A stretch of 64,000 nt of DNA from Armatimonadota bacterium (GTDB lineage: Bacteria; Armatimonadota; Fimbriimonadia; Fimbriimonadales; Fimbriimonadaceae), in NCBI GenBank assembly GCA_020161505.1, contig JAIUNY010000008.1, positions 1-64,000 of the forward strand, written 5' to 3'. Made by a program: the position numbers and the translations under genes. The notes beneath the pieces were generated by a model that was not told where the DNA came from, did not search any database, and was given only the letters and a program-made list of their open reading frames with translations. Shown here piece after piece: positions 1 through 64,000 of the stretch (its first letter is position 1; every line of letters starts with the position of its first letter).

Positions 1-1911
1 CTCCAGCACGGTTCCATCGGGCTTGAGAACCGCGTAGGCCGGGTTCGTCGCACTCTTCGTCATCTCTTCGCGGAGCTTGGCGTTGGCCTCATCCTCGGGA
101 GTCTCACGGTCGGTGAAGAGCTCGATGCGGACGAACTTATCCAACTGCTCGCGATACTTGGGCATGGGGAAGCGTTGGTACTCCATCACGCGGCAGTTCC
201 CGCAGGTTTTTCCGGTGAAATTGATGAAGACCGGCTTGTTCTCCTCGCGAGCCTTGGCCATGCCTTCTTCGTAGGTCATGATCCACGTGATCCCGGTCTG
301 CGCCGATGACTTGTTGTCGGGCGGGAAGAAGGCAAGGGCCGACCCCAAGTTGCCAGGATTGGAGATTCCGCTCAGAATCCAGAGCGCGATTCCCACGTTG
401 ACGAATCCAAAGATCCGCCGTCCCCAACCGACATTGTCACCCTTGTCGTGAGGCGTCTTCACCCAGCCGAAGAGATACATCGCGGCGGCAATGAACACGG
501 AGAACCAGATCGCCGCGTAGGCGGCAAACGGCACCCAGATGGGGTCATTCAAGATCACATCGACGTTACTGAAGAACTTCGCGGCGGCGGCGAGTTCCAG
601 GAAGCCCATGTAAGCCTTCACCGCGTTGAGCCACGTGCCGGACTTCGGCAACTTGCTCAGCCCCTGGGGCAACATCGCAAGGATGAAGAACGGGATCGCA
701 AAGGCAAGGCTGAAGGCGGTCATCCCGAGCACGGGATAGAGAATGTCGCCCGTCGTGGCGCTCACCAGAATCGTTCCGACGAAGGGGACGGTGCAGGTAA
801 ACGTCGTCAAGCTGAAGACGAATCCGAGCAAAACTGGGGCGACCCAGCCGCCTTTCCCCGCCTTGTTCTGCGCTTCATTCACAAACTTCGAGGGGATGAT
901 GATCTCGAAGACACCAAAGAGATTCAAGGCCAGCACGACGAAGAGCACGCCCAGAAACAGGTTGGCGATCGGACTTGCCGCAAGCTGTTGAACGCCGGTC
1001 GCCCCGAAGGCCAGGGTGACAATCAGTCCGAGCGCGACAAAGGTTCCCACGATGCCGAGGCAATAGGCGAGCGCACTTGTGAGCACGACCTTCTTGCCTT
1101 GAGAAGCCTTCTTCGTAAAGAAGCTCACGGTGATCGGGATCATCGGCCAGACGCAAGGGGTCAGGAGGGCGAGGAGCCCGGCACCAAACGAGAGAGCGAG
1201 GAAGGGAAGGAGCCCAGCGGAGCGAGCATTCTCGACATCGCTTCGGAATTGATCGGTGGCTTCGGCTCCTGCTTCAGGTGCGGCCCCGGTCTCACCCTTG
1301 GCCTTTGCCATGACGTCCGGGTTGTCACTGCTCACGTCATCCCCCGGAACGATATAGCCTTCCGGCTGAGAGGGAAGCTCGGTGACCGGTTCCGTTCGAT
1401 CGGCACGCGCCTCTCCAGCGGCGAGGGTGATCGGGATTTCGATCTCCACCCGTCGCGGCCGGTCGCACGATGAATCGTCGCACGTCTGAGCCCGAACTTG
1501 GAGCTTGACGATTTGCTCTCCGGTGAGGCCTGCCTTGATGCGAATCGGCACGGCAAAGGCCATGGCATCGTCGTACCAGACGCCGGGTTTCTCGAAGCCC
1601 GGAACGTTCTTGACCACACCCGCCGGGAAAATCGGATCGCCGGTTGCTTCGGCGGCGTTGCCCTCTTGGGACATGTCGGTGGTGATGCTCACCCAGTCGC
1701 CCGAGAGTTGAGGGCCGAAAACGTGCCATCCCGGAAGCAGCTTGCCGCTGATGATGATCTGAGTGGTCTCGCCCGCTCGCAGATCGCCGTCCTTGAGGCT
1801 AGCCGTCCACGTGACCTGCCCAGCCTCGATCGGGCCGATGCTGGGGCCTTGCGCGAAGGAGAGGACGCTGAACAGGCTGATCAGCAAGAGGAAGAGGGCG
1901 CGCACCTTCAC
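1..1911 (-). CDS. dsbD: DsbD-type protein-disulfide reductase (partial, C-terminus cut by window edge)
   Basis: Inner-membrane thiol-disulfide transporter that passes electrons from cytoplasmic thioredoxin to extracytoplasmic partners. The GTG start at 1911 overlaps the stop of the upstream gene (GTGA) and gives a signal peptide (VKVRALFLLLISLFSVLSFA). A DsbD-alpha-like domain follows, with a Cys pair in QTCDDSSCDRP. Next is a multi-helix membrane region whose two buried cysteines are seen in LLTPCVWPMIP and FTCTVPFVG. The C-terminal thioredoxin-like domain has the CxxC motif in NFTGKTCGNCRVMEYQRFP. The frame is open to base 1, so the last residues are missing; 637 codons are present, close to the usual family length. 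A redox partner for cytochrome maturation or DsbC-like proteins is likely, but none is encoded nearby. Confidence 0.9.
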   Translation of the reverse strand, partial: MKVRALFLLLISLFSVLSFAQGPSIGPIEAGQVTWTASLKDGDLRAGETTQIIISGKLLPGWHVFGPQLSGDWVSITTDMSQEGNAAEATGDPIFPAGVVKNVPGFEKPGVWYDDAMAFAVPIRIKAGLTGEQIVKLQVRAQTCDDSSCDRPRRVEIEIPITLAAGEARADRTEPVTELPSQPEGYIVPGDDVSSDNPDVMAKAKGETGAAPEAGAEATDQFRSDVENARSAGLLPFLALSFGAGLLALLTPCVWPMIPITVSFFTKKASQGKKVVLTSALAYCLGIVGTFVALGLIVTLAFGATGVQQLAASPIANLFLGVLFVVLALNLFGVFEIIIPSKFVNEAQNKAGKGGWVAPVLLGFVFSLTTFTCTVPFVGTILVSATTGDILYPVLGMTAFSLAFAIPFFILAMLPQGLSKLPKSGTWLNAVKAYMGFLELAAAAKFFSNVDVILNDPIWVPFAAYAAIWFSVFIAAAMYLFGWVKTPHDKGDNVGWGRRIFGFVNVGIALWILSGISNPGNLGSALAFFPPDNKSSAQTGITWIMTYEEGMAKAREENKPVFINFTGKTCGNCRVMEYQRFPMPKYREQLDKFVRIELFTDRETPEDEANAKLREEMTKSATNPAYAVLKPDGTVLE

Positions 1912-2441
1912 TTCGCCACCTTGCGCTGGCTCAAGGCATTTGCCCAGGCGAGACGTTGCGATACGCTATTCCAACCTGCCGGGGCCTCTTGGACGGTGAT
2001 CGTGGCCTTGGCCGTCACCGAAGCCGGGCCGAAACAAACTTGATCAGTGCACTGTTGGTACCGAACCTTGATCGCGACTTCGTGCTTGCCCGCGGTTTTG
2101 GGCGCGTGCACGAGGGTCGGGAAAGTGACGGTGCCGTTGTACACGAACGATGCCTCCGTTTCGCCACCGACGGTGCTCAGGCTTCCGCTGGGGTACCAAA
2201 CCTTGCGCACCTTCGATGTCTCTGCCCCACTGCTGAGCGTGACCGGGATTTGATAGTCCTGCGACGGAGGATTCTGGTAGCCATGAAGCCCATCGGCGAA
2301 GGTCACTTCCACATTGGCCCGCACAGGCGCGCCCGGATAGATCGCCGCATCGGGAATAAGAACCCGAACCTGGGGAGGAGTGTTGGCTTGGCCCAGCATC
2401 GCGCTGGCGGCAACAAAGGAGAGGAGGGAAGCAGTGACCAT
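1908..2441 (-). CDS. Exported DsbD-alpha-like (thiol:disulfide interchange N-terminal) domain protein
   Basis: A 177-residue exported protein with a signal peptide (MVTASLLSFVAASAMLGQA) followed by an immunoglobulin-like beta domain. YPGAPVRANVEVTFADGLHG and the Cys pair in RYQQCTDQVCFGP resemble the N-terminal periplasmic domain of DsbD. It overlaps the full dsbD by 4 nt (GTGA), so the two are probably translationally coupled. The downstream DsbD already has its own alpha domain, so this is an extra, freestanding electron acceptor or delivery module rather than a split half. The role is inferred from fold and context. Confidence 0.75.
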   Translation of the reverse strand: MVTASLLSFVAASAMLGQANTPPQVRVLIPDAAIYPGAPVRANVEVTFADGLHGYQNPPSQDYQIPVTLSSGAETSKVRKVWYPSGSLSTVGGETEASFVYNGTVTFPTLVHAPKTAGKHEVAIKVRYQQCTDQVCFGPASVTAKATITVQEAPAGWNSVSQRLAWANALSQRKVAK

Positions 2442-2540
2442 CTTGGCTCTATCTCGTGTAACAACGTCTCTAGCAGAGACGGGCTGATCGTCTCAATGTT
2501 ACCGAGTGAAGTCTTGTTCCCGGAGGATTCTGCGGATAGG

Positions 2541-2579
2541 CCTGTTCGCGCAAGCTCAGAGAGCGGTTGCGCGAACAGG
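2541..2579 (-). terminator. Hairpin after sdhB, possible terminator
   Basis: A perfect 13-bp inverted repeat (CCTGTTCGCGCAA at 2541-2553, TTGCGCGAACAGG at 2567-2579) with a 13-nt loop lies 14 bp past the sdhB stop. No clear T-run follows on the minus strand, so it may only stabilise the 3' end or attenuate read-through into the DsbD genes. Confidence 0.5.
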
Positions 2580-2593
2580 GTTGTGCTGGGTTC

Positions 2594-3379
2594 TCAGCCT
2601 CCGAGGCCGAAGAACTTCTTGATCTTGTAGGTGGTCGTCTGCCGGTTCATCTCGGCGATCGCGAGGGTGAGAGGAACTTCGTTCGGGCAGACCTTGACAC
2701 AGTTCTGGGCGTTGCCGCAGTTGGAAATCCCTTCTGGGCCGGTGAGGAACTCTAAGCGATCTGAAGCGAACGCTTTGCCTACGGGGTGAAGATTGAAGAG
2801 CAGCGCTTGACCAATCGCAGCCGGGCCAACGAACTCGGTCTTCTCGCTCACCTGCGGGCAGCTTTCGACACAGCATCCACAGGTCATGCAGCGCGAGAGA
2901 TCGTAGCGGAGCTTGCGGACATGGTCGTCTTGTGGTTGTGCCGGGCCAAGGTCATAGCTGCCATCAATCGGCACCCAACCCTTGATCATGATCAGGCTTT
3001 CGAACATCTTGGAGCGATCCACGATCAGGTCGCGGATCAGGGGGAACTTGCTCATCGGCTCAAGCTTCACAACGGCGACATCTCCCTGAATTGTGGCGAC
3101 CTCGTCGATCAGCGCGGTGCAGGCTTGACGGATGTGCCCGTTGACGTACATTGTGCACGTGCCGCAGACTTCTTCCAGGCAAGCCGCTTCCCAGGCAATC
3201 GGTTCCACGAGTTCGCCCTTGGTGGTGACGGGCTTCTTGCGGATCTCCATGAGGGTGGAGATCACGTTCATGTCGGGAAGGTACGGGGTCTCGAAGGTTT
3301 GCCAGAACGGAGCACTCTTCGCGTCCTTCTGTCGCTTCACTTCAATTCGGATGGTTTTGACCGCAGTTGCCGTTGACAT
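2594..3379 (-). CDS. sdhB: Succinate dehydrogenase/fumarate reductase iron-sulfur subunit
   Basis: Electron-transfer subunit of respiratory complex II, linking the flavoprotein SdhA to the quinone site. The N-terminal ferredoxin-like domain carries the [2Fe-2S] ligands Cys67, Cys72, Cys75 and Cys87 (ACLEEVCGTC...RQAC). The C-terminal domain has the cysteine clusters CMTCGCCVESCPQ and CGNAQNCVKVCPNE for the [4Fe-4S] and [3Fe-4S] centres. Its 261 residues are normal for the family. No sdhA or membrane-anchor gene is adjacent: a divergent glycosyltransferase lies upstream and DsbD genes downstream. The partner subunits must therefore lie elsewhere in the genome. Confidence 0.92.
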   Translation of the reverse strand: MSTATAVKTIRIEVKRQKDAKSAPFWQTFETPYLPDMNVISTLMEIRKKPVTTKGELVEPIAWEAACLEEVCGTCTMYVNGHIRQACTALIDEVATIQGDVAVVKLEPMSKFPLIRDLIVDRSKMFESLIMIKGWVPIDGSYDLGPAQPQDDHVRKLRYDLSRCMTCGCCVESCPQVSEKTEFVGPAAIGQALLFNLHPVGKAFASDRLEFLTGPEGISNCGNAQNCVKVCPNEVPLTLAIAEMNRQTTTYKIKKFFGLGG

Positions 3380-3458
3380 AGATGCTTTGTCCTATTCTAC
3401 GCAATCGGCATCCGGGGATGCTTCCTTAGGTCATACAAAACGTCTATCATGTTACGAA

Positions 3459-4226
3459 GTGGTTGCGAGCACAGGAGCCTCATCTTCCGATCACCCGAGA
3501 ACTGCCGTTCTCGGAGTACCAGTTTCATGCCTCAACATGGACGAAACCATCGGCGAAATCGAGAAGATGATCCTCAGCGGAGAGCCACACTTGGTGGCCA
3601 CCGCCGATGCATCTGGCATCGTGATTGCCCAATCCGACCCAGAGTTGATGGCGATCTACCAAGGCTGCGCCCTCGCCACCCCGGATAGCTACGGAGTCGT
3701 CTGGGCGCTCCGGAAGAAAGGCGTGCATGTAGATCGAGTCAGCGGCGTTGATGTTGCCGATCGCCTGTGTGAGCTGAGCGCGCGTAAGGGCTACACCATC
3801 TATCTCCTCGGTTCCGAGCCGGGCGTTGCGGATGCCGCGGCAGAGCGGATGCGGCTCAAGTACCCCGGATGCCAGATCATTGGCACGCACCACGGCTATT
3901 TCCCCGCCACGGACGACGAGTTCATCGCCCAGGAGGTCGCTCCCTCGAACCCGGATATCCTCTTGGTCGCGATGGGGATCCCTCGACAAGAGAAGTTCAT
4001 CCTCAAAACAATGCAGATCGTCCGGGCGCGGGTTGCCATCGGAGTCGGCGGATCACTCGATGTCTTCAGCGGGAGAGCCAAGCGAGCTCCAGTCATCGTC
4101 CAAAAGCTGAAACTGGAGTGGCTATGGCGCACGATCTCGAACCCCAAGAAGATTAGCAAGGCCAAAACGCTGCCTCAGTTCGCCAAGCTGGTGCTGCTCG
4201 ATAAATCGGGCAAGGGAAGCAAGTGA
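3459..4226 (+). CDS. WecG/TagA/CpsF family glycosyltransferase
   Basis: Likely transfers an N-acetylmannosamine- or N-acetylmannosaminuronic-acid-type sugar to a lipid-linked intermediate in surface polysaccharide synthesis. Family hallmarks are TPDSYGVVWALRKKG, RVSGVDVADRL, YLLGSEPGVADAAAERM, ILLVAMGIPRQEKFI and GVGGSLDVFSGRAKRAP, ending in LEWLWRTISNPKK. The start is uncertain. The open frame extends far upstream over the sdhB region; GTG 3459 keeps the first conserved strand (TAVLGVPVSCLNMDE), whereas ATG 3537 would remove it. The gene overlaps the next one by 4 nt (GTGA). The exact sugar and acceptor cannot be read from the sequence. Confidence 0.85.
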   Translation: MVASTGASSSDHPRTAVLGVPVSCLNMDETIGEIEKMILSGEPHLVATADASGIVIAQSDPELMAIYQGCALATPDSYGVVWALRKKGVHVDRVSGVDVADRLCELSARKGYTIYLLGSEPGVADAAAERMRLKYPGCQIIGTHHGYFPATDDEFIAQEVAPSNPDILLVAMGIPRQEKFILKTMQIVRARVAIGVGGSLDVFSGRAKRAPVIVQKLKLEWLWRTISNPKKISKAKTLPQFAKLVLLDKSGKGSK

Positions 4227-4750
4227 AGATTTACACGAAAACGGGGGACGACGGCACAACCGGAACCCTGCGCGGGGATCGGGTTCTCAAGAGTGATCCA
4301 CTCATGGATCTTCTGGGGGACATCGACGAGTTCAACGCTGCCCTCGGAATGATCCATGCCGACATCCCGTTGAAAGCGAAGGTTCAATCGGCTCTCTTCG
4401 ATCTAGGCGCCGAGCTTGCCGCAGACCCAGGTGATGATCGGTTCCTTGCCCAGGGAATTGGCGTTCTCACGACTGCCCTTGAGGAGGAGATTGACCTGCT
4501 GACAGGGGAACTTGCGCCTCTCACCAACTTCATTCTTCCCGGAGGAACCACCGGAGCAGCGGCGGCACACTTGGCGAGAACCATCTGCCGACGCGCCGAG
4601 CGAAAGCTGGTAGCCCTGGGCGAGACTCGGCCCATCCGCAACGAACTCCGAACGTTCCTGAATCGTCTTTCTGACTGGCTGTTCACCTGGGCGAGGATGC
4701 TAAATCACCAGGCTGGAGTCGCCGACATTCTTTGGACAAAAGAACGATGA
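4223..4750 (+). CDS. Cob(I)alamin adenosyltransferase, PduO type
   Basis: Adenosylates cob(I)alamin with ATP to make coenzyme B12. The N-terminal ATP-binding motif KIYTKTGDDGTTG, the DEFNAALG segment, the conserved Arg region RTICRRAERKLVAL and the C-terminal LNRLSDWLFTWAR are all typical, and 175 residues is a normal length. The GTG start overlaps the stop of the glycosyltransferase and the stop overlaps the next start (ATGA), so three genes form a tightly coupled run. No B12-dependent enzyme is encoded in this window. No cobalamin riboswitch is possible because there is no leader. Confidence 0.9.
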   Translation: MKIYTKTGDDGTTGTLRGDRVLKSDPLMDLLGDIDEFNAALGMIHADIPLKAKVQSALFDLGAELAADPGDDRFLAQGIGVLTTALEEEIDLLTGELAPLTNFILPGGTTGAAAAHLARTICRRAERKLVALGETRPIRNELRTFLNRLSDWLFTWARMLNHQAGVADILWTKER

Positions 4751-5472
4751 TAGCTACTCTTTCACTTGCGACCGCGATGGCCTTGCAGCAAGATCCAGGC
4801 GCGGGGATTGTCTCCGATGCCATCGCGCGGTACTACACCCGGACGAGCGCCCACGGAATAATTCTTCTCACCGTTGAGGCGGGCAAGACAAAGGCTCAGA
4901 TCGAAACAAAGCTCAGCTTCATCGAACCGAACTTCTTCGCGATCGAACAGCGCGCGATCGGGGTCGAGGCCCCGCCGATCATCGCGATTTCTGATGGAAA
5001 GACTTTCGTCTATCCGGCCCCCTATGCTGAAACGGAGCGGCAAAAGTACGTCCAGGAGTCCGTCCAAACGCGCAATGGCCCAATGTCCATCCAAGACATG
5101 TACTTGATCTCGTCCAAGTTCCTGGCTGACCGCTCCAGCGCGCTAGACATCATCCACGGTCGAAGAGTGGATCTCGAGTTCGTGATCAAGCTGTACCGGA
5201 AGTTCAAGAGTAACGGCACGACTGTGCTGAACGGGGAAACGGTCAAGGTCGTCAACGCCGAGGCCAGGCGGGATCCCAGCTCAGAGTTTAAGGGCCTTGC
5301 CGCCTTTTACATCAACGCGACCAACGACTTGAAAAGGATCGTGTACGTCGAGCGCGTGGGCGAGCGTGGCAACAGCGTCGATGCCACCTACACCTGGGAC
5401 ATCAACGTGGAAATGAACGCACCGGACAAGATCCCAGCCGGAACCTTCAGCCTCAAACGGATTCCGAAATGA
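4747..5472 (+). CDS. Exported LolA-like protein of unknown function
   Basis: Coupled to the adenosyltransferase through an ATGA overlap, which favours ATG 4747 over the TTG fifteen bases upstream. A short hydrophobic leader (MIATLSLATAMALQQ) precedes a beta-rich domain with the pattern of LolA/DUF2092-type outer-membrane-lipoprotein-sorting folds: early helix, then strands around KLSFIEPNFFAIEQ, AISDGKTFVYPAPY, NGETVKVVNAEAR and FYINATNDLKRIVYVER, ending in a DATYTWDINVEM strand. The fold assignment is by pattern only. It could bind a lipid or lipoprotein outside the membrane; no function is claimed. Confidence 0.6.
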   Translation: MIATLSLATAMALQQDPGAGIVSDAIARYYTRTSAHGIILLTVEAGKTKAQIETKLSFIEPNFFAIEQRAIGVEAPPIIAISDGKTFVYPAPYAETERQKYVQESVQTRNGPMSIQDMYLISSKFLADRSSALDIIHGRRVDLEFVIKLYRKFKSNGTTVLNGETVKVVNAEARRDPSSEFKGLAAFYINATNDLKRIVYVERVGERGNSVDATYTWDINVEMNAPDKIPAGTFSLKRIPK

Positions 5473-5554
5473 GTCAGCGCGGGCAAAGCGTCCGCGTGAG
5501 AGGCACAGGGACAAAGCCGAACCGTAAGTACACTCTAATGTAGAGATTCGCCGA

Positions 5555-5794
5555 ATGGAAAAAGTGTTGACGTCGAAAGAACTGCGCAAAGGCATGAAAG
5601 CCCGAGTCGCAACCGTGGAAGAAGGCGAGGATCCTTGCACCCGCTTGATGGAACTGGGGCTGATTCCCGGCACGGAGTTCAGCGTCACCAAGGTGGCCCC
5701 GCTGGGCGATCCCATCGAGATCGAAATGCGCGGCTACAAGCTTTGTCTGCGGCGAACGGAAACGGAGTGTTTGCGCTTTGTCGAACTCCCTTAA
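5555..5794 (+). CDS. feoA: Ferrous iron transport accessory protein FeoA
   Basis: A 79-residue SH3-like protein that supports FeoB. It has the FeoA core LTSKELRKGMKARVATV, RLMELGLIPGTEFSVTKVAPLGDPIEIEMRGYKLCLRR and an ECLRFVEL end. It is first of a three-gene feo operon and its 3' end overlaps the FeoB start by 17 nt. In the 82-bp leader a short inverted repeat (CTCTA-ATG-TAGAG, 5533-5545) lies just upstream of the start and could be an operator, but it does not match the classical Fur or DtxR consensus. Confidence 0.9.
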   Translation: MEKVLTSKELRKGMKARVATVEEGEDPCTRLMELGLIPGTEFSVTKVAPLGDPIEIEMRGYKLCLRRTETECLRFVELP

Positions 5795-7946
5795 GACCCC
5801 AGTTCCAGCTGGTCGCCCGAAAACCCACAAGCCAACAATCGCCCTGGTGGGGAACCCGAATGCCGGCAAGACAAGCCTCTTCAACGCCCTGACGGGGGCC
5901 CGCCAAAAAATCGGCAACTACCCCGGCGTCACAGTCGAGAAAATCTCAGGCGACTTCACCCACGAGGGCGATACCTTTGAGGTCATTGATGTCCCAGGCC
6001 TCTATTCGATGACGCCTGTCTCCAACGATGAGACGGTAGCGGTCAAAGTGCTGGAAGGCGACCCGGAGCCGCCGAAGCTCGTCGTCTACGTGCTCGATGC
6101 CTCGAATCTGGAGCGCAACCTTTTCCTCTTCTCGCAGCTCGCGGAGACCCACACGAACGTCGTGGTGGCGCTCACGCTGACCGACGTTCTGGACAAGGAA
6201 GGGGCTCGCCTTGATCTTGCCAAACTCAGCTCTCACCTGGGATGCGAGGTGGTTCCGGTCATTGCCCACAAAGGGATTGGCGTGGAGGCACTCAAAGAAG
6301 CGATGGCCCGGGCGCTCGCCTCTCCCGATGAGCTGGAACTCGACGTCGGATTCCCCAAGGTGGTGATGGATGCGGCGGATCGCGTGGTCGATCACATGAA
6401 TCGGCGGGGCGTCGCTCTTGGACGCCGTGAAGCCCGATGCGTCCTTCTCGATGAGCAGTGCACGACCAGCGAGCGATTCCGAGGAATCCCCGAGCTGTGG
6501 GCGGTGATCGAAGAAGAGCGCCAAACGGTTTTGGGGGCGAGCGGGCAAGGCCGGACGCTCGATGCGCAAGCGCGGTACGCCTGGGCGGCCAAAGTTAAGA
6601 AGGATTCCATCACTCCTCCGGTCGAGCGGCGACGCTCCGGCACGGAGAAAATCGACTACTTCCTCACCCACCGAGTCTTCGGTCTCCTGTTCTTCCTCGG
6701 CGTGATGTACGCGGTGTTCCAAAGCATCTACACGCTCGCCGGGCCCCTGATGGATGTCATTGACGCAGGGAAGTCGGCGGTGGCCGATTTCGTTCGCCCG
6801 ATGCTCGATGGCACCCCGGTGCTTCAGTCGCTCGTCGTCGATGGGATCATCGAGGGGGTGGGGTCGGTGATTATCTTCCTGCCCCAGATCATCATTCTCT
6901 TCTTCTTCATTTCCGTGCTCGAAGGCACGGGGTATCTGGCTCGGGCGGCGTTCCTGATGGATCGTTTGCTCGGTTGGTGCGGGCTCAACGGGCGAGCGTT
7001 TATCCCTCTCTTGAGCAGCTTCGCCTGTGCGATCCCTGGCGTGATGAGCGCGCGGGTGATGCCAGACGAGCGCAGCCGGATCATGACCGTGCTGGTCGCT
7101 CCGCTGATGTCCTGCTCGGCTCGTTTGCCGGTGTACGTCTTGCTCATTGGCGCGGTGATCGAGCCTCGCTACGGCGCGGCGTGGGCCGGATTCAGCCTCT
7201 TTGCGATGCACTTTGTCGGGCTCGCCGTCGCGATTCCCGTGGTGCTGATCTTGAACAAGGGCGTTTTCAAGGGCAAACGGCTCCCGTTCATGCTGGAACT
7301 CCCGAAGTACCAGTGGCCGCGCTGGCGCGATGTGTTTCTCACCATCACCAGCCGGGCGAAGGTGTTCTTGGTCACCGCGGGCACGATCATTTTTGCGATG
7401 TCCGTGCTGATTTGGGCGCTGCTTTACTTCCCGCGCGGCGACAATCCTCGGTATGAGCGCGAGTACAGCTCGCTTTCGGCCGCGCGTCAGGAAACCGTCT
7501 CGCTGGAGCAATTCCAAGAGCTGCGCCAGCGTGAGGAGTCGATTCTCGGGCGATTTGGCAAGGCGATTGAGCCTGCGTTTGCTCCCGCTGGATTCGACTG
7601 GCGGTTGACCACGGCGATTCTGGCCGCGTTCCCAGCCCGCGAAGTGGTGGTTCCTGCGATGGGAATCCTCTTCGGCACGGGAGGCGATGTCGACGAGGCC
7701 GATGAGGGCCTGGTCTCCGCGATTCAACGGTCTCAGTGGCCCGATGGTCGGCCTCTGATGACCCCGTGGACGGCGATGAGCCTGATGGTGTTCTTCGCTC
7801 TGTGCTGCCAGTGCATGGCGACGCTTGCTGCAATCAAGCGCGAGACAAACTCGTGGAAGTGGGCCGCCTTCGCGTTCGTTTACATGACGACGCTGGCCTA
7901 CGTTTTCTCGGTGGCGATTCAGCAGATCGGGAGGCTGGTGTCGTGA
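5778..7946 (+). CDS. feoB: Ferrous iron transporter FeoB
   Basis: Inner-membrane Fe(II) transporter with an N-terminal G domain. Seen are G1 GNPNAGKTS (residues 25-33), the G2 region NYPGVTVEK, G3 DVPGLYS, a gate helix region and two Gate-type membrane halves (GVGSVIIFLPQIIILFFFI; RVMPDERSRIMTVLVAPLMSCSARLPVY). At 722 residues it is typical. The G4 site, normally NxxD, reads TLTD (133-136): the purine-recognising Asn is replaced by Thr while the Asp is kept. The only start that keeps the whole G1 strand is TTG 5778, inside feoA. It ends in a GTGA overlap with a small Cys-rich gene. Confidence 0.93.
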   Translation: MSNSLKTPVPAGRPKTHKPTIALVGNPNAGKTSLFNALTGARQKIGNYPGVTVEKISGDFTHEGDTFEVIDVPGLYSMTPVSNDETVAVKVLEGDPEPPKLVVYVLDASNLERNLFLFSQLAETHTNVVVALTLTDVLDKEGARLDLAKLSSHLGCEVVPVIAHKGIGVEALKEAMARALASPDELELDVGFPKVVMDAADRVVDHMNRRGVALGRREARCVLLDEQCTTSERFRGIPELWAVIEEERQTVLGASGQGRTLDAQARYAWAAKVKKDSITPPVERRRSGTEKIDYFLTHRVFGLLFFLGVMYAVFQSIYTLAGPLMDVIDAGKSAVADFVRPMLDGTPVLQSLVVDGIIEGVGSVIIFLPQIIILFFFISVLEGTGYLARAAFLMDRLLGWCGLNGRAFIPLLSSFACAIPGVMSARVMPDERSRIMTVLVAPLMSCSARLPVYVLLIGAVIEPRYGAAWAGFSLFAMHFVGLAVAIPVVLILNKGVFKGKRLPFMLELPKYQWPRWRDVFLTITSRAKVFLVTAGTIIFAMSVLIWALLYFPRGDNPRYEREYSSLSAARQETVSLEQFQELRQREESILGRFGKAIEPAFAPAGFDWRLTTAILAAFPAREVVVPAMGILFGTGGDVDEADEGLVSAIQRSQWPDGRPLMTPWTAMSLMVFFALCCQCMATLAAIKRETNSWKWAAFAFVYMTTLAYVFSVAIQQIGRLVS

Positions 7947-8131
7947 GCTGGCCCGAAGTGATCACCGTCGGGGCGATTGTCGCGCTGAGCGCGGGATACG
8001 TGCTTAAGCGGTTCTTCGGAGCATCAAAAGGGGAAAAAGGCTCCTGCAAATCCTGCTCCGACACCTGCGGCTGCGCGATCCACGAGGCGATGAATCAGCA
8101 GGAAAAACGCTCACCGGCGAGCGGAGAGTGA
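7943..8131 (+). CDS. FeoB-associated Cys-rich membrane protein
   Basis: A 62-residue protein whose GTG start overlaps the feoB stop. One N-terminal membrane helix (VITVGAIVALSAGYVL) is followed by a basic linker and a cysteine cluster GSCKSCSDTCGCAIHE with four cysteines. This matches the small single-helix partners found at the end of many feo operons (Pfam FeoB_associated type). The cysteines probably face the cytoplasm and could bind iron or a cluster. It takes the place of FeoC, to which it has no visible resemblance. Confidence 0.8.
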   Translation: MSWPEVITVGAIVALSAGYVLKRFFGASKGEKGSCKSCSDTCGCAIHEAMNQQEKRSPASGE

Positions 8132-8146
8132 GGCAGAAGGTGACAC

Positions 8147-8183
8147 AAAAAGCGCGGTGAATCTTGTGGACTCACCGCGCTTT
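8147..8183. terminator. Bidirectional terminator between feo operon and nusG
   Basis: A perfect 12-bp stem (AAAGCGCGGTGA at 8149-8160, TCACCGCGCTTT at 8172-8183) with an 11-nt loop sits between two convergent genes. An A-run precedes the left arm (a T-run on the minus strand) and TTT closes the right arm, so it can serve both directions. Confidence 0.75.
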
Positions 8184-8203
8184 GGTCTGGGATCGCGGAA
8201 GAA

Positions 8204-8731
8204 TTACTGCTTCTCAACCTGCGAGAAGTCGAGTTCGACAGGGGTATCGCGGCCGAAGATGGAGATCATGACCTTGAGCTTCTCGCGCTCGGCGTTGACT
8301 TCCTCGACACGACCGGTGTAATCCAAGAACGGGCCTTCGCTGACTCGAACAATATCGGCCTTGGTGAAGGCCACCTTCGGAGCCTCTTGGCTCTGAGCCA
8401 GGTTGTTCATGATCCGGCGAACTTCGTACTCTTCGAGAGGCACCGGGCGGTTGCCGCTGCTCACGAATCCCGTGACCCCCGATGTGCCCTTCACAACCTT
8501 GAACGTCTCATCGGTCAGATCCATCTGCACGAGGATATAGCCCGGGAAGACCTTCCGATCAACCTCGTATCGCTTGCCGTTGCGGGTTGCGACTTCCTTT
8601 TCGGTGGGGATCAAAATCTCGATGATGTCGATGCCCCAAACGCCTTCGATCTGGGCGCGCTTGGTGAGCATCTCGCGCACCTTGTTTTCGTGTCCACTAA
8701 TCGTGTGGACGGCGTACCAGGCGCGGGCCAT
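8204..8731 (-). CDS. nusG: Transcription termination/antitermination factor NusG
   Basis: Binds RNA polymerase and couples it to Rho or the ribosome. The NGN domain (MARAWYAVHTISGHENKV, KVFPGYILVQMDL, VTGFVSSGNRPVPL) is followed by a KOW domain (VRVSEGPFLDYTGRVEEVN, VMISIFGRDTPVELDFSQVEK). ATG 8731 gives the expected 175 residues; the frame remains open upstream but that would read through secE. It overlaps the secE stop by one base (TAATG). It ends at a convergent terminator, so the usual rplK-rplA genes do not follow. Confidence 0.95.
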   Translation of the reverse strand: MARAWYAVHTISGHENKVREMLTKRAQIEGVWGIDIIEILIPTEKEVATRNGKRYEVDRKVFPGYILVQMDLTDETFKVVKGTSGVTGFVSSGNRPVPLEEYEVRRIMNNLAQSQEAPKVAFTKADIVRVSEGPFLDYTGRVEEVNAEREKLKVMISIFGRDTPVELDFSQVEKQ

Positions 8732-8952
8732 TAGCGTCCCACCCCAATGAGGCGGAAAAGCTGCTCGATGGCAAGGGAGAGGCCAAAGAGCAAGACGACA
8801 ACAAGCACGCACACGCCCAGCACCGTGCCGGTGAGACGAGTGGTTTCTTGCGGCGTGGGCCAGGTGATCATGCGGACCTCGCGCTGGAGATCCTTGAAGA
8901 AAGCCCGCGGGCCGCGCTTCATATCCGGGGTTGGCAGTTGCTTGTCGCTCAT
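8731..8952 (-). CDS. secE: Preprotein translocase subunit SecE
   Basis: A 73-residue single-helix SecE of the SecYEG channel. The amphipathic segment RAFFKDLQREVRMITWP with the conserved WP, then TPQETTRLTGTVLG, leads into one membrane helix (VCVLVVVLLFGLSLAIEQLF). ATG 8952 is chosen because the longer open frame runs through the greA terminator. Its promoter must lie in 8953-9034, directly behind that terminator. Coupled to nusG through a one-base overlap. Confidence 0.93.
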   Translation of the reverse strand: MSDKQLPTPDMKRGPRAFFKDLQREVRMITWPTPQETTRLTGTVLGVCVLVVVLLFGLSLAIEQLFRLIGVGR

Positions 8953-9033
8953 AGCCGTTCTCAGTTTGTCTGTCCACCCCAAGTCTCTCCGTTCAGATAC
9001 AGTACGGCGGGCCTTGGGAAAGGGGGACTTAAA

Positions 9034-9074
9034 AACTATACCACGGCACGAACTCGATGGTTCGTGCCGTGGTA
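9034..9074 (-). terminator. Rho-independent terminator of greA
   Basis: A perfect 15-bp stem (TACCACGGCACGAAC at 9039-9053, GTTCGTGCCGTGGTA at 9060-9074) with a 6-nt loop. Read on the minus strand it is followed by a TTTTT run, giving a textbook intrinsic terminator between greA and secE-nusG. Confidence 0.9.
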
Positions 9075-9103
9075 GGCCAATTTTTCGCAAGTTCCGGACG
9101 AGA

Positions 9104-9607
9104 TTACGCCGAAATCTTTTTGACTTTGTAAGTCAGGCGTCCGACGGGTGCATCAAACGTGGCGCTCTCGCCAACCTTTTTGCCAAGCAGAGCCTCCCCG
9201 AGCGGAGACTCCTCTGAAATCAGATCTTCATCCGCGTTGGCCTCGATGCTCGCGACAATCCGAACATCAAACTCAATGCCTCGCTCGTCGTCTGCCACCG
9301 TGACCACCGATCCCAAACCTACTTCGTCCGTCGAGATGTCGGCAAGAGTCAGGATGGCTGCGCCGGACAAAATCGTCTTGAGCTCGCCAATGCGGCTCTC
9401 CACGATTGCTTGCTCCATCTTGATCTCGTCAAGTTCGTTGTTGTCTTCGCTGAATTCGCCATGATCCTTGCTCTCGCGGATGCGCTCGGCGATCTCCTTG
9501 CGCTTTTCCACCGTCAAGTGATTGAGTTCGGCCTTGAGCCGGTCATGGCCCGCCTGGGTCAGCAAAATAGGGGCTGACGATTCAAGCTCGAGTTCTTCCA
9601 TTGCCAC
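9104..9607 (-). CDS. greA: Transcription elongation factor GreA
   Basis: Rescues backtracked RNA polymerase by stimulating transcript cleavage. The N-terminal coiled coil holds the acidic tip region DHGEFSEDNNELDEIK; the C-terminal FKBP-like domain has ISEESPLGEALLGKKVGESATF and a GRLTYKVKKI end. The start is GTG 9607: an AAGGAG ribosome binding site lies about 10 nt upstream, whereas the in-frame ATG two codons later is too far from it. Transcribed alone, from a promoter at about 9640 to the hairpin at 9039-9074. Confidence 0.95.
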   Translation of the reverse strand: MAMEELELESSAPILLTQAGHDRLKAELNHLTVEKRKEIAERIRESKDHGEFSEDNNELDEIKMEQAIVESRIGELKTILSGAAILTLADISTDEVGLGSVVTVADDERGIEFDVRIVASIEANADEDLISEESPLGEALLGKKVGESATFDAPVGRLTYKVKKISA

Positions 9608-9639
9608 GTCGCTGTTTCTCCTTCCGATTGAAGACGGCT

Positions 9640-9645
9640 ATTATA
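9640..9645 (-). promoter_or_regulatory. Perfect -10 box for greA
   Basis: On the minus strand the sequence TATAAT (plus-strand ATTATA) lies 33 bp upstream of the greA start. The best -35-like element is TTGAAG with a 20-bp spacer, longer than ideal, so only the -10 box is well supported. Confidence 0.55.
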
Positions 9646-9792
9646 TCGGCAACGCATGTGCGTTTCTTCAAGAATCCGCCTTTTGTTTTCCCCGGTTCAT
9701 ACGCACCAGGGTGACGTTCGGTTCACTTGAGCGCCGATTTCCTTCCCAATCTGACGTCCCCGCATCGCCCGAGAGTTCAGTCATACTGGGCC

Positions 9793-10545
9793 GTGCGTGT
9801 CCTGAGTTGCTTGATTGCCGCGATTTTGCCCCTGGTGATGTGGGCACAGAATCCATCGCAACCACCCCAAACTCCCGAAACACCCGCGGTAAAGGAGTTG
9901 ACGGAAGCCGATTTTGGGCGCCCCGATGTGGTCATCACCGTCGAAAAGCGACCCAGCGGGGCCGACTTCGTCACCATCACGGTGCTGAAAGAGAACTATC
10001 CGACCGAGTTTTTGGCCGCCCAAGCTGCCAAAATCGCCGAGCTTTCCGGATCGACGGCCAGAGGTCTGAATGTCTCGCATACAAATCTGGGGACGCAATC
10101 GGTCGGCCTTCAACGCGCGGAATTCGCCACGGACTTTCTCGTGAATCGCGAAAAGGGCGAAATCAACTTCGAGGCGCTGGTCCATCCGTTTCTTGGGGTT
10201 CCCGAGCCAGCCACCGTTACTTCATTCCTCGTGCAATTCAGCGGAGAACAAGCATCGTTTTCGACTTTGCAAAAAATGGCAACGGAAGGCGTGAAGGTCA
10301 TGGGGGTGTCCATGGCGAACCCAGCAGGGCTTGAATATCGAATCAAAGTGCTGAGCCAAGACCCGAAACTTGTACGAATCCCCAAGTCAGTGAGTGAACC
10401 AGTAGGGAAGACTCAGCCGGTTCAGACTCAATCCGGGCCGAATTTTATCGTTTTTCTATTGCTTGGTGTAGGGGTTCTCGCGGCAGGGGCTTTGGTATAC
10501 TCCCTTCTGCTTCGGCCAGCCTCCGGGTCGCGCCGTCGCCGTTGA
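9793..10545 (+). CDS. Exported protein with C-terminal membrane helix, unknown function
   Basis: GTG 9793 gives a compact signal peptide (VRVLSCLIAAILPLVMWAQ); a TTG at 9727 would add 22 residues and cannot be excluded. The body (about residues 25-200) is a mixed alpha/beta domain containing DVVITVEKRPSGADFVTITV and VQRAEFATDFLVN-like strands. A proline/glutamine-rich linker leads to a membrane helix (FIVFLLLGVGVLAAGALVYSLLL) and a basic tail (SGSRRRR). The layout is extracytoplasmic domain, one helix and a short cytoplasmic basic end. It sits 12 bp before three pilT genes and may belong to the same pilus function; no family is recognised. Confidence 0.65.
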   Translation: MRVLSCLIAAILPLVMWAQNPSQPPQTPETPAVKELTEADFGRPDVVITVEKRPSGADFVTITVLKENYPTEFLAAQAAKIAELSGSTARGLNVSHTNLGTQSVGLQRAEFATDFLVNREKGEINFEALVHPFLGVPEPATVTSFLVQFSGEQASFSTLQKMATEGVKVMGVSMANPAGLEYRIKVLSQDPKLVRIPKSVSEPVGKTQPVQTQSGPNFIVFLLLGVGVLAAGALVYSLLLRPASGSRRRR

Positions 10546-10557
10546 GAGAATTCACCC

Positions 10558-11637
10558 ATGCGCGAACCATCCTCGATCAACCTGCGCGAGCTTATCGACA
10601 TCGCCTACACCCAAGAGGCCTCAGACGTGATGCTCAAGGCCAACAGCAAGCCGAAGATCAAGCAGTTTAGCTTCGTGCGGGATCTCCCCGGCGATTGGCC
10701 TGTCTTGAACGGCGACGACGTTCGACGATTGGTCGCGGAAGTCATGACCGAGCGCCAAAAGCGGATGTTCGAAGAGCACGGGGAAATGGACCTTGCCTTC
10801 GTTCTCGAAGGTAAGTGCCGCGTCCGAACCAACGTTTACTCCCAGCGAGGCAATATGGCTGCAGTCATGCGGATCGTTCCGAGCCGTATCCGAACCCTGG
10901 AAGAACTGGGTCTGCCGCCGTCCCTCGCCGAGGTCACGAAAAACCGACAGGGTCTGGTGCTTGTCACCGGTCCGACGGGTTCTGGAAAGACGACGACGCT
11001 TGCCGCTCTCATTGACATTCTCAACGAGCAGCGACGTTGCCACATCGTCACCATCGAAGACCCCCTCGAAGTTGAGCACCAGGACAAGAACAGCTACCTC
11101 TCACAACGAGAAGTGGGAATCGACACCCACGACTTCGTTCCTGCGATGCGCGCGGTTGTTCGGGAAGCTCCGGACGTGATTCTCATCGGTGAAATGCGCG
11201 ATACCATCACCATGAACGTCTCGCTGCAAGCTGGTGAAACGGGCCACTTGGTCTTCTCCACGGTTCACACGGCAAGCGCGTACGAAACCCTCGACCGGGT
11301 TATCAACATGTTCCCGCCGCACGAAAAGGTTCACCTTTGCCAGCGACTGGCCAACAGCCTCCGCGCCATCATCGCACAGAAGCTGGTTCCGCGCGCAGAT
11401 GGCAACGGGCGCGTGGTTGCCGCGGAAATCCTGATCTGCACCCCGACGGTCAGCAAGGCAATTGAAGACGGTCACTTCGGCGACCTCTATCACCTGATGA
11501 ACGAGGGCGGATTCTGGGGCATGCAAACCATGAACCAGTCGCTTGCGCGTTACGTCCGCGCAGGAATCATCACCGAGGAAGTGGCGTACAACTACGCAGG
11601 GCTCCTCTCCGAGCTCAAGCAAATGCTCCGCAGGTAA
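10558..11637 (+). CDS. pilT: PilT-type retraction ATPase, paralogue 1
   Basis: Hexameric motor ATPase of the secretion-ATPase superfamily that powers type IV pilus retraction. Seen are an N-terminal PAS-like domain (TQEASDVMLKANSKPKIK), Walker A GPTGSGKTTT, Asp box IEDPLEVEHQ, Walker B VILIGEMRDTITM and His box GETGHLVFSTVHTASA. At 359 residues it is normal length. It is the most divergent of the three copies: MRDTITMNVSLQAGE replaces the usual MRDLETIQLAITAAE, and it lacks the paralogues' C-terminal extensions. The second pilT starts 8 bp after its stop. Confidence 0.9.
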   Translation: MREPSSINLRELIDIAYTQEASDVMLKANSKPKIKQFSFVRDLPGDWPVLNGDDVRRLVAEVMTERQKRMFEEHGEMDLAFVLEGKCRVRTNVYSQRGNMAAVMRIVPSRIRTLEELGLPPSLAEVTKNRQGLVLVTGPTGSGKTTTLAALIDILNEQRRCHIVTIEDPLEVEHQDKNSYLSQREVGIDTHDFVPAMRAVVREAPDVILIGEMRDTITMNVSLQAGETGHLVFSTVHTASAYETLDRVINMFPPHEKVHLCQRLANSLRAIIAQKLVPRADGNGRVVAAEILICTPTVSKAIEDGHFGDLYHLMNEGGFWGMQTMNQSLARYVRAGIITEEVAYNYAGLLSELKQMLRR

Positions 11638-11644
11638 GTGCTCC

Positions 11645-12739
11645 GTGCATCCGGTTCTTGAATCTTTGCTCCGGCGTGTGGTGGAGGTCGACGCGAGTGA
11701 CCTCCACCTCAAGGCCGATAATCCCCCTCTCATGCGAGTGAGAGGCGATCTTCGTCGGCTTGATTCCGAGCCCCTGTCGGAAGAACTCACTCGGGCGATG
11801 CTCGACAGCGTGCTCACTCCGGAGCGGAAGGAGCGACTGGAGAATTTCAAGGAGTGCGATCTTTCGGTGGCGGTGCCTGGGCTCGCCCGATTCCGCGTCA
11901 ACATGTTTTGGCAACGGCACAAGGCGGGAGCGGTCTTCCGGTTGATCCCCTACAAGATTCGAACTATTGATGATCTCAGATTGCCTCAGGTCACGAAGGA
12001 ACTCTGCCTTCTTCCCCGAGGACTGATCCTCGTGACCGGCCCGACCGGCTCCGGCAAGTCAACCAGCCTCGCCGCGATGATCGATCACATCAACCTCAAC
12101 GTGAAGAAGAACATCATCACGATTGAAGATCCCATCGAATACGTCCACGCCGACAAGGGCTGCATCATCAATCAGCGCGAGTTGGGTACCGACACCCACT
12201 CATTCTCCGATGCCCTCAAGCATGTGATGCGGCAAAACCCCGACGTCATCCTGGTCGGTGAAATGCGCGATCTGGAGACCATCCAACTCGCGATCACGGC
12301 CGCAGAAACCGGGCACCTCGTGTTCTCGACCCTTCACACTGTTGATGCCGCGCAAACCATCGACCGAATCGTGGACGTGTTTGATTCCGAGCAACAAGCC
12401 CAGATTCGCACCCAGCTCAGCGTGACCCTCCAAGCGGTCGTCTCCCAGACTCTGATGCCCCTCAAGGATAACTCGGGACGGGTGGCCGCGCACGAAGTCA
12501 TGGTCTGTACGCCAGCGATCCGCACCCTGATTCGCGACGGAAAGACTCACCAAATCTATCCTCACATTCAGACCGGCGGTGAATATGGGATGCAAACTCT
12601 CGACGGCTGCCTCCTCCGGCTGCTTCGCGAGAGCAAGGTGGATTACGAGCACGCCCTGACGAAGAGCTCAAACACGGCCGAATTCCATCGCCGAGCCGAG
12701 AAAGAAGGACTTGCGGAGGCCACAGCTCTTGCACATTGA
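11645..12739 (+). CDS. pilT: PilT-type ATPase, paralogue 2
   Basis: Starts at GTG 11645 (VHPVLESLLRRVVEVDASDLHLK), 8 bp after paralogue 1; the open frame extends further back but into that gene. Motifs are canonical for PilT: Walker A GPTGSGKSTS, Asp box IEDPIEYVH, Walker B VILVGEMRDLETI, His box AAETGHLVFSTLHTVDA, then QTIDRIVDVFD. The 364-residue protein ends in a short alanine/glutamate tail. It overlaps paralogue 3. Its closeness to paralogue 3 suggests a later duplication than the split from paralogue 1. Confidence 0.9.
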   Translation: MHPVLESLLRRVVEVDASDLHLKADNPPLMRVRGDLRRLDSEPLSEELTRAMLDSVLTPERKERLENFKECDLSVAVPGLARFRVNMFWQRHKAGAVFRLIPYKIRTIDDLRLPQVTKELCLLPRGLILVTGPTGSGKSTSLAAMIDHINLNVKKNIITIEDPIEYVHADKGCIINQRELGTDTHSFSDALKHVMRQNPDVILVGEMRDLETIQLAITAAETGHLVFSTLHTVDAAQTIDRIVDVFDSEQQAQIRTQLSVTLQAVVSQTLMPLKDNSGRVAAHEVMVCTPAIRTLIRDGKTHQIYPHIQTGGEYGMQTLDGCLLRLLRESKVDYEHALTKSSNTAEFHRRAEKEGLAEATALAH

Positions 12740-13907
12740 TGCGCTTCTTCGCCGTTGTGTCGAGATGAACGGGTCGGATCTGCACATCAAGACCGACACT
12801 GGCGCGATCTATGTGCGGGTTTACGGCGAGTTGATCCAACTCACCGATGTTCCGCACTTCACCGACGAACAGTTTCGCGCGGCGATTGTTGATCTGTTGC
12901 GCCCCGAGCAGGTGACCAAGTTCCAACGGGATCTCGAACTCGACTTCGCGCTCGAAATCCCGGACGTGGCCCGATTCCGAGGAAATCTCTTCCAGCAGCG
13001 AGAGCACGCTCAGGCGGTCTTCCGTGTCATCCCGTTCGACATCTCCACCATGGAGGATCTTGGACTTCCGCAGGCTTGCTACGATTTCATCGAGCGGCCC
13101 CGGGGTTTGGTTCTGGTCACCGGGCCTGCAGGAAGCGGAAAGTCGACAAGCCTTGCCTCGATGATCGACCGGATCAACAAGAACCAGGAACTCCACATCG
13201 TCACCGTCGAGGATCCGATCGAGTTCGTCCACGACGACCACGTGGCCCTCATCAATCAGCGCGAATTGGACGTGGACACCCTGAGCTTCGCGAATGCTCT
13301 GAAGTACGTTCTCCGGCAAGACCCAGATGTGATTCTGGTCGGTGAAATGCGCGATCTTGAAACCATTCACCTGGCGATCACGGCGGCAGAAACCGGGCAC
13401 CTTGTTTTCGCCACTCTCCACACCGTGGACGCCCTGCAAACCGTGGATCGGATTGTCGACGTCTTTCCCCAGCACCAACAGCAACAGATCCGGATGCAGC
13501 TCTCCGTCAACCTGCTCGGTGTGGTGAGTCAGAGCTTGGTGAAGCGGAAAGATGGTCGCGGCCGCATCGCTGCCTTTGAAGTGCTCTATGCCACGAGTGC
13601 CGTGCGCAACCTCATCCGGGAGAACAAGACTTACCAGATCGGTTCCATCATCCAGACTGGGGCCAAACAGAAGATGCAGACCCTGGATCAGTCTCTGGCC
13701 AAGCTCGTCGATCGAGGTCTGGTGGATTACGACGAGGCGATTTCGAAAGCCAAGGATGCTGCTGAGTTTCGGCGAATTATGGAAGTGGGGACGCAAAATG
13801 CTACGCCCGCCGCTTCACCGAAGCCTGCGGGGAGCACGGAGCCGCCGAAGCCGCCTCCCGGCCCGGTTCGTGGTCAGCCCAACCGACCCAAGGTTGGGGG
13901 GAATTGA
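12729..13907 (+). CDS. pilT: PilT-type ATPase, paralogue 3 with proline-rich tail
   Basis: Canonical PilT motifs: Walker A GPAGSGKSTS, Asp box VEDPIEFVH, Walker B VILVGEMRDLETI, His box AAETGHLVFATLHTVDA. TTG 12729 is preferred to TTG 12711. It has GGAGG nine bases upstream, and its N-terminus (LHIDALLRRCVEMNGSDLHIK) aligns with that of paralogue 2. After the ATPase core a proline/glycine/serine-rich tail of about 40 residues (PAASPKPAGSTEPPKPPPG) is unique to this copy and probably disordered. It overlaps paralogue 2 by 11 nt. No pilB or pilC is adjacent. Confidence 0.88.
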   Translation: MHIDALLRRCVEMNGSDLHIKTDTGAIYVRVYGELIQLTDVPHFTDEQFRAAIVDLLRPEQVTKFQRDLELDFALEIPDVARFRGNLFQQREHAQAVFRVIPFDISTMEDLGLPQACYDFIERPRGLVLVTGPAGSGKSTSLASMIDRINKNQELHIVTVEDPIEFVHDDHVALINQRELDVDTLSFANALKYVLRQDPDVILVGEMRDLETIHLAITAAETGHLVFATLHTVDALQTVDRIVDVFPQHQQQQIRMQLSVNLLGVVSQSLVKRKDGRGRIAAFEVLYATSAVRNLIRENKTYQIGSIIQTGAKQKMQTLDQSLAKLVDRGLVDYDEAISKAKDAAEFRRIMEVGTQNATPAASPKPAGSTEPPKPPPGPVRGQPNRPKVGGN

Positions 13908-13933
13908 TCCGACTGCTTCAGGAGCTCGACTGA

Positions 13934-15004
13934 TTGGAAATCGATCCCGCTCTTTTTGAGGAGAACGAGCGCACCGCCCCTGCCGAGGACGGTCGTCGCT
14001 TTATCACCCTCAACGAGACCAAGATTCGGAACGGATTTGTTTTTCCGAACCTGGATATTTGCTATCAGACCTGGGGCACGCTCAACGAGTCCAAAGACAA
14101 TGCCGTTCTCGTGTGCCATGCCCTCAGCGGAGACTCAAACGTCTTGGGGTGGTGGGAAAGGCTGTTCGGGCAAGGCAAGGCGGTCGATCCCAAGGAGTTC
14201 TTCATCATCGGCGCCAACGCCCTCGGTGGATGTCAGGGAACCACCGGCCCGGCAAGTACCGCCCCCGATGGAAAGCCGTGGGGAAGTCGTTTTCCGCAGA
14301 TCTCGGTTGAAGATATGGCGGATCGGCATGCCGACCTGCTGGATTATCTCGGAATTGAGAAACTCCGCCTCGTGGCGGGAGGCAGCATGGGAGGGATGCA
14401 GGCACTTGCTCTTTCAACCCTGCATCCGAATCGAGTGGCCAAGTGCTGGATGACCGCGAGCTGCCAAGCTCATTCGGCACTGCAAATCGCCTTCAACGAG
14501 GTCGGGCGGCAGGCGATTCTTCGCGATCCCAAGTTTGCTGGTGGCAACTATCATCCGGGAGATCCACCCACCAACGGTCTCAGCGTCGCGCGCATGGCGG
14601 GTCACATCAGTTACCTCAGCGAAGCCAGTTTTGAAGCCAAATTCGGTCGACGACGGCAGTCGGGAGGCAGTGAACAATTTGCCGTCGAAAGCTACCTGAG
14701 CTACCAAGGCGACAAGTTCACCAAGCGATTTGATGCGAACAGCTATCTGGTTCTCACGAGAGCAATCGACGAATTTGAGGGGAACTCTCTGGAATCGGCT
14801 GAGTGTGAGTTTCTGCTCACCAGCTTCACCAGCGACTGGCTGTATCCATCGCATCAAAGCAGAACACTTTGGCAAAATTGCCAGGATATCGGAATTGAAG
14901 CGGTTCACATCGAGATCGATGCCCCCTTCGGACACGACTCATTCCTCCTTGAAACGGTTCAGCAAGGCGCGCTGATTCGCAAGTTCCTGATTGGAAATGA
15001 ATAG
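13934..15004 (+). CDS. metX: Homoserine O-acetyltransferase family protein (MetX)
   Basis: Alpha/beta-hydrolase enzyme that acylates homoserine with acetyl-CoA for methionine synthesis. Seen are the oxyanion-loop region ANALGGCQGTTGPAS, the nucleophile elbow GGSMGG with Ser151, the Asp region FTSDWLYP and the catalytic His in DAPFGHDSFLLE. At 356 residues it is the usual length. The start is TTG 13934, 26 bp after pilT3. The related serine and homoserine succinyl/acetyltransferases of this fold differ by few residues, so acyl donor and acceptor are family-based guesses. No methionine riboswitch precedes it. Confidence 0.88.
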   Translation: MEIDPALFEENERTAPAEDGRRFITLNETKIRNGFVFPNLDICYQTWGTLNESKDNAVLVCHALSGDSNVLGWWERLFGQGKAVDPKEFFIIGANALGGCQGTTGPASTAPDGKPWGSRFPQISVEDMADRHADLLDYLGIEKLRLVAGGSMGGMQALALSTLHPNRVAKCWMTASCQAHSALQIAFNEVGRQAILRDPKFAGGNYHPGDPPTNGLSVARMAGHISYLSEASFEAKFGRRRQSGGSEQFAVESYLSYQGDKFTKRFDANSYLVLTRAIDEFEGNSLESAECEFLLTSFTSDWLYPSHQSRTLWQNCQDIGIEAVHIEIDAPFGHDSFLLETVQQGALIRKFLIGNE

Positions 15005-15095
15005 GCCAAAGTATTCATCCTGAAAAGATTCCATACACCGATAGACTCCGTTAGGATATCGTTCAGGTTGCGCGGGGAGGAATCGCGCTAAGCGA

Positions 15096-15521
15096 ATGCC
15101 TACGGTACTTCTAGTCGAAGATAACCTCGATGATGAGCGTCTTGTTCGACGTACGTTGGAGAAAAACAACGTCACGAATGAGATCGTCGTTGCCATCACG
15201 GGACAAGGGGCTCTTGATGCGCTCACCGAAATGGAGCGCCTCGGTCAACGCCCTGACCTGGTGATTCTGGACGTGAAGCTCCCAGATATGAGCGGTCTCC
15301 GGGTTCTGAGGGATCTTCGAGCCAATCCTCGAACCGAGCTGGTTCCCGTCGTCGTTCTCACCGGGAACGCGAGCCCGGACGACGTCGCCTCCGCCTATCG
15401 GCTTGGGGCCAACTCCGTTGTGTTGAAGCCGGCTGATTTCGCCGAATTCAGTGAGGCCCTTCTGCATCTCACCATTTACTGGCTCCTCGTCAACAGATCG
15501 ACCGACATGGTCACTGTTTGA
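15096..15521 (+). CDS. Single-domain response regulator
   Basis: A 141-residue CheY-like receiver with no output domain. Acidic pocket in LLVEDNLDDE, phospho-acceptor Asp59 in LVILDVKLPDMSG, signalling Thr in VVVLTGNAS and conserved Lys in SVVLKPADF. The DNLDDERLVRRTLEKN start resembles Rcp1-type regulators that work with bacteriophytochrome or hybrid kinases. No kinase is encoded nearby. A 90-bp gap separates it from metX, so it probably has its own promoter. Confidence 0.88.
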   Translation: MPTVLLVEDNLDDERLVRRTLEKNNVTNEIVVAITGQGALDALTEMERLGQRPDLVILDVKLPDMSGLRVLRDLRANPRTELVPVVVLTGNASPDDVASAYRLGANSVVLKPADFAEFSEALLHLTIYWLLVNRSTDMVTV

Positions 15522-15618
15522 TCGAGTCTCACCGATTTTTAAGCAGGAATTCTTTGGGCAAACAGTCCCTTCCGGGTGTCTCCTGCGAAAACGCCTGTCA
15601 TACTCTTTTTCTGCACGC

Positions 15619-15694
<76 letters not shown>

Positions 15695-15708
15695 TCGCAC
15701 CCTAAGGT

Positions 15709-15784
15709 GCCGCGGTAGCTCAGTTGGTAGAGCAAAGCACTGAAAATGCTTGGGTCGCCGGTTCGAGTCCGGCTTGCGGCACCA
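15709..15784 (+). tRNA. tRNA-Phe (GAA)
   Basis: Lies 14 bp after tRNA-Asp and is probably co-transcribed. Acceptor GCCGCGG/TTGCGGC, D arm TAGCTCAGTTGGTAGAGCA, anticodon stem AAGCA/TGCTT around CTGAAAA with anticodon GAA, T arm GCCGG-TTCGAGT-CCGGC, discriminator A and encoded CCA. Confidence 0.95.
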
Positions 15785-15811
15785 TTCTCACTCTTCGAGG
15801 GAGCGACCCCG

Positions 15812-16753
15812 CTATGCAGCTTCTTCGCCAATCTGGAAGTTTTGGCCTGCCTGGCCTAGACGAACTCTCTCCCACACCGTGCTGTGTGGTTCGGTGAGGG
15901 CAAATTGAACCATCGCCCGACCTTGGGAGAGCAGCCAGTCCGAATCGGCGAGGCGATCCTCCGATCGGTTGCTCCATTCCGAAGACAGAACCTGCTCCCG
16001 AATCTCCGCCCAGAGTTCGTGGAACCGCACCTGATGCTTCACAGGGTGAGCGGCGAGCAGGGTGTCGAGCATCAGCTTGGGAAGTGGGCTGCCCTTGGCT
16101 TCCTCCACCATTGCCCAGAACTTGCACTCGTCCATCGGGAGGCGACGATCGTAGGCCGGGTGAAAATGCCGCGACGTGCTGAATCGAGCAAACTTCGGGA
16201 ACATCGTGTCCACATCAGAGAGTTGGATCGGCGAGACGGATTCAAGGGCCAGAACAAGCTGCTTCGGCTCGCTGTGATCGCGTCGCCAGCCGGCCAACTT
16301 GAATCCGACACGCGCCCAATACTCGTCCTCCATCGACTGGATTTGCATCCTGGCTCGGGCGGAAATGTTCCCCCGTAGCACGGCGTGCCGCGTGGTCGCG
16401 CGGAGCAGAGACGTGTCGCTCCATCTCCCTCGAACCACTTTCAGCGAGGGCACTGCTTCCGGCGACTTCACCACGCGATCAACTGCCTCCGAACCGTGGA
16501 GGACGACCCATTCGCCGAAGCGAGGGAGGAAATCGGTTGCGCCTCCGTGGCTGAGGTGCCACGATGCAGCAAACAGATCCCAAGAGGACATCTCAACGAG
16601 CGTATCTTCGAGATGCTCGTTGACTTGCAACAGTTCGAATTCGGAAAGGCCTCGGAGCACATGATCCCAGTGGTGCAAAAAGAGAGCAAGATCAGATTGA
16701 CTGACCTGGCGGCAAGACTCCACCATGTTCCAGAACCGCGCGCGATCGACCAT
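15812..16753 (-). CDS. Protein with two DUF4240-like segments, unknown function
   Basis: A 313-residue soluble protein. The N-terminal 110 residues (MVDRARFWNMVESCRQ, LSEFELLQVNEHLED, WDLFAASWHLSHGGATDFLPRFGEWVVLHGSE) match the DUF4240 pattern often seen near toxin-immunity or WGR proteins. A second, weaker copy starts at MDECKFWAMVEEAKG and ends SDWLLSQGRAMVQFAL. ATG 16753 starts exactly at the first motif; the open frame continues to 16942 but would run over the rpmB promoter. It faces the tRNA pair and is divergent from rpmB. Function unknown. Confidence 0.65.
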   Translation of the reverse strand: MVDRARFWNMVESCRQVSQSDLALFLHHWDHVLRGLSEFELLQVNEHLEDTLVEMSSWDLFAASWHLSHGGATDFLPRFGEWVVLHGSEAVDRVVKSPEAVPSLKVVRGRWSDTSLLRATTRHAVLRGNISARARMQIQSMEDEYWARVGFKLAGWRRDHSEPKQLVLALESVSPIQLSDVDTMFPKFARFSTSRHFHPAYDRRLPMDECKFWAMVEEAKGSPLPKLMLDTLLAAHPVKHQVRFHELWAEIREQVLSSEWSNRSEDRLADSDWLLSQGRAMVQFALTEPHSTVWERVRLGQAGQNFQIGEEAA

Positions 16754-16869
16754 AAGCTGAATAAAGGCGAATTCCCGTAGAACCCTCCCGGTATTGATGC
16801 GAGATCCGAAGGTTGTTGCGGCAAACACCGCAACGCGAGCCAAGAATCCCGGGACTCTGGGACCCTTCC

Positions 16870-16899
16870 TTGAACCTACGGCCTCGAATGCTGTATGAT
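16870..16899 (+). promoter_or_regulatory. Sigma-70-like promoter of rpmB
   Basis: TTGAAC (16870-16875), an 18-bp spacer and TATGAT (16894-16899) with an upstream TG two bases before it. This places the transcript start about 35 bp ahead of the rpmB ATG. Confidence 0.6.
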
Positions 16900-16940
16900 T
16901 GAAGGCCGCCCAACTTGTTTGGCGCGAAGGGATTTGTATC

Positions 16941-17207
16941 ATGGCGAAGATTTGTCAAGTCAGCGGAAAGAAAGCGAATAAGGCCAAGCACGTGCGTCAC
17001 CGCCACTCGGCCTGGAAGTTCCGCGCCCCTCACAAGAACCGCTGGCAAAACGCCAACCTGCAAACCGTGACGATCAGCACCCCGACAGGGAAGGTTCGTC
17101 TCACCGTGGCAACCTCGGTTCTCAAGTCCGCTGAGTTTGCTCGCGTGATCTGTGGTCTCAAGCCCATTCCGAAGGAATGGCTCCAGAAGCCCGGCTACCA
17201 GCTGTAA
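16941..17207 (+). CDS. rpmB: 50S ribosomal protein L28
   Basis: An 88-residue bL28. It begins MAKICQVSGKKANKAKHV and carries the RHRHSAWKFRAPHKNRWQNANLQ core that contacts 23S rRNA, followed by VRLTVATSVLKSAEFA. A GAAGGGA ribosome binding site precedes ATG 16941. The N-terminal region shows one Cys rather than the paired cysteines of zinc-type L28. Monocistronic: own promoter at 16870 and terminator at 17228. Confidence 0.93.
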   Translation: MAKICQVSGKKANKAKHVRHRHSAWKFRAPHKNRWQNANLQTVTISTPTGKVRLTVATSVLKSAEFARVICGLKPIPKEWLQKPGYQL

Positions 17208-17227
17208 GCCAGTCGCGATACAGTCTC

Positions 17228-17262
17228 AAATCCCCGGAAGCATCGCTCCCGGGGATTTTTTT
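17228..17262 (+). terminator. Rho-independent terminator of rpmB
   Basis: Stem AAATCCCCGG (17228-17237) with CCGGGGATTT (17249-17258), an 11-nt loop, then a run of T to 17262. It lies 20 bp after the rpmB stop. Confidence 0.92.
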
Positions 17263-17301
17263 GTGCCGACTTACCCGACTCAGCATCCGTAAGGACTCTC
17301 G

Positions 17302-17727
17302 GTGTTCGATCAAGTCTTGTTCCTCGTGTTGCTTGCTTCGGGTGCTTGGATGACCGCGATTTCGTGGTTTGTCGGATCGGTTCACTATCCGGGATTCCGA
17401 TCCGTGGCTCCTGCAGAATGGGATGACTACCATGTTCGTCACACGCAGGGAATCGGCCCGATTGTCGCCTTGCCGATGATCGCTCAGGTGGTCGCGACCG
17501 CCCTCCTTTGTCTCGACCCAGAGGTCGATTCCACATTGAAAGCAGGAGTGCTGCTGTGCGCGGCGTTCAGCATCGGTTGGACTGGATTGATCAGCGGTCC
17601 TCTCCACATGAACCTGAAGCAGGATCCGCCGGATCGACTCAACCGATTGATCTCTACCAACTGGGTACGCACCCTCGCCTGGGCAATCCTCACCGCGTTG
17701 AGCGGGTTCGCTCTCTTGACGAGCTAA
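17302..17727 (+). CDS. Integral membrane protein, unknown (four helices)
   Basis: GTG 17302 gives a 141-residue protein with four predicted membrane helices: VLFLVLLASGAWMTAISWFV, IVALPMIAQVVATALLC, LKAGVLLCAAFSIGWTGLI and RTLAWAILTALSGFALLTS. Between helices 1 and 2 is a polar segment with SVHYPGFRSV, DDYHVRHT; SGPLHMNLKQDP lies before helix 4. The histidines near the membrane could bind a metal or haem, as in some DUF1772-like proteins, but no family is assigned. It has its own transcription unit between the rpmB terminator and a convergent hairpin. Confidence 0.7.
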   Translation: MFDQVLFLVLLASGAWMTAISWFVGSVHYPGFRSVAPAEWDDYHVRHTQGIGPIVALPMIAQVVATALLCLDPEVDSTLKAGVLLCAAFSIGWTGLISGPLHMNLKQDPPDRLNRLISTNWVRTLAWAILTALSGFALLTS

Positions 17728-17744
17728 CGCGGAGCCCCAAATGA

Positions 17745-17773
17745 AATCGCCCTCCCCAGCGGGGAAGGCGATT
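17745..17773. terminator. Convergent terminator hairpin
   Basis: Stem AATCGCC...CTCCCC paired with GGGGA..GGCGATT around an AGC loop, with one internal mismatch. It lies between two convergent genes and has no strong T-run on either side. Confidence 0.55.
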
Positions 17774-17795
17774 GAGAGTGCTCACCGTGAGCCGA

Positions 17796-18569
17796 TTACC
17801 GGTTGCCGGCAAGCTTGCGGATGAGTCGAAGCATCTCGATGTACAGCCACACAAGCGTGACGAGGATGCCAAAGGCGGCGAACCACTCCATGTGCTTTGG
17901 CATGCGGTTCTCAACGCCTTGCTCGACGAGGTCAAAGTCCAGTGCGAGGTTCATCGCCGCCAGAACGATCATGGCGAGGCTAAACACGATCCCAATCGGG
18001 CCGGAGGAGAACACGGGGAGATTGGCCACCGCGCCGGGCCAGATGAAGCTCGCCGCGAACGAACCCAGGTAGAAAATACCCACGGCCATCGTGGCGCCGA
18101 TCACAACCGTTCGGAAGGTCTGCCCAACGCGGATGATGCGCGAGGCATAGAGCGCCAGCATCACGCCGAAAACGATCAGCGTACCCATCACCGCCATCGG
18201 CACGATGCCCGCGTACTGGGTGCCCTTCATCTGCATCGAGTAGATGAACGAGATCGCACCGAGGAAGGCACCGCTGAATGCCGTGTACACAAATCCGAGC
18301 GGAGCGGCAAGCTCTCGCTTGAAGTTGATGATCAGGGCGATGACGATACCGCCGATGACACCCGCGATCGCGGCGATCATCCCAATGCCTGGCTGAGCCG
18401 CCGTCACCGCGTAAGAAATCGCGGCAAAGATCACGGTGGAGAGCAGGAACAGCCCCGTCTTGGCGACGGTTCCGCTCAAAGTCATTGGATTGACAGAAGT
18501 GGCAATCGACGACTGGGTGAAGATCTCCTCCTTCATCGTCGGGTTGTTAACACGAAGCCAGTTGCTCAT
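17796..18569 (-). CDS. Bax inhibitor-1/YccA-like membrane protein
   Basis: A 257-residue protein with seven hydrophobic segments, for example TGLFLLSTVIFAAISYAV, MIAAIAGVIGGIVIALII, FTYTAFSGAFLGAIS-like helix 3 and IGIVFSLAMIVLAAMNLALDFD. The NPMTLSGTVAKTG entry, the late ALDFDLVEQGVENRMP loop and the WFAAFGILVTLVWLYIEMLRLI end match the Bax1-I (PF12811) family, whose members are thought to act as ion-leak channels or stress modulators. The cytosolic N-terminus is polar. Transcribed alone, ending at the hairpin at 17745-17773. Confidence 0.85.
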   Translation of the reverse strand: MSNWLRVNNPTMKEEIFTQSSIATSVNPMTLSGTVAKTGLFLLSTVIFAAISYAVTAAQPGIGMIAAIAGVIGGIVIALIINFKRELAAPLGFVYTAFSGAFLGAISFIYSMQMKGTQYAGIVPMAVMGTLIVFGVMLALYASRIIRVGQTFRTVVIGATMAVGIFYLGSFAASFIWPGAVANLPVFSSGPIGIVFSLAMIVLAAMNLALDFDLVEQGVENRMPKHMEWFAAFGILVTLVWLYIEMLRLIRKLAGNR

Positions 18570-18697
18570 AGATGGTTTCCCTATCCAAGTATACGATATG
18601 AAACTCTACTTTGGATTCAAGATTCATTCAGGCCTACTGAATGGCGGTTCATTCGGGCCGAATTGCAGAGTCACGGCAGGTAAAGTGAAGGCTCCGC

Positions 18698-20059
18698 ATG
18701 GGTAAATCTCTGACGATTTCGCGTGTCTCGAGCTTCCGAGGCAAGGTTCGGCCGCCGAGCGATAAGTCGCTCACCCATCGGGCGTACCTCCTCGCCGCTC
18801 TCGCGCAGCCGGTGCCAGGAGAAGAGTTCGTGCCCGCCGTCGATGGCCCTGGTGCCGCCTCTGCCTACGGAGTGCCCGGGCGAAACGTGAGTCAGATTCT
18901 CAACCCTCTCACCGGAGAAGATTGCGAAAGCACCCTCGCCTGCCTCGAGGCTCTGGGAGTCCGGGTGGAGCGGGTGAGCGATCGCGAACGACGGGTTCAT
19001 GCGGAAGGAAAACTCAGCGGCAAGGACGTCATTCTGGATTGCGGCAACAGCGGCACCACCATGAGGCTCCTCGCTGGTCTCGTCGCGGCGAGTCCCGACG
19101 CCTCGGGCACCATGGTGGGAGATGCTTCGCTCTTGAAGCGCCCGATGAAGCGCGTCGTGCAACCGTTGCGCCTCATGGGGGCAGAAATCGAGGGAGACAC
19201 CGCTCCATTGACCTTCACAGGCAAGACTCTGAGCGGCATCAGCTACGAGAGCCCGGTAGCGAGCGCGCAGATCAAGAGCTGCCTGCTTCTCGCCGGATTG
19301 CTCAGCGACGGTACCACCACCGTCACTGAGCCCAGTCTCAGCCGCGACCACACGGAACGGATGCTGACCGCCTTGGGAGTGGATCTCCAGCGGGATGGTC
19401 TCGCTGTGAGCGTGCGGGGCGGGCAAACTTGGAACAGTTTTGCCTTCAAAGTCCCCGCCGATATCTCCAGTGCTGCCTTCTTCATGGTCGCAGCTGCCCT
19501 TCATCCCGGGGCGAGGGTGACGCTCCAGGAAGTCGGCGTGAATCCAAGCCGGACGGGAATCCTGGATGTTTTTGCCGAATCAGGGATTGTGGTCACGACG
19601 GAACCTCGCCAAGATGAACTGGGCGAGCCGGTGGCCGATCTCTCCATCGAGGGAGCGGCGATTCTCAAACCCTTCACGATTCGAGGAGATCTGGTGCCGA
19701 GGCTCATCGACGAGATCCCTGTTCTGGCGGTTCTGGCGACCCAGTGCCACGGAACCTCGATCATCCGTGATGCCGCCGAGATGCGGGTGAAAGAGACGGA
19801 TCGGATTGCCGTCGTCGCAGACGCTCTCACCCAAATGGGAGCCCAGGTTGAAGTCTTCCCCGATGGGATGGCGATCACCGGGCCGACCGCCCTTAAGGGA
19901 ATCACCGTGGATTCGGCGGGAGACCACCGAATCGGGATGAGTTTTGCCGTCGCGGGATCCATTGCGGAAGGAGAGACAATAATTCTCAACGCCGACCACA
20001 TTGGCACGAGCTATCCGGAGTTTGAACAGCACTTCGAGACCCTGGCGGTGAGGTCATGA
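18698..20059 (+). CDS. aroA: 3-phosphoshikimate 1-carboxyvinyltransferase (EPSP synthase)
   Basis: Shikimate-pathway enzyme that joins shikimate-3-phosphate and PEP. Seen are PPSDKSLTHRAYLLAALA, LDCGNSGTTMRLLAG, ASAQIKSCLLLAGL, DISSAAFFMVAAAL, DEIPVLAVLAT, EMRVKETDRI and DHRIGMSFAVAG. At 453 residues it is slightly long. Between LLAALA and RNVSQILNPLTGEDCEST lies an extra segment of about 25 residues (37-61, rich in P, G and A) not present in the common enzyme, which has a short turn there. ATG overlaps cmk (ATGA), a pairing seen in many bacteria. Confidence 0.93.
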   Translation: MGKSLTISRVSSFRGKVRPPSDKSLTHRAYLLAALAQPVPGEEFVPAVDGPGAASAYGVPGRNVSQILNPLTGEDCESTLACLEALGVRVERVSDRERRVHAEGKLSGKDVILDCGNSGTTMRLLAGLVAASPDASGTMVGDASLLKRPMKRVVQPLRLMGAEIEGDTAPLTFTGKTLSGISYESPVASAQIKSCLLLAGLLSDGTTTVTEPSLSRDHTERMLTALGVDLQRDGLAVSVRGGQTWNSFAFKVPADISSAAFFMVAAALHPGARVTLQEVGVNPSRTGILDVFAESGIVVTTEPRQDELGEPVADLSIEGAAILKPFTIRGDLVPRLIDEIPVLAVLATQCHGTSIIRDAAEMRVKETDRIAVVADALTQMGAQVEVFPDGMAITGPTALKGITVDSAGDHRIGMSFAVAGSIAEGETIILNADHIGTSYPEFEQHFETLAVRS

Positions 20060-20730
20060 GCCGAGAGTCGCTGGTCATCGCCATCGACGGCCCGGCAGGA
20101 GCAGGGAAATCGACGATTGCCAAGCTCCTGGCCGACCATCTTGGCATCAGACTCCTCGATACGGGAGCAATGTACCGAGCCTTCGCCCTCGCCGCACAGC
20201 GGGAAGGAATCTCAGTAGACGATGCCGAGAGCCTGGGAGAGCTCGCCGCGCGCACCAATGTGAGCTTTGGCGAAGGCGATCCCCCGCCGGTTCTTCTGGA
20301 CGGGGAAGATGTCTCCTCCGAAATTCGCTCGCTCGAAATCGGCCAGATGGCGAGCCAAGCGAGCACGGTATCTGCCGTGCGACGCCGCATGGTGGAACTC
20401 CAGCAGGCCATCGTTTCGACGGGGAACACGATTCTCGAAGGACGCGATGTCACGACCGTTGTGGCCCCGCAAGCTGATCTCAAGATCTTTTTGACTGCAA
20501 GTATCGAGGAAAGAGCCCGGCGACGCTGGCACGAGATCCGAGAGCGCGACCCGAGCGCACGGCTCACCGAAGTCGTTAAAGACGTTGTGGAGCGCGATCA
20601 CCGCGACTACACGCGGCAAGATAGCCCCCTGATGCTCGCCGAGGACGCCTGGATCGTCGAGTCATTTGGGCTGACCCCGGTTGAAGTGGTCGATTTGATC
20701 CTTGAGCGCCTGGAGAGCATCGCTCGATAG
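20056..20730 (+). CDS. cmk: Cytidylate kinase
   Basis: Phosphorylates CMP and dCMP. The P-loop is IDGPAGAGKSTIAKLLA near the N-terminus; then LDTGAMYRAFALAA, VTTVVAPQADLKIFLTAS, the lid Arg segment ERARRRWHEIRERDP and RDHRDYTRQDSPL. At 224 residues it is normal. Translationally coupled to aroA by ATGA, and convergent with the YgfZ-like gene 7 bp beyond its stop. Confidence 0.95.
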   Translation: MSRESLVIAIDGPAGAGKSTIAKLLADHLGIRLLDTGAMYRAFALAAQREGISVDDAESLGELAARTNVSFGEGDPPPVLLDGEDVSSEIRSLEIGQMASQASTVSAVRRRMVELQQAIVSTGNTILEGRDVTTVVAPQADLKIFLTASIEERARRRWHEIRERDPSARLTEVVKDVVERDHRDYTRQDSPLMLAEDAWIVESFGLTPVEVVDLILERLESIAR

Positions 20731-20737
20731 CCGAACC

Positions 20738-21670
20738 CTACGCGAGCGGGAAGTGGCTCAGATCAGCCGAAATCTCCCGACCAGCGGGGCTCTGCACCAT
20801 CACCTCGTGCCCTTCTCGGGCTGAGGCGTTGCGAACCGTCGTCGTACCAATCCATCCGAGACGCGGGTGCCAGGCTACTCGGTGGATCGTCCCCACCGTC
20901 TGCCCGCCGTCGACGATAGCATCCCCCGCTTCGATCCGCGATTCGGCAAGAACCGCCATCCAGGTCTTGTTGGTGTGACCTCGACTGTGGATCCGCTGGA
21001 GCACCTCTTGACCGGTGTAGCATCCCTTCCGGTAGTTGATCGCGGCATCCTCAAACGCCTTGCCAAGCTCGGGAGGAAGGGTTTTCTCTGACGTGTCAGT
21101 TCCAAATCGAGGAAGACCAGCCTCGATTTCGAGAGCATTCAGGGCTTCGTCGGTCAGTGTTTCAAGGCCGCTGAGTGCGGTTTGGTCATCGGTCAGAATG
21201 TCCCAGCCGCCAAGCCCGGTACGGTCGCGCCGGAACGCGTACCCCCAGGGAGCAGAGATGGAATCGAGCGCCGGGAGTTCAAAGGCCTCGTCGAGAAAGT
21301 CGCTTGCCCCGCCGCCTTGAATGCTTTCCAGAGTTCCCGGAAGCATCTCGTAGCAGACGTCCTCCAAGATCACCAGATTCTCGATCCGGTCGGCAATGAC
21401 GTCCATTTGGGCACTGACGAGGTACAGCGCATCGTCGAGGTCATAAACCGTAGCAAAAGCCCTCAGTTGGCCCGTGGGTGTGCAGAAGCAGGTCTGCACC
21501 GATCCGCCGGATCTCAGATCCCGGATGTCCTGAGTGATTTGCCCCTGGAGCCATCCTCGCCGATCTTCACCCGTCATTTTGAGAACTTGGGTGTCAGATA
21601 GAGAGAGCCGGGCGGCTCCGTGAATCAATGAGTCGATTTCGTTTTCCAACGCGGCGGAATCTGCTGACAT
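20738..21670 (-). CDS. YgfZ/GcvT-type folate-binding protein
   Basis: Folate-dependent Fe-S cluster maintenance protein of the YgfZ (IbaG/COG0354) family. The diagnostic motif KGCYTGQE is at residues 215-222, preceded by a GcvT-like fold (QTCFCTPTGQLRAFATVYDLDD, ALNALEIEAGLPRFG). ATG 21670 starts the protein at MSADSAALENEID; the open frame continues to 22108 but only over the upstream divergent gene. The Cys of the motif is kept. The complete T-protein of glycine cleavage is longer and lacks this motif, so GcvT itself is unlikely. Confidence 0.88.
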   Translation of the reverse strand: MSADSAALENEIDSLIHGAARLSLSDTQVLKMTGEDRRGWLQGQITQDIRDLRSGGSVQTCFCTPTGQLRAFATVYDLDDALYLVSAQMDVIADRIENLVILEDVCYEMLPGTLESIQGGGASDFLDEAFELPALDSISAPWGYAFRRDRTGLGGWDILTDDQTALSGLETLTDEALNALEIEAGLPRFGTDTSEKTLPPELGKAFEDAAINYRKGCYTGQEVLQRIHSRGHTNKTWMAVLAESRIEAGDAIVDGGQTVGTIHRVAWHPRLGWIGTTTVRNASAREGHEVMVQSPAGREISADLSHFPLA

Positions 21671-21734
21671 GGGAAGGCACCCGCGAGACGCGGCGGCGTC
21701 CCACTGTTTCTTAACGATAAAATAGACGTGTGGT

Positions 21735-22586
21735 GTGGCGACGATGGGACTCTTAGGCGCGGCGTTGGTGGTCGGAGCAGGACTCTGGGCGACCGGGGAA
21801 GAGCAAAAGTTTGAGCGCGTGGCCGCCCGCGAAATCCAGTCGAGGCTCCAGGATGTGCAAGGATCGGTCAGCGTGAACATCCGCCCAACGCCGATCGCTG
21901 CGGCATGGGGTGAGGTTGACTCCGCCACGATCATGGCCGACAACTTCTCGCTCGATGGGCTCCCGTTGTTCACCGAGCCGGATCGAAGCCAGAAAGGGAA
22001 GCTCGGGATGTTGCGCCTCCGGCTCAAGGACTTCACCTTGCGCAAGCTGAAAGTCGCGGAGCTCCAGGCGGATATTCCCGGATGCCGGTACGACTTCGCC
22101 TTGGCCATGCGCGAGCGTCAACTCCGTTTGAGCCGCTCCGGTGTCGGAGAAGGTTGGGTCAAGATCCGGGAGCAAGATCTGGCCGCTTACCTAGTGCGTA
22201 AGTTCCCCGAGATCAAACGGTGCACGGTGCGAGTCATGCACGGAATCGTGTGGGTGGAAGGGTATGGAGAGTTCTTGATTGTCAAAACGAACTTCGCGGT
22301 CATTGCCAAGATCAGCGTCACAAACGGCACCGAATTGAATCTTTCCGACGCGAAGGTCTTCTTCGACTGGCGTGAAACCTCCGGACCAGCGGTGGATGGA
22401 TTGCTCCAAACCCTGAACCCGGTCATCGACTTGGACAAAGATCTAGGGCTCTACGATGCGGTGCACGTCGAGGAGATTCGGCTTCGGGACGGCGTGATGT
22501 TCGCGAAAGGGAAGACAAAAATCCCGATCAAGCCTTTGGAATCGGTCTCTTTTCGAGAGGTTTTGGCTACGCAAAGCCGAAAATAG
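21735..22586 (+). CDS. Exported DUF2993/LmeA-like protein
   Basis: GTG 21735 gives a signal peptide (MGLLGAALVVGAGLWATG) and a 283-residue protein. The body alternates strands in the style of the LmeA/DUF2993 lipid-binding fold: GEVDSATIMADNFSLDGLP, RLRLKDFTLRKLKVAEL, KIREQDLAAYLVRKFPEI, RVMHGIVWVEGYGEFL, VFFDWRETSG, ending VHVEEIRLRDGVMFAKGK. The pair of an early strand about surface variability and the REQDLAAYL helix is typical. It may bind phospholipid in the envelope. The next gene starts 9 bp after. Confidence 0.7.
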   Translation: MATMGLLGAALVVGAGLWATGEEQKFERVAAREIQSRLQDVQGSVSVNIRPTPIAAAWGEVDSATIMADNFSLDGLPLFTEPDRSQKGKLGMLRLRLKDFTLRKLKVAELQADIPGCRYDFALAMRERQLRLSRSGVGEGWVKIREQDLAAYLVRKFPEIKRCTVRVMHGIVWVEGYGEFLIVKTNFAVIAKISVTNGTELNLSDAKVFFDWRETSGPAVDGLLQTLNPVIDLDKDLGLYDAVHVEEIRLRDGVMFAKGKTKIPIKPLESVSFREVLATQSRK

Positions 22587-22595
22587 ACAGCAGAA

Positions 22596-23375
22596 ATGCT
22601 GGCCTCGCTCTGCGCCGTCGCTGCTCTCGGCCCATCCTCCGGAGCGTTTTTCCCAACCTCGATTCTCACCGAAGAGTTCGAGAGGGGGCGGGCCATCGCC
22701 CTGCGCCGAACCGCAGATGACTGGCAACGCCGGACGAACTTTGGCCCTCTCAGCGGCGAACTCCAGACCATCACTGACATCTTTGAACACGACCGGAAGG
22801 CTATCGGTACGTGGAATCAGGGTTTGCGCAAGGTGGATGTCGAGTTCGTTGTGCGGTTCACCCCCGAACTGATTTCGCGATGGTTTGGCTTTCTGAGCGC
22901 ACGCGAAGGCTGGCAAAAGGGCCAAGAAGTTCGGCTCTGGCAGGAAGTCCGCGAGCAGATCAGCGACCGACCGACCTTTCTCGTCATCCTGAGCACCTTC
23001 CCGAGCCAGCAGATGTTCGGCGTCGGAGAAGAGGTCAGAAACTCAACCGATGAGATGCTGAACGTTGTGATCCAGTTTGAGTCCGAAGTCGGAATCACTC
23101 CCGCCGACGTGGAGATCCTCAAGACTCGCCGAGCCAAGAGTCGAGGAGAACTGGATGAAATCCGATGGTGGGAGTTCACGCCTCTCGCCGAACAGCTTCG
23201 CTTCGCCTTTGATCGTCCGCAGGAAGATCCGCTCATTCAGCGCGGCGATTTTCACCGAGCCTGGTACTGGGTGACCACGGAAGAATCTTTGGGAGAGGGG
23301 CCGGTGACCCTCAAAGTTCTGAGCCGCCGAAAGGTGCGCGCGGCTACTTTCCCGGTTTCCATGTCCGGTACTTAA
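22596..23375 (+). CDS. Exported protein of unknown function
   Basis: A 259-residue protein with a short hydrophobic leader (MLASLCAVAALGPSSGAFF). The rest is soluble and mixed alpha/beta, with FVVRFTPELISRWFGF, RPTFLVILSTFPSQQMF and a late WEFTPLAEQLRFAFDR segment. It lies 9 bp after the LmeA-like gene and likely shares its transcript. Its 3' end overlaps the convergent glycosyltransferase gene by 32 nt. No family is recognised. Confidence 0.65.
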   Translation: MLASLCAVAALGPSSGAFFPTSILTEEFERGRAIALRRTADDWQRRTNFGPLSGELQTITDIFEHDRKAIGTWNQGLRKVDVEFVVRFTPELISRWFGFLSAREGWQKGQEVRLWQEVREQISDRPTFLVILSTFPSQQMFGVGEEVRNSTDEMLNVVIQFESEVGITPADVEILKTRRAKSRGELDEIRWWEFTPLAEQLRFAFDRPQEDPLIQRGDFHRAWYWVTTEESLGEGPVTLKVLSRRKVRAATFPVSMSGT

Positions 23376-24051
23376 GCAAAGTCAAAAACGCCTCCGGGGC
23401 ATCCGTCCACCGGATCTTCTTGCCCGCCGCTTTGGTGCGTGGCACATATTCAATGGGAGACTCCTGGATATCCTCTCCGAGGCGAATGGCCTTTGCCGTC
23501 ACCTCCGGGCAGAACTCGAAGCGTTGGCATTCCAAGTTCATTTTTTGGAGCAATCCTTCGCGGAATGCCTTGTAGCAGGTCGCTTCGTCGGTGATTTTGC
23601 GGCCGTAGAGCACTTTAACGGCGAATCTGAGGAGCAGGTTGACAACCTTGTTCGGCAGAGCCATGTCCGGGTGAAGACCGTGGAGGAACCTGGTTCCGTA
23701 GACAACGTTCGCCTGACCATCCAGGATCGGCTGAATCAGCGCCGGAATCTGCTCGGGGGCGTACTCAAGATCGGCATCCTGGATAATGACGCACTGTCCC
23801 GTGGCACTCGGCAGCCCTCGGCGGATCGCGTTGCCTTTCCCGCTCGGCTTCGGGTTCGTGACCAGCACAATGCGCTCGCCAAACGAGGCGAGAATCTCTC
23901 CCGTTTGATCCGTGCTTCCATCGTTCACCACGACAATCTCGGATCGAATCGGGAGGGCAAGAAGGCGTTCAACCACCTCTCGGATCGTCGCTTCTTCGTT
24001 GTAAGCGGGCACGATAACCGACACTTGGGGCTGAACCGTACCCTCTGGCAT
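23344..24051 (-). CDS. Family 2 glycosyltransferase, dolichyl-phosphate mannose synthase-like
   Basis: A GT-A fold enzyme that probably moves a sugar from a nucleotide donor to a polyprenyl phosphate or glycan. Seen are VSVIVPAYNEEATIREVV, EIVVVNDGSTDQTGEIL, KGNAIRRGL, the DxD-like IIQDADLEYAPEQIP and the C-terminal acceptor region CPEVTAKAIRLGEDIQESP and YVPRTKAAGKKIRW. At 235 residues it has no membrane domain, so it is of the short soluble type. Convergent with the preceding gene. Acceptor unknown. Confidence 0.88.
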   Translation of the reverse strand: MPEGTVQPQVSVIVPAYNEEATIREVVERLLALPIRSEIVVVNDGSTDQTGEILASFGERIVLVTNPKPSGKGNAIRRGLPSATGQCVIIQDADLEYAPEQIPALIQPILDGQANVVYGTRFLHGLHPDMALPNKVVNLLLRFAVKVLYGRKITDEATCYKAFREGLLQKMNLECQRFEFCPEVTAKAIRLGEDIQESPIEYVPRTKAAGKKIRWTDAPEAFLTLLKYRTWKPGK

Positions 24052-24104
24052 CGCGGGCTAGGATACCCGTGATCGCCACGCCTTTCGCGGGCTAAGATGG
24101 AAGG

Positions 24105-25433
24105 ATGTCGAGTGTTGATCTGGTGCTTCGTGGTGGCCTCTTGCTTCTTCCCTCCGGTCATGCCGTGGGGGATGTCGCGATATTGGATGGAAAGATCGTG
24201 GCCGTCGGGTTGTTTGAGGGAGAGGCGGCGCGGGAAATCGACTGCTCTGGCCTGGCTCTGATGCCAGGAGCCATCGACACCCAAGTGCACTTCCGCGAGC
24301 CCGGTCTCACTCATAAGGAGGATTTGGAATCCGGAACCAGAGCGGCGATCTGTGGCGGCGTCACGACGATCTTCGAGATGCCCAACACAGACCCGACAAC
24401 CACAACCGCCGAGGCTCTCCGAGACAAGCTCGAACGGGCAGAGGGTCGGGCATGGTGTGATTTCGCATTCTTTGTGGGAGCCAGCAAAGAGAACATTGCC
24501 GACCTCCCGCTTCTGGAAATGATGCCTGGCACACCGGGAGTCAAGATGTTCATGGGCAGTTCCACAGGCACGCTCCTCGTGGACGACGACGACTCGGTGC
24601 GCGAAGTGATGACGCACGGCGTTCGCCCGATGCCTGTCCATAGCGAAGATGAAGCGAGGCTGCGTCAACGCAAAGCAGAGCTCCCCGAAAACCCCCATGT
24701 TCGCCTCCACCCGGACGCCCGCGATGCGGAAAGTGCCCGGCTGTGTACGGAGCGACTGATCAACTTGGTGCGCGAAACCGGGCGCCCGACTCACATTCTC
24801 CATATCTCCACAAAGGAGGAACTGCCGCTGCTTGCAGCCGCCAAGGCAGAAGGGTTGCCCGTGACATGCGAGGTCACACCGCATCACCTGACCCTCAACG
24901 CCGATCGCTACGAGGAATTGGGGTCGTTGATCCAGATGAATCCACCCGTTCGGAGCGAAGATCACCGGCTTGCCATCTGGCAGGCCGTCAAGGATGGTCT
25001 GTTCGATGTCTTCGGCAGCGACCATGCCCCTCACACTCGCGAGGAGAAGGCAAAGCCCTACCCGAACTCACCGAGCGGGATGCCAGGAGTTCAGACTCTG
25101 CTGCCCCTCATGGTGGATTGGGCACTGCGCGGGGAAATCCCGCTCGATCAGGTCGTGGCAATGCTCAGCGCGAATCCGGCGAAACTCTACGGAATCGAAG
25201 GCAAGGGAAGTCTTGCCCCAGGATTTGACGCAGATATCGTTGTGTGGGACCTAGAGGGATCTCGCGAAGTCAGCCCGGACTGGCTCCAAAGCAAGTGCGG
25301 CTGGTCCCCTTACGAGGGCACGAGACTCCGAGGACGGATTGAGCATGTCTTCGTGCGAGGTCATCACGCGGTGCAAGACGGTCAGCTTACCGGCACGCCC
25401 CAGGGCGCGATGGTGCGATTCGACTGGAAGTAA
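24105..25433 (+). CDS. pyrC: Dihydroorotase
   Basis: Zinc amidohydrolase closing N-carbamoyl-aspartate to dihydroorotate in pyrimidine synthesis. The amidohydrolase barrel shows LMPGAIDTQVHFREPGLTH, FEMPNTDPTTT, carboxylated-lysine region PGVKMFMGSSTG (Lys147), HILHISTKEE, VTCEVTPHHL and the catalytic Asp in FGSDHAPHT. At 442 residues it fits the class I type. The first metal-site motif reads QVH (Gln60, His62) rather than HVH. I recall the same change in dihydroorotases of Bacteroidetes and some alphaproteobacteria, so activity is still likely. No upstream regulatory structure was identified. Confidence 0.88.
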   Translation: MSSVDLVLRGGLLLLPSGHAVGDVAILDGKIVAVGLFEGEAAREIDCSGLALMPGAIDTQVHFREPGLTHKEDLESGTRAAICGGVTTIFEMPNTDPTTTTAEALRDKLERAEGRAWCDFAFFVGASKENIADLPLLEMMPGTPGVKMFMGSSTGTLLVDDDDSVREVMTHGVRPMPVHSEDEARLRQRKAELPENPHVRLHPDARDAESARLCTERLINLVRETGRPTHILHISTKEELPLLAAAKAEGLPVTCEVTPHHLTLNADRYEELGSLIQMNPPVRSEDHRLAIWQAVKDGLFDVFGSDHAPHTREEKAKPYPNSPSGMPGVQTLLPLMVDWALRGEIPLDQVVAMLSANPAKLYGIEGKGSLAPGFDADIVVWDLEGSREVSPDWLQSKCGWSPYEGTRLRGRIEHVFVRGHHAVQDGQLTGTPQGAMVRFDWK

Positions 25434-25454
25434 CGCAGGCGTCCAGATCTGCCT

Positions 25455-26369
25455 TTAGAGATAGTCCAATTCCCTCAAGAGCCGAGGGGATTGGCGCCAT
25501 TCATCACGGACTTTGACAAAGAGTTCCAAATACACCTTCTGCCCCAAAGTGTCTTCGAGTTCGAGCCTGGCTTCAGTACCGATTTGGCGGAGCATTTGCC
25601 CTTTCTTGCCGATGACAATCGCCTTCTGACCATCTCGTTCCACGAGAATCACGGCTCTGATCAGGGTCTCGCGTTCCTGTTCATCCCACTCTTCGACATA
25701 AGTCGCAACGGCGTGGGGTACTTCCTTTTCGGTGTGATGCAGCACCTTCTCCCGGATGATCTCAGCCGCCAAAAACCGCATGGATTGGTCGGTGTACTCG
25801 TCCTCCGGATAGAACTGCGGATTCTCGGGTAGGTGCTTCAGGAGGGTGCCGATGAGGATTTCAATATTGCGCTCCCGCAGGAGGCTCATCATCACCACTT
25901 CGTCCGGCTCGAAAATCTCCTCGTAAGCGGCGTAGTGCGCTTGGACATCCTCAGCCTTCAACTTGTCCATTTTGTTCAGGACAAGAACGACCGGGGTCTT
26001 GCGTTCCCCTTTCGGTTTGAGGAATCCGGCCGCTCGGAGCATTTCAGCAACGTTTTTGTCCTCAGGCGCTGGCATCCGGCTGACATCAACCACCGGCAGA
26101 ATGACATCCACATCGAACACCGATTGCCGTGCCGCTTCGTTCAGGGTCGCCCCGAGCTTGTGGAGAGGCTTGTGGATACCCGGGGTATCGACAAACACCA
26201 TCTGCCATTTCGGGGTAGTCGCAATGCCGAGAACCCGTTTGCGGGTGGTCTGGGCTTTGTCACTGACAATGCTGACCTTGTGGCCCACCAACGTGTTGAC
26301 AAGGGTGCTTTTGCCGACGTTCGGTTTCCCGACAACGGCAATGACTCCAGCTTGGTGCAAAGTCTCCAT
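25455..26369 (-). CDS. era: GTPase Era
   Basis: GTPase for 16S rRNA maturation and 30S assembly. G1 GKPNVGKSTLVN, G2 SDKAQTTRKRV, G3 FVDTPGIHKP, G4 LVLNKMDKL, and a C-terminal KH domain (EVPHAVATYVEEWDE, AIVIGKKGQMLRQIGTEARLELE, YLELFVKVRDEWR). At 304 residues it is normal. Its ATG follows the stop of the 1,109-residue gene upstream with no gap (TAGATG), so it is translated from the same message. Convergent with pyrC. Confidence 0.95.
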   Translation of the reverse strand: METLHQAGVIAVVGKPNVGKSTLVNTLVGHKVSIVSDKAQTTRKRVLGIATTPKWQMVFVDTPGIHKPLHKLGATLNEAARQSVFDVDVILPVVDVSRMPAPEDKNVAEMLRAAGFLKPKGERKTPVVLVLNKMDKLKAEDVQAHYAAYEEIFEPDEVVMMSLLRERNIEILIGTLLKHLPENPQFYPEDEYTDQSMRFLAAEIIREKVLHHTEKEVPHAVATYVEEWDEQERETLIRAVILVERDGQKAIVIGKKGQMLRQIGTEARLELEDTLGQKVYLELFVKVRDEWRQSPRLLRELDYL

Positions 26370-29300
26370 CTATTCTCGCTTGCGGAAGAGGACGCTCACA
26401 CCCGTGTCGCCAAAGGCTTCCTTCGGGGCTCCGTTGTCGTCCGAGTCTCGTCCGCCACCGCGTCGACGGCGACGACGGCGTCGGCGACTGCTGGAATCGT
26501 CTCCGCTTTCCTCGGAGCCTTCTTCCACGAGCGGGCCATCGAGATCGACCATGGAAGGCTTAAGGAGCAGGTCATCCGCCAGCTCCTCACTCCACGTTTC
26601 TTCCACCCACTCATCCAGCTTCATGATCTGTACGTCAAAGTGCACCGAATCCCAACGCAGAGTGTTTTCCTCGCGATGGATCGGCTCGGTGATGGTGGTC
26701 AGCGTGGTCAGATCGGCCTTCACAATCGTGCTGACTTCGCCCATCGGCCCGATCACAAAGGTATGGGTTGAGCCATCGACCGCCTTGAACTTGACCGCGC
26801 TATTCTCGACCGGCATGTAGTCGCGCGCCTCGATATCGTAAGCCACCCAGTTGCTCGGGAGCATGATCGTGCGCTGCCCAGTTCCACTGCAGTGAACCGT
26901 CAGGAACGGCGGCGTGACATGAACCAGATCGTTCTCGAAGCTCCACACGTGGGCTCCGGCGAACTGCCCCAAGGCGCGGAAGAATCCTGGGCTGGTGACC
27001 GGCTCTCCGAGGAACACGCTTCGCCAACGCTCATCCGGCTTGTCCCCGGGGAAATCTCGGACAACAAAGCTCGGGAGGCCCGTCGCGGTGTACTCGCCCA
27101 GAACGCGCGCTTCTTCCGGAATCGCGAAGTAGCTTGGCTCCAGCTGCCCACCCCGGGCGAGATCCTCGGCATTCAGGTGCCGACCAAGATCGTCGCGAGA
27201 GTTGAGCAGGGTGGTGCCGCTCTTGCAGTTGTACGGCTGAGGCCGCAGGGCAATCCCCGTGACTTCGCGCACGCGCTCCAGACTCTCCCGCCCCGCTTCA
27301 AACAGGCCAGCGCTATAGAGCCAGAACAGGGTTTTGCTATCTCTTTGGAGTCGCGACTTGATGGCACTCCGGACTTCTGGCCGGATATCCCAAGCATTGA
27401 CGAAGACGTAGAGTCGGCTTTCCGGGAAGTTCTCACGGTGGGCAAGGTCACTGAGAAGATAGAAGCCCACACTGAGCCCCGATCTCAAAATCGACTCCCG
27501 CACCTGCTGCACCAGCACCTCGAATGCACGGGGATCGGTGAGATAGGTCAGCGATCGCTCATCAATGAACAAAGCGACATCGGGCGATTGCTGAGGCACG
27601 GCAAGGCGTCGCAGCAGGGCATCGTGGATGTGCTTGGCTCGTTCCCAGATGCCGGGAGAGTTCAGCCAGCCTGCACCGTAGGTATCCATCCAAATGACAC
27701 CGCCGTTGTGGGCAAGGGCTCCGCCCGCGCCGCGCCAGTGGGCGCTTTCCAGGGCCTGAGGCGTCTTCATCACCGGGATGCCATCTGCGATCTCAGCCCG
27801 ACCACTGATCGGAGTCTTGAAATCCTCCTCGCTCATGAACATCTTGCCGTTGAGGGCGAAGCTGTCCACCGGGAACGGGAAGGCCGCACTGCCCCCTGGC
27901 TCTCGATCCGAGTAGCTAGGCGGGCCAGCGATGTAGTCGAGATCGGGGCAGCGAAGCAGCTTGCCCAGTGACAAGTGACCAGAGTAAGGGTGCGACCACT
28001 CGAAGGTGTAGCCGTAGCTGACGCCCGTCAGATAGTCTCCCGAAGAGGCCTTGCGGATCGTGTAGCAAAGGTCGGCAATTCGGTCAACAATCGAGTCGCT
28101 GACAAACAGGTGGTAGTCGATCCAGCGGCGCGACTTGCGGTCGGTCCGCACAAACGCATCAGATTCCAGACCTTCCGAAATCAGAGGAATCTCGACCGTG
28201 TCGAACGTGACTCCGCCATCGAACCACGCTGCGCGCAACGTGACATTGTCGTTTCGGTATCGGTGTCGCAGCCAGAGCCGGAATTTGAGCTTGGCGGCTT
28301 CGCTGGTGTCGTAGCCCTCGCTCTCGTCCTGGAACCACTCGCCTTGATCCAAGTGGATCCCGAGGATTCGGTCGCTGAGCTTGCTCGTTCGCAGCTTTTC
28401 AATAAGCTGAGCAAGCGATGCATCCGCTTCGCCCCAATACTCGTCATCGCAGACGCTGGGGTCTGCTTGTTGATTCTTCTGATCGCGATAGCTGGCGACG
28501 GGGAACTTCTGCATCCACCCGTCTTCTGGCTTGATCGAAAGCCGAAGGATGATCTTGGCATCTGGAGCCGCAGAAGCGATTTCCGAGACGGCATTTTCGA
28601 CCTGGTAAAGCGTGGTGCCGACTTCCTCTTGGTTCACTCGCAAGGTGGTCAGGACGCTGAACAAGCTAATCCCATTGTCGCTTGCCGCGCGGACTTCCTC
28701 CATCACGAGGCTCCGTCGGGAGTGATCCGAGTAGTCAGCGTGGAAAATGATCGGGCTGAGAATCGTCTTGTTGTGAACCAGCACCGGCTGGCCATTTTGC
28801 AGGATCACCTGCGGGGCATCCTCCCGCCGGGAAATCGGTTCTCGCACGATGGGTGCAGGGGCCTTGAGAGCCTCTGGCTCAGGTGTCGAGTCTTCTTCCT
28901 CGTCCGCTCGAGCGCGGAAGGTTGCCCCTTCCGGAATCGCGGCAGCTGCGGTGATCTCAGTGTCTCGTCGATCGCGGCGCTTGCGTGTGCGGCTTCGGCG
29001 TGGAGCTCGACCGGATTCACCGTCAACGGATTCGTCTTCCGATTCTTCGCCCTCGGAAACCGGCATCGGAGCCGAACCAGCGGCCCGCCATTCAAGAATC
29101 GCCACGAGACCAAATTCGTCTTCCAGCGAGAAATCAGGATCAGGTGTGCCGACGGTCGCAATCGCCGGAGCCGATTTCTTGCCGCGCTCGCGGCGATCTT
29201 CCTTGAACTTCCTCGTGCGGAATCCTGCCGGTTCTGGCGCCGACTCCTGCTCGCCTCGCGGATAATTCTCTTCTCGAGCTGGCGCAGAATCTGCCGATTT

Positions 29301-29699
29301 GCTGCGCCAGGAAAGAGTAAATAGTTCCTCGCCCGTATCAGGGTCTTGGGTGAACACTTCATCGCTCTGAACCGTGGTCGGCTTCGGAGCGGGTTTGCTC
29401 TCCGTCTTCGCCCGGGTTGCTCGCTTCGGCTTCGCGGGCGCAGCTTCTTCGGCTGCCTCCACGAGCGACGGCTGATCCTCGGCGACAACTGCGGCTCTCT
29501 TCGCTCGCGGGGCGCGCTTGGGCTTTGCCGGTTCCTTGACGGGAGCGGGAGCCGAAGACTCAACGGTCTGAAGAATCTCTTCAGCGGTGCGTCGACGTCG
29601 GCGGGGAGTTGGAGTCTCTTCCGATTCAGAAGAGGTCGTGGTCAAAACTTCTTCAGGAGAAGTCGATTCAGAAACGGTTTTCGGTTTTCTTGTGCGCAT
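26370..29699 (-). CDS. Large glycosidase-like barrel protein between disordered charged arms
   Basis: A 1,109-residue protein, start ATG 29699 (MRTRKPKTVSEST). Residues 1-300 are low-complexity, rich in A, P, K, R and E (PAKPKRAPRAKRAA, RTRKRRDRRD) and certainly disordered. From about 300 to 1,040 is a folded part resembling GH42/GH35-type beta-galactosidase barrels: LSPIIFHADYSDHSRRS, ILGIHLDQGEWFQDES with a possible acid/base Glu, DYLTGVSYGYTFEWSHPYSG, FMSEEDFKTPISG with a possible nucleophile Glu, and HWRGAGGALAHNGGVIWMD. A beta-sandwich-like end follows. The C-terminus is acidic, then has nine Arg in a row and GGGRDSDDN. No signal peptide. Activity and RNA/DNA binding are inferences. Confidence 0.7.
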   Translation of the reverse strand: MRTRKPKTVSESTSPEEVLTTTSSESEETPTPRRRRRTAEEILQTVESSAPAPVKEPAKPKRAPRAKRAAVVAEDQPSLVEAAEEAAPAKPKRATRAKTESKPAPKPTTVQSDEVFTQDPDTGEELFTLSWRSKSADSAPAREENYPRGEQESAPEPAGFRTRKFKEDRRERGKKSAPAIATVGTPDPDFSLEDEFGLVAILEWRAAGSAPMPVSEGEESEDESVDGESGRAPRRSRTRKRRDRRDTEITAAAAIPEGATFRARADEEEDSTPEPEALKAPAPIVREPISRREDAPQVILQNGQPVLVHNKTILSPIIFHADYSDHSRRSLVMEEVRAASDNGISLFSVLTTLRVNQEEVGTTLYQVENAVSEIASAAPDAKIILRLSIKPEDGWMQKFPVASYRDQKNQQADPSVCDDEYWGEADASLAQLIEKLRTSKLSDRILGIHLDQGEWFQDESEGYDTSEAAKLKFRLWLRHRYRNDNVTLRAAWFDGGVTFDTVEIPLISEGLESDAFVRTDRKSRRWIDYHLFVSDSIVDRIADLCYTIRKASSGDYLTGVSYGYTFEWSHPYSGHLSLGKLLRCPDLDYIAGPPSYSDREPGGSAAFPFPVDSFALNGKMFMSEEDFKTPISGRAEIADGIPVMKTPQALESAHWRGAGGALAHNGGVIWMDTYGAGWLNSPGIWERAKHIHDALLRRLAVPQQSPDVALFIDERSLTYLTDPRAFEVLVQQVRESILRSGLSVGFYLLSDLAHRENFPESRLYVFVNAWDIRPEVRSAIKSRLQRDSKTLFWLYSAGLFEAGRESLERVREVTGIALRPQPYNCKSGTTLLNSRDDLGRHLNAEDLARGGQLEPSYFAIPEEARVLGEYTATGLPSFVVRDFPGDKPDERWRSVFLGEPVTSPGFFRALGQFAGAHVWSFENDLVHVTPPFLTVHCSGTGQRTIMLPSNWVAYDIEARDYMPVENSAVKFKAVDGSTHTFVIGPMGEVSTIVKADLTTLTTITEPIHREENTLRWDSVHFDVQIMKLDEWVEETWSEELADDLLLKPSMVDLDGPLVEEGSEESGDDSSSRRRRRRRRRGGGRDSDDNGAPKEAFGDTGVSVLFRKRE

Positions 29700-29975
29700 C
29701 AGAGGCAGCCAGCTTGTAAAACGATCTCGGTGACCCTTACGGTCGCGGCATGGGGCGGGAGCAGCACTCGATGCAATGGGCGAGCAGTCGCACGAGCGGT
29801 TCAACCGGGCCTTACATGCCTTCCGGTTCACTCATTATGCCGGATCAAGGCGATTAAGCCTGGGGAAAACTGGGTCAGAAACGGCAGATGTCCCAGAATT
29901 CCTCAAGAAATCACCCTGAGAAAAATGCTGGGGGCGACCAATGATCATGCCAAGCCACACGAAAAAGGCACGATC

Positions 29976-31868
29976 ATGAACATCTTCTCGACGATCGGGG
30001 CTACGCCCGGAGTCGCGGAGGCAACTGGATCGACACTCGGAAAGCAATCAGAATCCCCCGAAGCGGGAATCTTTGCCACCGAACTGGAAACGGCGGAAAC
30101 CGCGCTGGTTCCAGGAGTTGAAACAGGTCGTTCTGAGCAGGAAGTAGACCCGAACGGGCTGATTGCCCAGTTGGTCGCGCTGGACCTCCTCGCAACGACA
30201 ACGCCTCAAACCGCGACGGAATCTTTGGAGACCGCGTACAGCGCGTCCCCGACGCTCGGCGTTGTGGCGGTCGAAGCCACTTCTGGCCCAACCCTTTCGC
30301 CAGAGCAGCGCGCGAAGCTTGACCTCCGGGTCAATGACCTCCGCCTCCTCGTCGATCGGACGCCGGAGTCAACCCGCGGTGTGATCAAAAAGGAGAGTGT
30401 CTCACTTGAGCGCCCAACCTTTGACACCTCGGTTCAAGGCATGGTTCGCGATCTCCTGCTGCGCACGGCGGAGCAACTGGGAATCGAAGTGGATCCTGCA
30501 GCGTCCACCGGAGAGCTGGCTGGTCAACTTTTGAAGGGCGCAGAGAAAGCCGGCGTTCAGCCCGAGACTCTCGTCAAGAATCTGAAAAACGCCTTCTCGA
30601 TCGAGTCGGCGGAGCTCAAAGAACCCGCCCGCGCCGCACTTGCCGGATTGATGGCCCAACTCGGACTCAACCTTCAGATGCCCACGGCGTCCCCCGGATT
30701 CACTGCGCAATCGCTTGAACTCGGACCCCAACCCATGAGTAAAGGCCCCGGGAACGTTGGCTATATGGGCACCGGTCAAGGTCGCCCCAACGATCCCGCC
30801 GGTCGGATTCACCCTGGCGCACAAGGTGGATTCATCACGAAAGGCGGTCGCGGATTCCAGACCGGAAGAGGTCAGGGCACAGACCCCGTGACCGTCACCG
30901 GCGACCTGCGCGATTGGGTGCGTCCGATCCCGGTTGCCGTCACCGCATCCGATATCGCCCAGGCGAGCAAGAACATCGAGCAATTCGCGGTGTCGCTCGC
31001 CGGGAAGCAGTCTCTCGCTGTGACCTCTTCGTCCACACTAAAGACTGAATCGGAAGTCCAGGCAATCAACCTGACGACGACGACCGCATCCGAGACGGTA
31101 CCGGCAGCCACCGCCCTGAGCAACGGCGAACCGAGCGGTCAAGAAGGACGAAACTCTGCGGGAGCCCATGCACGTGAAGTGGACTCCGAGAACTTTAGCC
31201 TCAACCTCGCTGGAAGTCGCGTGATAGAAGTCGGCGACCAGGCGAAGAGCCCGACGACGGTATCTGGTTCTGGGTTGCTCACGGCAGAGTCCACGATCCT
31301 CGATATCGACGAAAGCACGGAAATCAGCACGGACACGAGCAGCGGTGATGCCTCTGCCGCCGAGCTTGGCTTCGATGACATCTCCGGTCCGACCGCGATC
31401 TCACGATCTGAGTCCAAGGAAATCAAGGAAGGCATTGATCGTGGAATCCGCGAATCAACCGAAGCGCTGATGAAGATGGCGGAAGAACGCCGCCCAGGCC
31501 AGGTGACCGTCCGCATGATGCCCGAGGATCTCGGGATTATTGAGGTGACGCTCAGCCAATTCGGGAGCCGATTCGACATCGATGTCAACGCGACGGATGA
31601 TCGAGTTCGAGCGAGCATGAGCGCGCATCGAGGTGATCTCGTCCAGAACTTAGAAACGCGCGGCGTCAGTGTCGGGAACTTCAATGTGGGTGACCAGACG
31701 AAAGGCGACATGACGAATCAGCAGCAGCGCCAGCAACAGGAAAACCTGATGCGAGAAGACCTGCAGCGCGCGGCGAACCTGAATAGCTGGGAAACCTCCG
31801 CTCCGATTTCAACCCCTGCCCCGTCCTATGCTGTGGCGAATCGCCAAGCGGTGGATGTGACGGCCTGA
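29976..31868 (+). CDS. fliK: Flagellar hook-length control protein FliK-like
   Basis: A 630-residue protein. The long N-terminal part is Ser/Thr/Gly/Glu-rich and poorly conserved, as usual for FliK. The C-terminal Flg_hook domain (about residues 505-575) is clear: RRPGQVTVRMMPEDLGIIEV, FGSRFDIDVNATDDRVRAS, RGDLVQNLETRGVSVGNFNV. A glutamine-rich tail follows. ATG 29976 (MNIFSTIGATPG) is chosen; an ATG 52 bp upstream is also in frame. It switches export from hook to filament subunits. First gene of a four-gene hook block; 19 bp before flgD. Confidence 0.85.
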   Translation: MNIFSTIGATPGVAEATGSTLGKQSESPEAGIFATELETAETALVPGVETGRSEQEVDPNGLIAQLVALDLLATTTPQTATESLETAYSASPTLGVVAVEATSGPTLSPEQRAKLDLRVNDLRLLVDRTPESTRGVIKKESVSLERPTFDTSVQGMVRDLLLRTAEQLGIEVDPAASTGELAGQLLKGAEKAGVQPETLVKNLKNAFSIESAELKEPARAALAGLMAQLGLNLQMPTASPGFTAQSLELGPQPMSKGPGNVGYMGTGQGRPNDPAGRIHPGAQGGFITKGGRGFQTGRGQGTDPVTVTGDLRDWVRPIPVAVTASDIAQASKNIEQFAVSLAGKQSLAVTSSSTLKTESEVQAINLTTTTASETVPAATALSNGEPSGQEGRNSAGAHAREVDSENFSLNLAGSRVIEVGDQAKSPTTVSGSGLLTAESTILDIDESTEISTDTSSGDASAAELGFDDISGPTAISRSESKEIKEGIDRGIRESTEALMKMAEERRPGQVTVRMMPEDLGIIEVTLSQFGSRFDIDVNATDDRVRASMSAHRGDLVQNLETRGVSVGNFNVGDQTKGDMTNQQQRQQQENLMREDLQRAANLNSWETSAPISTPAPSYAVANRQAVDVTA

Positions 31869-31887
31869 CCACGGAAATTCAAAAACA

Positions 31888-32319
31888 ATGAGTATCAACA
31901 TCACAGCCGATCAGACGGGTAAGAATACTTACACCAATATGGGTGGACAAGCCGTTAAGAAAAGTGAACTGGATATGAACACTTTTCTGCGGTTGCTGAC
32001 CGTCCAGCTTGCAAACCAAAATCCACTTGAACCGATGAATGACCGGGACTTCTTCGCCCAGATGGCGCAGCTTGGTCAAGTCGAAGGTATGGACGAACTC
32101 AAAGCTGGCATGGAGACCATGAACGCCTCCGCCATGCTCGGGAAGACCGTCACCGCTGTTCGTCCCATGACCGATGTCAACTCCGGTGGGGTTAACTCGT
32201 TGGTGACCGGAACCGTGGATCGAATGACCGTTCGCGACGGCAAGCGCATTGTTGGTATCAAAGAGGACAACGGTGGCATTGTCGAAGTTGAAATGTCGGC
32301 GATCCGCGAAATTAGATAA
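31888..32319 (+). CDS. flgD: Flagellar hook capping protein FlgD
   Basis: Cap on which hook subunits polymerise. A 143-residue short form with the conserved N-terminal signature DMNTFLRLLTVQLANQNPLEPMNDRDFFAQMAQLGQVEGMDEL, and a short C-terminal part (AMLGKTVTAV, NSLVTGTVDRMTV, GIKEDNGGIVEVEMSAI). The tudor/Fn3-like domain of longer FlgD proteins is absent, as in several Gram-positive and deep-branching species. Start and spacing fit co-expression with fliK and the following gene. Confidence 0.9.
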   Translation: MSINITADQTGKNTYTNMGGQAVKKSELDMNTFLRLLTVQLANQNPLEPMNDRDFFAQMAQLGQVEGMDELKAGMETMNASAMLGKTVTAVRPMTDVNSGGVNSLVTGTVDRMTVRDGKRIVGIKEDNGGIVEVEMSAIREIR

Positions 32320-32327
32320 GAACTCTC

Positions 32328-32696
32328 ATGAGTAGTCCGATTCAGAACAATAAGGTTCACGACCTGCTCTCGGCAAGGTCGGTGACCCCGACTAAGCCGA
32401 CTCAGCAGGGAAGTGGGCCAGACTTCCAAGCGATCCTTGCGGATCGACTGAAAGTCAGCAACCACGCTAAAACAAGGCTCGAAAGTCGCGAAATTGCCCT
32501 CGATGCCGACAAGTGGGAGCGCGTGCTCCAGGGCGTTGAAAAGGCCGCCGAAAAAGGTGCCAAAGAATCCCTCGTGATGGTGGATGATGTGGCCCTGGTT
32601 GTTAGCGTGAAGAACCGCACCGTGATCACAGCCGTCGATCAGAATCATCTGAAAGAAAATGTGTTCACAAATATCGACTCTGCCGTGATTGTTTAA
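32328..32696 (+). CDS. Flagellar operon protein, TIGR02530 type
   Basis: A 122-residue protein found between flgD and flgE in many flagellar operons. The C-terminal half has the family pattern VSNHAKTRLESREIALDADKW, VEKAAEKGAKESLVMVDDVAL, VSVKNRTVITAVDQ and ends VFTNIDSAVIV. The N-terminal part is a proline/threonine-rich linker. Biochemical role unknown; the context suggests hook assembly. It starts 8 bp after flgD. Confidence 0.88.
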   Translation: MSSPIQNNKVHDLLSARSVTPTKPTQQGSGPDFQAILADRLKVSNHAKTRLESREIALDADKWERVLQGVEKAAEKGAKESLVMVDDVALVVSVKNRTVITAVDQNHLKENVFTNIDSAVIV

Positions 32697-32745
32697 CCAC
32701 AATCGCCCGACAATAAACAGTAACACTGTGGGCCAAGAGAGGTGG

Positions 32746-32780
32746 TCTCTGAGAAAGTTCTCAGAGAGCTTCGACGAAGC
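32746..32780 (+). promoter_or_regulatory. Paired hairpins in the flgE leader
   Basis: A strong stem (TCTCTGAGAA at 32746-32755 with TTCTCAGAGA at 32758-32767; the innermost pairs must open to form a loop) is followed at once by a second one (GCTTC-GAC-GAAGC, 32768-32780). Neither has a T-run, so they are not classical terminators. They lie 51 bp before the flgE start in the only sizeable gap of the hook block and could control mRNA stability or translation. Confidence 0.45.
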
Positions 32781-32830
32781 GAGAAACGCGTAGTCTTCCT
32801 CACAAGTGTTGCAAGTGATCTGAGGAGAAT

Positions 32831-34084
32831 ATGCTTCAAGCCATGCTCGCTGGCGTCGCCAGCATCAAAGCGCAACAAACGCGCATGAACGTCATCGGCA
32901 ACAACCTTGCCAACGTCAACACAACTGCATATAAGGGAAGCCGGGTGACTTTCCAGGATATGCTTGCTCAAACCATGCGCGGTGCTTCCCGCCCGACCGA
33001 TCGCTTGGGTGGTACCAACGCCATTCAGTTTGGCCTTGGTGTGTTGGTGGCTGGTACCGATATCAACACGGAGCAAGGCTCTCTCAACGCGACCAACCGA
33101 CCAACCGACTTTGCCATCCAAGGGAACGGCTTCTTTATGGTGAGCAATGGAGATCGGATTGCCTACACCCGAGATGGTTCGTTCGACCTTGATGCGGCAG
33201 GTGATCTTGTCCACCGCGCCACCGGTGAGCGACTCATGGGATGGACGGCTGACCAAGCGACGGGCGAGATCAACACGAATGCCCCCGTCACCCCTGGCTC
33301 GGCGGTGCGAATCCCGATTGGTGCCCGAACCGCAGTTCAGGAAACGACTGTCGTCAACTGGGCGGGAAACTTAGATAGCCGTGAGATGAACCAGGCGGGG
33401 CTGGCAAGTACCAGTAGCATCGTGCGAGTCTTTGACTCGCTCGGCGGCTCGCACGATGTCACCTTGACCCTGACTGAGACCGCCACTCCGAACGAGTGGG
33501 CATGGACCACGACCGGTGCGAACGGCACGACTACGACTGGCTCCGGCACGCTAGTGTTTAACCCGGCGGATGGTAAGTTGGTCTCCGGTTCACCAGGCCC
33601 GATCGTCGTGACGCCCCCCGCAGCGAGCGGTGTGGCCGCCTTCAACATCGACCTGAACTTTGGCTCCGTCAGCCAACTTGCCACCGATATGCAGGTTCAA
33701 GCAAGCTCACAAAACGGTTTCGAACCTGGCTCGCTGAGCTCGTTCTCCGTGAACCCAGACGGCGTGATCACCGGTCTCTACACAAACGGTCTGACCCGAC
33801 CGCTCGGTCAAATCGCCTCCGCAATCTTCCCGAACGCGAACGGTCTGGAACGACAGGGCAGCAACCTGTGGCGAAACACGGATAACTCCGGCATCCCGGT
33901 TGTGGGAACCCCGCGAACTGGTGGTCGAGGTCAGATCAACGCTGGCTTCCTTGAGCAGTCAAACGTCGACATTGGAAACGAGTTCACCGATCTCATCATC
34001 ACGCAGCGCGGCTTCCAAGCGAACACCCGCGTCGTCACGACGGTTGATGAAATGCTCCAAGATCTGATCAACATGAAGCGCTAA
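32831..34084 (+). CDS. flgE: Flagellar hook protein FlgE
   Basis: Structural subunit of the flagellar hook, 417 residues. The N-terminal rod/hook signature is MNVIGNNLANVNTTAYKGSR; then FQDMLAQTM, the FlgE/F/G-type IQGNGFFMVSNGDRIAYTRDGSF, a variable Thr/Gly-rich middle domain and the C-terminal LEQSNVDIGNEFTDLIITQRGF and QANTRVVTTVDEMLQDLINMKR. FlgF or FlgG would be shorter. Preceded by a GAGGAG ribosome binding site and closed by a strong terminator at 34108. Confidence 0.93.
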   Translation: MLQAMLAGVASIKAQQTRMNVIGNNLANVNTTAYKGSRVTFQDMLAQTMRGASRPTDRLGGTNAIQFGLGVLVAGTDINTEQGSLNATNRPTDFAIQGNGFFMVSNGDRIAYTRDGSFDLDAAGDLVHRATGERLMGWTADQATGEINTNAPVTPGSAVRIPIGARTAVQETTVVNWAGNLDSREMNQAGLASTSSIVRVFDSLGGSHDVTLTLTETATPNEWAWTTTGANGTTTTGSGTLVFNPADGKLVSGSPGPIVVTPPAASGVAAFNIDLNFGSVSQLATDMQVQASSQNGFEPGSLSSFSVNPDGVITGLYTNGLTRPLGQIASAIFPNANGLERQGSNLWRNTDNSGIPVVGTPRTGGRGQINAGFLEQSNVDIGNEFTDLIITQRGFQANTRVVTTVDEMLQDLINMKR

Positions 34085-34107
34085 TCTTAGCACTGCGTTG
34101 GTGAGGT

Positions 34108-34150
34108 GATCCTCCGCTCGGCATCGTTCCGGGCGGAGGATCGTTTTTTT
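34108..34150 (+). terminator. Rho-independent terminator of the hook operon
   Basis: Stem GATCCTCCGC (34108-34117) with GCGGAGGATC (34133-34142), a 15-nt loop, then GTTTTTTT. It lies 24 bp after the flgE stop and ends the flagellar block. Confidence 0.93.
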
Positions 34151-34199
34151 GCTGGGAACTGGATTTCCCGTGATTCGGTATACATTTTTCGTCCCAAAC

Positions 34200-36416
34200 A
34201 TGAGGACAACTATCGCCATGCTTTCGCTCTGCATCGCTCCCTTCCTGCTCTCCCAAGCTTCCGGCACTTCGCTTTCCCTGGAGTTCTCCGCGCGACCAGC
34301 CTCGGAGGTGGTCGCGGCACTTTCAAAGCAAACTTCTCAGAAAATGATGGTTGCCGGCAACCTGGCGCAGGAACCTCTCTTCGTGGACATCTCGGATCGC
34401 ACGATCGAGGAAGTGAAAGCAGCCCTAGCCAAAGCACTCCACGCGGAGTGGTCCGAACGAGATGGTCAGTGGACGCTGACCCGACCCCAATCAGTGGCGG
34501 TCCAACTTCGTCAGAAGGAAGCCATGCGGCTTGCCGCCGCTTTCCGACAAAGTCAAGAAAAGGTCATCGCCGGTCTGCCTCCCGAGGCGTGGACAGCCCA
34601 AATGGCGCAAGATTCGGTGAACAAAATCATCGCGGAACGCGAGCAGGTTCGGAAGCAAGTTCAGTTTCCGCCGGAGATGAACCTGACCATCTTCTCCAAT
34701 GGCCCAGCCATGCCCACGCCGGCGAATAGCGTACTGGGAGCCGTGATCCGCAAACTCCCCGCCGAAGTTCTTGCCGCCACTGAACCCGGCAAGCGACGAG
34801 TTCTCAGCACAAGCCCGAACCGCATGCAGGAGCGGTTGTCGCTGAACCTCGATGCCCCCATTCGTTCTTTCGTGCATGGGATGAACCTGATGGCAGAGGC
34901 TGTCCGCGCGGCCAATCGACCAGCCGGAGATGCCAACTTCTCTGGTGGACTCTCTCTCGATTTTAAGCCCGTGCAGTCCATCTCCAAAGTCAACGTTCTG
35001 CTTTGGCGCAGCTACGACGGGGATGAACTCATCGTCGGCGTTGAGATTTACGATCAGAGTTCGGCCCTCATCGGGGCCGAATCGGTCGTCTTGACCCTCC
35101 AAGCGGAGCGCGCCAATCCCGGCGATATTCCCGGAGAGGCACTGGTTTCCGATGAACTGCGAGAGTACTTCCGGATTCAAGCATCCCGTGCGAACCTCTC
35201 CGAGAGCGTTGCGAGCATGGCATGGAACATCGACGGCGATTTTGTCGTGATGAACAGCACCGATGCCCTGAGCGAACCCATGATCACGCCTGCGCTCCGG
35301 CAAAGTCTCGCCGACCCCGTGCGCCTCGACCCGCTGGCCTTCATGCTGTCTGGAGGCATCAAATCTTGGCAAGCCCAGGGAATCGACGACTACGTCATCC
35401 GGGTGCCCGATACGCTCTATACGCAGGTGCAGTCTGCCTGGAGCGGAAAGAGTGCCTCGACCACCTCTTTCGTGAGAGAGCTCATGAGCCTGTGCGAGCG
35501 TGCCGACAACGAACCACTCGCGGTTCTGCGCCCGAAACAGCCCCTGCGAGCGGAAGCCGAGCGAATCAACCGGGCGTCGCTGCGCGATCTCATGGGCGTG
35601 GTTCAGAAGCAGGGTTACACCCGATTAAGCGATCTGTGCGCTTACGTGGCCGATCGGTTCGGGCCGGGTGAAGTCGATCGATTCGACACCGACTACCTTC
35701 GATTCCTTGCCCCCTATGTCGCGAACGAGTTGCGAAACCTGCGCGGGCAAGACTATCTCTCGTGCAAGTGGCTGGCCAGTTACGGCACAAAGCTCGACGG
35801 ATTCGCGGCAGGGACGAGCAGCGCGACGCTCCTCAGCATGACCAAGCCGCAGCAAGAGGCGGTGAGATCCATGGTCTTCGATTCGCCCATTCAGCCTTCG
35901 ATCCAAGAGGGCGGGCGATCGATCGGCGTCTTTGCTTCCCAGGATACTCAAGAGGATCCGGGCGGGGCATCGGGACAATTCCTGTACCAGAATCCCACCG
36001 AACAGTATCCCAACGGACTGCCCGGAGACTCAACCCTGACCTTGAAAATCAAAGACGAAAACGGTGTCCTGGCTCGACCGGCGTCCCAAAAGTCAGGGCG
36101 CATCATGAGCGCAACCGTACTCGGCCTGATCCTCGGGATGATGGACAGCGCCCAGAACTCCGATGTCCGTGTTCTCGTCCCGAGTTTTGCCGAGTATCTT
36201 CCCGCGACGGTTCGCGGCCTCAGCATCACCGGAACCATCGGGAAGTCGCAGTTCCTCATGACCCGCCACCGCGACGGATACACCGCTCCAGGAGCCAAAG
36301 CCTTAACCTTCACCGAGATGGATCAGGCGTTTCGGGATAAGGTCGATGCCATGCGAAAGCGCAGCTCCGGCACCGATTGGGGATGGCGCGGCGGGCCAAC
36401 GGTTCCACCCCGTTAA
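34200..36416 (+). CDS. Large exported protein with STN-like N-terminal domain, unknown
   Basis: ATG 34200 gives a signal peptide (MRTTIAMLSLCIAPFLLSQA) and 738 residues. Residues about 25-95 look like a secretin/TonB short N-terminal (STN) domain: SLEFSARPASEVVAALSKQT, FVDISDRTIEEVKAALAKAL and WSERDGQWTLTR. The rest is unfamiliar: a helical stretch (KEAMRLAAAFRQSQEKV), a beta region with DGDELIVGVEIYDQS, a long alpha-rich middle and an end with YLPATVRGLSITGTIGK. No membrane barrel or secretin domain was found, so it is not a full secretin. Single gene between a terminator and dinB. Confidence 0.65.
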   Translation: MRTTIAMLSLCIAPFLLSQASGTSLSLEFSARPASEVVAALSKQTSQKMMVAGNLAQEPLFVDISDRTIEEVKAALAKALHAEWSERDGQWTLTRPQSVAVQLRQKEAMRLAAAFRQSQEKVIAGLPPEAWTAQMAQDSVNKIIAEREQVRKQVQFPPEMNLTIFSNGPAMPTPANSVLGAVIRKLPAEVLAATEPGKRRVLSTSPNRMQERLSLNLDAPIRSFVHGMNLMAEAVRAANRPAGDANFSGGLSLDFKPVQSISKVNVLLWRSYDGDELIVGVEIYDQSSALIGAESVVLTLQAERANPGDIPGEALVSDELREYFRIQASRANLSESVASMAWNIDGDFVVMNSTDALSEPMITPALRQSLADPVRLDPLAFMLSGGIKSWQAQGIDDYVIRVPDTLYTQVQSAWSGKSASTTSFVRELMSLCERADNEPLAVLRPKQPLRAEAERINRASLRDLMGVVQKQGYTRLSDLCAYVADRFGPGEVDRFDTDYLRFLAPYVANELRNLRGQDYLSCKWLASYGTKLDGFAAGTSSATLLSMTKPQQEAVRSMVFDSPIQPSIQEGGRSIGVFASQDTQEDPGGASGQFLYQNPTEQYPNGLPGDSTLTLKIKDENGVLARPASQKSGRIMSATVLGLILGMMDSAQNSDVRVLVPSFAEYLPATVRGLSITGTIGKSQFLMTRHRDGYTAPGAKALTFTEMDQAFRDKVDAMRKRSSGTDWGWRGGPTVPPR

Positions 36417-36444
36417 CCGCGCCAGCGTGTGCTAGGCTCTCCGC

Positions 36445-36909
36445 ATGACTCACGAAGAAGCCCTCAAACCGCTCGACTCCGCGATCTGGGAAATGAGCGA
36501 GGCCTTTGATGGCCTTGAGGACAAAGATGTGTGGATTCGTCCCCATCCGCGATTGCTCAGCGTCGGCGAGCTGGCCGCACATGTGGCCTACGGCGAGGTG
36601 GTCTCGATTCTCGGTTCGTTCGAGAGTCCGCTCCTCGCCCCGTCCATCCGCTACTACCCGGTTACGATTGAGGAGCCGGTGACCGCCAATCTCGGCGCGA
36701 CCGAGCTGTATGAGGAGGTCAAGAGGATTCACGAAGCCTGCCGCGCCTTCGTCCTGGAAACTCGACCCGACCTCGACTCCCTTAGCCCCCATCGCGAAGA
36801 ATGGACGTGGAGCTATGTGCTGGAATACATGGCCTTCCACATCGCGTACCACACAGGTCAGATGTACTCGGTACGGCATTTGATGGGGCACGAGACCAAC
36901 AACAACTAG
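36445..36909 (+). CDS. DinB-like (DUF664-type) protein
   Basis: A 154-residue four-helix-bundle protein of the DinB/YfiT superfamily. A potential metal site is formed by a His in GELAAHVAYGEVV and the late HxxxH in MAFHIAYHTGQMYSVRHLM. Such proteins are metal-dependent thiol transferases or S-transferases, or stress proteins; substrate unknown. Starts 28 bp after the large exported protein, with a short leader of its own, and ends at a hairpin. Confidence 0.8.
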   Translation: MTHEEALKPLDSAIWEMSEAFDGLEDKDVWIRPHPRLLSVGELAAHVAYGEVVSILGSFESPLLAPSIRYYPVTIEEPVTANLGATELYEEVKRIHEACRAFVLETRPDLDSLSPHREEWTWSYVLEYMAFHIAYHTGQMYSVRHLMGHETNNN

Positions 36910-36932
36910 CCCTCCCCGAGTTCAAGGAGGGC
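36909..36932. terminator. Convergent terminator hairpin
   Basis: A 7-bp stem (GCCCTCC at 36909-36915, GGAGGGC at 36926-36932) with a 10-nt loop between dinB and the convergent PEP-CTERM gene. T-run weak in both directions. Confidence 0.5.
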
Positions 36933-36953
36933 CAACTCTGGACTTGCGGCCGC

Positions 36954-37682
36954 TTAGTTCTTAGCGCGTCGCTTGCGGGCAGCGATTGCAGCAACCCCGA
37001 GCCCGAGCAAGGTCATCGTCGCCGGCTCTGGAACGGCTTCTGCGTCGAAGCTCATGGTCAAACCATTGAATTGGGGCGAGACCGTCCCACCGAACTCCAC
37101 GCTGTACCCGAGCATCGAAGAATTCGAAGGGTAGCTCGTGATGTTCAAGATAGGATAGAGATCCATGTAGAGCGTGTAAGCCGTGTTTGCGGCAAGGATC
37201 GTATTCGGAATCCCGTTGGCGAGATTCTCAATGTAGACCCCTTGAGCGGTGCGGCTTGTGAGGTACGTGGAGTACTCAGCATCCGGCGCAAAGGCTCCGA
37301 AGTAGAGCATGGCCCGGTAGAAATTGGTCGCGGAATATGTTGCGGTCGAACCACCACTGACGACTTCTTTCCCGTTGTAGTTGACGGCGATGTTGCTCAG
37401 CGACACAGGTGCCGCGCCGGTCGTGAGGGTGAAGTACGCGGAAGACTGGTGGAGGAAGCCGGTGGCGGTTCCCGTCATTTGCGCGGTCACGTCCCCGCGA
37501 AGGTTGAAAGAATAGGATGATCCGCTGACCGCGTGTGCGTGAGAGACGTTCGACTGGAACGTGCCATCTGTTCCACCAGAGAAGCCCCCAGCCCATTGTG
37601 AGCCAGCGTTGGACACGGTGATCGGCTGAGCGAAACTTGCCGCAGCCACGACGACGAAACTAAGAGAGAGGATAGTTTTCAT
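36954..37682 (-). CDS. PEP-CTERM sorting domain protein
   Basis: A 242-residue secreted surface protein. The signal peptide is MKTILSLSFVVVAAASFAQ. The middle is Ser/Thr/Gly/Asn-rich and beta-structured (SSAYFTLTTGAAPVSLSNI, YSATNFYRAMLYFG). The end carries the sorting signal VPEPATMTLLGLGVAAIAARKRR: VPEP motif, hydrophobic helix, basic cluster. An exosortase (EpsH type) should process it and attach it to the extracellular matrix; none is encoded in this window. ATG 37682 is chosen over an upstream in-frame ATG because it begins the signal peptide. Ligand unknown. Confidence 0.9.
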   Translation of the reverse strand: MKTILSLSFVVVAAASFAQPITVSNAGSQWAGGFSGGTDGTFQSNVSHAHAVSGSSYSFNLRGDVTAQMTGTATGFLHQSSAYFTLTTGAAPVSLSNIAVNYNGKEVVSGGSTATYSATNFYRAMLYFGAFAPDAEYSTYLTSRTAQGVYIENLANGIPNTILAANTAYTLYMDLYPILNITSYPSNSSMLGYSVEFGGTVSPQFNGLTMSFDAEAVPEPATMTLLGLGVAAIAARKRRAKN

Positions 37683-37870
37683 TTTTTTGCTCCAATCCAG
37701 GCGCGAGGCAATTCCTCGCGAATACAACTACTATAAACGCTCACCCCAGATTTGTCAAGGGACGTGTCGCACTTTTTGTCCCGAATCCACGCGACTCTTC
37801 TCGGTCAGAGTGCGGTCATCCTGCGGATGAGGCCGCTCGCGAATCGCACCAAACCGGATACACTCCATCC

Positions 37871-39484
37871 ATGTCCGACCGCGTCGTCCTTGGCCCCGAT
37901 TCGAATCAAGCTCTCGGAATTGGCCAGTTCGCAATCGACTTCATGAATGGCACCCTTGGCCCAGGGCCGAGTGAAAAAGTGCTCGAACGCACGCGCATGT
38001 TCCACACCGATGCCGTGCTCTGCGGGGTTTCCGCCCTCGCTCTCGGAACCAACGCTCCCAAGGTATTGCGAGAAGAAGCCCTCCGATATCGCGCCGAGGA
38101 TCCCAGCCATGCCGCGATGGTGTTCGGACACAACCAAGGTGTGATGCCGGAAAAGGCGATTGTCGCCAATTCCAGCGCGGTGCGGGAGTGGGATAGCAAC
38201 GGAACCAACTTCGGATTCCGCCCTGAACTCGGCCACACGGCGGGCGAATTTGGTCACAACGATTTCTATCCCGTCGCGATCGCCGCCTGTCAACAGCGGG
38301 CCCTCGATGGTGCGACGGCTCTCAAGGCGATGGTGCTTCTCGATGAGATTCGTGGCAGGCTTGCCGAGGTTTTCTCCCTCAAGAGCTACAAGATCGACCA
38401 CGTCTTGCATGGAGGAATCGCGAGCGCAGCCACCTACGGCGCACTCCTCGGGGCAACTGCCGAGCAGATCGAGAGCGCGATCGGCATGGTCGTCGCCCAC
38501 GCGACCCCGTGGCGGGCGATTCGCGCGGGCAAGCAGCTCAGCGACTCTAAAGGGGCAAGCGCGGCGATCACGACCGAATTCGCCATCCTCAGCATGATCC
38601 GGTCGATGAACGGGTTCCGAGGGCCCCGCGACATCTTCCGCAACCCCGAGGCCATCTTCCGATTCTTTGAACCGACCACCGAGGGCGCGGAACGCTGGAA
38701 AGAAGCCGGAAACAGCCCCGTCGAACTCGTGCTGAGCCACAGCGGCGACGACTTTGCCGTGATGGGGATGCACTTCAAGCTCGGGCTCTACGAACATCAA
38801 AGTGCCGGTGCGTTGCAGGGCGCAATTGACCTCCTCGCGGCTCATCCACACTTGCTCAGCGATGGCAAGGGCGGCGAAATCAAGAAGATCACGATCACCG
38901 CGTATGAACCAGCGTTTGGCATCATCGGCAACCCGATGAAGAAGGACCCCAAGACCCGCCAGAGCGCCGATCACTCCATGGCGTACATCGTCTCCACACT
39001 GATTCGCAAGGCCCTGGAGCTTCATGCGGAGCAGGGAAGTCTTCCCTCGGGTGGCGGCGCGAACGACGCGATCTGGAAGGCACTGATGCTGAGTCCCTAC
39101 GACTACGAAGTCAGCGACAAGGCGATTTTCGAGCCAGTGGCGCGGGATTTGATGCAGAAAATCGACTTCCGCCACGGCGGGGCGGAGTACGACGCCAAGT
39201 ATCCCGACGGCATCCCGACGAGCATCATCATCGAGGATTCGGCAGGGAAGAGCTACGATTCCGGCCTCGTGATGTACCCGGCTGGCCATGCCCGGAACAC
39301 CACCGCGGACCTGGGCGACATCCTCGACTACAAGTTCGCCTTGCTGGGTGGCCTCGGGCTTGCCGACGAAGAGAAGTCCACCGAAGTCATCGAGCGGTTG
39401 AATCGACTCGGCGATCTCGACGCGTTCGATCTGGCCTCGCTCTATGATTTCGAGATCGCGGATCGCTCCGATTACCAAGACTGA
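37871..39484 (+). CDS. MmgE/PrpD family protein (2-methylcitrate dehydratase-like)
   Basis: A 537-residue member of the family that includes 2-methylcitrate dehydratase PrpD and cis-aconitate decarboxylase. Family features: VLERTRMFHTDAVLCGVSAL, VANSSAVREWDSNGTNFGF, HTAGEFGHNDFYPVAIAAC, LDEIRGRLAEVFSL, HVLHGGIASAATYGALLG, AIGMVVAHATPWRAIRAGKQLSDSK and FGIIGNPMKKDPKTRQSADHSM. The catalytic region is intact. No prpB, prpC or acnD is nearby, so a complete methylcitrate cycle is not shown here. The 188-bp gap before it must hold its promoter. Confidence 0.82.
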   Translation: MSDRVVLGPDSNQALGIGQFAIDFMNGTLGPGPSEKVLERTRMFHTDAVLCGVSALALGTNAPKVLREEALRYRAEDPSHAAMVFGHNQGVMPEKAIVANSSAVREWDSNGTNFGFRPELGHTAGEFGHNDFYPVAIAACQQRALDGATALKAMVLLDEIRGRLAEVFSLKSYKIDHVLHGGIASAATYGALLGATAEQIESAIGMVVAHATPWRAIRAGKQLSDSKGASAAITTEFAILSMIRSMNGFRGPRDIFRNPEAIFRFFEPTTEGAERWKEAGNSPVELVLSHSGDDFAVMGMHFKLGLYEHQSAGALQGAIDLLAAHPHLLSDGKGGEIKKITITAYEPAFGIIGNPMKKDPKTRQSADHSMAYIVSTLIRKALELHAEQGSLPSGGGANDAIWKALMLSPYDYEVSDKAIFEPVARDLMQKIDFRHGGAEYDAKYPDGIPTSIIIEDSAGKSYDSGLVMYPAGHARNTTADLGDILDYKFALLGGLGLADEEKSTEVIERLNRLGDLDAFDLASLYDFEIADRSDYQD

Positions 39485-39504
39485 CTTTCGGTAAGGAGCA
39501 AAAG

Positions 39505-39541
39505 AAATCAGCCCGCAGAGTGATTTCTGCGGGCTGATTTT
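39505..39541. terminator. Bidirectional terminator
   Basis: A perfect 15-bp stem (AAATCAGCCCGCAGA at 39505-39519, TCTGCGGGCTGATTT at 39526-39540) with a 6-nt loop. T-runs form on both sides, so it ends both the PrpD-like gene and lysS. Confidence 0.9.
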
Positions 39542-39544
39542 GGT

Positions 39545-41101
39545 TCAGTCCTCGTCCTCGTCGTCGTCGCCTTGCGGTTTGTCTGGGCGCATCATGGGGA
39601 AGAGCAAGATCTCCCGCAAATGCTCGGCCCCCGTGAGGAGCATGACCAGTCGGTCGATGCCAATTCCGCAGCCGCCGGTGGGGGGCATGCCGTTTTCGAG
39701 GGCGAACAGGAAATCCTCATCCATCGGATGGGCTTCGTCGTCACCTTTGGCACGCTCGCCCAGCTGTTGCTCAAATCGCTCGCGCTGGTCGATCGGGTCG
39801 TTGATCTCGCTGAAGGCATTGCAGACCTCGCGGCCCAGCACGTAGCCTTCAAATCGCCGCGTGAACCCCGGGCGATTCGGATCCTTCTTCGCCAGAGGGG
39901 AAGTCTCGATCGGGTAGCCGATCACAAAGGTCGGCTCCTGGAGATGAGGTTCAACGAAGTGCTCGAGCAGCTTCTCGATGACGCCACCGAGGTTGTTTTC
40001 CTTCTCCGTCGGAAGCCCAACGCGCTTCATCGCTGCCTTCGCCGACTCCAGATCGCGGAGTTCCTCCGGGGCAATGCCGGATCGCTCGTGGATCGCAGTG
40101 AGCATGTCCACGCGGTGCCACGGCTTGCCAAAGTCCAGCCCGTGAAGCTCGGTTGTCCCGAACACTTTCTGCGCGACATCCTTAAACAGATCCTCGACGC
40201 AGGACATCATGTCTTCGAGGTTCGCGTAGGCTTCGTACCATTCCAGAAGCGTGAACTCGGGGTTGTGGCGATTGCTCACACCCTCGTTTCGGAACACGCG
40301 CCCGATCTCGTACACCTTTGGCACATCGCCGCAGATGATCCGCTTGAGATACAGCTCCAGCGAAATGCGGAGCTTGACGTCCATGTCGTACGCGTTGTAG
40401 TGCGTCTTGAATGGTCGCGCCGCCGCGCCGCCTGCTTCGAGTTGAAGCATCGGAGTTTCGACCTCAAAGTATCCTCGGTCGTCGAAGAAACGCCGCACCG
40501 CGCTCACAATTCGCGACCGGTTGAGGAGCATGGATCGCGCATCCTTTTTCGCGACCAGGTCGAGATTGCGATGGCGATAACGCTGATCGACGTCGCTCAG
40601 GCCATACCACTGTTCGCCATCCTTTTCCTTGCCCAGCGGCAGAGTGTGGAGGCTCTTGCTGAGCGGGGTGAGGCTGCGGACATAGATCGACTGCTCACCG
40701 GTCTTCGTGCGGAACAGGTAGCCAGTGATCCCAACGTGGTCACCAATATCCAGCAGCTTGAAGGCCGCCCAGGCTCCGGGTTGAAGCTCGTCGAGGTCGT
40801 TCTTGCGGAAATAGGCTTGAATCTTGTCGTCGCCATCCGAGACGTTAGCGAACGCCGCTTTGCCCATCTCGCGCAGACTCACGAGGCGTCCGGCCAGAGA
40901 GATCGTCTTGGTTGCGATGTCTTCGGGGCTCGGATGTCCGTCGTCGCCGGGAGCAGGAGCGAGGTCATCGAAACGTTTATGGAGATCGGCGATGGAAGTC
41001 GGCGTGTCAAAGCGCTCGACGGCAAAAGGGTCAAAGCCGAGCTCGCGGAGCTTGGCCAGCTTTTCCAAACGCAGGTCTCGAATCGTTAGATCGTCGCTCA
41101 T
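39545..41101 (-). CDS. lysS: Lysyl-tRNA synthetase, class II
   Basis: Charges tRNA-Lys. N-terminal OB-fold anticodon-binding domain ([37 protein letters not shown]); catalytic core with motif 1 area [18 protein letters not shown], motif 2 [18 protein letters not shown] and motif 3 [15 protein letters not shown]. The lysine-site region [13 protein letters not shown] is present. At 518 residues it is normal; it ends in an acidic tail (GDDDEDED) that is not part of the usual core. Divergent from the ABC exporter; terminates at 39505-39541. Confidence 0.95.
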
Positions 41102-41223
41102 GGGTCGGACTCCACCGTACCCGCGATGACAATTCCGATCAGGGACGGGCTGATTTCAGAGATTTGCTCCCGCAATCGCCAGGGAAGTGGGCTTAGGCCT
41201 CGTAGAATCGCGTAAATGTCATA

Positions 41224-41234
41224 ATAATGATTAT
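41224..41234. promoter_or_regulatory. Fur-family-like operator between lysS and the ABC exporter
   Basis: The palindrome ATAAT-G-ATTAT lies in an AT-rich patch of an otherwise GC-rich gap. On the reverse strand, GATAATCATTATT matches 12 of 13 bases of half the Fur consensus (GATAATCATTATC). It is about 95 bp ahead of the exporter start and 120 bp ahead of lysS. Could be a site for Fur, PerR or Zur. Confidence 0.35.
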
Positions 41235-41329
41235 CGGCAGTATTGTTCAACCCCTTCCCCCACCACTTTACCAACCAGCGGACGCCGTGGCATAGAGGCG
41301 CGGTGTGGAGGGCGGTAACCTAACGCGCA

Positions 41330-43189
41330 GTGTCTGACGCCACCTCCCCTGCCCCGACCAGCCCCGAGAAGCCTGAAATGACCAAGGCCGAACGGAAAGC
41401 CGCCGATCGGATTCTCCTTCGCCGGATCGTCGAGCTGTTCAAGCCGCATCTCGGGATGGTTCTGATGACCACCGGCGCGGTGCTTGTCGGCGTCATCCTG
41501 GGATTGGTTCCGCCTTACCTCATCAAGTCGATCATCGACGAAGGCATCGCCAAGCAAGATTTGGGCGTCATTGGCCGCGATTCACTCTGGATGCTCCTGG
41601 CCGTGCTGGCTGGCGCAGGATTTACGCTTCTCTATGGCTATTGGGGCGTGATGATCGGGCAAAAGATCATGTTCACGCTGCGGCAGAAGCTCTATGAACA
41701 CTTGCAAGGGATGTCGCTCCGATTCTTCACCTCGACACGAACCGGCGAAATTCAAACCCGTCTCATCAGCGACGTCCAGGGAGTCCAGACAGTTGTCAGC
41801 AACACGCTGGTTGATCAAGTCAGCAACATCGGCATCGTCATCAGCACCCTCATTGCGATGTTCCTGATGGATTGGCGGCTGACCTTGCTGAGTATCGGCC
41901 TCGTCCCGCTGTTTGCCGTCATTGGCAAGGGAGTCGGCGAATTTGCCCGCAAGGTTCGCCAAGGAACCCAAGAACAGACCGGCGAACTCAACGCGATGAT
42001 GCAGGAAACCCTAAGCGTGAGCGGAATCCTTCTCACCAAGGCAGTGGGCCGCCAAGACTTGCTCGCCAACCGATTCCGGGTCGAGAACGACAAGCTCGCC
42101 GGCTGGCTCATCAAGAGCAGCGTCGTCCAGTACCTCTTCTTTGGCATGATCCGGCTGATCACCCAGCTGGCCCCCGCGCTTGTCTACTGGCTTGCCGGAT
42201 GGCTCCTGGTCGCTCGAGGAGATACCTCGATCACCGTGGGCATGCTGGTCGCGTTCACCGGACTCCAAATCCGACTCTATTTCCCGATGACCGGCCTCCT
42301 GAGCGCACAGGTCGAGATTCTCTCGTCTCTCGCCCTCTTCCAGCGGATTTTCGAGTACCTCGATCTGCCGCGCGACATCAAGGATCACCCCAAGGCGGTT
42401 TCGATGACTCCAGCTCAGCTGAAGGGCAAAGTCGAGTTCCGCGACGTGGTCTTTGCCTACGATCCTGATGCTGAAACCCCAACCCTCAAGAGCTTGAATT
42501 TCACGGCTGAGCCGGGGCAGCTCGTCGCTCTCGTCGGGCCGAGCGGGGCGGGAAAGACTACTCTGACCTACCTCATTCCCCGCCTGTACGATGCCGACGC
42601 GGGACAGGTGCTCATCGACGATACAGACGTCAAGGAGATCAAACTCGCTGATCTCTCAACGCTCGTCGGAGCGGTGACTCAGGAAACCTACCTGATGCAC
42701 ACCTCAGTCAAGGAAAACCTCCGAGTCGCGAAGCCCGAGGCCACTGACGAGGAACTGATCGCGGCCTGCAAAGCCGCAGCGATCCACGACCACATTGCAG
42801 GCCTGGAGCAAGGCTACGACACCATCGTCGGAGAGCGGGGCTACAAGCTGAGCGGAGGCGAAAAGCAGCGGCTCGCCATCGCCCGTGCGATCCTCAAGAA
42901 TCCCAAGATTCTCATCCTCGATGAAGCCACGTCGGCTCTCGACACCCGTTCCGAGCGGTTGATCCAGGAGTCCTTGGCTGGCCTCATGCAAGGCCGAACC
43001 ACCTTCGCCATCGCCCACCGACTCTCGACCATCCTAGCCGCAGATCAGATTCTCGTGCTGGAGAAAGGTGCGATTGTCGAACGAGGTCGCCACGCCGAGC
43101 TACTCGCCCAGGGTGGCCTCTACTCCCGGCTCTACAACGAGCAGATTTCGGTCGAGAATCGCGAGACAGAGGGCGCATCACCGGGCTAG
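41330..43189 (+). CDS. MsbA-like ABC exporter (fused permease and ATPase)
   Basis: A 619-residue half-transporter that dimerises. Six membrane helices in the first 330 residues (LGMVLMTTGAVLVGVILGLV, WMLLAVLAGAGFTLLYG, NIGIVISTLIAMFLM, and others) with the FFTSTRTGEIQTRLISDV coupling region. The ATPase has Walker A GPSGAGKTT, Q-loop TQETYLM, signature LSGGEKQRLAIARAI, Walker B ILILDEATSALD and H-loop IAHRLSTI. GTG start. Members export lipids, lipopeptides or drugs; substrate unknown. A Fur-like palindrome in its leader hints at metal or peroxide control. Confidence 0.9.
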   Translation: MSDATSPAPTSPEKPEMTKAERKAADRILLRRIVELFKPHLGMVLMTTGAVLVGVILGLVPPYLIKSIIDEGIAKQDLGVIGRDSLWMLLAVLAGAGFTLLYGYWGVMIGQKIMFTLRQKLYEHLQGMSLRFFTSTRTGEIQTRLISDVQGVQTVVSNTLVDQVSNIGIVISTLIAMFLMDWRLTLLSIGLVPLFAVIGKGVGEFARKVRQGTQEQTGELNAMMQETLSVSGILLTKAVGRQDLLANRFRVENDKLAGWLIKSSVVQYLFFGMIRLITQLAPALVYWLAGWLLVARGDTSITVGMLVAFTGLQIRLYFPMTGLLSAQVEILSSLALFQRIFEYLDLPRDIKDHPKAVSMTPAQLKGKVEFRDVVFAYDPDAETPTLKSLNFTAEPGQLVALVGPSGAGKTTLTYLIPRLYDADAGQVLIDDTDVKEIKLADLSTLVGAVTQETYLMHTSVKENLRVAKPEATDEELIAACKAAAIHDHIAGLEQGYDTIVGERGYKLSGGEKQRLAIARAILKNPKILILDEATSALDTRSERLIQESLAGLMQGRTTFAIAHRLSTILAADQILVLEKGAIVERGRHAELLAQGGLYSRLYNEQISVENRETEGASPG

Positions 43190-43255
43190 CCGCGGGTTTC
43201 TCGCGCTACACAAGGCGCCACGGTCACGCCCCACTTGAGGCAGAATGGGGAAGAG

Positions 43256-45016
43256 ATGCTCTCTTCCCTACTTCTGGGTTCCACGACACCGTCCAATTTC
43301 GTCTACGAGGCCAAACATTCGGCCCCCGAGGGCGCGAATCTCAAGCTCTCGACATCCGCAGACACTTGGGCAGAAATCCGTCTGAGCAAAGAGGGCGAGC
43401 AATGGGTTGCGACGGTGCGATCCCAGAAAAACGGCGTCGCCACCATCGGCACCGATCCGCGCTTTCCAAAGGAGCGCTGTCGCCAAGTCCTTGATGGACG
43501 CTATTCCCTCCCCTTCCGTGTCCCCGACGGACGTCTGCGAGCCTTCCGCGACACTGTCGGCGAGGTCATCCGATTCTCCTGGGGGTTTGAGTCGGAGGTG
43601 GCGGGCAAAAAGGTGAAGGGCTGGATCGAACTCGCACCTCTTCCCGATCCGCTCGCGGACGGCGAAGCAACCGCCACACCCAAGACGGTCAAGTCCACCC
43701 AATTCCCGACCAAAGATCGCGATGACCGAGCCACCGGGTTTGAAGTCACGAAGCGTCCCTTCCACTGGTCAGGAGCCTTCGGCGATGCCCTTGTCGTCAC
43801 CTTCGACGATGCGTTCGCGTGGCGTCGACAAGACATCAAACTGGCTTTCTGGAGCGAGGCCGCCTGGACGCCTTTCTGGAAAATGTCCCCCAAGGCGATG
43901 AGTGGATTCGAGTTCATCGAGACCTGGGGCGGAGGGGCCCCCGGTTGCTTCGAACCAATGAGCGACCGAGTCAACCGCTGGGCGAGTGCCGAGGTGCTCG
44001 AGGATGGAACCACTCGCAAGATCATTCGCTGGAAATACGCCCTGGTGAACCCCGACTACATCCCCTGGGCCGGCAACAAGGGCTCGAAACAAGTACCGGA
44101 AGTGGAGGAAGAATGGACAATCCTGCCTGATGGCACGGTCTATCGACTCCAAAGATTCTGGCCATCCCTCGACACCGGTGAACCCCAGCACTCTTTGGGA
44201 GTGCAGCTTGCCGAGGCCGATGTGGTCTTCGCTGCCGACACTCTGCCCGAAGAAGTCGTCCCCCGAGAAACCCTCACCGCATTCGGAGCCGACGGGCGCC
44301 GGGTCGTCGCAAGCTATCCCACGAAGAATGAAACTCGAAACTCAAAGGTCGGGGATTGGCCTCGCTTCGGGTACGCGATCCACTTCCTTGACCCTGCGCT
44401 CCCGGATCCATTCATCGGATTCGCCGACCCCGGCCTTGATTCCTCGCTCGATTGGGCGGGTACGTGGCACGAGCAGCAATTCTGGCGATTCAGCCACTTC
44501 CCTTTCAACAACGAACCATTCGTGAACGAGTCCAACAGCCAACTCGAAGGACGGGGCGCGATCACCCACACTTGCCTTGCCTATGTCGGTGATGCAAGGC
44601 GTCGAGATTGGAGCGACAACTACAAGGTGGATGCTCGCGGTAGAAAGTATCGCGAATGGGTTTCTGTCCTCGGAATGGAGCCCAAGGGCAATCTGCAGCG
44701 GATGGATAATCGGCTGAAGGATTGGCAAGAGGGCAAACGCTGGACAAAGCTCGTCTCCGGTGCAAAGGCGACCTGGAACTCAGCGTGCGGAGAAATCCGC
44801 CTGACCAACCTCAGCGAAAAAGTCGTTCTCAGCCCGTCGTTCGGACGCCTGCCCAGTCTCATCTTCGAAGGAAAGCACCGACCCACAAACATGACCCTGA
44901 ACGGACGTGGCCTCAAGCCGTTTACCGACTTCCGAATGGGAACCGAGGGCGGCCAGGTCTTAATCTGGTTCTCACCCAACTTAGAGCCGGGGCAACTCGA
45001 GCTCTTCGTAAAATAG
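43256..45016 (+). CDS. Large protein of unknown function
   Basis: ATG 43256 (MLSSLLLGSTTPSNFVYEAKHS) gives 586 residues; a TTG seven codons earlier is also in frame. The N-terminus is weakly hydrophobic, without a clear signal peptide. The body is rich in Trp, Asp and Gly, with alternating beta strands (GWIELAPLPDPLADG, FHWSGAFGDALVVTFDDAF, FIETWGGGAPGCFEP, WPSLDTGEPQHSLGVQL, FWRFSHFPFNNEPFVNES). The composition resembles secreted carbohydrate-active beta proteins, but no known motif or catalytic signature is recognised. Ends 58 bp before a convergent gene. Confidence 0.6.
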   Translation: MLSSLLLGSTTPSNFVYEAKHSAPEGANLKLSTSADTWAEIRLSKEGEQWVATVRSQKNGVATIGTDPRFPKERCRQVLDGRYSLPFRVPDGRLRAFRDTVGEVIRFSWGFESEVAGKKVKGWIELAPLPDPLADGEATATPKTVKSTQFPTKDRDDRATGFEVTKRPFHWSGAFGDALVVTFDDAFAWRRQDIKLAFWSEAAWTPFWKMSPKAMSGFEFIETWGGGAPGCFEPMSDRVNRWASAEVLEDGTTRKIIRWKYALVNPDYIPWAGNKGSKQVPEVEEEWTILPDGTVYRLQRFWPSLDTGEPQHSLGVQLAEADVVFAADTLPEEVVPRETLTAFGADGRRVVASYPTKNETRNSKVGDWPRFGYAIHFLDPALPDPFIGFADPGLDSSLDWAGTWHEQQFWRFSHFPFNNEPFVNESNSQLEGRGAITHTCLAYVGDARRRDWSDNYKVDARGRKYREWVSVLGMEPKGNLQRMDNRLKDWQEGKRWTKLVSGAKATWNSACGEIRLTNLSEKVVLSPSFGRLPSLIFEGKHRPTNMTLNGRGLKPFTDFRMGTEGGQVLIWFSPNLEPGQLELFVK

Positions 45017-45018
45017 AA

Positions 45019-45052
45019 AAGCGAGAGGCACCTTCCGTGGCACCTCTCGCTT
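45019..45052. terminator. Convergent terminator hairpin
   Basis: Stem AAGCGAGAGG (45019-45028) with CCTCTCGCTT (45043-45052) around a 14-nt loop that can pair further. It sits between two convergent genes and can act in both directions. Confidence 0.7.
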
Positions 45053-45073
45053 CGGTGGTCAACGCCGACTCGC

Positions 45074-45871
45074 TTATTGCGGGGTCGAGGCTTCGGCGGC
45101 TCCGAGCACCGCGCTCACTTGGCCCTGCACTTCTTCCTTGGTCGGCAGATTCCAGGCGTCCTTGTTTTGCTCAACGGTTTGGAAGAGGCAAGCAATCGCT
45201 CGTCGCGTCTTCTTTTCCGTCGCATCCAGATCCTTGGCGTTGGCGAGGCGGGAGGTCTTGCGCTCCACATCTCGCAGAGCGACCAGCGACTTGTCGAGCT
45301 TATCTTGGATCGACTCTTCGCCATTCTCGCTCGTCGTCAGGTAGGCGATGAACATGGATCGCAGTTCGCGGGCCACTTCATCCGTCGTTTCCTTGTCCTG
45401 ACCGGCCAGGATGATCGTCTTGAACTGGTCTTGGTTTTCGATCAGAAACTGATCCAGCACCACGTCCAGTTGCTCGCTGGTCTCGCCCGCCAGCTTTTCG
45501 AACTCATCTTCCAGAGTCGCTTCCAGATCTTCCCGAACGATCGGGAGTTGATCCTTGGCGTACTCGGGCACGGATTCGATCCATGCCGGGATTTCCTTGC
45601 CCAGATAGCTGCTGATCTGCGGTTGAGCTTCGTCGAGACGCTGCACCACCAGACCCTTGGCGATCTTCGCCGCTTCCTTCGGCTCGAAGTTCGTGGCAAA
45701 GCCATTCGCAATCGAGAACAGGAAGCACATCACACCGAACACCACCATCGTGCCCCAGATTTGGGTGTTCTGCAGAGCCTTCTTCGTGCTCTCAAGCTCT
45801 TGGGCCAGAAACTGCTGGCTCAGATCGGCATCCTCAGCCGATTCTTGCGTCGGTTTCAGTTCTTCGCTCAC
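45074..45871 (-). CDS. Membrane-anchored helical protein, second of a related pair
   Basis: GTG 45871 follows AGGAGG by 7 nt and overlaps the upstream stop (GTGA). The 265-residue protein has a Gln/Glu-rich start, one membrane helix (WGTMVVFGVMCFLFSIANGF) and then a long helical, charged domain: KEAAKIAKGLVVQRLDEAQPQI, LPIVREDLEATLEDEFEKLAG, QLDVVLDQFLIENQDQFK. It shares with the upstream gene the layout of short polar head, one helix, a helical domain with repeated E-x2-L patterns, and a Lys/Glu-rich end. The head would be cytoplasmic and the domain outside, or the reverse. No family recognised. Confidence 0.65.
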   Translation of the reverse strand: MSEELKPTQESAEDADLSQQFLAQELESTKKALQNTQIWGTMVVFGVMCFLFSIANGFATNFEPKEAAKIAKGLVVQRLDEAQPQISSYLGKEIPAWIESVPEYAKDQLPIVREDLEATLEDEFEKLAGETSEQLDVVLDQFLIENQDQFKTIILAGQDKETTDEVARELRSMFIAYLTTSENGEESIQDKLDKSLVALRDVERKTSRLANAKDLDATEKKTRRAIACLFQTVEQNKDAWNLPTKEEVQGQVSAVLGAAEASTPQ

Positions 45872-46755
45872 TTTCGATCCTCCTTGTCTCCGCGATACAT
45901 GCGAGCGGCGCTGGCCTTTCGCTTGGCGACTTCCTTCTTGGTGACATCAGCGCCTGCCTTCTTCACCGGAGTCGGCATCGGGGCGACTTGATTCGCCTTC
46001 TTCTTGGTGCTCACGGTGTTGGCCGATTTGATCGACGTCTCGCTTTGAGCCATCATCTTGCTGGCCTTGTCCGGTCGCGCATTCTCGAGATCCTCTCGGA
46101 AGAGATCCAGGACGAGGAGACCCATTTCCCAGCTCGGATCAACTCCGGCGAGCTTGGCTTCCTCCTTCTCTGCGATCACCTGAAGGTTCTCGTGGATGCC
46201 CAACAGAGCATCGTGGTGGCTTCCAAAGAGTTCGACCGCCGCGCCCTCGGCTTCCTTCGTCGCACTCTCGCCGAGATTCGTGAGGAGTCGCTCGACCTGC
46301 TCCGGAGTGGCCTCGGGGAACATTTCGCGAATCTTCGCTTCCTTCTCGTTCAGCATCTTCACAAAGGTTCGGGTGAGGACAGCCTCCCCGCGCTTCGGAA
46401 GGTTCTCCTGCAGTTGGTCGAGCTCAGCCAGCGACGCTTGCGCCAGTTCCGGGAGTCGGCTGTTCGCCTTGTCCACGGCCATTTGCACCTGCGGCTGAAC
46501 CTCGTTCAGAGTCTGCTTGGCCATGTCTTCCACGAGCGGCTTGATCTCGCTCTCCATGGCGGTGGTGAGCTCTCGCACGAACTTGTCCTGCGTCGGCCCT
46601 TTGTCAACAAGGGAGCGGAACGAATTGTTCACGCTCATCACGGTTGTGAAAGCAACAAAGCATCCGGTGGCAAACAGCCCCCATTTCCACCAGCTCAGTT
46701 GCGTTCTCAAGTTCTTTAATTCTTGAATCTGCTTCTCTTCCATGCCCGAGTCCAT
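45868..46755 (-). CDS. Membrane-anchored helical protein, first of a related pair
   Basis: ATG 46755 has AGGAGG 7 nt upstream. The 295-residue protein: QIQELKNLRTQLSWWKW head, one membrane helix (GLFATGCFVAFTTVMSV), then a helical domain (KFVRELTTAMESEIKPLVED, EVQPQVQMAVDKANSRLPEL, LDQLQENLPKRGEAVLTRTF, MFPEATPEQVERLLTNLGES) and a basic, disordered C-terminus (KKKANQVAPMPTPVKKAG). It is overlapped by its partner gene. The EVQPQVQ and EAQPQIS segments sit at the same place in both proteins, supporting common origin. Function unknown. Confidence 0.65.
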   Translation of the reverse strand: MDSGMEEKQIQELKNLRTQLSWWKWGLFATGCFVAFTTVMSVNNSFRSLVDKGPTQDKFVRELTTAMESEIKPLVEDMAKQTLNEVQPQVQMAVDKANSRLPELAQASLAELDQLQENLPKRGEAVLTRTFVKMLNEKEAKIREMFPEATPEQVERLLTNLGESATKEAEGAAVELFGSHHDALLGIHENLQVIAEKEEAKLAGVDPSWEMGLLVLDLFREDLENARPDKASKMMAQSETSIKSANTVSTKKKANQVAPMPTPVKKAGADVTKKEVAKRKASAARMYRGDKEDRK

Positions 46756-46938
46756 GACGACCCTCCTGGTCTCCGTGGCTGACTCCGTACAGAATCCCCA
46801 CGATGCCCTGCCAAAGGTATCGGCTAGCCAGAATGCGGACCGTCAGGTCTACGGGGAAAACCCGGTAATTGCATCAGCACGAAGTCTCGGGACTGTTCGG
46901 CGTGGGCGACTCCAGACCACTGAGAGTAGAATCAGGGC

Positions 46939-48207
46939 ATGGCGATGAATGCTTCCTCCCACCCCCATCGACGAACCCTCGCGGACTCCGATCCTGCGCT
47001 TTTTGAGTTGGTTCAGCGAGAAGAATCTCGGCAGGAAGACAACCTGGAACTCATCGCCAGCGAGAACATCGCCAGCCTCGCCGTGCGCCAAGCGATGGAG
47101 ACCGTATTCACCGACAAATATGCCGAAGGCTATCCGGGTAAGCGCTACTACGGCGGCTGTGAAGTTGTCGACGAAGTCGAGAAGCTCGCGATCGAACGTC
47201 TGTGCCAGCTCTATGGATGCGAGGCCGCCAACGTTCAACCCCACAGTGGTGCCAGCGCGAACATGGCCGTCTACTTCACCTTCCTGGAGCCAGGCGACAC
47301 TCTGATGGCAATGAATCTCGCCCACGGGGGCCACCTCACCCACGGTTCGCCGGTCAACTTCAGTGGAAAGCTCTACAAAATTGCCGCCTATGGCGTCGAT
47401 CCCGAAACGGAACTGATCGACTACGACGAAATGCACCGCATTGCCGTCGAAAGCAAGCCCAAGATTATCGTCAGCGGGGCGACCGCCTACTCCAGAGAGT
47501 TCGACTTCAAGCGAATCAAGGAGATTGCCGATGAAGTCGGCGCCCTCCACATGTGCGACATGAGCCACTACAGCGGTCTCATCGCGGCGGGAGAATATCC
47601 CGATCCCGTTCCCCACTGCCAGGTGGTAACGTCCACAACCCACAAGTCGATCCGGGGCCCCCGAGGCGGCATGATCCTCGGTACCGCGGAGGCCATCAAA
47701 CAAATCAACAAGACCGTGTTCCCGGGCCTTCAAGGCGGCCCCCTGTGCCATGTGATCGCTGCCAAGGCGGTTGCCTTCGGTGAAGCCCTGCGCCCCGAAT
47801 TCAAGACCTATGCGCAGCAGATCAAGAAGAACGCCGCCGCTCTCGCCGCAGCCCTGACTCAAGAAGGCTTCCGAATCGTCAGCGGAGGCACGGACAGCCA
47901 CATGATGCTCGTCGATCTTCGACCGTTCGGGGTGACAGGCAAGCTAGCGCAAGAGGTTCTGGAGCACGCCAACATCACCACCAACAAGAACGCGATCCCC
48001 AACGATCCGGAATCACCTTTTGTCACCAGTGGCGTCCGCCTGGGGACCCCCGCCGTCACAACACGCGGCATGGTCGAGGCGGATATGGCCTTCATCGCCC
48101 GCGCCATCGCCACGGTTCTGCGCAACCATTCCGACGAAGGAACTCTTAACAAGGTGAAAGCAGAAGTGACGGAATTGTGCCGTCGCTATCCAATTCACAA
48201 ATTTTAG
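46939..48207 (+). CDS. glyA: Serine hydroxymethyltransferase
   Basis: PLP enzyme converting serine and tetrahydrofolate to glycine and methylene-tetrahydrofolate. Seen are [48 protein letters not shown], the PLP Lys236 in [14 protein letters not shown] and [15 protein letters not shown]. Residues around the cofactor Asp207 read [13 protein letters not shown] where most enzymes have DMAHIAGLVAAG; the Asp and His are kept. At 422 residues it is normal. Divergent from the helical-protein pair; no glycine riboswitch was found in the 183-bp gap. Confidence 0.95.
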
Positions 48208-48243
48208 GAAACCCGCACCCGCACTTATACGTTGCACCCTTTG

Positions 48244-48681
48244 ATGAGCAAATCACTAAGGGTTGGAGGACTCTTGTTCGTCGCAGCGGCACTCGTGGGG
48301 TGCGGTGGGCAAGATCCCTTTTCGTCAGTCTTTCAAGATACGTGGCAAGGCCCCTTCCAGGTGGTCCGCAGCGACGGTTCGGTTGAAAGCTCCGGCACAA
48401 TGAGAGTGGAGGTGGATCGGTTCGGAAGAGCCGACATCCTACTCACGCGACAAGATGCGAATCCACAAAATCAATCGACTTTTGGATTCATGACCGAGAA
48501 TGACACTCTCGAATTTACGTGGAAATGGAACGACACCTCAAACCGGGTGTCGACCGGAGGGCTCCGCGTGAACGGTAACTTCTTGGAAGGAACTGGCCCG
48601 AACCGCTCGATTCGAGTCAATTTCACCGATGGAACGACGGGAGAAATGCAGATTCGCCTCCAGCGAACCTCTACTTTCTAG
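48244..48681 (+). CDS. Small lipoprotein, unknown function
   Basis: ATG 48244 (MSKSLRVGGLLFVAAALVGCGG) shows a clear lipoprotein signal with lipobox LVGC; an in-frame TTG 12 bp upstream gives a longer leader and is less likely. The mature 125 residues form beta strands with SSGTMRVEVDRFGRADILLTR, GFMTENDTLEFTWKWND and NGNFLEGTGPNRSIRVNF, as in small beta-barrel or sandwich lipoproteins. It starts 36 bp after glyA and may be read from its message. No family assigned. Confidence 0.7.
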   Translation: MSKSLRVGGLLFVAAALVGCGGQDPFSSVFQDTWQGPFQVVRSDGSVESSGTMRVEVDRFGRADILLTRQDANPQNQSTFGFMTENDTLEFTWKWNDTSNRVSTGGLRVNGNFLEGTGPNRSIRVNFTDGTTGEMQIRLQRTSTF

Positions 48682-48742
48682 TGTACAAACTAGTCCAATA
48701 GTTACAGTGTAAATGCGTCGCTTTCAGGTAGCGTAAGAGCTG

Positions 48743-49330
48743 ATGGAAGCGACGCAAACCCGCCCGCTTATTGGGCAAATTTCCGCCATAGATCGTCCCC
48801 TGATCCAAGCCGTCGCTGTCTTGACAGGAGCCTTCGTGACCGCCCTCGCCGCCCAGGTGCAAGTGCCTTGGCAGCCCGTTCCCTTCACCCTCCAGACGCT
48901 TGTCGTCATGGCCTGCGGATTGTCTCTGGGCCTCCGGCTCGGAGTGATGAGCCAGGTGCTGTATCTCGTCGCTGGGCTGGCCGGACTTCCGGTTTTCGCG
49001 CAGTTTCGAGCAGGCATTCCCGCTCTCCTCGGCCCGACGGGTGGATACCTTCTCGCCTTCGTCGTCATGGCGGGAATTCTCGGATGGGTCGCCGAACGCG
49101 GATGGGATCGAAAAGTGCTCCCTCTGGCCCTTTCCCTCGTGGTTTCAACACTCGTCGTCTATGCACTCGGAACCACCTGGCTTTCGGTATTCACCGGGAG
49201 TCTGGCTTCGGCATGGATGGCAGGAGCCGCCCCGTTCCTGGTCACCGACGCCCTCAAGATCATGATCGCATGCGGTGCCTTCCCGGGTGCCTGGGCTCTC
49301 CTTAGCCGATACACGGGTCGCCCAGCGTGA
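48743..49330 (+). CDS. bioY: Biotin transporter BioY
   Basis: Substrate-binding S component of an energy-coupling-factor transporter, or a solo biotin carrier. A 195-residue protein with about six helices and BioY motifs: [73 protein letters not shown] and [11 protein letters not shown]. It overlaps the pseudopilin gene by 4 nt (GTGA), an odd pairing. A weak inverted repeat (AACTA-N6-TAGTT) lies about 40 bp upstream, but it does not match known BirA operators. Confidence 0.9.
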
Positions 49331-50079
49331 AGCGGGGCTTCACCCTCATCGAACTTCTCGTCGTGATCGCGGTCATTGCTATTCTGGCCGCGATCCTCTT
49401 CCCCGTTTTCGCCCAAGCCAAACGCGCGGCGAAGAAGACCGGCTGTCTCTCCCACCTCAAGCAGATCGGCACGGCCATGACGCTGTACCAGGTCGATTTC
49501 GACGACGGCTACCCCAACACCGGAGATCCCTATCTGTGGGTGGGGCGTCGATTCCGATGGCCAATCATGCCGTACCTCGGCGTGGCCCAGAACCGGGTCG
49601 GCAGCACATTCGATGCAAGCTCGCGTTCCGGATTGCTCCTCTGCCCCGAAGACACTTCCAGCGGCTCAAGCTTTGATGCAACCAGCTACGCCTACTCCGC
49701 AACGTTCTATCTTCCCGCTGAGATCAGCCCTCAACTCACGATTCGCAACCTGATTTCGAGTCTCAATGATCCCGGGCTCGCCGCCAACCCCGTCACCCAA
49801 ACATCGAGTGCCGTCCAAAACCCCGCCGGAAAAGCGATGATCACCGAGTGGTTCAACAGCCACGACACCGGTAACGGCAAGCCGATCGGATTCTGGGGAA
49901 CTCTAAAGCCTGGTCTCGTGCCAGGCGATGACCGCTGGCAAGCGGGGCGAAACTTCACCTTCGCCGATAGCCATGCCAAGTTCATCAAAGCCACCCGGCA
50001 AACTCCGAGTGCCGATGACTGTCCCGATTTCAACCGCACTCCTGGCGGGATCTCCGGCACAGATCTCAGCGGCCTCTAA
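49327..50079 (+). CDS. Type IV pilin-like (DUF1559-type) secreted protein
   Basis: A 250-residue pseudopilin. The prepilin-peptidase site and helix ([15 protein letters not shown], Glu at +5) is followed by [20 protein letters not shown], then a large beta-rich head with [16 protein letters not shown] near the end, which is the family's conserved C-terminal His-containing stretch. Starts at GTG 49327 within bioY. Such proteins are very numerous in Planctomycetes, Lentisphaerae and Armatimonadota and probably form a surface pseudopilus or bind polysaccharide; this is family knowledge, not shown here. Confidence 0.85.
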
Positions 50080-50119
50080 AAACCAATTTGGCAGACTCAG
50101 CGGTTTGCCACAGGAGACA

Positions 50120-50872
50120 ATGATGAAACCGAAGATTGGCGTGCAACTCTATTCCGTCCGCGACGACTGCGCGCAAGACCTCCTTGGCACGATCCGCAAG
50201 GTCGCGGCTCTGGGTTACCAAGGAGTGGAATTCGCGGGCTATTTTGGCCACAGTGCTGCGGAAATCAAAGCTGTTCTCGACGAAACGGGCATTCAATGTT
50301 GCGGAGCCCACGTCGGGGTCGGCGAATTCAGCGACGAAAAGTTTGAGGACACCGTCAAGTTCCATCAAGAAATCGGCTGCCCCATGGCCATCATTCCGTG
50401 GTTGCCCGAGGAAATGCGCAACACGCCGGAAGCCGTCGCTGAGACCGCAAAAATGTTCACGGATCTGGCCAAGAAGCTCGAAGGAACCGGCATCGCGACC
50501 GGTTTTCACGCTCACGATGCCGATATGAAGCCTCTCAGCGATGGAAAGAGCGCTTGGTACGGCCTGGCCGAGCAAACTCCCAGCGACTTCCTGCTCCAAT
50601 ACGACACCGGCAACGGACTCGCCGGCGGAGCCGACCCCGTCCAGCCGCTCAAGGACTTCCCTGGACGATCACGCACCGTCCACCTGAAGGCACACCCAAT
50701 CGGCATCGTGATCGGAAACGATGATGTGCCCTGGAAGGAAGTCTTTGAAGTCTGCGAAGCCACCGGCGGAACCGAATGGTACGTCGTGGAGCACGAGCAG
50801 TACATCGACACCACCCCACTCGAAGCCATTGAGCACTGCCTCCAGTCGCTCTCGAAAATGGGCAAAATCTGA
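50120..50872 (+). CDS. Sugar phosphate isomerase/epimerase (xylose-isomerase-like barrel)
   Basis: A 250-residue AP-endonuclease-2-type TIM barrel. Seen are KIGVQLYSVRDDC, AALGYQGVEFAGYFG, CCGAHVGVGEF, a metal-binding region GIATGFHAHDADMKP, LLQYDTGNGLAGG, RTVHLKAHP and EWYVVEHEQYI. The His and Glu/Asp residues of the metal site are kept. It has CAGGAG ahead of ATG 50120, and a second ATG follows immediately. These enzymes act on myo-inosose, hydroxypyruvate or related sugars; the substrate is unknown. Sits between a pseudopilin and a GntR-type regulator, so probably sugar-linked. Confidence 0.85.
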   Translation: MMKPKIGVQLYSVRDDCAQDLLGTIRKVAALGYQGVEFAGYFGHSAAEIKAVLDETGIQCCGAHVGVGEFSDEKFEDTVKFHQEIGCPMAIIPWLPEEMRNTPEAVAETAKMFTDLAKKLEGTGIATGFHAHDADMKPLSDGKSAWYGLAEQTPSDFLLQYDTGNGLAGGADPVQPLKDFPGRSRTVHLKAHPIGIVIGNDDVPWKEVFEVCEATGGTEWYVVEHEQYIDTTPLEAIEHCLQSLSKMGKI

Positions 50873-50922
50873 GCAATTTTCGTGATCTGCCCATACAGAT
50901 CGCGCCTGACCTGATGTAGAGT

Positions 50923-50968
50923 TAGACAACTCCCGAGCGATTCGGGAGTTGTCTAGACAAATTGTCTA
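50923..50968 (+). promoter_or_regulatory. Multi-half-site operator of the GntR-type regulator
   Basis: Four copies of one half-site: TAGACAA (50923-50929), TTGTCTA (50949-50955), TAGACAA (50954-50960) and TTGTCTA (50962-50968). The middle two form a perfect 12-bp palindrome TTGTCTAGACAA (50949-50960). The outer part forms a perfect 14-bp inverted repeat (50923-50936 with 50942-50955). The last copy covers the regulator's TTG start. A classic autoregulatory arrangement. Confidence 0.75.
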
Positions 50969-52083
50969 CATCGTTCGATCTCCAGGCGATATCGCCAATC
51001 TGCAAAGGAGCAGAGGGTCAGTCCCCCGCTTTCCGCCAGGTTCGTGATCAACTTGTCGCCCTCATTGAAGGCGGAAACATTCCTCTTGGCGCAAGGCTCC
51101 CCTCAGAGCCAGAACTTGCCAAGGCCCTCGGCGTCAGCAGAATGACCCTGGGTCGCGCCCTCAACGAGCTCTCCGATCTCGGCCTCGTCACCAGGCGCAG
51201 AGGTGCCGGAACCTTCATCAGTTCTCCGGGTGAAAGCGAAAGCCTCTCTCCCTCTTCCGTGCGAGTCCTCCTCACCGGGCCCGCCGAATTCGCGCTCCAC
51301 GACTACTACTTCGGCACGCTCCTCATCGGCCTGCGATCTGGCCTGATGGAGCGAGGCATGTCGCTAACCCTCGACAGCTACGAGAGCCTCGAAGGCGACC
51401 TTGACCCAACTCAGCCGCTCGTCTTGCTGAATCCCCGGCAAGAGCAAGCCCTCTCCGTCGATGCCGCCTGGACAGGCCCGGCTCCATTTGTGATCCTCGG
51501 TGCCCGATGGCCCGTCCAAAACGGCGTCTGCGTCGATTCCGATAACGTGCTCGCCTCCTTGCGCGCAATCGAGCACTTTGCTGGCCTCAACCATCAACGT
51601 TTTCTCTTCATCGGTGCCTGCCCGGGCGATGCCAACACCCTCGACCGAGTCAAAGGCTTTCACGCAGGATTGGCTCAGTACCAGTTGGAAGAAGTCCACG
51701 CTCCAATTTTGGTGGAGGACACGACGAAGCTCTCCACCGACGAGCGTCTGCGGATCACGGAAGCCATTCGCACGACCCGACCAACCGCCATCTTGGCCGG
51801 TGGTGCCACGATCTCCCTCCACGTTTGCCGCCTCGCCGAATCCATTGGCCTCGAAGTGCCACAGGATATCAGCCTGATCGCCTTTGATGATCCCCCGTTC
51901 ATGGCCCTCTCCCGTCCTGCGCTCACCACCATCGCCCAGCCGCTCGATCTGATGGCCGCCACCGTCTGCGATCTCCTCACTGATCCCAAACCGTCTAACG
52001 CAGGCGGACAGAAAGTTTTCCATCCTCATTTGACTCTCCGTAAGAGCACAGCCTTCTGCGCTCAAGGATCTAGAACATCATGA
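50962..52083 (+). CDS. GntR/LacI hybrid transcriptional regulator
   Basis: A 373-residue regulator. N-terminal winged helix of the GntR type (FRQVRDQLVALIEGGNIPLG, RLPSEPELAKALGVSRMTL, LNELSDLGLVTRRRGAGTFI) fused to a LacI/periplasmic-binding-type sensor domain (DYYFGTLLIGLRSGLMERGM, RFLFIGACPGDANTLDRVKGF, ISLIAFDDPPFMALSRPALTT). Such AraR-like hybrids usually sense a sugar. TTG 50962 is the only usable start and lies in the operator; GGGAG is 13 nt upstream. Its stop overlaps the start of the next pseudopilin (ATGA), so both share one message and the same control. Confidence 0.88.
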   Translation: MSTSFDLQAISPICKGAEGQSPAFRQVRDQLVALIEGGNIPLGARLPSEPELAKALGVSRMTLGRALNELSDLGLVTRRRGAGTFISSPGESESLSPSSVRVLLTGPAEFALHDYYFGTLLIGLRSGLMERGMSLTLDSYESLEGDLDPTQPLVLLNPRQEQALSVDAAWTGPAPFVILGARWPVQNGVCVDSDNVLASLRAIEHFAGLNHQRFLFIGACPGDANTLDRVKGFHAGLAQYQLEEVHAPILVEDTTKLSTDERLRITEAIRTTRPTAILAGGATISLHVCRLAESIGLEVPQDISLIAFDDPPFMALSRPALTTIAQPLDLMAATVCDLLTDPKPSNAGGQKVFHPHLTLRKSTAFCAQGSRTS

Positions 52084-52940
52084 AAACTCTGCGAAACACG
52101 AGGGGCTTTACCCTCATCGAACTCTTGGTTGTGATCGCGATCATCGCGATTCTCGCCGCCATCCTCTTCCCGGTGTTTGCCCGAGCCAAGGAAGCCGCAA
52201 AGAAGATCGCCGACCTCTCGAACCTGAAGCAGCTCGCCACCGCGACAGCAATCTATGGTTCCGACTACGACGACACCTTCATCAGCTTCCCCTATGCTGG
52301 TCAATGGTCTGGCCCCGCGTACACCAACCGCGAAAAGGGTCAGTTCTGGACGGACAAGCTGATGCCCTATGTCAAAGCGAAGCAAATGTACAACAACCCC
52401 GGCAACACGGACACCGTGTACGATTCGCGCGGCTACTGGCTTCCCGGGGCCACCAGCGCGGCCACTCTCGCCACCGATCCGTCGGTTTACCGAGTCACGT
52501 TTGCCATGAACCACATGCTCAATCGCGGCGACAAGGGCCCCGATAATCCGGGCGCAACCAGCCAAACCGCGGTCGACGAACCGGCACAAATCGCCCTCAT
52601 GGGCCCCTCGCAGTACGCCTGGACGTTCTCCAGCTGCCAACCGGACTCCGCCGGATCTCAAAACATGAGCTTCTACTGGCTGATCTCCGATGCCGGAAGG
52701 GGCTATGAGCTGTTCGGCAACAAGGGTGCCCAAGGCGGATGGAGCGCTGGCGCGAACTTCAGCTACGCGGATGGTCACGCGAAGTATCAAAAGGCCGTTG
52801 ACCGTGGCACCGCAACCGGCGACCTCTACGGCTACCAAGGACGCGACCTCTTCCGAGGCTACTTCCCTGGAGCGAAGACTCGTGCGAACGTGAGCACCAA
52901 CGGCACCTGCCCGAGCGATCGCGGCAGCATGGCCTACTAA
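52080..52940 (+). CDS. Type IV pilin-like (DUF1559-type) secreted protein
   Basis: A 286-residue pseudopilin coupled to the regulator through ATGA. Cleavage site and helix [17 protein letters not shown] with Glu+5, then FPVFARAKEAAKKIADLSNL; a large head with GGWSAGANFSYADGHAKYQK near the end, the conserved His/Asp patch of the family. Its N-terminus is nearly identical to that of the other pseudopilin 2.7 kb upstream while the heads differ. Likely exported and assembled or surface-anchored through the prepilin pathway; ligand probably a polysaccharide (inference). Confidence 0.88.
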   Translation: MKTLRNTRGFTLIELLVVIAIIAILAAILFPVFARAKEAAKKIADLSNLKQLATATAIYGSDYDDTFISFPYAGQWSGPAYTNREKGQFWTDKLMPYVKAKQMYNNPGNTDTVYDSRGYWLPGATSAATLATDPSVYRVTFAMNHMLNRGDKGPDNPGATSQTAVDEPAQIALMGPSQYAWTFSSCQPDSAGSQNMSFYWLISDAGRGYELFGNKGAQGGWSAGANFSYADGHAKYQKAVDRGTATGDLYGYQGRDLFRGYFPGAKTRANVSTNGTCPSDRGSMAY

Positions 52941-53008
52941 GCATCGCCGCTCCGGAGTTCTGCCCCGAGACATCGCGGGCAGAACTCCCCTCCTCTTTGA
53001 ACCCTGGA

Positions 53009-53197
53009 ATGAAAAAAGAACTCCCTCTGCCTGTCGTCATCGGCCTGATCGTCTTGGTGCTGGCTGCTGCAATTGGTTTCTTTGTGGCGAGTGGTGGGGT
53101 CGGCCCGGGAGACACCTCAAAGCCATTGCCCGGAGATTACGCCGGGCCCCCTCCGAAACAGGGCGGTGCCCCTGCGCCGGAAACGACTGGAGAATAA
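53009..53197 (+). CDS. Small membrane peptide with Pro/Gly-rich tail
   Basis: A 62-residue peptide: a basic/acidic start (MKKELPLP), one membrane helix (VVIGLIVLVLAAAIGFFVA) and a tail rich in Gly and Pro (GPGDTSKPLPGDYAGPPPKQ). It lies 68 bp after the pseudopilin and 11 bp before a similar tiny lipoprotein gene. Its GDYAGPP tail echoes GDYAAEP in the next gene. Family unknown; the context suggests a small partner of the pseudopilin. Confidence 0.55.
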   Translation: MKKELPLPVVIGLIVLVLAAAIGFFVASGGVGPGDTSKPLPGDYAGPPPKQGGAPAPETTGE

Positions 53198-53208
53198 CGA
53201 AACAAACA

Positions 53209-53382
53209 ATGAAAATCTTGAACCTGATTGTAGTCGGCCTGCTCGCCTTTGGCATCCTGGGGGGATGCGCATCGGCGGAGCAATCAAGCGAAACGAAAGC
53301 CGGTGACTACGCCGCTGAACCTGGACAACCGCGTCCCGGCGCCCCCGGATCTCCCGGTGCCGCCGCCAAAGAAGGCGAATAA
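53209..53382 (+). CDS. Tiny lipoprotein (57 residues)
   Basis: The signal MKILNLIVVGLLAFGILGGC with lipobox ILGGC is followed by a mature chain of 38 residues rich in Gly, Pro and Ala (GDYAAEPGQPRPGAPGSPG). It begins 11 bp after the stop of the preceding small peptide and shares its GDYA and PGxP motifs, so the two are likely a duplicated or paired set. Followed by a terminator at 53443. Too short for database families; called from the intact signal and context. Confidence 0.6.
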   Translation: MKILNLIVVGLLAFGILGGCASAEQSSETKAGDYAAEPGQPRPGAPGSPGAAAKEGE

Positions 53383-53442
53383 CCAAAACAACTTGGGCCA
53401 GTTCCCTGCGAGGTCCACTTGATGATGGGAAAGTGAATGCCT

Positions 53443-53464
53443 GGGCCCCGAGAGGGGCCCTTTT
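53443..53464 (+). terminator. Rho-independent terminator
   Basis: Stem GGGCCCC (53443-53449) with GGGGCCC (53454-53460), a GAGA tetraloop, then TTTT. It closes the regulator-pseudopilin-small-peptide unit. Confidence 0.85.
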
Positions 53465-53601
53465 CTCGTTCCGAGACGACAAAACTCAGGTTCAAAATTT
53501 CTTTCCAGGGACTTTTCATGGGCCCGGAAGAAACGGTAAGGTGAGGCAGTCGTCTCGATATCCAGAACACCCGATACACGGGTTCGCAAGGAACAGACCT
53601 T

Positions 53602-54519
53602 ATGAAGAAATTGATCGCTCTCGCTGTGTGTGCACTTTCCGCTCTCGCGGCCCATGCGGAAACCTATGTCCTTTCCATTGGGATTAACGATTATCCCGAA
53701 ATCAAGCAGGCCGACGGCGAAGTCTACGACAGCGACCTCAGTGGTTGTGTCAATGATGCCAACTACATGCAATCCTTGTTCAGCAGCAAGTTCGGAGTGA
53801 AGCCGCAAAACATGCGAGTCCTCACCGATGACAAGGCCAACTTGAACAACCTCGTCGAAAACCTTAAGTGGTTGATCACCACCGCCAAGGCTGGCGACCA
53901 AATCGTCTTCACCTACTCCGGTCACGGCGCTCAAGTCGAAGTCGAAACCAGCGAAGAAGCCGACGGAATCCAAGAAGTGCTCGTGCTTGCCGACATGAAC
54001 CTGATTCCCGGGAGCCTCTTCGGTGAAATCGCCAAGACGATGACGCTCAACGGAATCCACAGCACCTTCGTTTTCGACAGCTGCTTCTCCGGCGGCATGA
54101 GCCGAAGCGTCGATGGCAAGGTCAAGGCCCGAGTCAAGACCCTTGGTGTTCTCAAGCCGAAGTCGGCCTCCAAGGTCAAGGACGCCGCTTCCAAAGTGCG
54201 CGGCATTGTTCCGAAGTCCAAGGGCCAAGGGACGGCCGAATCAGCCTTCCTCTTCGCCAGCAAGGAAACCAATCCCAGCTCGGACATCAGCGGACTCGAA
54301 GGCGTTGAGCCGCACGGCCTCTTCACCCTCCTTCTCATGGATGTGATGAACGCCAATCCGCAAGCCTCCCTGCGCGACATGTACGACTACATGGATGCCT
54401 CCCTTGCCGAGATCAACGAGTCGTTCAAGAAGAACAACGTTGATATGCAGTTCGACCAAGGCCCGAACTTCGAAGCCAGCGCTGCTCGCTCCAGCCAACC
54501 GATCATCCTCAAGAAGTAA
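53602..54519 (+). CDS. Exported caspase-like protease (orthocaspase)
   Basis: A 305-residue peptidase C14-type protein with signal peptide MKKLIALAVCALSALAAHA, so it acts outside the cytoplasm. The caspase-type fold is seen in TYVLSIGINDYPEI, catalytic His108 in YSGHGAQ and catalytic Cys161 in FDSCFSGG. Between Cys161 and the last strands is a basic stretch rich in Lys (VKARVKTLGVLKPKSASKVK), which may be a processing or regulatory loop. After the gene a 10-bp gap leads to a second caspase gene. Most bacterial orthocaspases cleave after Arg or Lys; specificity here is not shown. Confidence 0.88.
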   Translation: MKKLIALAVCALSALAAHAETYVLSIGINDYPEIKQADGEVYDSDLSGCVNDANYMQSLFSSKFGVKPQNMRVLTDDKANLNNLVENLKWLITTAKAGDQIVFTYSGHGAQVEVETSEEADGIQEVLVLADMNLIPGSLFGEIAKTMTLNGIHSTFVFDSCFSGGMSRSVDGKVKARVKTLGVLKPKSASKVKDAASKVRGIVPKSKGQGTAESAFLFASKETNPSSDISGLEGVEPHGLFTLLLMDVMNANPQASLRDMYDYMDASLAEINESFKKNNVDMQFDQGPNFEASAARSSQPIILKK

Positions 54520-54529
54520 GATCCTCGTG

Positions 54530-57500
54530 ATGAAAACGCGCCGCCTCCCGTCCCCAGCCGCTCTTCGAGTGCTGGGAGTCCTGGGGGCGGCGCTTCTCTT
54601 TTTGCCCGCCCTCGCCCAGAATCCCACCGATTCCGGCCGACTCCGATTGATCCCGATCTCCTCAGATGTCCTCATCCAAGACATCGAAGAATCGGTGGAT
54701 GGCACCAGGCTGCTCACCCACAACCGAGGCTTCGCTCCTCGCCTTTGGGAGCCCAAGACGATGCGGCTCCTCGCTGTTTTGAGCGGCGACGGAAATGAAG
54801 TCACGGACATCTTCTTCTCTTCCGACGGGCAGAAAATTGTCGCGATCGGCCCCGACCGAGTGCGCCTCTACAACGCACGCACTGCTCGACAGCTCGCGGT
54901 TTGGACGAACATCACTCTGCGCGCCGAAGAGACCTTCACCGTTTGCCGGTTGACGCCGGATCACAGTCGGATTTATGTCGGCACGAGCCGCGGGCGCGTT
55001 CTGACCGCCCCAACGCAGGCCGCTTCGACCCTTCAAGCGACCACCCTCGACCTCGCACCAGAGGGTGCGATCAATAGCCTCGAGATCTCCCCCGACGGAA
55101 ACCTCCTTGCCGCAGCAACTCTCAGTTCATCCATCGGCCTTCTTGACCTCCGCACCCCGACCTCCTCGCGAAAACTTGCCGAAGGAATCGGCGGAGGAAT
55201 CTGGATTCGGTTCTCCCCGGACAGCAAAGATCTCCTCGTCACTCAAACCAAGGCTCTCGCTTCCCTCTGGAACATTGAATCCGGCCAAAAGCGGGGTGAA
55301 TGGAAGCACATCGTCGGCGAACGAGGGCTCCCGACATCCTTCATGGGGGCCAGCTTTGTCGGCGAAAAAGGCGACCTCATCCTGATCGCGGACGAAAAAG
55401 GCCTGATGACCTTGATCGACCGATCCTCGCTCCAGGAAGTCCGCAAACTCGAGGGCTACCGCTCCCCCATCCGCGAACTCAGGGTCAGTCAAGATGGTCG
55501 AGTCCTCGGCACCTACGCTGACGACACCTTCATCGAGGGTGAGCAGCTCAAGCTCTGGGATGTCTCCACCGGCAAAGAGTTCCCATACACGCGCGGCGAC
55601 AGCGGCCCGACCGCCGGAGAGTTCAGCCCCGACGGATCAGTCTTCTGGGTCGGCTACCAAGATGGCAGCATCCGCCGCCACAAAGTGAGCGATGGCTCCA
55701 TCACCACCGAGACTCTCTCCCAAGTCGACGCCTACTCCTTCATTGCCCCGGTCGGAGCCAGCGGCTACTTCCAGTTCAGCCGCCGCCGCGAGGGCTTCTC
55801 GACCGACGTCTTCCACACCGTCGTCAACCCAGAGCGGCCCGATCTCGCTGGGCGACGCACCTTCACCTACTTCGGCTCAGCGATGAAAGCCGCTCCAGGA
55901 GGCCGCCTCGCCCTGGCCTACGGATATCGACAAGCGGAGGGATCCGACGAAGAAATCAAGATCACTGCCGTTTGGGATGTCGCCAGTCTGGAATACATCT
56001 GGGGGTTCTGGGATGAGTTTGAAGGGGCCACGTGGGGCGCAGGAGAAACCCTGGTTGCCTTCGACCGCACCTCCGCTCACATCTTTGATATGGCGGTGCC
56101 CGAATACAAATCCACCGTTTTCAACAACCCCGACGATGTGGTGATGCAAGCCGAGCTTGCCCCGGACAACAAAACGGTGCTCCTCTGGTGCGAAAAAGCC
56201 GGGGTGATTCTCGTCTCGGCTGAGGATCCGACCAAGGTCGTCAAAGTCGCCGACAATCTTTGGAACTTCGCCTTCTCCGCAGACGGCTCCAAGATGGCAT
56301 TCACCGTCGAAGGTCGGATCGAGATCTGGGATCTTGCGAAGCTCGAAAAAGTCTGGAGCAAGCCCGCAGAACTCGCCAAAAACTACTCGGGTGACGATGT
56401 ATCCGTCACGGACAATTTTCAGTTCATCGAGGGCGGAACAAAGTTCGTTGCGCGAGGGCACTCAACTCTTGTCTGCTACGAATCAAGCACCGGCAAGATC
56501 CTCTACCGAGAAACTGGCCTCGCCGATCTCGACGGATCGTCGGCAAGTTTCGCACCCTCCAGCGACATCCTGGCGATCCCGGTCAACCGGAGCGTCAACC
56601 TCATCAATCTTCGCACGGGCAAGCTCCACGCCAAGATCACCAGCCGAGATCAGGTCGAATCCGTCAGTTTCTGCGAAAACGACTCGCGACTCCTCATCAA
56701 CGACCGCCTCGACCAGGTGTCGATCTACGACACCACGAAGCCCCTTCCCAGCCCCAGCGGCGACAACATCCCAACCTTCCGCAGGCTCGGTTCCTTCGTC
56801 GCCATGACCGACGGCTCCTGGCTCGTCATGGACGAAGACGGCCGCTATGATGCCAGCGATCCGAGCAAAGTCTTCGGTGCCAGCTACGTGCTGGAGTGGG
56901 AAGGCGGCCTGGAACCGATTGATGTCCAGCAGTTCAAGCCCGTCTTCTACGAGCCGAATCTCTTTGCCAAACTCCTCGGCAAAGACACCAGTCCGAAGCG
57001 ATCCGTCCCCGATCTGAACAGCATCCGGCTCTACCCCGACATCGAAATTCAGCGGAGTAAGGTCAATCAAAATCGCATCTCCGTCACCCTGAAACCTCGC
57101 GATGAGGGCGGAGTCGGCACAGTCCGAGTCCTTCTGAACGGCAAGGAAATCGAGACCAAGAAGGGCTCTGACTTCTTTAACGTCAACCTCGCCGACTACC
57201 AGGCATTTTTCCTGCCATCGAGCCAGCTCCCCGAAGGCCAAGGAAACCAGATCGAAGTCATCGCCACCAACGCGAAAGGCGATCTCGTCAGCCGGCCACA
57301 GGTGCTCGATCTCGGCGTCCCCGCCAACCTCCAAACTCCAGAGGTGAACCTCTACGGACTCTTCGTCGGGGTGGGAGACTATGTCGGAGACAAGCGCGAT
57401 CTCAAAGCCCCTCCCGCTGATGCCGCCAAACTCAAGGAAGCTCTGAACTTCACCGGAAACAAGCTCCTCCCGAACCGTGTCCATCTCAATTTGCTCTCCA

Positions 57501-58567
57501 CTGCCGAGGGAGAAACGCGACCAACCCGAGAAGCCATTCTCGGCTGGCTCGCAGAAACCGCCAAGAAAGCAACAAGTTCCGACATCATTTTTGTCTTCTT
57601 TGCCGGACATGGCACCAGCCGGATCGGCGAGAGCAGCGGCTACTTCTTCCTCACCGCCGATGCCAACCCCGGCGACGTCACCCCCGCGATCCTCGGAACC
57701 GCCACCATCAGCGGCGAAGATCTCCAAAAAGCCCTCGCCGCCATCCCCGCAACCAAGCAGGTGATTATCCTCGACACCTGCCACAGCGGAGCCGCCGCGA
57801 GCTCTGTGATTGATGGCAGCGCCAGTGCGTCCACCCAAGCCGAGCGGAGCGTGAGCAGCGACTATGTCCGGGCCTACGAATCCATCAAGGACGCCAGCGG
57901 AACCTGGCTTCTCGCCGGAGCTGCTGCCGACCAACTCAGCTACGAGTCCAGCCACGTCGGCTACGGAATGCTCACCTATTCCCTCCTCGAAGCCATTGAC
58001 CTCGCCTCCGATGTCGGCCTGCGTAAGACGGCAAGCGGCGAAATGTTTCTGGATGTCAGTGTCTGGCTGGCCTACGCCGCCGGACGGGTCGAATCTCTTA
58101 AGAACGAGGTCTCGATTGCAGGAGTCCAACGCCCCGAACTTCGCCGATCTCCCACCGGGCAGACCTTCGATGTCGGGGTGACCAATGCCGAGAATCGAGG
58201 AATCCTCGCCTTGCCGCCGCCGAAACCCATCGTGATTCTCGGCACGTTCGATCAGGACGAAGAAGACCCGCTCGGCCTCGAACCGTTGTTCGGCAAGGCC
58301 TTTGCCGAGAGCAAGGTCTACAAACTCTGGACCGACGTCCAGCGACACCCCAACGTCTACCGCGTCGCCGGCAGTTACCAATCCGAAGGCTCTGCCGTCA
58401 CGCTGCGCCTGGTGATCCAGCGATATGACCGAGACTCCAAGCGCAAAACACTTCGGACAATCGACCTGACCGGCGACTCGAAGGACTTGCCCAAGCTGGC
58501 CCAGAGTGCCCTCAGTGCGATCGACCAAGCAATCGTCGCCCTGGAATCCGAACGGCGTGGCGGCTAG
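54530..58567 (+). CDS. Exported WD40-type propeller protein with C-terminal caspase domain
   Basis: ATG 54530 gives 1,345 residues with a signal peptide (LRVLGVLGAALLFLPALAQ). About residues 40-800 hold WD40-like beta-propeller repeats (VTDIFFSSDGQKIVAIGPDRV, INSLEISPDGNLLAAATLSSS, WNFAFSADGSKMAFTVEGR). The C14 caspase domain follows at about 940-1,190: LYGLFVGVGDYVGD, catalytic His1027 in FFAGHGTS and Cys1084 in ILDTCHSGAA. The final 150 residues form a further beta domain. The propeller probably binds partners or substrate. 10 bp after the first caspase gene, so co-transcribed. In known bacterial forms the caspase domain is usually N-terminal. Confidence 0.85.
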   Translation: MKTRRLPSPAALRVLGVLGAALLFLPALAQNPTDSGRLRLIPISSDVLIQDIEESVDGTRLLTHNRGFAPRLWEPKTMRLLAVLSGDGNEVTDIFFSSDGQKIVAIGPDRVRLYNARTARQLAVWTNITLRAEETFTVCRLTPDHSRIYVGTSRGRVLTAPTQAASTLQATTLDLAPEGAINSLEISPDGNLLAAATLSSSIGLLDLRTPTSSRKLAEGIGGGIWIRFSPDSKDLLVTQTKALASLWNIESGQKRGEWKHIVGERGLPTSFMGASFVGEKGDLILIADEKGLMTLIDRSSLQEVRKLEGYRSPIRELRVSQDGRVLGTYADDTFIEGEQLKLWDVSTGKEFPYTRGDSGPTAGEFSPDGSVFWVGYQDGSIRRHKVSDGSITTETLSQVDAYSFIAPVGASGYFQFSRRREGFSTDVFHTVVNPERPDLAGRRTFTYFGSAMKAAPGGRLALAYGYRQAEGSDEEIKITAVWDVASLEYIWGFWDEFEGATWGAGETLVAFDRTSAHIFDMAVPEYKSTVFNNPDDVVMQAELAPDNKTVLLWCEKAGVILVSAEDPTKVVKVADNLWNFAFSADGSKMAFTVEGRIEIWDLAKLEKVWSKPAELAKNYSGDDVSVTDNFQFIEGGTKFVARGHSTLVCYESSTGKILYRETGLADLDGSSASFAPSSDILAIPVNRSVNLINLRTGKLHAKITSRDQVESVSFCENDSRLLINDRLDQVSIYDTTKPLPSPSGDNIPTFRRLGSFVAMTDGSWLVMDEDGRYDASDPSKVFGASYVLEWEGGLEPIDVQQFKPVFYEPNLFAKLLGKDTSPKRSVPDLNSIRLYPDIEIQRSKVNQNRISVTLKPRDEGGVGTVRVLLNGKEIETKKGSDFFNVNLADYQAFFLPSSQLPEGQGNQIEVIATNAKGDLVSRPQVLDLGVPANLQTPEVNLYGLFVGVGDYVGDKRDLKAPPADAAKLKEALNFTGNKLLPNRVHLNLLSTAEGETRPTREAILGWLAETAKKATSSDIIFVFFAGHGTSRIGESSGYFFLTADANPGDVTPAILGTATISGEDLQKALAAIPATKQVIILDTCHSGAAASSVIDGSASASTQAERSVSSDYVRAYESIKDASGTWLLAGAAADQLSYESSHVGYGMLTYSLLEAIDLASDVGLRKTASGEMFLDVSVWLAYAAGRVESLKNEVSIAGVQRPELRRSPTGQTFDVGVTNAENRGILALPPPKPIVILGTFDQDEEDPLGLEPLFGKAFAESKVYKLWTDVQRHPNVYRVAGSYQSEGSAVTLRLVIQRYDRDSKRKTLRTIDLTGDSKDLPKLAQSALSAIDQAIVALESERRGG

Positions 58568-58625
58568 CCTGTCCATCCGACCCCTCCGAGATCCCCCGTT
58601 GGCTACACTGAACCCTTCAGTGGGT

Positions 58626-59690
58626 ATGCAGATGAGCACATCGGGAGTGGAGATTTCAACGGGAAACTGGGGCACAACTCGCCGAGGAGAAACCGCTCAC
58701 CTCATCAAACTCGTGTCCCCCCACCTGATCGCTCACGTCAGCGACTACGGATGCATCGTCCAATCACTTTTGGTGAGAGATCCTTCGGGCAACTGGCTAG
58801 ATGTCGCCCTCGGTTTCGATACCCTTGCCGAGTACGAGGCAAGCTCGCCCTATTTCGGCGCCACCGTGGGCCGCGTCGCGAACCGCATCGCCGGGGCAAA
58901 GTTCGAGCTGGATGGAGTCACTCACCGCCTCGCTGAAACCCCGGATGCCGTCCCCAGCATGCGCCATCTCCACGGCGGCCCCGATGGTTTCGATAAACGT
59001 GTCTGGAACACAAAGATTCTCCCACGCGGGCTGGAGTTCACTCTCGTCTCTCCAGACGGAGATCAGGGCTACCCGGGAGAACTCACCGCGACCTGCCGGA
59101 TCCTCATCGAGGACACCACCCTCCGATTTGAATTCGAAGCCGAAACCTCAGCGCCGACCCACGTCAACCTCTGCCACCACGGCTATTTCAACCTCGCCGG
59201 ACATGGTGTAGGCACGACCGCCGGACACGAGCTGATCCTCCACGCCGAGAGGTTTCTCCCTGTGGATGCCGCCCTGATCCCAACCGGCGATCTCGCCCCT
59301 GTCGAGGGCACATGCTTCGATTTTCGCCAGGGGCGCACCCTCTCATGGCCGATCGAGCCGAACCATGGCCAACTTCAACTCACCAGAGGGCATGACCACA
59401 CCTGGGTTCTCGGTGGAGAGCCAGGCGCCCTGCATCACGCGGCAACCCTGACCAGCCCGGAAGGAACCGCGATGCAAGTCCACACCACCGAGCCCGGCAT
59501 CCAGTATTACGATGGCAATTCGCTCATGCCCGGTCTGGTCGGAAAAGGCGGAGCGATCTACCAACCCCACCAAGGGATCTGCCTCGAAACCCAGCACTTC
59601 CCAGATTCCCCCAATCAACCCGATTTCCCTTCCACTCGCCTCAACCCGGGCGAGCGCTATTCCAGCATCACCGAATACCGCTTTTCGTGA
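58626..59690 (+). CDS. galM: Aldose 1-epimerase
   Basis: Interconverts the anomers of galactose and related sugars. Family features: VSDYGCIVQSLLVRDPSGNW, YFGATVGRVANRIAGAKFELDG, HLHGGPDGFDKRVW, HHGYFNLAG (catalytic His), LIPTGDLAPVEGTCFDF, and ICLETQHFPDSPNQPDFP with the catalytic Glu in LETQ. At 354 residues it is normal length. Start ATG 58626, with a second in-frame ATG two codons on. No galK or galT is nearby; it follows the caspase pair at 58 bp. Confidence 0.92.
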   Translation: MQMSTSGVEISTGNWGTTRRGETAHLIKLVSPHLIAHVSDYGCIVQSLLVRDPSGNWLDVALGFDTLAEYEASSPYFGATVGRVANRIAGAKFELDGVTHRLAETPDAVPSMRHLHGGPDGFDKRVWNTKILPRGLEFTLVSPDGDQGYPGELTATCRILIEDTTLRFEFEAETSAPTHVNLCHHGYFNLAGHGVGTTAGHELILHAERFLPVDAALIPTGDLAPVEGTCFDFRQGRTLSWPIEPNHGQLQLTRGHDHTWVLGGEPGALHHAATLTSPEGTAMQVHTTEPGIQYYDGNSLMPGLVGKGGAIYQPHQGICLETQHFPDSPNQPDFPSTRLNPGERYSSITEYRFS

Positions 59691-59755
59691 CCGTCACGGG
59701 CAAATATCTCCGGCTACTTGACGTTGGATGAGTGCCGCATGGGTAATCTGAACCC

Positions 59756-62437
59756 ATGGCCGCGAAGAAGCCGTCACGCGCGAAAGCTGACTCCACCGAA
59801 CCCTCAACTTCATCGAGCAGGCAGCTCACCGAATCTGATCTGAAGCGACTTCCCTGGCGATCCGTTGGCCCCGCCATCATGGGCGGACGAATCAGCGACA
59901 TGGCTTTCGCTCCCGGCGACACCAAGACGTTTTATCTCGCCTATGCCACGGGTGGGGTCTGGAAAACCAAGAACCGAGGCACCACCTTCTCCCCCATCTT
60001 CGACAAAGAAGAAACCGCCGCCATCGGCAGTATCGCCGTCTGCGATGCCCCCGCCGACTGGAGCGGATGGGACAAAGACACCAAGAAGCCCGATCGCCTC
60101 GAAAAGGGCAAAGGCAAGATCATTTGGGTCGGCACGGGCGAGGGCAACGGTCGGAACAGTTCCAGCTGGGGCAACGGCGTTTATCGAAGCACCAACTCCG
60201 GCGCAACGTGGAAGCACTGCGGCCTCGCCGAAACCCATGACATCCCGCGTCTGGCCGTCCACCCCAGCGATCCCGACACCTGCTACGTTGCCGGCCTCGG
60301 TCGTCTTTGGGGACGAAACAAAGAACGCGGCGTCTACAAAACCACCGATGGCGGCGTCACCTGGGAGTTGGTTCTGCATCTGGATGAGAACACGGGTTGC
60401 TGCGACGTCTGCCTCGACCCGAAGAATCCCGACACGATCTTCGCCGCGATGTACGACCGGCTGAGATCACCCTACAGCTTCCACAGCGGCGGCCCCAAGG
60501 GAGGCATCTTCAAGAGCACCGACGGGGGCAAAACCTGGAAGCAGCTCAGCAAAGGGCTCCCCAAGCAAACCGGCCGAATTGGCCTCGATATCTTCCCCGG
60601 CGACACCAGCAAGCTCATCGCCGTCGTCGAAGCCACCGAAGAAGGCGCGAACTCGATCCGCGACGATCGAATGCGCGGCGGCGGAGTCTTCCGCAGCGAT
60701 GATAGCGGAGAAACGTGGCGACGATGCTCCCACCGATCCCCGCGGGCGTTCTACTTCAGCAAAATCAAGTTCGACTCGCAAGACGATCAGCGGATCTACA
60801 TGCTCGGCTGGACAACCGAAATCAGCAACGATGGCGGTGCCACCTTCCACGGCGGATGGGGAGACATCCTCCACGCCGACCACCACGCCATCCTGGTAAG
60901 TCCCACCGATCCAACCCATATCATCGTCGGAACCGACGGCGGGGTCTACCAAACCTTCGACAAGGGCGAAAACTGGGACTTCCTCAACACCATGGCTGTC
61001 GGGCAGTTCTACAACATCACCCTCGACAACTGTGAGCCGTACCGCATCATCGGCGGCCTCCAAGACAACGGAACCTGGCTCTGGCCGAGTTCGAACCCGG
61101 TCCGAGAGGCCCCCGAAGACAAAGCCGCCAAGACACCCGTCACCGGACTCACGAACTCGGAAGTTCAGTTCGTCAACTGGGGTGATGGTTTCCACGCTGA
61201 CTTCGACCCCGAAGATCCAGATGTGGTCTATGCCGAGTGGCAAGGCGGAAATCTCACCCGAGTCAACCTGCGCACCGGAGAAAAGCGCTGGCTCATCCCA
61301 GAAGCCCGAGAGGGGCAGCCCAAGTATCGCTACAACTGGAACGCACCGTTCTTCGTCAGCGTCCACGCCCCGCACCCGATCTACCACGCCGCTCAGTGCG
61401 TCTTCCGCATGAAGGCGCAAGGCGACAAATGGGAGCAAATCTCGGATGATCTCACCACCAAGAACCCGGACAAAATGGCCACGGCAGGTTCAGCAGCGGA
61501 ATACTACTGCACCCTGGTCAGCCTCACGGAATCTCCTCTGAAGGCGGGACTGCTCTGGGCAGGATCCGACGACGGCTTGATCCACGTCACCCAAGATGGC
61601 GGAAAATCTTGGTCGAACGTGACCCCACCGCTGGTGAATGGTCGCTATGTCAGCCGACTCCACGCCAGTGCCCACGCCGAAGGCCGATGCTACGCAAGCA
61701 TCGACGGACACCGCAGCAACGACATGGATCCCCTCGTCCTCGTCACCGATGACTTCGGGAAATCATGGCGCGAGATCACGGGAGATCTACCGAAGGGCCG
61801 CAGTGTGATGGTGATCCGGGAGGACGACGCGAACGAGAATCTGCTCTATTGCGGCACGGAAATGGCCTGTTTCCTCAGTCTGAACCGGGGCGAAACGTGG
61901 GTCAAGATGCATGGAAAGGCGCTTCCCACCGTACCGGTCTATGACATCAAGCAGCACAAGCGCGACCGAGATCTCGTCCTTGGCACCCACGGGCGCAGCG
62001 TCTACGTGCTCGATGATGCCCACTGGCTCGGCGAACTCACCGATGAGATCCTTGGCAAGGCTCTCCACCTTTTCTCCATCCGAGACGTCAAACCGCGCTG
62101 GAAGCTCGGCTACAACGGCCTCTGGTCGCACAAGCTCTTCCGCGCGCCGAATGCCCCCGCGGGCGTTCGCATCGACTACTGGATCACCGAATACACCGGC
62201 GATGAAGTCTCGATCACCATCGAAAATGAAAAGGGCTTGGTGATGAAGAAACTCGGCGGTGGCAACGCCCCGGGCTACAACCGAGTCACCTGGAACCTGG
62301 AGCCGGATGAGTGGCACCGCCTCGCGGATCAAAGCGAAGAGATGTTCATGAACACCTTCCACTGCCGCCCAGGTGTCTACAAAGTCAAGCTCAAAATGGG
62401 TGATCACTCAGCCGAGGGGACGTTCACGATTCGATAA
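59756..62437 (+). CDS. BNR-repeat (sortilin/VPS10-like) propeller protein
   Basis: An 893-residue protein with repeated BNR/Asp-box motifs of the S-x-D-x-G-x-T-W type, such as STNSGATWKHC, TTDGGVTWELV, STDGGKTWKQL, SDDSGETWRRC and TQDGGKSWSNV. They indicate a beta-propeller of six to eight blades. No N-terminal signal: the start is Lys/Ser-rich (MAAKKPSRAKADSTEPSTSS). A C-terminal beta domain (IRDVKPRWKLGYNGLW, CRPGVYKVKLKMGD) follows, as in family members annotated as glycosyl hydrolase or VPS10-type. Enzyme activity is not shown. Ends 24 bp before a convergent gene. Confidence 0.85.
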   Translation: MAAKKPSRAKADSTEPSTSSSRQLTESDLKRLPWRSVGPAIMGGRISDMAFAPGDTKTFYLAYATGGVWKTKNRGTTFSPIFDKEETAAIGSIAVCDAPADWSGWDKDTKKPDRLEKGKGKIIWVGTGEGNGRNSSSWGNGVYRSTNSGATWKHCGLAETHDIPRLAVHPSDPDTCYVAGLGRLWGRNKERGVYKTTDGGVTWELVLHLDENTGCCDVCLDPKNPDTIFAAMYDRLRSPYSFHSGGPKGGIFKSTDGGKTWKQLSKGLPKQTGRIGLDIFPGDTSKLIAVVEATEEGANSIRDDRMRGGGVFRSDDSGETWRRCSHRSPRAFYFSKIKFDSQDDQRIYMLGWTTEISNDGGATFHGGWGDILHADHHAILVSPTDPTHIIVGTDGGVYQTFDKGENWDFLNTMAVGQFYNITLDNCEPYRIIGGLQDNGTWLWPSSNPVREAPEDKAAKTPVTGLTNSEVQFVNWGDGFHADFDPEDPDVVYAEWQGGNLTRVNLRTGEKRWLIPEAREGQPKYRYNWNAPFFVSVHAPHPIYHAAQCVFRMKAQGDKWEQISDDLTTKNPDKMATAGSAAEYYCTLVSLTESPLKAGLLWAGSDDGLIHVTQDGGKSWSNVTPPLVNGRYVSRLHASAHAEGRCYASIDGHRSNDMDPLVLVTDDFGKSWREITGDLPKGRSVMVIREDDANENLLYCGTEMACFLSLNRGETWVKMHGKALPTVPVYDIKQHKRDRDLVLGTHGRSVYVLDDAHWLGELTDEILGKALHLFSIRDVKPRWKLGYNGLWSHKLFRAPNAPAGVRIDYWITEYTGDEVSITIENEKGLVMKKLGGGNAPGYNRVTWNLEPDEWHRLADQSEEMFMNTFHCRPGVYKVKLKMGDHSAEGTFTIR

Positions 62438-62461
62438 ATAGAATGTGTTGATACCTATTTA

Positions 62462-64000
62462 TCAAGGAAACCGAAAAATCCTCATTGCTTGCGTGCGAAT
62501 TTCTTCCTCGTAAGCTGTAATAACTTCACTTGGTAGCCATTTCCTCATGTGTTCGCAGTCCAAACCTTCGCTGCGATCCTGTCGGATACGAGTCAGCTGA
62601 TCTAGGGCGTCCATTCCGACTTGCCGCATTCGTTCCAGTCTATCAGACGCCCACTCGGTCGTCTCGGTCGTCTGGCTTATCCGCTTCTCCAGGAAAATGT
62701 ACGCGTCAATGTATGCTTCCAGGATAGTGGCAAAGCGGTAACCATCAATACGAATAATCTTCGACGCCATAATCAGACACCTCTCAATTTCGGTATCAGC
62801 TAGCGGCAATGCTGCTCCCGGACTTATCCATGGAAGCTCGGCTAGTTCTTTCGTCGGGTCAGCCCACAGGCTCAATGCCATCGTCCGCATCCTTCTTTCT
62901 AGGTATACGCCAGACCATAATACGCTTCGCCGCCGCTCTTGCAAGAGCGGCGCAGCCCGATCAAGGTGTCTTTGAGCGTCAGCGCAAAGTGATCGCAGCC
63001 GATTGATTTCCTCGACGGGAGGGGAAAAGAGCCGCTTGTCTCCTCTACCCGACCAGAACGACTTAATCCAGCTACCGACCGGTACGAGGGGCGAACCATG
63101 ACCAAGGGTTACCGCAGTCGAAGAAGCGCGCGTAAGCGCATCCTCACCACGAAGAATTTCAACTACTGCGTAATCAGCCTGCGTCTTGATACCCAGCTCC
63201 TCACCAAGCAGACCCTCTGCTTCCTCGAGGTAGCCAAGCGGGGTCAGCCTGTCATCCCGAACAACTTGAGCAGCTACGATGCTCGTTTGCAAAAGTAACC
63301 TAGCATGAGTCAAGGTAACCGCCGACACGTCTAAGCTTTCCTCACTTGCCCGCGTGTACGCGTCATGGACGGATGCAATTCCATTCAGGGTCGCCTGCTC
63401 CGCCGCTTCTAGCGCAGTATGAACTTCGGGCGCATATCTCGGATACCCTAGTCGTACTAATCGCCCCAAGGCGCCTAGCTTCTGCAACCACAGCTCGGCC
63501 TCCAGCTCGTATGCTCTCGCTAGCTGTTGACAGTCATTTGTTTGCTTGGCAATCTCTATCGCGCTTTTGATCTGCTTCAAGGCTGGATCGAAACTGCGGG
63601 CAGCAATATGTAGCATGCCACACCACCTGTACCAGCGTGCGGTCGCGTGAGATGAACTCGGATTTATCTTTCCGGCTTCACGTTGTTTCTTATACTTCCG
63701 CTCTAGTTTGTCTACCGACTTAAGCGGCATATCGGACAGCCGCCTCAGAACAAACTGGCTATTAAAAGCCATGACATCATAGCCTCCCTCGCGTGCCAAA
63801 GCCCTCTTAGTCTCCATTGCGGCACTTCTAAAACGCTGAACAGCATGTGTTACCTCACTACTTGAACAACTATTGGATATGTCTTCAGCCTGCCGAATCA
63901 AACTATTAAGTTTCCGCATGTTACCGATCGCAACACCTTGCGTCTGAATGAGATAAGAATTCCTCATCAGGAGCGACGCCGCCTGTTTTAGTAAGCCGAT
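62462..64000 (-). CDS. Helical-repeat (TPR-like) protein of unknown function, 5' end beyond the window
   Basis: The frame is open to the right edge; an internal ATG at 63967 would give 501 residues. Helix-rich with TPR-like pairs: HATARWYRWCGMLHIAARSF, ALKQIKSAIEIAKQTNDC and ARAYELEAELWLQKLGALG, then MRTMALSLWADPTKELAEL. No enzymatic motif. Base use differs strongly from the rest of the window: bases 63841-63900 are 26/60 GC (43%), while 60001-60060 are 39/60 (65%). This suggests recent gain and perhaps the edge of an accessory island. Function unknown. Confidence 0.65.
   Translation of the reverse strand: MGLLKQAASLLMRNSYLIQTQGVAIGNMRKLNSLIRQAEDISNSCSSSEVTHAVQRFRSAAMETKRALAREGGYDVMAFNSQFVLRRLSDMPLKSVDKLERKYKKQREAGKINPSSSHATARWYRWCGMLHIAARSFDPALKQIKSAIEIAKQTNDCQQLARAYELEAELWLQKLGALGRLVRLGYPRYAPEVHTALEAAEQATLNGIASVHDAYTRASEESLDVSAVTLTHARLLLQTSIVAAQVVRDDRLTPLGYLEEAEGLLGEELGIKTQADYAVVEILRGEDALTRASSTAVTLGHGSPLVPVGSWIKSFWSGRGDKRLFSPPVEEINRLRSLCADAQRHLDRAAPLLQERRRSVLWSGVYLERRMRTMALSLWADPTKELAELPWISPGAALPLADTEIERCLIMASKIIRIDGYRFATILEAYIDAYIFLEKRISQTTETTEWASDRLERMRQVGMDALDQLTRIRQDRSEGLDCEHMRKWLPSEVITAYEEEIRTQAMRIFRFP

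Follow-up and report, generated by a model that had tools for sequence, protein, structure and literature searches.

A predicted pair of exported metacaspase-like proteases with a candidate maturation site in the Armatimonadota

Most discussion of bacterial metacaspases casts them as cytoplasmic proteins of cell death or signaling, and few of their partners or activation events are known. What, then, might two adjacent C14 protease genes with apparent export signals do in a member of the Fimbriimonadaceae, and could one of the products activate the other? The genes lie in the window, by which we mean the whole stretch of DNA analyzed here (64,000 nucleotides of contig JAIUNY010000008.1). An earlier note on this DNA described two secreted caspase-like proteases encoded 10 bp apart and suggested that they form a two-step proteolytic cascade outside the cytoplasm. 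We call the small protease P1 and the large one P2, and list the features of the locus in Table 1.

Table 1. Features of the protease pair and its upstream flank, in window positions
Feature	Position	Strand	Basis
Terminator-like hairpin and T-run, 7 GC pairs, tail TTTTCTCGTT, 141 bp upstream of the pair	53443..53460	+	pattern match
P1, small metacaspase-like protease gene, 305 aa	53602..54519	+	PF00656 69.7 bits; dN/dS 0.01-0.06
P1 signal peptide, residues 1-19, predicted cleavage AHA/ETY	53602..53658	+	rule-based reading; same layout in 24/24 orthologs
P1 catalytic His108 codon (SGHG)	53923..53925	+	H in 24/24 orthologs
P1 catalytic Cys161 codon (DSCFSGG); Asp159, two positions earlier, is an S1-pocket residue	54082..54084	+	C and D in 24/24
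P1 linker between the p20 and p10 halves, basic, residues 169-212	54106..54237	+	Lys+Arg enrichment; low pLDDT
P1 Lys205 codon, [PST]-[KR]-[QSAG] motif, candidate p20/p10 processing site	54214..54216	+	alignments, shuffle test
P1 p10-like half, residues 213-300, with S1-pocket Ser226/Asp228	54238..54501	+	profile alignment; S/T and D in 24/24
P2, large protease gene, 1345 aa from ATG 54530	54530..58567	+	Pfam, alignments, structure comparison
P2 signal peptide, residues 1-29	54530..54616	+	hydrophobic segment in 21/21, no lipobox
P2 WD40-like region, residues ~40-740, size of two propellers (inferred)	54647..56749	+	WD40-type Pfam matches
P2 conserved bridge module (WLVMDxxGRYDA...GGLEP), residues 748-830	56771..57019	+	alignments; present in divergent relatives too
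P2 Ig-like domain, residues ~835-935 (weak)	57032..57334	+	Big_7 weak, 6/21 members; all-beta in model
P2 C14 caspase domain, residues ~940-1165	57347..58024	+	Pfam; AtMC4 Z 19.4, MALT1 Z 18.6
P2 catalytic His1027 codon	57608..57610	+	H in 21/21
P2 catalytic Cys1084 codon	57779..57781	+	C in 21/21
P2 C-terminal domain, residues ~1233-1345, TolB N-terminal-like (weak)	58226..58564	+	7mx5, prob 1.00, rmsd 3.5, 125 columns

The two products and their active sites

Both proteins match PF00656 above the Pfam cut-off of 21.4, P1 over residues 23–293 and P2, with 57.3 bits, over residues 944–1161. The intact His/Cys pairs lie exactly where they had been placed, at 108/161 and 1027/1084, on two same-strand genes separated by 10 bp. 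A longer P2 reading frame, from 54395, uses an upstream start inside P1. Variation in the catalytic residues would have counted against the earlier note, and none was seen among 24 aligned P1 and 21 aligned P2 orthologs. Pseudo-enzymes are ruled out by these invariant dyads, and chance reading frames by conservation together with dN/dS. With dN/dS values of 0.01–0.06, the pair is under strong purifying selection.

The signal peptides claimed for both proteins were also recovered, assigned here by rule and not by a trained predictor. In all 24 P1 orthologs, a hydrophobic stretch leads into A-x-A (or similar) and then a conserved [E/D/A]-[T/S]-Y, and in all 21 P2 sequences the N-terminal hydrophobic segment tops the rest of the chain. 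Neither leader has a lipobox.

Judged by its domain content, P1 is a p20–linker–p10 metacaspase. It shares with that class (C14B) a p20 and a p10 half, both covered in profile alignments to the yeast and Candida metacaspase-1 proteins, and an acidic S1 pocket suited to Lys or Arg. Its structure model (mean pLDDT 82.5) aligns over residues 17–305 with residues 6–325 of AtMC9 (VIA). The closest matches are AtMC9 (Z 26.6) and AtMC4 (Z 26.2), with 24–26% identity across ~245 residues, followed by Geobacter GSU0716 (Z 24.1) and then MALT1 (Z 20.8; all VIA). In AtMC4, the pocket for basic residues consists of Ser84, Asp137, Ser350, and Asp352 (PMC7206013). The P1 equivalents, as read from motifs, are Ser106, Asp159, Ser/Thr226, and Asp228, conserved in 24/24 orthologs. 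Thus P1 resembles the plant type II enzymes AtMC4 and AtMC9 in its p20–linker–p10 layout, Cys-His dyad, four-residue basic S1 pocket, and basic linker residues, whereas it differs from them in being bacterial, in its predicted export, and in its shorter linker (46–70 aa as measured across orthologs).

P2 is built, from its N terminus, of a signal peptide, a WD40-like region, a bridge, an Ig-like domain, the C14 domain, and a TolB-N-like domain. WD40-type Pfam matches fall at residues ~53–395 and 580–736. Since the WD40-like region spans ~700 residues, it probably forms two propellers rather than the single one described earlier; the claim that the caspase domain follows the propeller stands. 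The two flanking domain assignments, Ig-like and TolB-N-like, are weak, the TolB-like match having been placed at the C terminus from model topology. A TolB-N-like C terminus combined with propellers recalls a rearranged TolB.

Foldseek places MALT1 at the top of its matches for the C-terminal half of P2, whereas VIA ties the C14 domain between AtMC4 and MALT1. P2 also shares with MALT1 an Asp two positions before the Cys and a Glu in p10, as expected of an Arg-specific pocket; it differs from MALT1 in its propellers and its predicted export. Asp1082, Ser1137, and Glu1139 are kept in every P2 sequence covering these positions, and the position two before the His is Ala instead of Ser in most sequences. 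Given the acidic S1 residues in both proteins (P1 Asp159/Asp228; P2 Asp1082/Glu1139), either could cut after Lys or Arg, and this is the specificity that we predict for both.

Pairing and conservation of the locus

Co-occurrence of the two genes was one of the checks proposed in the earlier note, and within the family it is strict. Among 73 Fimbriimonadaceae genomes (that of the window included), 21 carry both genes, one carries P1 only (G011), none carries P2 only, and 51 carry neither (Fisher p 2e-17; ortholog calls by chosen E-value bounds of <1e-40 for P1 and <1e-100 for P2). Of the 21 genomes with both, 20 have the genes next to each other on the same strand, with gaps of 2–29 bp where both starts are clear; in G034 they lie on different contigs, and the G069 contig ends within P2. 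An adjacent pair is also present in a named Fimbriimonadales record (L110). The distance matrices of P1 and P2 are correlated (r 0.86; 0/2000 permutations).

Conservation is confined to the pair itself. Flanking genes are common only to the closest relatives, beyond which the pair is the only conserved content at the locus, and we therefore rejected the idea that it belongs to a larger conserved cluster. In a scan of ~85,000 species genomes, from which records of the window's own genome may be left out, the near full-length P1 loci with ≥38% identity among the best 80 come only from Armatimonadota, Fimbriimonadales, Fimbriimonadaceae, and Chthonomonas records and from one labeled "bacterium". 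The remaining loci among these 80 are generic C14 matches at ~E 1e-25 or weaker. The orthologous pair itself was found only in the Armatimonadota (Fimbriimonadales). The G069 pair (L088/L089) stands at ~59–60% to that of the window, closer than the pairs of the genus under which G069 is listed, which stand at 42–47% to it (for P1); this suggests that the pair was transferred whole or that the contig is misbinned.

The layout is operon-like. The hairpin upstream likely separates the pair from upstream pilin/lipoprotein genes, and a pattern scan found no terminator-like site in the 10-bp gap; together these fit one transcription unit, although shuffled sequence yields about as many terminator-like patterns as the region does. 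The upstream genes are a DUF1559/N-methylation pseudopilin (52080–52940) followed by two tiny reading frames (53010–53197 and 53210–53382). The latter are membrane- or lipoprotein-like, their tails are rich in Pro and Gly, and the second has a lipobox (LGGC); their conservation with the pair was not seen outside the genus.

The P1 linker and its possible cleavage

The Lys-rich insert after the catalytic Cys of P1, which the earlier note regarded as a possible target of P2, is indeed present. It comprises ~45–50 residues with 27% Lys+Arg, compared with 10% for the whole protein. Ortholog linkers vary in length and contain 16–28% Lys+Arg, compared with 10–13% for the whole proteins. In the model, pLDDT is <50 at residues 163–171 and ~62–78 further along the linker. 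Just before p10, 22/24 orthologs carry a [PST]-[KR]-[QSAG] motif, compared with a mean of 4.8 and a maximum of 12 in 2000 shuffles of the linkers, a test made optimistic by the motif having been defined after inspection of the data. Once close relatives are removed, the count is 18/20. The position of Lys205 within this motif is K/R in 24/24 orthologs in one alignment and in 22/24 in another.

A second conserved basic pair, Arg177 (20/24) and Lys179 (23/24; one alignment), lies in or beside a predicted strand ahead of the linker helix. In AtMC4, linker Lys225 occupies the active site at first; Ca2+ then triggers the enzyme to cut itself at this residue (PMC7206013). Siting this residue on the P1 linker by profile alignment failed, as the match skips the linker; topologically, Arg177/Lys179 are a good match to it, so the first cut might fall there. 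The conserved Lys/Arg pocket and a recurrent linker site where such enzymes are cut in maturation together make processing of P1 after a basic residue likely.

Which enzyme would make this cut? Metacaspases of the P1 type usually cut themselves, and self-cleavage is the simpler reading. The G011 ortholog retains the site, and the one large relative found for it is divergent and lies on another contig; looser Pro-Lys/Arg sites occur in paralogs that have no large neighbor (L099 "QPRI", L181 "LPKQ"). This persistence leans toward self-cleavage, if weakly, because the L099 and L181 genomes also have a true pair. In bacteria, the orthocaspase MaOC1 cuts an Arg-Arg substrate and processes itself with no need for Ca2+ (PMC8283722).

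Taken together, the pair is real and probably functional, and its pairing, predicted export, and predicted catalytic competence are well supported. The reading that we favor, and consider reasonably probable, is a conserved two-gene unit in which both products would be C14 cysteine proteases, exported and catalytically competent, cutting after Lys or Arg and acting together. P1 would be made as a precursor and matured by cuts at basic linker residues, chiefly around Lys205 before p10, most likely by self-cleavage and possibly with help from P2. The N-terminal propellers of P2 would bind a partner or ligand, and its C-terminal domain may dock it in the envelope, making P2 the targeted or sensing partner. 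Both would then cooperate on shared substrates, either periplasmic or on the cell surface. Within this proposal, the gene layout, conservation, rule-read export signals, intact dyads, pocket residues, and recurrent linker site are observed, whereas the Lys/Arg specificity, precursor processing, division of labor, and envelope docking are what we infer.

The cascade differs from this proposal in the origin of the cut. Here P2, triggered through its propellers, would cleave the P1 linker at Lys205 or its neighbors, and P1 would cut the final substrates, much as initiator and executioner caspases do. The strict pairing of a small single-domain enzyme with a large multi-domain one speaks for such an arrangement, as do the cleavable basic linker of P1 and the acidic S1 residues of P2. 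However, self-cleavage explains the linker without P2, and the G011 ortholog, with its site intact, and the L099 and L181 paralogs, with their Pro-Lys/Arg sites, point the same way. Moreover, P2 has a basic residue of its own in the loop after its Cys, Arg1106 (R/K in 20/20). With candidate sites in the linkers of both proteins, sequence cannot tell who cuts whom, nor in which direction cleavage would run. We regard this cascade as possible but rather unlikely. The broader view of the locus as an extracytoplasmic bacterial counterpart of caspase cascades, in which an exported propeller protease would, on sensing a signal, activate its dedicated exported metacaspase by cleavage in the basic linker of the latter, likewise seems rather unlikely to us.

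Mutual activation may also play no part at all. Gingipains are exported clan CD proteases of family C25, Arg- and Lys-specific, that work together, and P1 and P2 could likewise serve parallel extracellular digestion, for nutrition or surface remodeling. The likeness lies in two exported Lys/Arg proteases of clan CD; the family is a different one. Predicted export of both proteins agrees with this role, and the seven C14 genes of the window's own genome and the arrays of some relatives would suit a hydrolase repertoire. Nevertheless, strict one-to-one pairing and a large propeller region argue for something more specific, and the pair is absent from ~70% of the family's genomes; digestion is thus a possible explanation, if on the unlikely side. 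P2 could instead serve mainly to scaffold or inhibit P1, keeping hold of it and directing it to substrates, given that propellers and an Ig-like domain are interaction modules and that the layout implies adjacent expression. Unlike in pseudo-enzymes, however, the dyad and S1 acids of P2 are invariant, which makes this role improbable. Finally, bacterial caspases with NACHT or gasdermin partners have been proposed to act in defense or cell death. A generic PADLOC caspase model does match P1 and P2, but it only recognizes the C14 fold; both proteins appear to be exported, and no defense genes were recognized among the neighbors scanned. A defense or cell-death module is thus the least credible of these alternatives, and very improbable.

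Relation to other C14 systems

WD40 is the commonest accessory domain in bacterial orthocaspases and metacaspases (PMC3501461, PMC8283722); of the 671 prokaryotic metacaspases counted by Asplund-Samuelsson et al. (2012, PMC3501461), 10.9% have it. P2 resembles these proteins in combining WD40 with a C14 domain. It departs from the surveyed cyanobacterial WD40 orthocaspases, mostly C14-first, in placing its propellers first and in its predicted export; surveys find that accessory domains usually follow C14 (PMC5756287, PMC8283722). These surveys bear out the statement that P2 reverses the order of most bacterial WD40-caspase proteins, but only as far as cyanobacteria are concerned. The exported large relatives examined here that have a recognizable propeller carry it before C14, including those in the phyla of G121 (Acidobacteriota) and G122, and we therefore do not regard propeller-first order, also present in genomes sampled from two further phyla, as a novelty. 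Assignment to the EACC1-associated caspases (NCBIfam caspase_w_EACC1) was likewise rejected, as the scores of 60.8 and 25.2 bits fall under the cut-off of 140.

The suggestion that the pair has no described counterpart goes too far. Twenty operons with more than one metacaspase, containing two or three of them, were reported from Alphaproteobacteria, Bacteroidetes, Cyanobacteria, and Deltaproteobacteria, and extracellular action of metacaspases was raised in the same 2012 study (PMC3501461). Among the genomes compared here, a small exported C14 gene is followed by a propeller-first one in both G121 (L180) and G122 (L157). Shinella and Rhizobium loci (L116–L173) hold nearly overlapping tandem C14 genes, recurrent in Rhizobiales, whose products both have N-terminal hydrophobic leaders as P1 and P2 do; unlike P1 and P2, the partners are two proteins of ~500–520 aa without recognized propellers. 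Larger arrays also occur. At least five exported propeller-first C14 genes, encoding ~1100–1380 aa each, lie in G315:C51:70000–118000 (L223–L225; phylum of G121), where the array ends with a smaller C14 gene and more C14 genes lie nearby. In related Armatimonadota, C14 genes cluster in groups of three to five inside 20 kb (L091, G082:C12:1–18000; L090, G080:C22; L094, G060:C12). In the literature searched here, we found nothing on Armatimonadetes metacaspases and nothing relevant on secreted orthocaspases. On these comparisons, P1 and P2 are a distinct, lineage-restricted variant of a wider bacterial metacaspase-operon theme.

The pair is strictly coupled, compact, and by prediction exported, and its candidate processing site makes maturation of a metacaspase outside the cytoplasm a testable matter. 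It likewise offers a testable case of two bacterial C14 enzymes acting on each other. If P2 does activate P1, protease-to-protease caspase cascades would extend beyond animals.
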